Below, piece by piece: positions 1 to 22,556 of a stretch of 22,556 bases of DNA (the stretch's first letter is position 1; each line of letters starts with the position of its first letter). The notes below the pieces were generated by a model. It did not search any database. It saw only the letters and a program-made list of their open reading frames with translations, and was not told the origin of the DNA. Position numbers and translations under genes: made by a program. Origin of the DNA: a virus; IMG/VR virus record IMGVR_UViG_3300032462_000098, positions 1 through 22,556 of that record; one strand, written 5' to 3'.

Positions 1-9
1 AAAAATAAT

Positions 10-29
10 AAAAAAAAAAAAAAAAAAAA
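10..29 (+). repeat. A20 homopolymer before first gene
   Basis: A run of 20 A directly abuts, and shares its last base with, the ATG at 29. A-rich sequence upstream of starts is normal where Shine-Dalgarno sites are not used, as in Bacteroidota, but a run this long is exceptional in the window. It could assist initiation, be a slippage hotspot, or have an inaccurately called length. Confidence 0.6.
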
Positions 30-373
30 TGAAAAATTATAATTGGAACGTAACTAATCTTTATACATTAGATACAGCAACAAAAACAGATTACGTAGTG
101 AATGCAGTCTACGATGTTACAGGTACAGAAACTTATAACGGTGTAGTATATACAGCATCATTAAATGGAGGAGCACAATTTAGCGTGGTAGAAGGGGCAG
201 AATTCGTACCTTATTCAGACTTAACTAACAACCTTGTAATACAGTGGATTCAGGATGTCTTAGGCGAAGATGGGGTAGCGAACTACGAGGCTTCGATAGA
301 CGGAATGATTAATAGTGAGATTACACCTCCTGTTAGTCCTGTAAACACACCATTACCTGATAATTTCAGATAA
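29..373 (+). CDS. Phage structural protein, DUF7936-like
   Basis: This 114-residue protein has a beta-rich N-terminal half of alternating polar and aromatic residues. A Phe-Val-Pro-Tyr-Ser-Asp-Leu turn (about 59-65) follows, then a Val-Ile-Gln-Trp-Ile-Gln-Asp helix and a Pro-rich C-terminus ending in Leu-Pro-Asp-Asn-Phe-Arg. The layout of a beta-domain, an F-(I/V)-P-(F/Y)-x-D-L segment, a short helix and a Pro-rich tail resembles a small phage family (DUF7936-like) often found among tail genes. The match is from memory of the pattern. It starts the visible virion block and is followed 3 nt later by a 45-residue gene. Its exact role is unknown. Confidence 0.65.
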   Translation: MKNYNWNVTNLYTLDTATKTDYVVNAVYDVTGTETYNGVVYTASLNGGAQFSVVEGAEFVPYSDLTNNLVIQWIQDVLGEDGVANYEASIDGMINSEITPPVSPVNTPLPDNFR

Positions 374-376
374 GTT

Positions 377-514
377 ATGGAAGAGAAAGAAGCACAGGAA
401 ATAATATACAAGGCTCTTGACATTGCAGTAAGCAAAGGTCTCTTTAATTTAGAGGCAACTGCTCAAATAATTGAGGCATTGCATATAACACTGAAGAGTA
501 TTCCTAAAGAATAA
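377..514 (+). CDS. Small helical protein, unknown
   Basis: A 45-residue frame starts with ATG 3 nt after the upstream stop and ends 1 nt before the next ATG (516), so it sits tightly in the tail operon. The peptide is almost entirely helix-forming: an acidic Glu-Glu-Lys-Glu-Ala N-terminus and two amphipathic helices broken by a Gly near residue 21. No family is recognised. Support comes from spacing and the absence of any other frame here. It may be a small tail-assembly or chaperone-like protein, but that is a guess. Confidence 0.6.
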   Translation: MEEKEAQEIIYKALDIAVSKGLFNLEATAQIIEALHITLKSIPKE

Positions 515-515
515 A

Positions 516-1011
516 ATGAAATGGTCCATAATTCAACTTATAAAAAAATATATTAGCTTTATTCGGTAAAAAATTAGGAGATAGATTATTATTAATACTA
601 GATACAGAATGTAATTTAGATGAAGTAAATGGAATAGATCATAAAGCTTTATTAAACATTGGAACAAAAACTCATGCTCAATTAGAAGCTGAGTTAGATA
701 ACAAGTCAACTATTATTAATGATAATATGCCTCCTTTTGTAATAGGTGGGGCTTGGTATCAACCTATATCGAAAAAGTTTTTTGTAGGGATTAATAATGA
801 CTGGGTTGAAGTAGGAGATAAATTTCATACACATTCTCAAGGGGTAGTTTCAGATACCTGGACCATAGTTCATAATCTTGTTAAGTTCCCATCTGCTACA
901 GTAGTTGATAGTGGGGGTACAATAGTAGAAGGTGAAATAATACATACAGATAATAATACATTAACAATTTTCTTTTCAGCAGGCTTCTCAGGAGTTGCTT
1001 ACTTAAACTAA
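516..1011 (+). CDS. Tail/fibre protein gene with +1 frame break
   Basis: The frame starting at ATG 516 (MKWSIIQLIKK...) stops at 567-569. The +1 frame is open from about 544 through 1011 without a start until Met at 727. That frame encodes a coherent fibre-like sequence between 550 and 726 (for example HAQLEAELDNKSTIINDN) that runs directly into the 94-residue part beginning at 727. Skipping one base at the A7 tract (542-548) would join the frames into a protein of about 164 residues. The C-terminal part is beta-rich with Gly and Thr, typical of virion surface proteins. The break may be a one-base error, a real mutation, or slippage on A7. If no frameshifting occurs, only the 727-1011 part could be made. 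Confidence 0.6.
542..548 (+). other. A7 tract at frame break
   Basis: Seven A lie in the 0 frame as ATA AAA AAA. Removing one A, or translating with a +1 shift, joins the short N-terminal frame (516) to the long downstream frame. A -1 shift instead meets TAG almost at once, so only +1, or loss of one A, rescues the gene. Confidence 0.55.
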
Positions 1012-1035
1012 ATATATATATAAATAATTTCAATA

Positions 1036-1556
1036 ATGGCACAAAAACAGTTTTTAGTAGATATTAATCTACTCCAGAATCAATTGATCAATGCAAGAAT
1101 ACAAAATCTTGCAGTTGCACCAACATCTCCAACTCCAGTAGCAGGTCAAGTATATTACAATACCACTAATAACATATTATATTTTTACAATGGTACAGGA
1201 TGGAGTAGTACTGTAGGAGTAAATGTATCAACAGCATTATCAGGACAACAAATTATTTACCTAAATTCACAGGAACTTCTGCTCTAGGAAATAGTTTAGT
1301 TTATGATGATGGAACAAATGTAGGTATAGGAACAACCTCACCAACAGCTAAACTAGAAGTAAAAGGACTTACTAAAACTAAGGAGTTAAGAGTTGATAAC
1401 GCAGGTAGTCAACCACCAGTAGGAGCAATGGGAACTCCTAGTGAATATATAGTAAAAGGAGGAGGTAACTCAAATGTATACCTATCAGAACCAGATGAAT
1501 GGTTAGTAGTTAATATAAGTGGAACAGATTACGTAATACCAGCATACGCACCGTAA
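1036..1556 (+). CDS. Tail fibre protein gene with -1 frame break
   Basis: The first frame (1036-1287) encodes a typical fibre N-terminus: a short helix ([16 protein letters not shown]), then a Pro-rich segment and a Gly-x-Val-Tyr-Tyr-Asn-Thr-Thr hairpin ending in Gly-Thr-Gly-Trp. It reads into unlikely sequence near 1246 and stops. The -1 frame, open from about 1209 to 1556, continues with sequence usual for fibres of Bacteroidota phages ([17 protein letters not shown], then a [16 protein letters not shown] repeat-type motif). One missing base near 1244-1246 explains both: GGAC where GGAAC would keep the frame. The restored protein would be about 173 residues. No homopolymer of note lies at the site. 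Confidence 0.65.
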
Positions 1557-1675
1557 TGATAAAACTAACACCAGAACTAAAAAAGAAAATAGAATCACAA
1601 GGTAAAAAACTAATACCTATAACACTAGAACAACTAAGTAAAGCAACATTAACAACTAAAATAAAAAAAGAATAA
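1556..1675 (+). CDS. Small basic protein, unknown
   Basis: This 39-residue Lys-rich frame begins at an ATG overlapping the previous stop (TAATG) and ends in another TAATG that starts the holin gene. The double stop-start overlap suggests translational coupling within the operon. The sequence resembles a short helix-turn-helix-like peptide with many Lys and Thr, but no family is recognised. Confidence 0.55.
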   Translation: MIKLTPELKKKIESQGKKLIPITLEQLSKATLTTKIKKE

Positions 1676-2085
1676 TGAAAACCTCAACGATATTGTTTTT
1701 AGCATTCAGCACTGGGGCTATATTCTCAGACATTATAGATGACTTCTTATTAGAAAAATATCAATTTTTAGCTATAGCCCTGGTTACAATGTTAGATATG
1801 TTTTTTGGAATATGGAAGGCGTTTAAATTAAACCAGTTTGAGACTAAAAAAACGTTCAAAGGCTTATATATGCTAGTAGCATTCGAGTTTTTACTTGCAG
1901 TATTACTCACTATAGAAAAAGGATTCCCATTTGCGTATTGGATTAGTGAGGCTGTAATATTGCCTATATTAGCGTTTGAACTTATAAGTGTGTTAAAGAA
2001 TATGCATCTTATAGGTTTAATAGATGGTACTGTACTAGCTACTATTATGAAAAATGTAGATAGACATAAGGAAAAAGAATTATAA
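1675..2085 (+). CDS. Phage holin
   Basis: A 136-residue membrane protein that would form lesions in the inner membrane at the end of infection. It has hydrophobic segments at about 5-20, 31-49, 63-80 and 87-105. The second contains an Asp in Leu-Asp-Met-Phe-Phe-Gly-Ile-Trp-Lys-Ala, followed by a Thr-Phe-Lys-Gly-Leu motif. This Asp-containing segment plus the Lys-Gly motif is the pattern of the phage holin 4 (Bacteroidota/Firmicutes) family. The charged C-terminus (DRHKEKEL) fits a cytoplasmic tail. It precedes a probable cell-wall hydrolase. The start overlaps the stop of the previous small gene (TAATG). Confidence 0.75.
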   Translation: MKTSTILFLAFSTGAIFSDIIDDFLLEKYQFLAIALVTMLDMFFGIWKAFKLNQFETKKTFKGLYMLVAFEFLLAVLLTIEKGFPFAYWISEAVILPILAFELISVLKNMHLIGLIDGTVLATIMKNVDRHKEKEL

Positions 2086-2104
2086 TTATATTAGTAATTA
2101 TACT

Positions 2105-2112
2105 TATCTTTG
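2105..2112 (+). promoter_or_regulatory. Bacteroidota -7 box for lysis genes
   Basis: TATCTTTG matches the TAnnTTTG -7 consensus and lies in the 95-nt gap before the gene at 2181. No good TTG is seen 19-21 nt upstream, so it is a half-site match. A 12-codon frame at 2132-2170 lies between it and the next gene and could be a leader peptide, though this is weak. Confidence 0.55.
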
Positions 2113-2180
2113 TATTATAAATAAGTAGTACATGATTAAACTTCTATTGATACTTATTATGAAACAATAACTTTAGAAAA

Positions 2181-2786
2181 ATGAGTAACTATACAAAAAT
2201 AAAGAACTACACTGATAAGCAGTTAATTAATAAAGTAAAATCTCTTTCTTCTTTTAAAGAAATACCAAAAGAAGAATGGATGTTAGTAATATCGAGTTTA
2301 GAAGATACTAGTGATACTTTTGATGATAAAATTTATTTCTTTAAAGGAGAAAAATTTATAATGGTTACATCAGGAACTGCTAATAGCGGGAAGTATTATT
2401 TAAATAACCCTTTAAATTCAAAAGGAACAGCTATTATAGCTACAAATCAGTGGGTATATAATATGTATGCTAAAAGTGATGGTAAAACAGTTCGTCATCA
2501 TAATGATCGTATGGAATGTCTTCGTCAAGTTAGCAATCAATGTTTATATTATAGAGATAATAATAAAGATGATAAAGTTGATGAAATTGGGTCTTTATAT
2601 AAAGGTAACTATTCAACTAATTATCATACAAATTCTTATACTAAAATGTCCGGATTATGGACATGGATTATAGGTAAATTTGGTGCTGGATGTATAGTTA
2701 CTAATAACATATCAGAATTTTATAAGTTTTTAAATATGTTAGAGCCAAAACAAAAAGTATCTTTATGTATAATTAAAGAATTTTAA
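2181..2786 (+). CDS. Probable endolysin, YkuD-like (L,D-peptidase fold)
   Basis: This 201-residue soluble protein has no signal peptide. A Phe-Asp-Asp-Lys-Ile-Tyr strand and a Thr-Ser-Gly-Thr-Ala-Asn turn (47-69) come first. A Lys-Gly-Thr-Ala-Ile segment (81-85) and an Arg-Asp-Asn-Asn-Lys-Asp-Asp metal-loop-like stretch (125-131) follow. Near the C-terminus His149 precedes a Gly-Ala-Gly-Cys motif (168-171). A His followed by S/G-x-G-C resembles the catalytic site of YkuD-type L,D-transpeptidases/carboxypeptidases, and related phage proteins with WSAGC-type motifs occur next to holins. Position after the holin supports a role in peptidoglycan cleavage. The fold assignment is from motif memory and no lysozyme signature is present. 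Confidence 0.5.
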   Translation: MSNYTKIKNYTDKQLINKVKSLSSFKEIPKEEWMLVISSLEDTSDTFDDKIYFFKGEKFIMVTSGTANSGKYYLNNPLNSKGTAIIATNQWVYNMYAKSDGKTVRHHNDRMECLRQVSNQCLYYRDNNKDDKVDEIGSLYKGNYSTNYHTNSYTKMSGLWTWIIGKFGAGCIVTNNISEFYKFLNMLEPKQKVSLCIIKEF

Positions 2787-2787
2787 A

Positions 2788-3438
2788 ATGAATATTAAAA
2801 ATTCTATATCAAAAAATCTAGTTATTACTATACTAGGATTATTAGTTATTATAACAATGGCATTTATGTTTCGTTGTAGTAAATCTATAGATGTATCTCC
2901 TATAATTTTAGGAATAGATAGTGGTGCATTAGAGATTATTGAGAAACAAGTAGTTATAACTTTTTTAGAAGAAGAGAATAAAGTGTTAAAAGATAAAATT
3001 ATGAATGATTCTTTATCTCATATAGAAGAGATAAAAAAGCAAAAGTCTTTATCAAGAAAAGAAAAATATCTACTTTTAAGTAAAAATATTGGTGGAGAAG
3101 TTATAGTAACACAAGATAGTACATTAGTTTATTTTAATATTATTCAAGTTGATAGTATTAATAGAATTATTTTAGACAAAAAATTTATCGAAAAAGAATT
3201 GTTATATTCTAAAGAAGTAATCATTAATAATAATGAAATTATTAATATTCTTAAAAGTAAAGATTCAATACATTTTGTAATAAATAACAAGTTAAAATAT
3301 AAATATAATGACTTAGTAATTAATATTTTACCTAAGAAAGTTAAAAAAGCAAAAACTAAAGGGATTGTAAAAGGACTTTTAATAGGAATACCTGCCGGTA
3401 TTGTAATCACTATAGTAGCTATAACAAAAATAAGATAA
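2788..3438 (+). CDS. Two-TM coiled-coil protein, possible spanin
   Basis: This 216-residue protein has an N-terminal hydrophobic helix (about 11-29), a long charged coiled-coil region (about 55-105), a mixed middle region rich in Ile and Asn, a basic linker (KKVKKAKTK) and a C-terminal hydrophobic helix (about 193-212). A Cys follows the first helix, but the preceding MFR is not a proper lipobox. Location one base after the probable endolysin suits a spanin or other envelope-disrupting lysis protein. A membrane anchor at each end differs from classic i-spanins. An alternative is a membrane-bound tail-tape or exclusion protein. Confidence 0.45.
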   Translation: MNIKNSISKNLVITILGLLVIITMAFMFRCSKSIDVSPIILGIDSGALEIIEKQVVITFLEEENKVLKDKIMNDSLSHIEEIKKQKSLSRKEKYLLLSKNIGGEVIVTQDSTLVYFNIIQVDSINRIILDKKFIEKELLYSKEVIINNNEIINILKSKDSIHFVINNKLKYKYNDLVINILPKKVKKAKTKGIVKGLLIGIPAGIVITIVAITKIR

Positions 3439-3440
3439 AT

Positions 3441-3662
3441 ATGAGCAGGAACTGTTACTTTAAAGTCCAATTAGCCAACGGTAACACAGTTAGTGTTCCT
3501 TGTGATCAGTTTTTAGATATGACTGATAAACAACTTGATGATTTTTATTCAAAACCTTATGGTAAATATGTATCAGATGTATTTGCATCTTCTTCATATA
3601 ACAATGAAACTTCATATGATGAAAAAATGAATGATGTAGATATGGAAATTAATGATGATTAA
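3441..3662 (+). CDS. Small acidic-tailed protein, unknown
   Basis: A 73-residue frame starts 2 nt after the upstream stop. The N-terminal half looks like a small beta fold (a Val-Gln-Leu-Ala-Asn-Gly-Asn-Thr-Val hairpin). The C-terminus is highly acidic (ends EINDD) and Ser/Tyr-rich. No family is recognised. It is the last member of the lysis group before a separate promoter at 3678. Confidence 0.6.
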   Translation: MSRNCYFKVQLANGNTVSVPCDQFLDMTDKQLDDFYSKPYGKYVSDVFASSSYNNETSYDEKMNDVDMEINDD

Positions 3663-3677
3663 TCAATTAATTTATAC

Positions 3678-3685
3678 TATCTTTG
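3678..3685 (+). promoter_or_regulatory. Bacteroidota -7 box
   Basis: TATCTTTG, preceded by TTATAC as at 2105, lies in the gap before the gene at 3712. Transcription would start near 3690, giving a leader of about 20 nt. No clear -33 TTG is seen. Confidence 0.55.
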
Positions 3686-3711
3686 CACAGTAATATATAA
3701 TACAAACAAAC

Positions 3712-4128
3712 ATGTCAAACAAACCTAAAAGCCTTAGAAGGGCACCAGTTTTAAAGGCCCAAAACGGCCCAATCTATTCTAAACCAACTTGGAAATCTAC
3801 TGATACATTTGTAATCAATGGTTCACAATTAGAGCAAATGGCTACCTTAGCAGGAGCATTTAGGCCTCTTGTGGACTTTGTTGATACAGTAATTAGAAGT
3901 GGAGAGTTAGCAGACACAATCAAAACTGATTTTGTTTATTCTGATGGAACCAGTGTACCTAAAGCTGATGAAAGAATTAATGCTATGCGAGCTGAACATG
4001 ACCTTGAAATGGGTCGTATGAGAAAGCAAATAGAAGAGTATCAAGTTAAAATGGAAGAAGCTCAAGCAAAAGCTCAAGCTGATTCTCAACCTGAAATAGA
4101 AGTCGAAAACTCTACTGCTGTTAGTTAA
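3712..4128 (+). CDS. Coiled-coil phage protein, unknown
   Basis: This 138-residue protein has a basic N-terminus (SNKPKSLRRAP), a central predicted helical segment around QLEQMATLAGAFRPLVDFVDTVI, and a long charged coiled coil from about 84 to 125 (repeated MRKQIEEYQ/KMEEAQAKAQA). The tail is Glu/Ser-rich. Base use is a little less AT-rich than its neighbours, and it has its own promoter and terminator, so it is probably expressed separately and perhaps strongly. Candidates are a scaffold, decoration or regulatory protein. None can be chosen from the sequence. Confidence 0.7.
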   Translation: MSNKPKSLRRAPVLKAQNGPIYSKPTWKSTDTFVINGSQLEQMATLAGAFRPLVDFVDTVIRSGELADTIKTDFVYSDGTSVPKADERINAMRAEHDLEMGRMRKQIEEYQVKMEEAQAKAQADSQPEIEVENSTAVS

Positions 4129-4164
4129 AGATTCGTTAAACTTCGTGTATCGTTACTTAGGAAT

Positions 4165-4196
4165 AAGCCTGTTACTTAACTGTAGCAGGCTTTTTT
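4165..4196 (+). terminator. Terminator between convergent blocks
   Basis: Stem AAGCCTGTTAC / GTAGCAGGCTT (11 pairs, one U-G) with a 6-nt loop is followed by Ts, giving a Rho-independent terminator for the + strand. The stop codon of the opposing gene (4172) lies inside the hairpin, so it may also slow the convergent transcript. Confidence 0.85.
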
Positions 4197-4582
4197 GATT
4201 TCATATCACTTACTAACATATTTGTTACTACTTCTTTAGTTAAAGTTTTATTTGTAACAAATAAATTATATAGATTATCATTTTGAATTTGTATTATATT
4301 TTTTAATTCAAATCCACTAGTACCTAACTTTTCTAATTTAGATATTTTACCATTATTTAAAACTATATAACCATTAGTTATAGCAAATATTTCCCATAAA
4401 GAACTGTATGACCATTTTCCTTTACGTGTTTTAAAATGTTTTGGTATATAAGTTCTAAGTTTATGTCCTTTTATATATCTACCACTACTTGTTACAAAAG
4501 CTATATCATTATCAAATACTTTTTTTTCATCTTCTGATTCAAAATCGTTCCATTCAGAACAATATGTTATTTTTATTTTCAT
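4172..4582 (-). CDS. Hypothetical protein
   Basis: A 136-residue protein that is not recognised. It begins with a beta-strand (MKIKITYC), has a basic aromatic middle part (HFKTRKGKWSYSSLWEIF) and a helical C-terminus ending in Lys-Lys-Pro-Ala-Thr-Val-Lys. It is the last gene of the - strand block. A strong terminator separates it from the reductase gene upstream, so it depends on read-through or an unseen promoter. Its stop lies within the convergent terminator hairpin. Confidence 0.65.
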   Translation of the reverse strand: MKIKITYCSEWNDFESEDEKKVFDNDIAFVTSSGRYIKGHKLRTYIPKHFKTRKGKWSYSSLWEIFAITNGYIVLNNGKISKLEKLGTSGFELKNIIQIQNDNLYNLFVTNKTLTKEVVTNMLVSDMKSKKPATVK

Positions 4583-4596
4583 GTTTTTCTTTTTTA

Positions 4597-4626
4597 AATA
4601 AAAAACCCGGTATTTCTACCAGGTTT
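4597..4626 (-). terminator. Terminator after ribonucleotide reductase
   Basis: On the - strand, AAACCTGGTA-GAAA-TACCGGGTTT forms a 10-pair stem (one U-G) with a GAAA tetraloop, followed by TTTTTT. It lies 25 nt after the reductase stop. Confidence 0.9.
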
Positions 4627-4650
4627 AAGTTATTATTAAGTTAATTTTTA

Positions 4651-6564
4651 TTATTTAATTGGACAATGACCGCTTTCACAAGCTTCAATCTCACCCATAT
4701 CATCTTCTGCTATAGCATCAATGCTTGTTATAGGAGTAACATTGCTAACTAATTTTTCATATTCTTCTTTAGTTATATCCTCATAAGGAGCTTGATCAAA
4801 CCCGTGATCATTTGTTAATAAGAAAGATACAGTTTTTACACTTTCTGTAAAATTAGACTTTAACCATTCTTTAATTTCAGGAAGCTCTTCCATTTTATAA
4901 TTAATAGTTACTGATACAGCATTATCAGACCAATTAGTTTGAACCCATTTTACCATTTCTAATTGCTCAATAGCACTTGTAGTTTTAGCTACAGGAGTAT
5001 GTTCAGGAACAGAACAAGGGAATTCTACTACCTGGGTAGTATAATCTAAATTACCATCTAGTTTTCTTTGAAATTCTACTTTATATCCGTGAGACTTACA
5101 TACTTTTATAAGAGGAGAATCAGAAGATATTCTAATCCTTCTTATATAATATGGTCCTGCAGGATTAACATTACTTCCAGGAGTAACTCCTTTTAGTAAA
5201 CCTAATGTACCAGAAGGTTTTGAAGTAGTAATTTTAATAGAAATAGGCCATCCATGCTCTGCAGAATATTCTATATCATAAAGTCTAAGCATTTCATAAC
5301 ACTCTGGCAACCAACTTCTTTGCTCCTCACTTGCTTGAAAAGTTCCAGTAATACCTATTCCCATTCTCATGTTCCTATGTACTACTTCTTCTGTTTCTTT
5401 TAAATGACAAGGTAAAGAAAGTGAATGTTTGTTTATTCTATATAAATATTTAGCTACTTTAAAGAGTTCTTCTTTAGAGTCTATATTAGATATAAAGATT
5501 TCAGCAAGACAGCAAGTTTCATTATTTTCTAAACTTTGTTCTGCACAAGGATTATAAACTTCTACATTAGGGTCAGTATATTTAAAATCACCTAGTCTTC
5601 CTACTTTTCTAGAAAGAGCTAGATTAATTAAACCATATGGTTCACCTTGATTATAAGTTTCCCAAAATTCAACAGGTAATCCTTCAGTATTATCAGTAAC
5701 AATTGAATTATTACTCATATTTCTCCAATTAGGGATATTTCCTAAGTCCCATCTTTTAGCCTTTAAGAATTCAATGTCATCTGCATCTCCTAACGCAATT
5801 TGAGCACTTCTTCTGACATTCCCAGCTACTACAATAGAACCAATAATATTCATAATATCAAGACAATCTATAGGTCTTAATTTCTTATTAGCTCTGGAGT
5901 TAAGAACTTGGTGTATTTGTTCTATTCCAATACATAATTCTTCTGGTCCTGATGCAGTTCCACCAAATCCTTTTATAGGAGCTCCCTTTCCTCTAATAAG
6001 AATAGTACTATATGTAAATCCTTTACTTTCACCATAAAAATGAGCTTTTAAGACTTTTCCTAATAAACCAATCCATCCTTCCCTGTTATCAGGTACAATG
6101 AAGTCAGCGTCATTTGTATCTTGACGAGTTATTTTAATTTTTTTACCTACTTTAGGTAAACTATATACATGTTCTTTTTGAATATTATATCCAACCCCAG
6201 AACCTAACATTAAAAGATCCATAGCCCATGTGAATGGTCGAACTGGCTCATTAACAATTACTCCACTACAGTTTTGTAAAGATGGTAATCCTAATTTATC
6301 AACTGTTTTAGTTCCTAATTGCCATAGAAATCTTCCTGCAACACAACCCTTAAGGCCCAACATCATTGCTGCTACTTCTTTTTCTTCTTCTGGTGTAAAG
6401 CCTACTTTTAACTGTTTATCACATGCTTTTATAACTCTATCTATTGTTTCTGGAAATTCTTCTGTAGCAGGTTTATTTTCATTAACTCGTCTGGCATACG
6501 TTCTTTTATACGTAATATAACCAATTTCACCCCAAGGGGTTATTGTTTCTTTTCCTTTATTCAT
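4651..6564 (-). CDS. nrdJ: Class II (B12-dependent) ribonucleoside-triphosphate reductase
   Basis: Reduces ribonucleotides to deoxyribonucleotides using adenosylcobalamin, without oxygen or a second subunit. The 637-residue protein shows the family landmarks. Asn-Cys-Ser-Gly-Val (98-102) holds redox Cys99, paired with Cys351. Asn-Pro-Cys-Ala-Glu (338-342) holds thiyl-radical Cys340 and Glu342. Asn-Val-Arg-Arg-Ser-Ala-Gln lies at 249-255, and the Pro-Ser-Gly-Thr-Leu and Asn-Pro-Ala-Gly-Pro-Tyr loops follow. The C-terminal Cys629-x4-Cys634 is the external reductant relay, spaced as in Lactobacillus leichmannii RTPR. It is about 100 residues shorter than that enzyme. It follows a 95-nt non-coding gap and ends in its own terminator. 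Confidence 0.95.
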   Translation of the reverse strand: MNKGKETITPWGEIGYITYKRTYARRVNENKPATEEFPETIDRVIKACDKQLKVGFTPEEEKEVAAMMLGLKGCVAGRFLWQLGTKTVDKLGLPSLQNCSGVIVNEPVRPFTWAMDLLMLGSGVGYNIQKEHVYSLPKVGKKIKITRQDTNDADFIVPDNREGWIGLLGKVLKAHFYGESKGFTYSTILIRGKGAPIKGFGGTASGPEELCIGIEQIHQVLNSRANKKLRPIDCLDIMNIIGSIVVAGNVRRSAQIALGDADDIEFLKAKRWDLGNIPNWRNMSNNSIVTDNTEGLPVEFWETYNQGEPYGLINLALSRKVGRLGDFKYTDPNVEVYNPCAEQSLENNETCCLAEIFISNIDSKEELFKVAKYLYRINKHSLSLPCHLKETEEVVHRNMRMGIGITGTFQASEEQRSWLPECYEMLRLYDIEYSAEHGWPISIKITTSKPSGTLGLLKGVTPGSNVNPAGPYYIRRIRISSDSPLIKVCKSHGYKVEFQRKLDGNLDYTTQVVEFPCSVPEHTPVAKTTSAIEQLEMVKWVQTNWSDNAVSVTINYKMEELPEIKEWLKSNFTESVKTVSFLLTNDHGFDQAPYEDITKEEYEKLVSNVTPITSIDAIAEDDMGEIEACESGHCPIK

Positions 6565-6659
6565 ATTTTATTTTATTTTATATTTAGTAACTAGTGGGAA
6601 TTATAATTTAACCTTATTTTAATTTAATTACTAGTTGTTTATTTGTTTGTTTTTACAGT

Positions 6660-6875
6660 TTATTCATTTTGCTTTTCTATTGCTTTCCTAATATCTCCTA
6701 TGGTATAAATACCTTGATGCGAGTTATCTAGTGCCTCTACTTTAGTATCATCAGGTAGAAGGTGTGCTAAAGGATTTTCCCACCTGATTGTACTACTTCT
6801 GAAAGCTATTACTACTTCTATTTTATCATCTTCGCTATAAGCTGCTGGTACGTATATTCCAAATGTTGTGCTCAT
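6660..6875 (-). CDS. Small protein, unknown
   Basis: A 71-residue acidic frame with a beta-rich N-terminal half (FGIYVPAAYSEDDKIEVVIAF) and a C-terminal helix beginning at Tyr-Thr-Ile-Gly-Asp-Ile. Its ATG overlaps the upstream stop (TAATG). Not recognised. Context is the nucleotide-metabolism operon between the MazG-like enzyme and the reductase. Confidence 0.65.
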   Translation of the reverse strand: MSTTFGIYVPAAYSEDDKIEVVIAFRSSTIRWENPLAHLLPDDTKVEALDNSHQGIYTIGDIRKAIEKQNE

Positions 6876-7084
6876 TATTTTATTAATTTATTTATATCTA
6901 TTTTTAAAAGTAATTTTTTTAATTCATTTAAAACTTCATAGCCGGGAGGAGGATCTTTACTCTCCCATTTTTTTACAAAATGTAATTTTAAGTGAGATAA
7001 CATTTCTGCCATTTCTAAAGAAGCTAACCATCTGTTAACCTCTTCTTCATTTGTTGTTTCAAATTTATATACTGTTTTCTCCAT
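6875..7084 (-). CDS. Small protein, unknown
   Basis: A 69-residue frame, Glu-rich at the N-terminus (TNEEEVNRW) with Lys/Leu-rich helices to the end and a central Pro-Pro-Pro-Gly turn. It starts at TAATG, overlapping the stop of the MazG-like gene, and ends in TAATG for the next gene. This implies coupled translation. Not recognised. Confidence 0.65.
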   Translation of the reverse strand: MEKTVYKFETTNEEEVNRWLASLEMAEMLSHLKLHFVKKWESKDPPPGYEVLNELKKLLLKIDINKLIK

Positions 7085-7473
7085 TATCCTTCTTCTCTAT
7101 CATCCCCGCTACCACTTAACGTATTAGTTTCTCTACGTTTTATTAATTTATCATAATTAGTTTGCATGATTTCTTCAAGGGTTAGACCAAGTTCGTTGGC
7201 CATTGCTGTAATATACCAAAGGGTGTCCCCCAGTTCTTTTCCTACAGATTTCACCCAAGCTTGTACATCTGGATCCTCATCTTTCATTAGGTGAAAATCT
7301 CTACTTGTATCTGATGCAGAAGTGGTACCTAAACCATCTCTATAAAGTTTTTTAACTTTGTCTGCTACTTCTCCAGCCTCACCTGTAAGACCTAATGCAC
7401 AATATGCTAATCCTATTTCTTTAGGATAAATAGCTGTTTGTTTAATAATTGTTTGGTACTTTTTTACGTTCAT
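7084..7473 (-). CDS. mazG: MazG-like nucleotide pyrophosphohydrolase
   Basis: Hydrolyses (d)NTPs to monophosphates plus pyrophosphate in a Mg2+-dependent reaction. The 129 residues carry the all-alpha MazG signature: Gly-Glu-Ala-Gly-Glu (E32, E35) and, after a loop, Lys-Glu-Leu-Gly-Asp-Thr-Leu-Trp-Tyr (E80, D83), that is ExxE...ExxD. The length fits single-domain phage MazG proteins. The segment between the two motifs (about 47-72, Asp/Ser/Thr-rich) is longer than in compact members. It sits next to ribonucleotide reductase, so a dNTP-pool role or turnover of host signalling nucleotides is plausible. The exact substrate cannot be read from the sequence. Confidence 0.85.
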   Translation of the reverse strand: MNVKKYQTIIKQTAIYPKEIGLAYCALGLTGEAGEVADKVKKLYRDGLGTTSASDTSRDFHLMKDEDPDVQAWVKSVGKELGDTLWYITAMANELGLTLEEIMQTNYDKLIKRRETNTLSGSGDDREEG

Positions 7474-7617
7474 TTATTTTTTAATTTTTGTATTTCCTTT
7501 TTTAACTTCTAAATATGGGCATTCTTTGCACGTATTTCCGCAGCATGATCCTCTTTTTATATGATCTTCTTTAGAAATAGTATTCCAGGAGTCTTCCCAG
7601 TATATAAATTTATTCAT
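7474..7617 (-). CDS. DUF5522-like Cys-rich small protein
   Basis: A 47-residue frame with an Arg-Gly-Ser-Cys-Cys-Gly-Asn-Thr-Cys-Lys-Glu-Cys-Pro-Tyr motif (Cys25, 26, 30, 33). This matches the RGxCCGxxCxxCPY signature of DUF5522, a small family common in Bacteroidota. The four Cys suggest a bound metal ion or cluster. Its start overlaps the upstream stop (ATGA) and its stop is directly followed by the mazG ATG, so it is embedded in the operon. Function unknown. Confidence 0.75.
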   Translation of the reverse strand: MNKFIYWEDSWNTISKEDHIKRGSCCGNTCKECPYLEVKKGNTKIKK

Positions 7618-7973
7618 ATTATTTGTAATTCTTTTATTTTATCTTTTAAATACTCTAATCTTGTATGACTCACAACTTGTAATTCTTTATCAATAGCTTC
7701 TACATTGTTTCTAAAATACCTTACACTACTCATTAATGAGTCGAATGTTCTTAATGCACGGTATACACAATTTCTATCTTTATATCCTAAGTACACTGCT
7801 ATTTTTTCGTTGTTGACAAAGGTATACTTTCTTGCAAAATATGCAATTAACTTTCTACATATTTCATATTCCTCACCTCTTTTTAAAGAAGAAGGAGCTA
7901 TATTAACTAGCTCCTCTTCTGGTAAACACATATAATAACAAGCTATTACACTTATTTCTTTTAACGATATCAT
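7614..7973 (-). CDS. DnaA C-terminal-like helix-turn-helix protein
   Basis: This 119-residue helical protein contains Arg-Lys-Leu-Ile-Ala-Tyr-Phe-Ala-Arg-Lys-Tyr-Thr, then Asn-Glu-Lys-Ile-Ala-Val-Tyr-Leu-Gly-Tyr and Lys-Asp-Arg-Asn-Cys-Val-Tyr-Arg-Ala (about 40-74). This follows the order of DnaA domain IV (a helix with Ala-Arg, an x-x-I-G-x-x-F/Y-G turn, then RDHSTV). The signature is degenerate, with RDHSTV replaced by KDRNCV. There is no AAA+ domain. Such stand-alone DnaA-box-type binders occur in phages and may bind the origin or regulate transcription. Overlaps both neighbours by 4 nt (ATGA). Confidence 0.65.
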   Translation of the reverse strand: MISLKEISVIACYYMCLPEEELVNIAPSSLKRGEEYEICRKLIAYFARKYTFVNNEKIAVYLGYKDRNCVYRALRTFDSLMSSVRYFRNNVEAIDKELQVVSHTRLEYLKDKIKELQII

Positions 7974-8197
7974 TCTTTATATAATCTTGCTAAATATTCA
8001 ATTGTTTCTGGCATTATCAAGTCACTATAAAAACAATCATTTTTTGTATTAGATATTACTTCATGCATACCTGGATCAAGAATTAATAATTTATTCATAA
8101 GAGCTTGACCTTCTCTAAGTTCTTTTCCTCTTTTTAGTACTGCTCTCCAAAGATCCACTATTGTATCTGAAGTACCTATTATTACTGTTTTTTTCAT
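7970..8197 (-). CDS. Small protein, unknown
   Basis: A 75-residue frame. It starts with a strand (KKTVIIGTSD) reminiscent of a nucleotide-binding P-loop-free fold but has no motif I can name. The middle is helical and basic, and the end is helical (ETIEYLARLYKE). It overlaps the DnaA-like gene by 4 nt. Confidence 0.65.
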   Translation of the reverse strand: MKKTVIIGTSDTIVDLWRAVLKRGKELREGQALMNKLLILDPGMHEVISNTKNDCFYSDLIMPETIEYLARLYKE

Positions 8198-8207
8198 TTT
8201 TAATTAT

Positions 8208-8555
8208 TTAAAGGTTCCATTTTTCTTTAACTTCATCTTCTGGTTTTATATCTTTAATACCAGAAAATCTACCCCAACTTGTTTCACAAGATGTACATTT
8301 TACAAGCAAAGCACCATCATATAAACCTTGATACTCTATCATCATCATATTTTCACCAAAGTATTGAGGTTTTCCTGGTATACATCCATACATGGCTCCT
8401 ACTTTTAATATTTCTTCATCTGTTTTATTTTTATATGACTCATGTTGTTTATGTGTGCTATCTTTTTTAGCTTTCATAAAATGCTCAGTGATAGAGTCAT
8501 CATTTCGCCATTGTACTTTGCACTCAGGACAGTTTTTTTGATTTGTGTTAAACAT
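8208..8555 (-). CDS. Putative zinc-ribbon protein
   Basis: This 115-residue protein has an N-terminal Cys-Pro-Glu-Cys and a second pair Cys-Thr-Ser-Cys near residues 87-90, each followed by an aromatic-containing strand (VQW, SWGRF). The two CxxC knuckles could together bind Zn2+. The intervening segment is His/Lys-rich with an acidic C-terminus. It starts at TAATG overlapping the upstream stop. No specific family or DNA target can be named. Confidence 0.65.
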   Translation of the reverse strand: MFNTNQKNCPECKVQWRNDDSITEHFMKAKKDSTHKQHESYKNKTDEEILKVGAMYGCIPGKPQYFGENMMMIEYQGLYDGALLVKCTSCETSWGRFSGIKDIKPEDEVKEKWNL

Positions 8556-8803
8556 TATTTTTCTTCTTTAAATATTTTATCTATTTCTTTTTCCCAAATA
8601 GATGTTTTATCGCTATTAGCGTATACCCTACTATTATTAAACTTCATTTTTATTTGAGCATAAGTAAAATCTGGATATTCTTCAATTTCTTTTGTAAATT
8701 CTTTATCCAAATAGTCTATTACTTTTGGATGGTTTAAATCTAGTCCATAATGTCTGTTTTCTAAATTATCTTTGCATTTTTCGTTAAATTCTATTCTATT
8801 CAT
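8555..8803 (-). CDS. Small charged protein, unknown
   Basis: An 82-residue highly charged protein (many Lys, Glu, Asp, Asn), predicted mostly helical. It contains Asp-Leu-Asn-His-Pro-Lys-Val-Ile-Asp-Tyr-Leu-Asp-Lys. It has no Cys pairs and no membrane segment. It lies 8 nt downstream of a membrane protein gene and overlaps the zinc-ribbon gene by one base. Confidence 0.65.
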   Translation of the reverse strand: MNRIEFNEKCKDNLENRHYGLDLNHPKVIDYLDKEFTKEIEEYPDFTYAQIKMKFNNSRVYANSDKTSIWEKEIDKIFKEEK

Positions 8804-8811
8804 AATATTTT

Positions 8812-9159
8812 TTATTTATAACTTCCTACTTTATTTTTACCTATTTCAGTTAATCCTTTTATATTAATACGACCTAGATTCACAGCTTGCATTAATACTC
8901 CACCTAAAGCGGAAGCTAATGCGTAACTTAATCCTAGTAAGTATGTATGATAACTTGCAGTTTCTCCATTAATAATATCAGTTATAGCAGGTAAAGCCAC
9001 AACAAATGTCATTAAAAACCAAACTCCATTTGACAAGATTGAAGTAAAAAATGATCTTGTTAAATTTCCAGATTGTCGTGCTCTAGAATTTAAAGTAAAA
9101 ATCATATTTTGCACAAAAGCAATACTGATTAATATTATGTATGTAATTGTTAAGCTCAT
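8812..9159 (-). CDS. Small integral membrane protein
   Basis: This 115-residue protein has three or four hydrophobic segments (about 2-22, 39-61 and 72-93). Asn-Ser-Arg-Ala-Arg-Gln-Ser-Gly-Asn lies in the first loop and a basic C-terminus (NLGRINIKGLTEIGKNK) follows. Gly/Ala-rich helices (ASALGGVLMQA) suggest tight packing. It resembles small phage-encoded membrane proteins of unknown role. Its place among replication genes rather than next to the holin argues against a lysis function. Superinfection exclusion is possible but not shown. Confidence 0.65.
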   Translation of the reverse strand: MSLTITYIILISIAFVQNMIFTLNSRARQSGNLTRSFFTSILSNGVWFLMTFVVALPAITDIINGETASYHTYLLGLSYALASALGGVLMQAVNLGRINIKGLTEIGKNKVGSYK

Positions 9160-9167
9160 AATTTTTT

Positions 9168-9314
9168 TTATTCATTTTCCGTATGTAATTTTATAGAACC
9201 TTCTTTGATTCCTTTTATAATTTGTTTTCTTATTGCATTTTCTATTTGTCCCGGAGTATAATTCACCGGGACATTTATATTTACAATAGTATTAATTTCT
9301 ACTTTATATTTCAT
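9168..9314 (-). CDS. Small protein, unknown
   Basis: A 48-residue frame fills the gap between the membrane protein gene and ligase, starting 1 nt after the ligase stop. A beta-strand N-terminus (KYKVEINTIVNINVPV), a Tyr-Thr-Pro-Gly-Gln turn, and a helix rich in Lys, Ile and Glu form a small alpha/beta peptide. An 8-bp GC-rich inverted repeat (9247-9273) lies within it. No family recognised. Confidence 0.6.
   Translation of the reverse strand: MKYKVEINTIVNINVPVNYTPGQIENAIRKQIIKGIKEGSIKLHTENE
9247..9273. repeat. GC-rich inverted repeat
   Basis: TGTCCCGG and CCGGGACA are perfect 8-bp inverted arms around an 11-nt loop, inside a 48-residue gene. It lacks a T-tract on the - strand, so it is not a clear terminator for the genes that run this way. 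It could be coding coincidence, an mRNA structure or a protein-binding site. Confidence 0.5.
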
Positions 9315-9315
9315 A

Positions 9316-10431
9316 TTAATCTATAAATCCAGTTAATACTGGAAAACGAGGTAATCCGTCATCTGTAGTTTCAAAAAAACGAATTTCACAGATTTTACCT
9401 ACATAATTTTTTTTATTTATAAGTAAATCTTTTTTCTCTTCGTGAGTCATTCTCATACCAGAAGAAAATCTAGTACCAGCCTCAACTCCATTCTCAGTCT
9501 TAATACATTCTAGAAGAGGAACTCCCCATTCACTTTTTTGTTCACCCGGAAGTACATCTACAATTACAGCTTTAATATCAAAGAAATCTTTACGTTTAAG
9601 TAAAGAATCACTTCTTTTCATTTCATACCCTGCATTTCCATGTCTTATAATAGATCCTTCGTAACCTTGTGATATATAGTTAGCATGTGCTAGTCTTAAA
9701 TCTGTCTCATTATCTACTCTATGTGTTTCTATTAATTTTATATATTCAGTTTCACTATATTTTTGAAGATTGTATGATCCACAGCTTCCAAGAAATTCTA
9801 CATATCTTTCTCCATATGAAGCATCATCTACTACATCATAAACATTATAATTAATAGAAGTAGAATTTGTTCTCTTTTTCTTAATTAACTTCATATTTTC
9901 TTGAAATGATAACCCATGTGCATAAAGCTCTCCGTCAAGAATACAATCAGTTTTAATATTTTTTTTAATATCGTCAATAATATGTTGCATAGATCCTCCT
10001 CCAGTAACCATTATATCTTTACCATCTCTAGATTGTAACTTTACAGTATCGTCTTTTATAATAGCAAGACATCTCATCCCATCTAATTTAGGTTGCACAC
10101 ATACTAATTGTGTCCAATCTATTTTATGTACCCTATCTTCATAAGGTTTAGCTAACATAGGTTTGATAACTTCTGTTTTTCTAGCTTCTTCTATGCTGTA
10201 GAAATAACCTTCATCTAGTTTTTTTGTTATTCTAGATTGCATTTCTGCTAATGCTTGATCTTCCGGGGAAGTTTCATTTGCTTTTCCTATATTTTTACCT
10301 TTGCATACTTTAGTATTTGTTACTAGTTTTCCATCAAGTACTCCAGATTCCATATTTAATACTTCTCCTTGTGTGAAGAAATTAACTAACCTTACTTTGT
10401 CTTTACTATCTATTTTAAAAATTGTTGTCAT
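9316..10431 (-). CDS. ATP-dependent DNA ligase
   Basis: Seals nicks in DNA during replication and recombination. The 371-residue protein shows nucleotidyltransferase motifs in order. Motif I is Lys-Leu-Asp-Gly-Met-Arg (Lys115 takes AMP). Motif III is Asp-Gly-Glu (166-168). Motif IV is Glu-Gly-Ser-Ile-Ile-Arg (258-263). Motif V is Leu-Leu-Lys-Arg-Lys (277-281). An OB-fold C-terminus follows, ending in Arg-Phe-Pro-Val-Leu-Thr-Gly. About 100 N-terminal residues precede the catalytic domain, with Lys-Gly-Lys-Asn-Ile-Gly-Lys-Ala-Asn and a stretch like the small N-terminal domains of other phage ligases. The length is typical of small phage ligases. Its start overlaps the upstream gene by 17 nt. 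Confidence 0.95.
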   Translation of the reverse strand: MTTIFKIDSKDKVRLVNFFTQGEVLNMESGVLDGKLVTNTKVCKGKNIGKANETSPEDQALAEMQSRITKKLDEGYFYSIEEARKTEVIKPMLAKPYEDRVHKIDWTQLVCVQPKLDGMRCLAIIKDDTVKLQSRDGKDIMVTGGGSMQHIIDDIKKNIKTDCILDGELYAHGLSFQENMKLIKKKRTNSTSINYNVYDVVDDASYGERYVEFLGSCGSYNLQKYSETEYIKLIETHRVDNETDLRLAHANYISQGYEGSIIRHGNAGYEMKRSDSLLKRKDFFDIKAVIVDVLPGEQKSEWGVPLLECIKTENGVEAGTRFSSGMRMTHEEKKDLLINKKNYVGKICEIRFFETTDDGLPRFPVLTGFID

Positions 10432-10735
10432 TTTGTTTTTCTAATTTTAATTGTAATAATGCAGCACAATTCCAAAATTCTGCTTTTAAGTGCTCTATTT
10501 CTAAATCCTCTCCATTTTCTAAAGAATGCCTTATCCTAGCATTATTATACACTTCTATAGGGTTTTCCACCCTTTTCCAATTCATCCAATCTTTGTCATT
10601 TTCTATATATTTTTTATGACCCTGATTACTTCTTTCTACAAGAGCCTCTATTGCTAAAGGAAATTGTTTTACTAATACTGTATAGTAAGGTAATTTATCT
10701 TCTGAGTACTTAACTCCTTTTTTTTGCTCACTCAT
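10415..10735 (-). CDS. dATP/dGTP diphosphohydrolase-like protein (DUF5664 type)
   Basis: This 106-residue helical protein begins Gly-Val-Lys-Tyr-Ser-Glu-Asp-Lys-Leu-Pro-Tyr and continues with His-Lys-Lys-Tyr, Trp-Met-Asn-Trp-Lys-Arg-Val, Ala-Arg-Ile-Arg-His-Ser-Leu-Glu-Asn-Gly-Glu-Asp, and His-Leu-Lys-Ala-Glu-Phe-Trp-Asn-Cys-Ala-Ala. This is the order of the dATP/dGTP diphosphohydrolase N-terminal domain family (formerly DUF5664; GxxKY-type opening, RHxxxxxxGED, HLAHAxxNA). The last motif keeps its position but has AEFWNCAA. Members of this family include MazZ of 2-aminoadenine phages; no PurZ or DatZ is in the window. It overlaps ligase by 17 nt. The function is inferred. Confidence 0.7.
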   Translation of the reverse strand: MSEQKKGVKYSEDKLPYYTVLVKQFPLAIEALVERSNQGHKKYIENDKDWMNWKRVENPIEVYNNARIRHSLENGEDLEIEHLKAEFWNCAALLQLKLEKQNDNNF

Positions 10736-10895
10736 TATACAAATTATTTATTATTTCTTTTTTTAATTCTATATTAAGATCACTCAGTCTTTTATACTCT
10801 TCTACTGTTATTATTTTTTTAAATAACAAGTTTTCTAAATTAACATCTATTGTGTGTATTGCATCTTCAAATGCACTTTTATTCTGTTTATGCAT
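10728..10895 (-). CDS. Small helical protein, unknown
   Basis: A 55-residue frame overlaps the next gene by 8 nt (ATGAGTGA serves both as the end and the next start). It is predicted helical, with an N-terminal His-Lys-Gln-Asn and Asp/Glu/Lys-rich repeats (ENLLFKKIITVEEYKRL). Not recognised. The overlap and the absence of any other frame in this stretch support it. Confidence 0.6.
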   Translation of the reverse strand: MHKQNKSAFEDAIHTIDVNLENLLFKKIITVEEYKRLSDLNIELKKEIINNLYNE

Positions 10896-10907
10896 TTTTA
10901 TTAATCA

Positions 10908-11078
10908 TTATATGTCAGTTTCATTGTGCCAAACATCATCTTTCATATACTTGATTGCAAAGTCTATTGCAATACCTAATTCTTTAGGGTTTGGTACTTT
11001 GTATATAGATGGTACTTCTTTATCTCTTCTATACAGATTTGCATCTGTTAATATTTCTATTGATTCTCTTTTATTCAT
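10908..11078 (-). CDS. Small protein, unknown
   Basis: A 56-residue frame lies between the HNH-like gene (6 nt gap) and a 55-residue gene (12 nt gap). It opens with a charged helix (NKRESIEIL), has Pro-Ser-Ile-Tyr-Lys-Val-Pro-Asn-Pro-Lys and ends Asp-Val-Trp-His-Asn-Glu-Thr-Asp-Ile. Not recognised. Confidence 0.6.
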   Translation of the reverse strand: MNKRESIEILTDANLYRRDKEVPSIYKVPNPKELGIAIDFAIKYMKDDVWHNETDI

Positions 11079-11084
11079 TGTGAT

Positions 11085-11405
11085 TTATTTAAAATATTGT
11101 AACACTGGATGACTAGTTTCTGTAACATATTGTTTGAACTTTTCATATCTTTCTTTTGCTTTTTTAAACACGAACATACTATATGCTATTTCCCAATTAC
11201 TATCAAATTGACTATGACAAGAAAAGCACAAATACATATGATTATGAATATTTGTGCTTACACTTTTAAATATACCTTTGGGAAGGATATGAGCGTTTGA
11301 TACTCTAGCTGCTTTAACAGATTGATTACAATTTTCGCATCTTACCCATCCAAGTTGATTATGAAGAAAATAATATTGTTCTAATTCATCCTTTAGTAGT
11401 ATCAT
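11085..11405 (-). CDS. HNH-like nuclease domain protein
   Basis: This 106-residue protein has Cys23-x2-Cys26 near the start, an Ala-His39-Ile segment, a His/Asn-rich stretch (NIHNHMYLC, 52-60) and Cys60-x2-Cys63-His64. CxxC, His, Asn and CxxC(H) in this order is the Zn-stabilised HNH (beta-beta-alpha metal) arrangement. It overlaps the end of recA by 4 nt (ATGA), suggesting coupled expression and a role in recombination or DNA processing. It could instead be a free-standing homing-type HNH gene. The catalytic His is probably His39. Confidence 0.65.
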   Translation of the reverse strand: MILLKDELEQYYFLHNQLGWVRCENCNQSVKAARVSNAHILPKGIFKSVSTNIHNHMYLCFSCHSQFDSNWEIAYSMFVFKKAKERYEKFKQYVTETSHPVLQYFK

Positions 11406-12379
11406 TCTTTTTCTTCTTTAGGCACAATTATAATTTTATTAGAAGCCATTATGTCTTTTCGTATTTCATCACTCATCTCAATATTATCTCTAAGAATTTG
11501 TATTGACTTTTCTCTACTTCCTCCTAATTTAGTTTCTCCATAAAAAGCAGTATTCCCTTCTTTATTAAGAACTTCTAATAGAAGACCTACATCATAAGCC
11601 TCAGCTGCTTTATCAATACCTACACCATGAATTAGTTCAAACCTAGTTTCCATAAATGGTTTTCCTACTTTGTTCTTTTTATAGTTCACTTTAGTAGTTG
11701 CTGTTTGTTTATCAACACTAACTTCTCTTGATATACGTAATCTTATAGAAGCATAAAACTTCATTGCATTACCATAATCAGTTGTTTCTGGAGAACCATA
11801 GCCACCTATTTTATCTCTTAACTGACCTACTACTATAAGAAGAGTGTCACCAGTTGAAATAGAAGGAGTTACTATTCTACAAAACTCAGCAACTTGCCTA
11901 GCTTTAATAGTCATTTTATGTTCTCCTATTGTACCAAGATGTTCTGCTTTTGGAGCTGGGCCGGACATACTATCAATTACTATAACATCAAATAATTCTG
12001 ATTTTGACCATTCTTTTACTTTATTTAAACAATCTTCTAAATCTGAAGGCTGATATACATAACAATTTTCATTTGTAGTGTCCATTCCTAGAGTATCTGC
12101 ATATACTGGATCAAAAGAATATTCTGCGTCAATGTAACCAACAGTTCCTCCATTACGAAGGCTTTCTCCACAAGTCATCATTGCTACTGTAGACTTACCG
12201 CTTGATTCTGGCCCAAACATCTCAACAATTCTACCTTTTGGTAAACCATTGATACCACTACCTTTATCTACAGCAAGACTACCAGTTGATATAACTCCTG
12301 ATATAGGCTTTGGTACTACTCTTGATTTTTTTAATTCTTCTAATGTTAATTTTTTAATTTCTATTTTTTTCTTTGCCAT
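11402..12379 (-). CDS. recA: RecA-type recombinase
   Basis: Forms ATP-dependent filaments on single-stranded DNA for strand exchange. The 325 residues have Walker A Gly-Pro-Glu-Ser-Ser-Gly-Lys-Ser-Thr (56-64), the exact RecA form, a Tyr-Ile-Asp-Ala-Glu segment (82-86) and Walker B Val-Ile-Val-Ile-Asp-Ser (132-137). A Gln-Leu-Arg-Asp-Lys segment follows that resembles the RecA N-Q-(I/L)-R region. The C-terminus is short and acidic (PKEEKE). No GroEL- or intein-like insertion is seen. Its start overlaps the preceding gene by 19 nt across an A7 tract, and the HNH-like gene overlaps its end. Confidence 0.95.
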   Translation of the reverse strand: MAKKKIEIKKLTLEELKKSRVVPKPISGVISTGSLAVDKGSGINGLPKGRIVEMFGPESSGKSTVAMMTCGESLRNGGTVGYIDAEYSFDPVYADTLGMDTTNENCYVYQPSDLEDCLNKVKEWSKSELFDVIVIDSMSGPAPKAEHLGTIGEHKMTIKARQVAEFCRIVTPSISTGDTLLIVVGQLRDKIGGYGSPETTDYGNAMKFYASIRLRISREVSVDKQTATTKVNYKKNKVGKPFMETRFELIHGVGIDKAAEAYDVGLLLEVLNKEGNTAFYGETKLGGSREKSIQILRDNIEMSDEIRKDIMASNKIIIVPKEEKE

Positions 12380-12957
12380 AGGTATATTTCTTTATTTAGA
12401 TTGTTATCAAAGTTACTCCAATATTCTTTATTATCCATGCTAATATCGAGTTTTTTTTCAAGTTTTTTCTTTAACCAAATTCTTTTATTAACAACACCTT
12501 CCACAGTTGCTATATATACAGCATCTGTCTTTTTATTTGAAAAATAGTTGTAATTTTTATATAAAAGTTTTGTTTTTTCAGATATTAGTGAGTAAAAAGA
12601 GTTTGTTATTGTAAAATAATCTTCATTTTGTATAGAGTAACAGTACATATGGTATTTTTTACCATCTTTTTTACCAACAAAATAATTATATACATAATCT
12701 TTTACACTTTTTGCATAATTATGTACTTCTTGATTAAATTCACACAGTAGATATAAAGAGTTTTCAAGTTCTGCAAGAGCGGATTCGCTCTTATAATAGC
12801 AGTTTATAAAATACTTTTCATATTTAGGCTTATTAAACCCTATTAATGGTAGTAAAAATAAAAAACTTTTATTGTACTTACCGTCAAATGGCGTTTTCTC
12901 TATTCCTAAGGAAGCCTCTCCTACTTGTTTATATAATGTGTCATCTGTTTTTATCAT
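12361..12957 (-). CDS. Unknown protein, leaderless gene before recA
   Basis: A protein of about 198 residues, unrecognised, rich in Tyr, Asn, Lys and Phe. It includes Phe-Leu-Leu-Pro-Leu-Ile-Gly-Phe and a basic C-terminus (KKKLEKKLDISMDNKEYW). An in-frame ATG exists at 12993, but a strong promoter (12962-12994) lies over that region and its -7 box ends 4 nt before the ATG at 12957. That ATG is taken as the start and would be the first base of the transcript. The end overlaps recA by 19 nt at an A7 heptamer just before the TAG. Confidence 0.65.
   Translation of the reverse strand: MIKTDDTLYKQVGEASLGIEKTPFDGKYNKSFLFLLPLIGFNKPKYEKYFINCYYKSESALAELENSLYLLCEFNQEVHNYAKSVKDYVYNYFVGKKDGKKYHMYCYSIQNEDYFTITNSFYSLISEKTKLLYKNYNYFSNKKTDAVYIATVEGVVNKRIWLKKKLEKKLDISMDNKEYWSNFDNNLNKEIYLWQRKK
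12364..12370 (-). other. A7 slippery heptamer before stop
   Basis: In the upstream gene the codons are AGA AAA AAA TAG, giving A-AAA-AAA right before the stop. A -1 slip would continue into the recA frame (ATA GAA ATT). Whether it is used is unknown. Confidence 0.35.
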
Positions 12958-12961
12958 ACGA

Positions 12962-12994
12962 CAAATATATGACATATTTTTTTCTTTTGTCAAA
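12962..12994 (-). promoter_or_regulatory. Bacteroidota promoter, leaderless
   Basis: TTTG (12994-12991), a 21-nt spacer and TATATTTG (12969-12962) match the -33/-7 pattern TTTG-N19-21-TAnnTTTG. The ATG at 12957 begins 4 nt after the -7 box. An (AATA)n-type tract lies directly upstream. Confidence 0.85.
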
Positions 12995-12996
12995 TT

Positions 12997-13016
12997 TTAT
13001 TTATTTATTTATTTAT
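12997..13016. repeat. Short TTTA tandem repeat
   Basis: About five TTTA units (AATA on the - strand) fill the space between the stop at 13013 and the -33 box at 12991-12994. The AT-rich tract could act as an upstream promoter element. Confidence 0.6.
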
Positions 13017-13225
13017 TCTCCATCTAATTGAATTAAGGGTTGAATTAGAACATCAATTGAATCCATCACACCAAACTCTTTCAGCAATATTATTACTGTC
13101 ACTGCTGTTAAGAAAAACCCAGTCAATCTAAAAATGAATTTCAACCACCACATGCCATCTGACATTGGTACTGTTAAAATTCCTAAGCCCACTAATAGGA
13201 CTACTATATAATAAGTTATCATCAT
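13013..13225 (-). CDS. Two-TM small membrane protein
   Basis: A 70-residue protein with two hydrophobic helices (about 2-20 and 32-50) around a short loop containing Asp-Gly-Met-Trp-Trp, then an acidic tail ending Asp-Gly-Glu. It follows the previous gene by 2 nt and ends before the repeat and promoter of the next gene. It could be an inner-membrane exclusion or regulatory peptide. Function unknown. Confidence 0.65.
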   Translation of the reverse strand: MMITYYIVVLLVGLGILTVPMSDGMWWLKFIFRLTGFFLTAVTVIILLKEFGVMDSIDVLIQPLIQLDGE

Positions 13226-13227
13226 AT

Positions 13228-13452
13228 TTATTCGTTTATTATTTTTTTGAAAAGTTCTAAACCTAATTCTTTTTGTGTAGTAATTAAGTTTGTTAAGTTA
13301 TTAAATTTTTCTAGTGTAAAATCTGGTTCCATAATATATATTCCTGATTTTTGAGTACTAAACGCTTGATATAAATAAGAAAAACTTTTTTCATCAGTTT
13401 CAAAGTTATAATACATCAAAGTTTTATTCTCTGTTAAATATATTTTAATCAT
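13228..13452 (-). CDS. Small protein, unknown
   Basis: This 74-residue frame shares 8 nt (ATGATTAA) with the end of the upstream gene. It begins with beta-strands (IKIYLTENKTLMYYNF) and ends with a helical part (KELGLELFKKIINE). No motif or membrane segment is seen. It belongs to a run of small overlapping genes (13013-13874). Confidence 0.65.
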   Translation of the reverse strand: MIKIYLTENKTLMYYNFETDEKSFSYLYQAFSTQKSGIYIMEPDFTLEKFNNLTNLITTQKELGLELFKKIINE

Positions 13453-13693
13453 TTTTTACATGTATGTTAATTAACTGTTCATTTAAATCATTTATATGTA
13501 CATTTAAATTACTACAGTCTTTTTCAAGGTCATTAATTTCGTTCATTAAACTATAATATGATTGATCTAGTTCATGATATGAATCTAAAATAGAATTTAA
13601 TACAACATCTATTGCAGGAGTTACATTTTTAATAATAGAACCATTAGATTCATGTAATATATCTTGTATTATTTCTATATCAATATCAATCAT
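13445..13693 (-). CDS. Coiled-coil small protein
   Basis: This 82-residue acidic protein is predicted almost entirely helical. Its second half shows heptad-like spacing of Leu/Ile/Val (MNEINDLEKDCSNLNVHIND). It overlaps both neighbours by 8 nt (ATGATTGA and ATGATTAA). It probably oligomerises. No function recognised. Confidence 0.65.
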   Translation of the reverse strand: MIDIDIEIIQDILHESNGSIIKNVTPAIDVVLNSILDSYHELDQSYYSLMNEINDLEKDCSNLNVHINDLNEQLINIHVKND

Positions 13694-13874
13694 TTTCTAC
13701 GTATATTTTTACTACATCAAAATTAGATTTTAAATAGCTTTTTGCCTTTTTTATATCTTCTTTAGAATGATGTAAAGTTTTATATAATGTAAAACGAGAT
13801 CCTTGTGGACCAGTTATGCATTCACTAAAAAGCATATCTTTATCTTTTATTCCGGTTGTTTCTGTATATTTCAT
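13686..13874 (-). CDS. Small protein, unknown
   Basis: A 62-residue frame with Cys-Ile-Thr-Gly-Pro-Gln-Gly-Ser-Arg-Phe-Thr-Leu in the middle and a helix plus strand at the C-terminus (AKSYLKSNFDVVKIYV). It is the first gene after the terminator pair at 13889-13970, so it may have a promoter not seen here or depend on read-through. It overlaps the next gene by 8 nt. Confidence 0.65.
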   Translation of the reverse strand: MKYTETTGIKDKDMLFSECITGPQGSRFTLYKTLHHSKEDIKKAKSYLKSNFDVVKIYVEND

Positions 13875-13888
13875 TTATTCTTTTTTTA

Positions 13889-13919
13889 AAAAGTAATAGT
13901 ATAAAAGTTTATTACTTTT
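13889..13919 (-). terminator. AT-rich hairpin, possible attenuator
   Basis: Arms AAAAGTAATA and TATTACTTTT (10 bp) enclose an 11-nt loop, followed on the - strand by further T and A runs, just upstream of the start at 13874. It may be a second terminator or a leader structure. Confidence 0.5.
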
Positions 13920-13937
13920 ATTAATTTCTATTTTAAA

Positions 13938-13970
13938 ATAAAAAAGCTTATCCTTTTCGATAAGCTTTTC
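13938..13970 (-). terminator. Terminator after DUF7768-like gene
   Basis: Perfect 11-bp arms AAAAGCTTATC and GATAAGCTTTT around a 6-nt loop, followed on the - strand by TTTTTTATTTT. It ends the upstream transcript 22 nt after the stop at 13993. Confidence 0.9.
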
Positions 13971-13992
13971 GTATTGACTAGTAGTAATCATT

Positions 13993-14313
13993 TTAATCTA
14001 GTATTTGTCTTTCTTCTATTTCTATATTATTCTTTACAGCGTATTCTTTAGCATATTTCATGCCTGAACTATATCCATAGTCAATATAGAATACTTGTTT
14101 GTCAGCTACACTTTTCCAAGCTAGCCCCGCATTGATTCCTAACATCCTTTCTTCAGGTATATCATCATCTAATATGCCATCTTGAGTATAAAGTAAATGA
14201 CTTGCAATAGGTGCTTCTCCTCTTCGTAAACTGTCGTTCATACAATGCTTTGCATATGTTATGTTTCTTTTTACATCGCCTGCGTAAGGAGATTCTATTA
14301 TTACTTTAATCAT
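13993..14313 (-). CDS. DUF7768/DUF4406-like protein
   Basis: A protein of about 106 residues with Ile-Ile-Glu-Ser-Pro-Tyr-Ala-Gly-Asp, then Asn-x-x-Tyr-Ala, Gly-Glu-Ala-Pro-x-Ala-Ser-His-Leu-Leu-Tyr-Thr-Gln, Leu-Asp-Asp-Asp-Ile-Pro-Glu-Glu-Arg, Gly-Ile-Asn-Ala-Gly-Leu-Ala-Trp and Gly-Met-Lys-Tyr-Ala. This is the characteristic pattern of a phage/bacterial family (DUF7768, related to DUF4406) with a nucleoside 2-deoxyribosyltransferase-like fold. The ATG at 14313 overlaps the upstream stop (ATGA) and places the conserved block at the N-terminus, so it is preferred to the upstream ATG at 14370. The reaction is unknown. Confidence 0.75.
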   Translation of the reverse strand: MIKVIIESPYAGDVKRNITYAKHCMNDSLRRGEAPIASHLLYTQDGILDDDIPEERMLGINAGLAWKSVADKQVFYIDYGYSSGMKYAKEYAVKNNIEIEERQILD

Positions 14314-14594
14314 TTTACCATACTTTTCACTCTTTCTAGTGATAGTTGATCTACTCTCCAGTCTGAACAATTACAAGATTGTTCATACCCAGGTATGAGT
14401 TTAAAAGGGATAGCATCTAATCTTGCATTTTCCATACATAAGTCTACTGCTTGATCATGAACTATTTTCATAGCCCCTATTACATCAGTCATTGAACAAT
14501 GAACATCTGGAGTTTCTCCATCTTCACCGTCTTGTGTTAAGTAACAAGTACTTTTTACTATTTCTTCAAATGTTTCTACTTTTTTATTTTTCAT
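14310..14594 (-). CDS. Small protein, unknown
   Basis: A 94-residue protein with Thr-Gln-Asp-Gly-Glu-Asp-Gly-Glu-Thr-Pro-Asp near the start, a helical middle and Cys-Asn-Cys-Ser-Asp-Trp toward the end. Six Cys are scattered and form no classic zinc motif. It overlaps the DUF7768-like gene by 4 nt (ATGA) and may work with it. Not recognised. Confidence 0.65.
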   Translation of the reverse strand: MKNKKVETFEEIVKSTCYLTQDGEDGETPDVHCSMTDVIGAMKIVHDQAVDLCMENARLDAIPFKLIPGYEQSCNCSDWRVDQLSLERVKSMVK

Positions 14595-14615
14595 TTTATG
14601 TTTCTTTTATTAATT

Positions 14616-15143
14616 TCATATTTTAATGTTACGTTTTTCCAATTCTATTTTTAATTTGTTAGTGTACTCTATTACTTTAGCATCAAGCCATGCTCTATCC
14701 CATGTGTAAGTTTTATTTGGATTTTTTTCTTTCCATATGCTATATTCATTGCTAATTTTCCAAAGTCTGTCCATTTCTTTTTGGCCATATCTTTTTATAA
14801 TATATAAACCATGAATATATTGTAATCCTTCAGCTACATTATTTATGTAACTCCATTGACAATGAACATTAGACTCTTCATAATAAAGAGGTGGGCAAAA
14901 CTTCTTTGCAATAAAATGTCCTGCATTATTTTGACCAGATACTCCTCTTTTACCTTTCCAATACATTTTTTTACCAGAACATACGCATTCTACATAACCT
15001 TGTTTATTGGCGTCACGTATACGTATGTACTGTGAAAATATATGCCATAGTTTTTTCTTTATTTGTGCTATGGTGGGTTTTTTAGCTTTAGCTTTAACTT
15101 TTTTTCTATTTGGACTAGAAGTTCTAATTTTTCTTTGCGTCAT
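14616..15143 (-). CDS. ninG: NinG-like recombination endonuclease
   Basis: The 175-residue protein has a very basic N-terminus (repeated KxKAKK) and a central Cys-Val-Cys-Ser-Gly-Lys. Ala-Gly-His-Phe-Ile (74-78) follows, then Tyr-Tyr-Glu-Glu-Ser-Asn-Val-His-Cys-Gln (87-96), Asn-Asn, Gly, and Tyr-Ile-Ile-Lys-Arg-Tyr-Gly. AGHF and SNVHxQ with this spacing are hallmarks of lambda NinG (Rap), which acts on branched recombination intermediates. The usual second Cys pair after Gln is not intact (QWSYIN), so Zn binding may differ. A TATCTTTG box lies 4 nt before the ATG, predicting a leaderless transcript. Confidence 0.8.
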   Translation of the reverse strand: MTQRKIRTSSPNRKKVKAKAKKPTIAQIKKKLWHIFSQYIRIRDANKQGYVECVCSGKKMYWKGKRGVSGQNNAGHFIAKKFCPPLYYEESNVHCQWSYINNVAEGLQYIHGLYIIKRYGQKEMDRLWKISNEYSIWKEKNPNKTYTWDRAWLDAKVIEYTNKLKIELEKRNIKI

Positions 15144-15147
15144 ACTA

Positions 15148-15155
15148 CAAAGATA
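15148..15155 (-). promoter_or_regulatory. Bacteroidota -7 box, leaderless
   Basis: TATCTTTG ends 4 nt before the ATG of the NinG-like gene, the same spacing as at 12962 and 17395. No clear -33 TTG is seen. Confidence 0.65.
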
Positions 15156-15171
15156 AAGAATTTAAAGTGTT

Positions 15172-15330
15172 TTATTTTTGTAAAGACAAACTTTTAATCA
15201 TTTGCTTTGCTAAAATACCATTGATTTCAAAATGAGTTTTTATATTTTCTATTTCTACAAGAGAAACTTTCCCTGCTACATTTAATTCTTCTAGTATTTT
15301 TGTATATATTTTTATTTCTACTGATGTCAT
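15172..15330 (-). CDS. Small protein, unknown
   Basis: This 52-residue frame starts in an ATGA overlap with the upstream stop and ends before the promoter at 15148. It is predicted helical with a short beta start (SVEIKIYTKIL) and a Lys/Leu-rich end. It could be a winged-helix-sized fragment (NVAGKVSLVEIENIKTHFEING). No family recognised. Confidence 0.6.
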   Translation of the reverse strand: MTSVEIKIYTKILEELNVAGKVSLVEIENIKTHFEINGILAKQMIKSLSLQK

Positions 15331-15695
15331 ATTAATCCTAATTGAAATTTATAAAAACTATTTTTATTTATATGATCTAATTCGTCCATAATATCTGTAT
15401 TTATTTTGCTTATTAAATAGAATGTTTTTTCTTTATCATTTATATTATAATCTATCAAATTTGTTTGTAGAAAAAGAAGAATATCTTTTTTTTCTAACCT
15501 TTCTTTTCTAAATCCGTTCATTATTTCTTTTGCTAAATTTATATTATTATTTAATAATACTTCTACATTTAAAATTTGTTCTTTTGTGATAACTTTTGTT
15601 AATTTACAAAGATGTAATTCTTTTTCTATTAGGTTATTATAATGGAGAGTACTTTTCACTCTATATGCAGGTCTTGTTTTTAAGTTTTCAAACAT
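15327..15695 (-). CDS. Helical protein downstream of polymerase, unknown
   Basis: This 122-residue protein begins 2 nt after the polymerase stop and is probably cotranscribed with it. It is Lys/Asn/Leu-rich and predicted all-helical, with Phe-Arg-Lys-Glu-Arg-Leu-Glu-Lys-Lys in the middle. No family recognised. A polymerase accessory role is possible from position only. Confidence 0.6.
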   Translation of the reverse strand: MFENLKTRPAYRVKSTLHYNNLIEKELHLCKLTKVITKEQILNVEVLLNNNINLAKEIMNGFRKERLEKKDILLFLQTNLIDYNINDKEKTFYLISKINTDIMDELDHINKNSFYKFQLGLI

Positions 15696-15697
15696 TT

Positions 15698-16685
15698 TTA
15701 AAATAGTTTAAATTGTTCTGTTTTTGCATTATTGCTAGGTTTAATTACTGGATCTATTATTTTTCTACATTCTTCTATATAGTATAAATACTGTATATTA
15801 TAATCTTCTTTTTTAATATAATCCATAAACATTTCCACATTCCATCCTTTAATTGTTGCTTGAGTTTTTCCTAAACTTTTACCAGATGTAAAGTTTTTAA
15901 GTAGTTTTTTCTTTGTGTTAGCTATATAAAATCTTAACACTTTATCCTTTAATACTTTATTACTTTCGCCTTCCTCTATTAAAGTGTAATTACTTACACT
16001 TGCTTTAAGGCCTATACAAAAATCAAATATTCCTTTATTTTTTATAACCTGATTTCCTATAGTATAATCATTACCATTCATATGATTAATAACTGTATTT
16101 TTAATTGATACATTGTTTACTATATAATTAGCAATTGCTATTGGTACAATTCTATTACTACTATTTTTATGAAAGTCTTTGTCTATTTCAAAACATCCTT
16201 TTAGTTTAACAGAACCATCACTATAAACACTTGAATAATTATTTACATCCTTTACAAACATTTTGGTATAATCTGCTTCTTCTAGTTCAAGCTTAGTATG
16301 TTTTTCCCAATACCTACATATGTTATTAATTTTATCTTCATATTTTTTTGGAAACCTAAATGTTGCACCATCAGTGTTACTTTGAATACATGTAATCTTA
16401 TCAGAAAGTAATAATATTCTTTCTATCAACATCATTAAGCTTAATTGACCATTAACAGTTGTTTGATAAGTATATAGTTTATCATATAAAAAACTATATT
16501 CTGATTGTGATTTTCCATACACACCATTTAATGCAATTTTTATTGCATAATTTTCAGCAAAATGCGTTTTTTTAGAATATGACTTCCTCTCATTAAATAA
16601 ACCATTATACACTACACCAAATTCTTTACCCAAATGATTGGGGTATAAATCATTTTGTATAGCAAGCATTGGGTAAAAGCTGGTA
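15698..16685 (-). CDS. DNA polymerase, exon 2 (motifs A end, B, C)
   Basis: The C-terminal exon of the split polymerase, joined at 16685 to exon 1 (17697). It begins mid-codon and completes Val309, then Thr-Ser-Phe-Tyr-Pro-Met of motif A. It carries motif B Lys358-x3-Asn362-Gly-Val-Tyr-Gly and motif C Ser-Asn-Thr-Asp414-Gly in place of the usual DTDS. This is a family B-like layout with TDG at the second metal site. Exon lengths 926 + 988 = 1914 nt give 637 residues plus a stop. Counting from the ATG at 16669 alone would miss the catalytic region. This exon alone has no start of its own. Confidence 0.9.
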
Positions 16686-16721
16686 CTTTTTTGTTAATCT
16701 CACATTTCTGTGAGTATCGGA

Positions 16722-17390
16722 CTATATCTTAAGTTTTTTAGTCCATTTAAATCCGTATATTGTTGGTTTATAACCATTACATACGGCATAAATGTTTTGC
16801 CATTTATAAGTTGGATTCTTTGTTATAATTTCTTTAAGATTGGCAAAAGATGCTAATACTTCTCCTGTATTTTTATCTATTTTTTGAAAAGTATATTTTT
16901 CTTTTGCTTTTGATACGTTTTTAGCCATTTGCTTTTTTACATCTGGGTTATTTTTCCAAAATTCCCTATTTCTGTCCCCTGCTTTTTTTCTTTCATTTGG
17001 GTCTTCAAAGCGTTTATGTAAAACAACTGACAACTTGTCACAAGTAGATTGTAAAGGTATCATTCCTCCTTCTGAATCTATTCTAAAATTGTATCCTTTT
17101 TTTCTATCAGTACTATTATATTTTCTGATATAAAAAAGTTCTTTTTCTTTTAAAAGATTAATGTCACATTCACAAATTATTTCATATGTGAAATTGATTT
17201 TTCCATGTTTATGCCATGAATTAATCAAATGAGCATTTTCATTTTTTTTATGTTTGGTATTTAAAGCTGTGATATGAGCTTTTATTCTTCGATAAATATT
17301 AACCGATTTTCCAACATAAATTTTATTATTAATCTTATTTTTTATAACATATATACCAACGATACCTTTATGATTTATATTAAGTTTCAT
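16722..17390 (-). CDS. GIY-YIG homing endonuclease in intron
   Basis: Makes a site-specific cut to move its intron into intronless alleles. The 222-residue protein has Gly12-Ile-Tyr and Tyr25-Val-Gly27 of the GIY-YIG motif, then conserved Arg34/Arg35, His39 and a Glu (about 84, in Glu-Leu-Phe-Tyr-Ile). A basic linker (100-160) follows. Near the C-terminus Ile-Tyr-Ala-Val-Cys-Asn-Gly-Tyr-Lys and Tyr-Gly-Phe-Lys-Trp form an IENR1/NUMOD-type DNA-binding repeat, as in I-TevI relatives. It has its own -7 box TATATTTG 4 nt before the ATG. Its last codons form P8 and P7 of the intron, and the TAG lies inside S. Confidence 0.92.
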   Translation of the reverse strand: MKLNINHKGIVGIYVIKNKINNKIYVGKSVNIYRRIKAHITALNTKHKKNENAHLINSWHKHGKINFTYEIICECDINLLKEKELFYIRKYNSTDRKKGYNFRIDSEGGMIPLQSTCDKLSVVLHKRFEDPNERKKAGDRNREFWKNNPDVKKQMAKNVSKAKEKYTFQKIDKNTGEVLASFANLKEIITKNPTYKWQNIYAVCNGYKPTIYGFKWTKKLKI

Positions 17391-17394
17391 AATA

Positions 17395-17425
17395 CAAATA
17401 TAAATGATAACGTGGTATTATCCAA
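17395..17425 (-). promoter_or_regulatory. Internal promoter for intron endonuclease
   Basis: TTG (17425-17423), a 20-nt spacer and TATATTTG (17402-17395) match the Bacteroidota promoter, ending 4 nt before the ATG at 17390. It would give a leaderless endonuclease mRNA independent of the polymerase transcript. Confidence 0.75.
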
Positions 17426-17696
17426 CTAAAACTAAAAACTTCCTCGCACTTCCAAATACCCGGACTGGGTAAATGTACTCTACTCTCTTCCAACATGACA
17501 ATGTTGTGATTTCGATAGTCTCTGCACCTTCCATACGATATTAAATCATTAAATAACTGAACCACATTTTTTCTTTCAATTACTCTAATTAATATTAAGG
17601 CTTGGCTCAGGATTGCCATCAACATAAGTTGATAAGGTTTCCCTGAGTTCACGAGGTTTTTCTTCTGCTTATGCAGTTTTGGACGCTACCATTTTA

Positions 17697-18622
17697 ACGT
17701 CCCAATCACGAATTATATATTCATCATCTTCGTCAAATACTCCTATTTTTGAACTATGTATACCACCTAATCCAAAATCATATTGTGTACTCCTAAAGCT
17801 TTGTTCAATTTTAAATTCACTATTAACACTATCTATTATTATATTTTTAAATTGAGTTAACACAGTATTAAATTCTGCAGTTTTAAAGTTTACATATTTA
17901 AATATGATATCTTTAATATGTACTATATCTCTATGTGTTCTTAATTTAGACAATTCTTTAGGGTCTTTTCCAACAGCATCAGCATATTTATGTAATACAA
18001 TTGACTCCCCCATTTGTGCATCAGGTAAATTCACCATATTTTTACTATATGCTTTGGATAATTTAAATCGTAATGCTATTTTATCCTTACATTCTTTAAA
18101 AAAGTGATATGTTGAGTCAACATCATTAACACAGTATAACAATACCTCTTTTTCTTGTATACGAGATAAGTCATCACCATGATGATATGGTAAGTCTTGC
18201 ATTTTTTTCCAGTTAGTTGTAAACTGAAGATATTTTAATGATATTCCAAATCTATCATAATGATTAAGTTTAAATAAATCTATTTGACCAATTTTGTTAA
18301 ACTTAGGTCGGTATTTCCACTTATCTTTTACAGGAGCCTGTATTATCTTTTGAGTATACTTGTAGATCATTTTTGCACTTACCGTTTTTTGGTTTAGTAT
18401 CCAATCAAGTATAGGCCAATCAAAATCTAAACCATTAAATGTAACTAAATAATCAGTTTTTTTAAGAGCACCATAATACTTTTTCATTAATGCTAGATCA
18501 TTCACTTCTCTACAAATTTCAAAGTTTACATATTGTTTTGTATTTACATCATAATTAACTACACAAAAATAAGAATAAAATGTCTCTATATCGACAACAA
18601 TTAATTCACTTTTCTTTTTCAT
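17697..18622 (-). CDS. DNA polymerase, exon 1 (3'-5' exonuclease and motif A start)
   Basis: Replicative family B-like DNA polymerase, N-terminal exon of 308 codons plus 2 nt. The exonuclease motifs are complete: Asp11-Ile-Glu13, Asn63-x4-Asp68 and Tyr163-x3-Asp167. A Gly-Leu-Gly-Gly-Ile-His-Ser (about 284-290) matches the YxGG-type linker before motif A. The exon ends in Asp-Trp-Asp308-GT, where Asp308 is the catalytic motif A residue. Without splicing, translation continues 9 codons into the intron (KMVASKTA) and stops at 17669, giving a 317-residue exonuclease-only product. It overlaps the upstream gene by 4 nt (ATGA). Confidence 0.92.
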
Positions 18623-18999
18623 AATTTTTTATTAATTAAATCTATAATAACTTGGAGCTTTAACTCAATATCTAATTCAAGTGTATTGTCTTTTTCTTCT
18701 ACGCTTATTAAATCTAGTTCTAGTAAATATATTAGTGTTAGTTCTGTAAAATAACGATGTTCTTCATTGTATTCAATGAAGTTCTTATCACCACTTAATA
18801 TATTTTTAAATGAATAGTAATTAATTTGTGTAGACATAATACTTTCTAAAATACTAAAAGGAGTTAAATTGTATATATTTGGCATTATTGTTGTAACATC
18901 AAGTTGTGTAAAACTAGAATTATAACCTTTAGTAATACTTGTAAAAAGAGCTATTAGTCTTTTTAAATTTTCTTCATTTGTGTATTTTAATTTAGCCAT
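18619..18999 (-). CDS. Helical protein, unknown
   Basis: This 126-residue acidic protein is rich in Leu, Ile, Thr and Asn and mostly helical, with a Leu/Glu-rich end (ELDIELKLQVIIDLINKKL). It overlaps the polymerase start by 4 nt (ATGA) and the upstream glycosylase-like gene by 13 nt. It lies between a glycosylase-fold protein and the polymerase and so may be a polymerase accessory. No family seen. Confidence 0.65.
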   Translation of the reverse strand: MAKLKYTNEENLKRLIALFTSITKGYNSSFTQLDVTTIMPNIYNLTPFSILESIMSTQINYYSFKNILSGDKNFIEYNEEHRYFTELTLIYLLELDLISVEEKDNTLELDIELKLQVIIDLINKKL

Positions 19000-19640
19000 T
19001 TTATTTCATTTAAATTTCTTCCTTTTAAGTTTTTATTTATATCAGTAAAAACAGTAACATTTTCAACAACAAGTAATGTATGAACCCAATTTAGTTTTTC
19101 ATTTATATTATCTATAATTGGCAACATTGATCTACCAATTATAAGATAATGCAAGCCAGTTACTTTAAAACTTAATATTTTTAGTACATCCTCTATAAAT
19201 TCATTCCATATATCAGAATGGGCATCTTTTTTACCAACTACTGTAGTTAAGTTTGAATTTAACATTAATACTCCTTGATTTGCTAAATATGTTAAATCAG
19301 TAGAATTTGACCATTCATTATAATCATCATTCCATATATCCCATAGCACTTTTAGCTTTTTTGGAGGCTTAATTGAGTTAGTTGTTGATAAAGCTATACC
19401 ATCTGCTATAAGCTTGTTGTTTATTAACCCACTGTAAGGCCCTTTAATGATCACTACAGTACTAAGATCTTTTAATGAACACTCACTAAAGCATTTAAAA
19501 ATTTGATCCAACTGAGGAGTTATTTTTCTTTTCTCTTTTTTAATCTTTTCTGAGATAGTATCCCAATGTTTTACAAATGCTGGTTCTAATAAATTAAACC
19601 AGTCTTTTCCAATAAATTTTATTATTTTATTTTTGTCCAT
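18987..19640 (-). CDS. Uracil-DNA glycosylase-fold protein, catalytic motifs lost
   Basis: The 217 residues align along most of family 1 UNG. Lys-Gly-Pro-Tyr-Ser-Gly (66-71) stands in the place of GQDPYHG, Gly-Ile-Ala-Leu-Ser (81-85) for GLAFS, and Lys-Pro-Pro-Lys-Lys-Leu (91-96) for IPPSL. Leu-Ala-Asn-Gln-Gly-Val-Leu-Met-Leu-Asn-Ser-Asn-Leu-Thr (119-132) matches WARQGVLLLNTVLT. The catalytic Asp of GQDPY and the HPSP loop (here VEN near 192) are absent, so excision of uracil is unlikely. Given its position in the polymerase operon, a non-catalytic role such as a clamp (as with poxvirus D4) or DNA binding is possible. Confidence 0.75.
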   Translation of the reverse strand: MDKNKIIKFIGKDWFNLLEPAFVKHWDTISEKIKKEKRKITPQLDQIFKCFSECSLKDLSTVVIIKGPYSGLINNKLIADGIALSTTNSIKPPKKLKVLWDIWNDDYNEWSNSTDLTYLANQGVLMLNSNLTTVVGKKDAHSDIWNEFIEDVLKILSFKVTGLHYLIIGRSMLPIIDNINEKLNWVHTLLVVENVTVFTDINKNLKGRNLNEIKWLN

Positions 19641-20004
19641 TTTCTTTTAAGTATTTCATTATTGAGTTTATTCCACTTTCTAAAGTGTAAGTTGTATCTT
19701 TGTCAAGTATAGACTTTGCTATTTCAATTGCTGTTTCTGAAGGTAAATTTTCTATATTTTTTGATTCTTTATTAGAAAGAAATACCATTTTTCCATTTTT
19801 TTTAATAAGTTCACTACAACTCCAATTTTCAAAATCAGTAAATTTATTTATTACATTTTTAGCAGTAACTTTAGTCAAACTAGTATTCATGATATAGCAT
19901 AGTTTGTAAGTAGAATATGCAAAACTGTTTGAATCATTATTTAGTTCAATTAAAAAGTATACAACTTTTTCTTCTGGTATTATACTAGCTATGTCTATTT
20001 CCAT
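19627..20004 (-). CDS. Unknown replication-operon protein
   Basis: This 125-residue acidic protein has a Leu/Tyr-rich N-terminal half (VVYFLIELNNDSNSFAYSTYK), then Ala-Lys-Asn-Val-Ile-Asn-Lys-Phe and an Asp/Glu-rich C-terminal helical part. It overlaps both neighbours (14 and 10 nt). Not recognised. Its place between primase and polymerase suggests a replication role. Confidence 0.6.
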   Translation of the reverse strand: MEIDIASIIPEEKVVYFLIELNNDSNSFAYSTYKLCYIMNTSLTKVTAKNVINKFTDFENWSCSELIKKNGKMVFLSNKESKNIENLPSETAIEIAKSILDKDTTYTLESGINSIMKYLKENGQK

Positions 20005-20381
20005 TCTTCTGTTATATCATATATTGAAGATAAAGGGTATGACTCTTTACTAAGTATATTCTTTGTTAGCTCTCCCATTAGTTTTCTATTTAGTTTTAGC
20101 ATATTAAATGCTTCTTTTTTTGATATAGGTACAAACCTTCCTGTATATTCATAAATATATTTATCAATATCCATATAATCAGTTTTATCACCGTTATCAT
20201 CTGGGTAGAAATATCTTATTTTACCTACTTCATAATTATTTATTTTATTAATACATGCAGCCTCTCTTCCCTTTGCAGTAATCTCTATGGTTAATAGGTA
20301 TATATCTTTATGTGTAATTGTATCAAAAACTGTATGTTCTTTTAATTGTTTTAATAAATTCTTCTGTTTTTTTTCTTCCAT
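19995..20381 (-). CDS. Unknown replication-operon protein
   Basis: This 128-residue mixed alpha/beta protein contains Arg-Glu-Ala-Ala-Cys, Tyr-Phe-Tyr-Pro-Asp-Asp-Asn-Gly-Asp and Met-Asp-Ile-Asp-Lys. The start overlaps the primase by 59 nt at an A8 tract. No family recognised. Alternatively, a later start could be used, but no better Met fits near the primase stop. Confidence 0.55.
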   Translation of the reverse strand: MEEKKQKNLLKQLKEHTVFDTITHKDIYLLTIEITAKGREAACINKINNYEVGKIRYFYPDDNGDKTDYMDIDKYIYEYTGRFVPISKKEAFNMLKLNRKLMGELTKNILSKESYPLSSIYDITEEWK

Positions 20382-21303
20382 TTCTAACTCTGTAATCAGT
20401 TATATCTTTTGAATGTATGTCGTCACTTTCTATAGAAAGACAATCATACTTATTTTTTATATCAGTTACTGCTATTATTCCAGCATTATCATTATCATAA
20501 AAAAGTATTTTATTTTTATATTTCAATTCGTCTACCTTTTTATACGCGGATAATGATTCATTTTGTGTTGCTATTACATCAGGAAAGTACTTCCTTAGAA
20601 ATACCATATCCTTCCATGACTTAGTAATTATTAAAGTATCAGATATATAAGGTAATGTAGTTATTCCAAATGGTAAATCTATTGGAATATTATTAACCCA
20701 TTTATACTTATCAGACTCCGGTTGGTATAATTTATGATAAAAGTTATTACCATTATACTCTAAAAATGCAGTTCTTACATCTTGAACATAAGGTATCATT
20801 TTTGTAATACCAGTAGTTTTATTATTTATCCAATATTTATCATAGTTAAATGCGTTATTATTTACTAGATCATCTAGTGTAATATCATATTGGCTCCAAT
20901 ACTCAAGAATTTGTTTGGTAAAGTTTACTTTATTTATTTTTATAATTTTTTCATCTTTTACATACTTTATTTTTTGTGGAGTTAATCCAGATGACAAAGA
21001 TGAAACTCTTAAATCATTGTATATTTTCAAGAGTGCTTCATTAAATGGTATTTTATATAATTCCATTACAAATTGAAAGCAATTCCAATTTTCACCAGTA
21101 GAAAAATCATTTGCTCGGATATCTTTTCTAGAGTAGAACCCAAAACTAGGCTTGTTATCTTTTCTAAAAGGTGAGTGAAAAGTACATCCTATACTAAAAT
21201 TTGGAAAGTAATATCTAAATATACTTTCTTCTGAAATAGTATTAAGTATTATTTCAGGAGTAAGGTTTAGTACATCAGCGTGTACATTATTAAAATCAAA
21301 CAT
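20323..21303 (-). CDS. DnaG-type DNA primase (TOPRIM)
   Basis: Synthesises primers for replication. The 326 residues show an N-terminal CHC2-like zinc domain. Cys40-x2-His43, then Pro-Phe-Arg-Lys-Asp-Asn-Lys-Pro-Ser-Phe (45-54) and Asn-Cys75 are seen, but the usual fourth ligand is missing. A C-terminal TOPRIM domain has Ile-Ile-Thr-Lys-Ser-Trp-Lys-Asp (225-232), where the usual Glu is Lys, and Asp270-Asn-Asp272 as the DxD. The length is short for a helicase-primase, and no helicase is in the window. It starts with the same 7 residues (MFDFNNV) as the SSB-like protein upstream. A TAAATTTG box lies 10 nt before the ATG. Confidence 0.85.
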   Translation of the reverse strand: MFDFNNVHADVLNLTPEIILNTISEESIFRYYFPNFSIGCTFHSPFRKDNKPSFGFYSRKDIRANDFSTGENWNCFQFVMELYKIPFNEALLKIYNDLRVSSLSSGLTPQKIKYVKDEKIIKINKVNFTKQILEYWSQYDITLDDLVNNNAFNYDKYWINNKTTGITKMIPYVQDVRTAFLEYNGNNFYHKLYQPESDKYKWVNNIPIDLPFGITTLPYISDTLIITKSWKDMVFLRKYFPDVIATQNESLSAYKKVDELKYKNKILFYDNDNAGIIAVTDIKNKYDCLSIESDDIHSKDITDYRVRNGRKKTEEFIKTIKRTYSF

Positions 21304-21313
21304 TTTTATTTTA

Positions 21314-21321
21314 CAAATTTA
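21314..21321 (-). promoter_or_regulatory. -7 box before primase
   Basis: TAAATTTG matches TAnnTTTG and overlaps the end of the preceding terminator region. Transcription would begin a few nt upstream of the primase ATG. No good -33 TTG is seen. Confidence 0.5.
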
Positions 21322-21322
21322 G

Positions 21323-21359
21323 TTAAAAAAATAGCCAATCTAACTAAAGATTGGCTATT
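21323..21359 (-). terminator. Terminator after SSB-like gene
   Basis: Perfect 12-bp arms AATAGCCAATCT and AGATTGGCTATT with a 6-nt loop, followed on the - strand by TTTTTT (21325-21330). Confidence 0.95.
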
Positions 21360-21385
21360 ATAAATTAAGTTATTAGCTTTTATTC

Positions 21386-21961
21386 TTAAAAAGGAGAATC
21401 GTCTGCTGTTGAAAACATATCACCGTCATCTGAACCGCCATTGCTTCCCCCACTGGTTACAGTTTTTATCTTTGAAGTAATAACTCCTTGATAAAGCTTG
21501 CTATTTACATCATACTCACCTTCTTCGTAATCATTTTCATTTGTTACAAAGAAACCGCTATAAGATAAATCAGAATAAACTATTCCTTTTTCACTAATAC
21601 TACCACCTGCTACCATTTTCTTATAGCCGGTAACTGGCACTATACTTTCAAAATAAGCACTTATCTCTTCAGCAGAGGTAAAGATCTTAGATATTGGAGT
21701 ACCTGTTAGTCCTTCATGTAAATATTGGAGTCTAGGCATTGATTTAGGAGTAATATAGAACTTGGCTTTTATAATTCCATCATTGAAATCAAGATTAGAT
21801 GATTTACATGTAAAAATACATTCCATACCAGGAGTTCCTTTTTGAGATGAAATTATTGCTTCTACTTTTGTTAATTTTAATTCATACATACCTGGGTTCA
21901 GGTAATTTACATTTGAATTTGGTGCTCCTTGAGCTGCTTCTACGTTGTTAAAATCGAACAT
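21386..21961 (-). CDS. ssb: Single-stranded DNA-binding protein-like
   Basis: This 191-residue protein has an OB-fold-like beta-rich body (GMYELKLTKVEAIISS, then GTPGMECIFTCKSS). A Gly/Ser-rich linker follows, and the tail is acidic with Asp-Asp-Ser-Pro-Phe at the end. An acidic tail ending in Pro-Phe is the SSB signature that recruits partner proteins. Sequence identity to known SSBs is not evident, so the call rests on architecture and neighbours (primase, polymerase, recA). It has a full promoter (22006-22036) and a terminator, so it is transcribed as a separate unit, probably at a high level. Its first seven residues are shared with the primase. Confidence 0.75.
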   Translation of the reverse strand: MFDFNNVEAAQGAPNSNVNYLNPGMYELKLTKVEAIISSQKGTPGMECIFTCKSSNLDFNDGIIKAKFYITPKSMPRLQYLHEGLTGTPISKIFTSAEEISAYFESIVPVTGYKKMVAGGSISEKGIVYSDLSYSGFFVTNENDYEEGEYDVNSKLYQGVITSKIKTVTSGGSNGGSDDGDMFSTADDSPF

Positions 21962-22000
21962 GTTTTTTTTTGTTTTTTATTATTTGTTTATTGTCTAATA

Positions 22001-22555
22001 CTATGCAAAGATATTATTTAATTTGTCATTGTCAAATGTTATTAGCATTTTTTTATCTTTTAACAAATTATATTCACTAAAGCTTTGCAAATGTATTTTT
22101 AATTTATCTACTACTAAAGAAATAGTCAACTTTTTATCAATATATCCGAATTTATCATATAGCGTAGATATATTAGTTGCTTGAGAAAAAACTGATAAAT
22201 CTATATTATCACTACAAATATAGTTTAAATATTGACGTATAAAAGGATCATCATTATCTTTTATATATTCATGAAAGCGATAATCACTTGAAAAATGTTT
22301 TGCAATCATATATGATATATAATATCTATTTTGACCGCTATGTAAATTTATACTTTTAAGTAAAGTTAAAAATAATAATTTATTATTATCATTTAACTCT
22401 TCAATTTGTAGTATAGTATACTCATCAATATTATTTATTATAGTTTTATTAGAATCATGTATTGCAGTTACAGGTAAATAAAAATCAGTATCTGTATATC
22501 CATTATTGTAACATTCTACTATATATTCTATATGTTCACATATTGCTGGAGATGC
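22001..22555 (-). CDS. Partial protein at window edge, unknown
   Basis: The frame is open from the window edge to a stop at 22001, at least 184 residues, so the true start is outside and the Met at 22309 is internal. The protein is Asn/Ile/Tyr/Asp-rich, with Leu-His-Ser-Gly-Gln-Asn-Arg-Tyr-Tyr-Ile and many helical segments. It resembles no family I can name; the C-terminal domain of a replicative helicase is one possibility. Its 3' end contains the -33 and -7 boxes of the SSB promoter. Confidence 0.6.
   Translation of the reverse strand, partial: ASPAICEHIEYIVECYNNGYTDTDFYLPVTAIHDSNKTIINNIDEYTILQIEELNDNNKLLFLTLLKSINLHSGQNRYYISYMIAKHFSSDYRFHEYIKDNDDPFIRQYLNYICSDNIDLSVFSQATNISTLYDKFGYIDKKLTISLVVDKLKIHLQSFSEYNLLKDKKMLITFDNDKLNNIFA
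22006..22036 (-). promoter_or_regulatory. Bacteroidota promoter for SSB-like gene
   Basis: TTTG (22036-22033), a 19-nt spacer and TATCTTTG (22013-22006) match TTTG-N19-TAnnTTTG exactly. It lies inside the 3' end of the upstream gene and would give a leader of about 40 nt. Confidence 0.9.
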
Positions 22556-22556
22556 A

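Follow-up and report, generated by a model that had tools for sequence, protein, structure and literature searches.

A phage family B DNA polymerase gene on the minus strand of IMG/VR record IMGVR_UViG_3300032462_000098 (22,556 nt, positions 1-22,556 of the record, referred to here as the window) is very probably interrupted by a mobile, self-splicing group IA2 intron, to judge from its sequence and that of its relatives. The insertion falls in the codons for catalytic motif A, and the joined exons, the guide that pairs with them, the covarying RNA helices and an intact endonuclease gene all bear on this assignment. The features are as follows, all on the minus strand:

15698-18622, split family B DNA polymerase gene (phrog_1252 type), joined product 637 aa
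18622-17697, polymerase exon 1
16685-15698, polymerase exon 2
17696-16686, predicted group I (IA2-type) intron, 1011 nt, starting with UAAAAUGG and ending with the omega-G at 16686
17697-17702, P1 exon strand GGACGU, the last 6 nt of exon 1
17681-17691, internal guide, comprising UGGUA (17691-17687; P10, pairs with UACCA of exon 2) and GCGUCC (17686-17681; P1)
17650-17656, 5' strand of P3, CCUCGUG, pairing with UGCGAGG at 17448-17442
17606-17647, P4, CUCAGG (17647-17642) with CCUGAG (17611-17606), enclosing P5; from the RF00028 match and the alignment of relatives
17516-17524, region of the P7 5' strand (R element), CAGAGACUA, whose GACUA pairs with UAGUC at 16724-16720
17442-17515, P7.1/P7.2 region and 3' strand of P3 (17448-17442), from sequence reading and alignment
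17432-17441, 5' strand of P8, AAGUUUUUAG, from the alignment of relatives and covariation
17395-17402, TATATTTG, -7 promoter box of the Bacteroidota type (TAnnTTTG), 4 nt upstream of the ATG of the endonuclease
16722-17390, ORF of 222 aa for a GIY-YIG homing endonuclease, located in the P8 loop (PF01541, TIGR01453, 1mk0)
16731-16741, 3' strand of P8, CUAAAAAACUU, doubling as coding sequence for the endonuclease C-terminus
16720-16729, 3' strand of P7 (S element), AGAUAUAGUC
16699-16714, P9 hairpin CUCACA-GAAA-UGUGAG, from the RF00028 match and covariation

As it stands in the window, the polymerase is broken into two minus-strand ORFs (18622-17669 and 16669-15698), and reading from its 5' end without splicing stops after 317 aa. 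Excision of 17696-16686, which joins 17697 to 16685, yields a single stop-free frame of 637 aa that reads DWDVTSFYP across the junction, with DVTSFYP representing motif A, as the original prediction had it. The intron breaks codon 309 between its second and third bases, one codon past the catalytic Asp308. The two halves match contiguous parts of the phrog_1252 DNA polymerase profile (49-358 and 357-660). When combined with four relatives into a profile, the joined protein aligns with archaeal family B polymerases, and Asp308 lines up with its motif A counterpart in thermococcal PolB, so that the claimed placement in motif A holds; in the same alignment, the DVNNY motif corresponds to the archaeal KKKY. 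Motif A (DxxSxYP), motif B, motif C and the exonuclease motif are all recognizable in the joined protein by alignment with its relatives. The gene belongs to a minus-strand replication block that also encodes SSB-like, primase, NinG-like, RecA-like, DNA ligase and ribonucleotide reductase-like proteins. Of 50,697 phage records, none matches the window closely at the DNA level. A search of IMG/VR with the whole polymerase as a single sequence gave no match, whereas alignment-based searches did.

Group I splicing requires a U at the end of the 5' exon, paired with a G, and a G at the end of the intron. Here, the last base of exon 1 is a U paired with a G in P1, the intron ends with G, and a P10 pairing is present; the junctions read ...GATTGGGACGU (5' exon), UAAAAUGGUAGCGUCC ... 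AACAAAAAAG (intron) and UACCAGCUUUUACCC (3' exon). The guide UGGUA.GCGUCC pairs with the joined exon ends GGACGU and UACCA at 11 of 11 positions, and its only wobble, a U.G pair, is located at the 5' splice site. The resulting score of 27 was not reached in any of 20,000 shuffles of the first 60 nt (mean 9.5, maximum 26), nor with any of 20,000 splice-site pairs drawn at random from that region. The splice sites and the 11-nt guide that had been proposed from a first reading of the DNA were thus reproduced to the base.

Covariance searches with the Rfam group I model, suggested as a check on the prediction, gave a divided result. At the gathering threshold, RF00028 reached neither the intron nor either of its halves alone; in the E-value mode, it matched both parts of the core, at 17706-17432 (31.1 bits, E=1e-5) and at 16732-16700 (22.9 bits, E=0.0029). 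The endonuclease ORF lies between the two core halves, which explains both the split score and the negative gathering scan. The strongest support for the group I identity comes from covariation among 13 related introns, in which pairing within each intron was compared with that obtained after strands had been swapped between introns. P3 occurs in ten variants, all of them paired at 7 of 7 positions (0.69 for swapped strands), with double changes at 5 of the 7 pairs. The corresponding own and swapped fractions were 1.00 and 0.56 for P10, 0.92 and 0.56 for P6, 0.87 and 0.62 for P4, 1.00 and 0.77 for P8, 0.98 and 0.71 for P9, and 0.97 and 0.73 for P1; overall, these seven helices are paired at 0.87-1.00 in their own introns and at 0.56-0.77 after swapping. 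P7 is nearly invariant among the relatives and hence outside the reach of covariation. Together, the two RF00028 halves and the covarying P3, P4, P6, P8 and P9 delineate a group I core from P3 to P9 with its R and S elements, in agreement with the group IA assignment made earlier. A mark of group IA2 introns is a pair of hairpins, P7.1 and P7.2, located between P7 and P3 and connected via GUA (PMC3428280). In the window, positions 17515-17449 can be read as a pair of hairpins separated by AGAGUAGAGUA, like the corresponding region of the relatives. P3, P4, P8 and P9, which had been listed in the original prediction, are therefore borne out by covariation, and P7.1 and P7.2 are putative hairpins read from the sequence.

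The intron is regarded as a homing intron because a GIY-YIG ORF fills its P8 loop; the original prediction, which did describe the site as a homing-type target, omitted this ORF. Its product matches Pfam family PF01541 (E 1.6e-10) and the group I intron endonuclease family TIGR01453 (58.8 bits, above the cutoff of 56.05), and its profile matches the I-TevI catalytic domain 1mk0 (E 9.9e-14). The GIY, YIG-type, Glu and Asn positions of the GIY-YIG domain are all kept, with Glu84 and Asn101 invariant across seven endonuclease relatives. The end of the gene is embedded in the RNA core: its last codons form the 3' strand of P8 and its TAG stop (16724-16722) falls inside the 3' strand of P7, an overlap that is also kept in the relatives. 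A 30-bp match to the intron at window positions 6889-6918 lies within the endonuclease-coding part and was taken as chance.

The endonuclease ATG is preceded by a TAnnTTTG box, the form of the Bacteroidota -7 promoter element. Such a box is found within 60 nt upstream of the endonuclease in 13 of the 26 site-A introns, compared with a mean of 1.2 in 200 shuffles (maximum 5); over the whole window, it showed no enrichment above shuffles. The box supports both a Bacteroidota host and a transcript specific to the endonuclease, each of them putative. The same arrangement is seen at 15155-15140 (minus strand), where TATCTTTGTAGTATG directly precedes the NinG-like gene with the -7 box 4 nt from the ATG, which suggests that the NinG-like gene and the endonuclease may have leaderless transcripts. 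In the P8 loop, a conserved GGATAATA precedes the endonuclease start both in the window (17432-17395) and in seven other loci (L004, L008, L020, L021, L022, L027 and L039); in several introns it is part of an inverted repeat, TATCCTAA..TTAGGATA.

Introns at the identical insertion point were found in Flavobacterium phage Fpv1, Cellulophaga phage phi14:2, human-gut phage MT839577 and many IMG/VR contigs, and in these same-site relatives the guide matches their own exons and the intron ends with G. Fpv1 (NC_031914) encodes polymerase, homing endonuclease and polymerase in a row (gp70/gp69/gp68). Its intron is inserted after GAY GU, has the IA2 layout, the terminal AACAAAAAAG and a GIY-YIG endonuclease in the P8 loop (~49% identical to that of the window), but its exon and guide read UGCUG and AGCA where the window has UACCA and UGGUA, and it was deposited as three separate genes with a feature table that names no intron. 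The phi14:2 PolB (NC_021806, g018x) shares the insertion point and the core and is a two-part spliced CDS in RefSeq, but its intron is only 427 nt long and lacks the GIY-YIG endonuclease; a small unrelated ORF (~58 aa) lies upstream of P7 in that intron (L003 3430-3856). Bearers of the intron range from Flavobacterium and Cellulophaga phages to a gut phage; the polymerases compared are only ~34-36% identical to that of the window. The intron copy in the window has no close DNA match in public phages, so that any recent mobility of this copy is conjectural. An Rfam search at E<=0.1 of the phi14:2, Fpv1 and gut-phage loci (22 kb together) returned no intron, although the RNA elements are visible there, and is a poor negative. 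A further group I-like R/S pair was noticed ~3 kb downstream of the polymerase intron of another contig (L012 8058-8210). The comparison with intronless relatives was favorable to the original prediction: all 81 unsplit PolB loci examined, retrieved by a search that favors unsplit genes and gives no occupancy rate, have an uninterrupted motif A, which in five loci is DVTSFYP exactly.

The relatives extend well beyond this one site. Among 2.9 million viral contigs, a pattern combining the S element and P9 matched 12, always within this polymerase family: 11 at motif A and one at DVNNY. Most of the best 80 loci kept from an endonuclease-profile scan of viral contigs are in PolB, with splits near residues 309/310, 349-357, 364-366 (a second intron), 457 and 462-468 in the numbering of the window polymerase. 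At motif A, two exact sites 5 nt apart are used: one five bases (as in the window; 23 loci, including L037 and L071, whose automatic 5' splice calls are doubtful or wrong and carry no weight here) and one ten bases (14 loci) from the start of the Asp codon, both being non-independent counts with many near-copies. Introns at the second site mostly lack the P7.1/P7.2 insertion, yet their endonucleases are of the same family (for example, in L028, L031, L032, L034, L038, L042, L047 and L079). One endonuclease could possibly be reused by different intron RNAs. Second insertions near motif B (residues 364-366) were seen in L009, L011, L015, L016 and L029/L030, and contigs of the L009 type carry a second GIY-YIG ORF. 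In L019 (L051), an intron whose core and endonuclease are closely similar follows GACGU, before UAACAAUUAC, in the DVNNY motif; the likeness of this site to the motif A sequence, GACGU followed by UACCA, looks like the trace of a jump to similar sequence. On the endonuclease tree, insertion-site labels require 11 changes, compared with 30.5 when shuffled.

Splicing, promoter use, cleavage and homing are read here from these sequence features, and they can be arranged as follows. The pre-mRNA would fold so that the guide (17691-17681) positions exon 1 through P1 and exon 2 through P10; an external guanosine bound in P7 would attack after U17697, exon 1 would then attack after the terminal G16686, and ligation of the exons would restore DVTSFYP and the 637-aa polymerase. 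The P8-loop GIY-YIG enzyme, probably transcribed also from its own Bacteroidota-type promoter, would cut intron-less polymerase alleles at motif A during co-infection, and repair from the intron-bearing copy would spread the intron.

The main challenge to this scheme concerns its mobile part. The intron might splice as an immobile resident whose endonuclease no longer cuts, or whose site has been inherited vertically without homing; vertical descent would also account for the clustering of sites on the endonuclease tree, and phi14:2 and L012 carry versions of the intron that lack the endonuclease or are shortened. We consider this unlikely for the window, where the GIY, YIG-type, Glu and Asn positions are all kept and the endonuclease has its own promoter box, and the hosts of the intron range from Flavobacterium and Cellulophaga phages to a gut phage, the polymerases compared being as divergent from that of the window as noted above.

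Other readings would dispense with splicing altogether. Split polymerases occur in other systems, and both halves here are ORFs with possible start codons, so the intron could have degenerated to leave two genes with products of 317 and 323 aa that assemble into a split polymerase. Such a second half would begin within motif A, and the first would carry the catalytic Asp followed by intron-encoded codons; with the splicing signals all intact and covarying and the endonuclease intact as well, this arrangement is highly improbable. The probability of an intein or another protein-level element is close to nil, even though conserved phage genes in crAss-like phages do carry inteins: the insert is out of frame with the exons and contains stops, by which the reading frame refutes it, domain searches found no intein domain, and the RNA helices covary. 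A mobile group IA2 intron thus remains the preferred interpretation.

The T4 td intron with its I-TevI enzyme is likewise an IA2 intron with a GIY-YIG endonuclease, whose catalytic domain (1mk0) resembles that of the window enzyme. The td host gene is thymidylate synthase, and the ORF position and the DNA-binding half are unlike those of the window. Pol I-type phage polymerases are classical hosts of group I introns that come with HNH endonucleases (PMC3428280, PMC11878797): the introns of SPO1, SP82, Bastille and Pf-WMP3 (IA2 in Pf-WMP3) share with the window intron the homing endonucleases and the conserved polymerase codons, but the polymerases are aligned there with Pol I of E. coli and Taq (family A), the endonucleases are HNH nicking enzymes and the site is a different one. 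For crAss-like phages, Yutin et al. 2021 (PMC7886860) describe group I introns in the PolB genes of the Delta group and a PolB split by an intron in the Zeta group, i.e., group I introns in PolB of Bacteroidota phages; the likeness is one of gene and setting, the passages concerned giving no exact sites, and membership of the crAss-like phages is not claimed for the window. A search of the open-access literature turned up no description of this exact insertion site. With the site filled in Fpv1, phi14:2 and MT839577, and PolB introns already reported, the earlier suggestion of an undescribed site and setting holds only weakly: the site can be seen in public records, where that of phi14:2 already carries an annotation.

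What is new here is the pattern of related endonucleases at several positions in one polymerase family, most of these positions being within or close to catalytic motifs. A further reading, to which we would give about an even chance, is that a GIY-YIG lineage with its own Bacteroidota-type promoter has specialized on one phage polymerase family and spread introns to several, mostly catalytic, positions (two motif A sites separated by 5 nt, the vicinity of motif B, and the KxY-like DVNNY), and that group I RNAs of different structure, some having P7.1/P7.2 and some not, have acquired its module. Ordinary annotation would miss such a polymerase or call two broken genes, as in the separate-gene deposit of Fpv1. 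The relatives form a clean natural series: many polymerase alleles, some empty and others filled, two insertion sites separated by 5 nt, and introns that either have or lack the endonuclease. Such a series is useful for studying how homing introns follow the most conserved codons of a protein and how their guides adjust as exons diverge. The spread of one endonuclease family over several positions of the polymerase is the part worth following.
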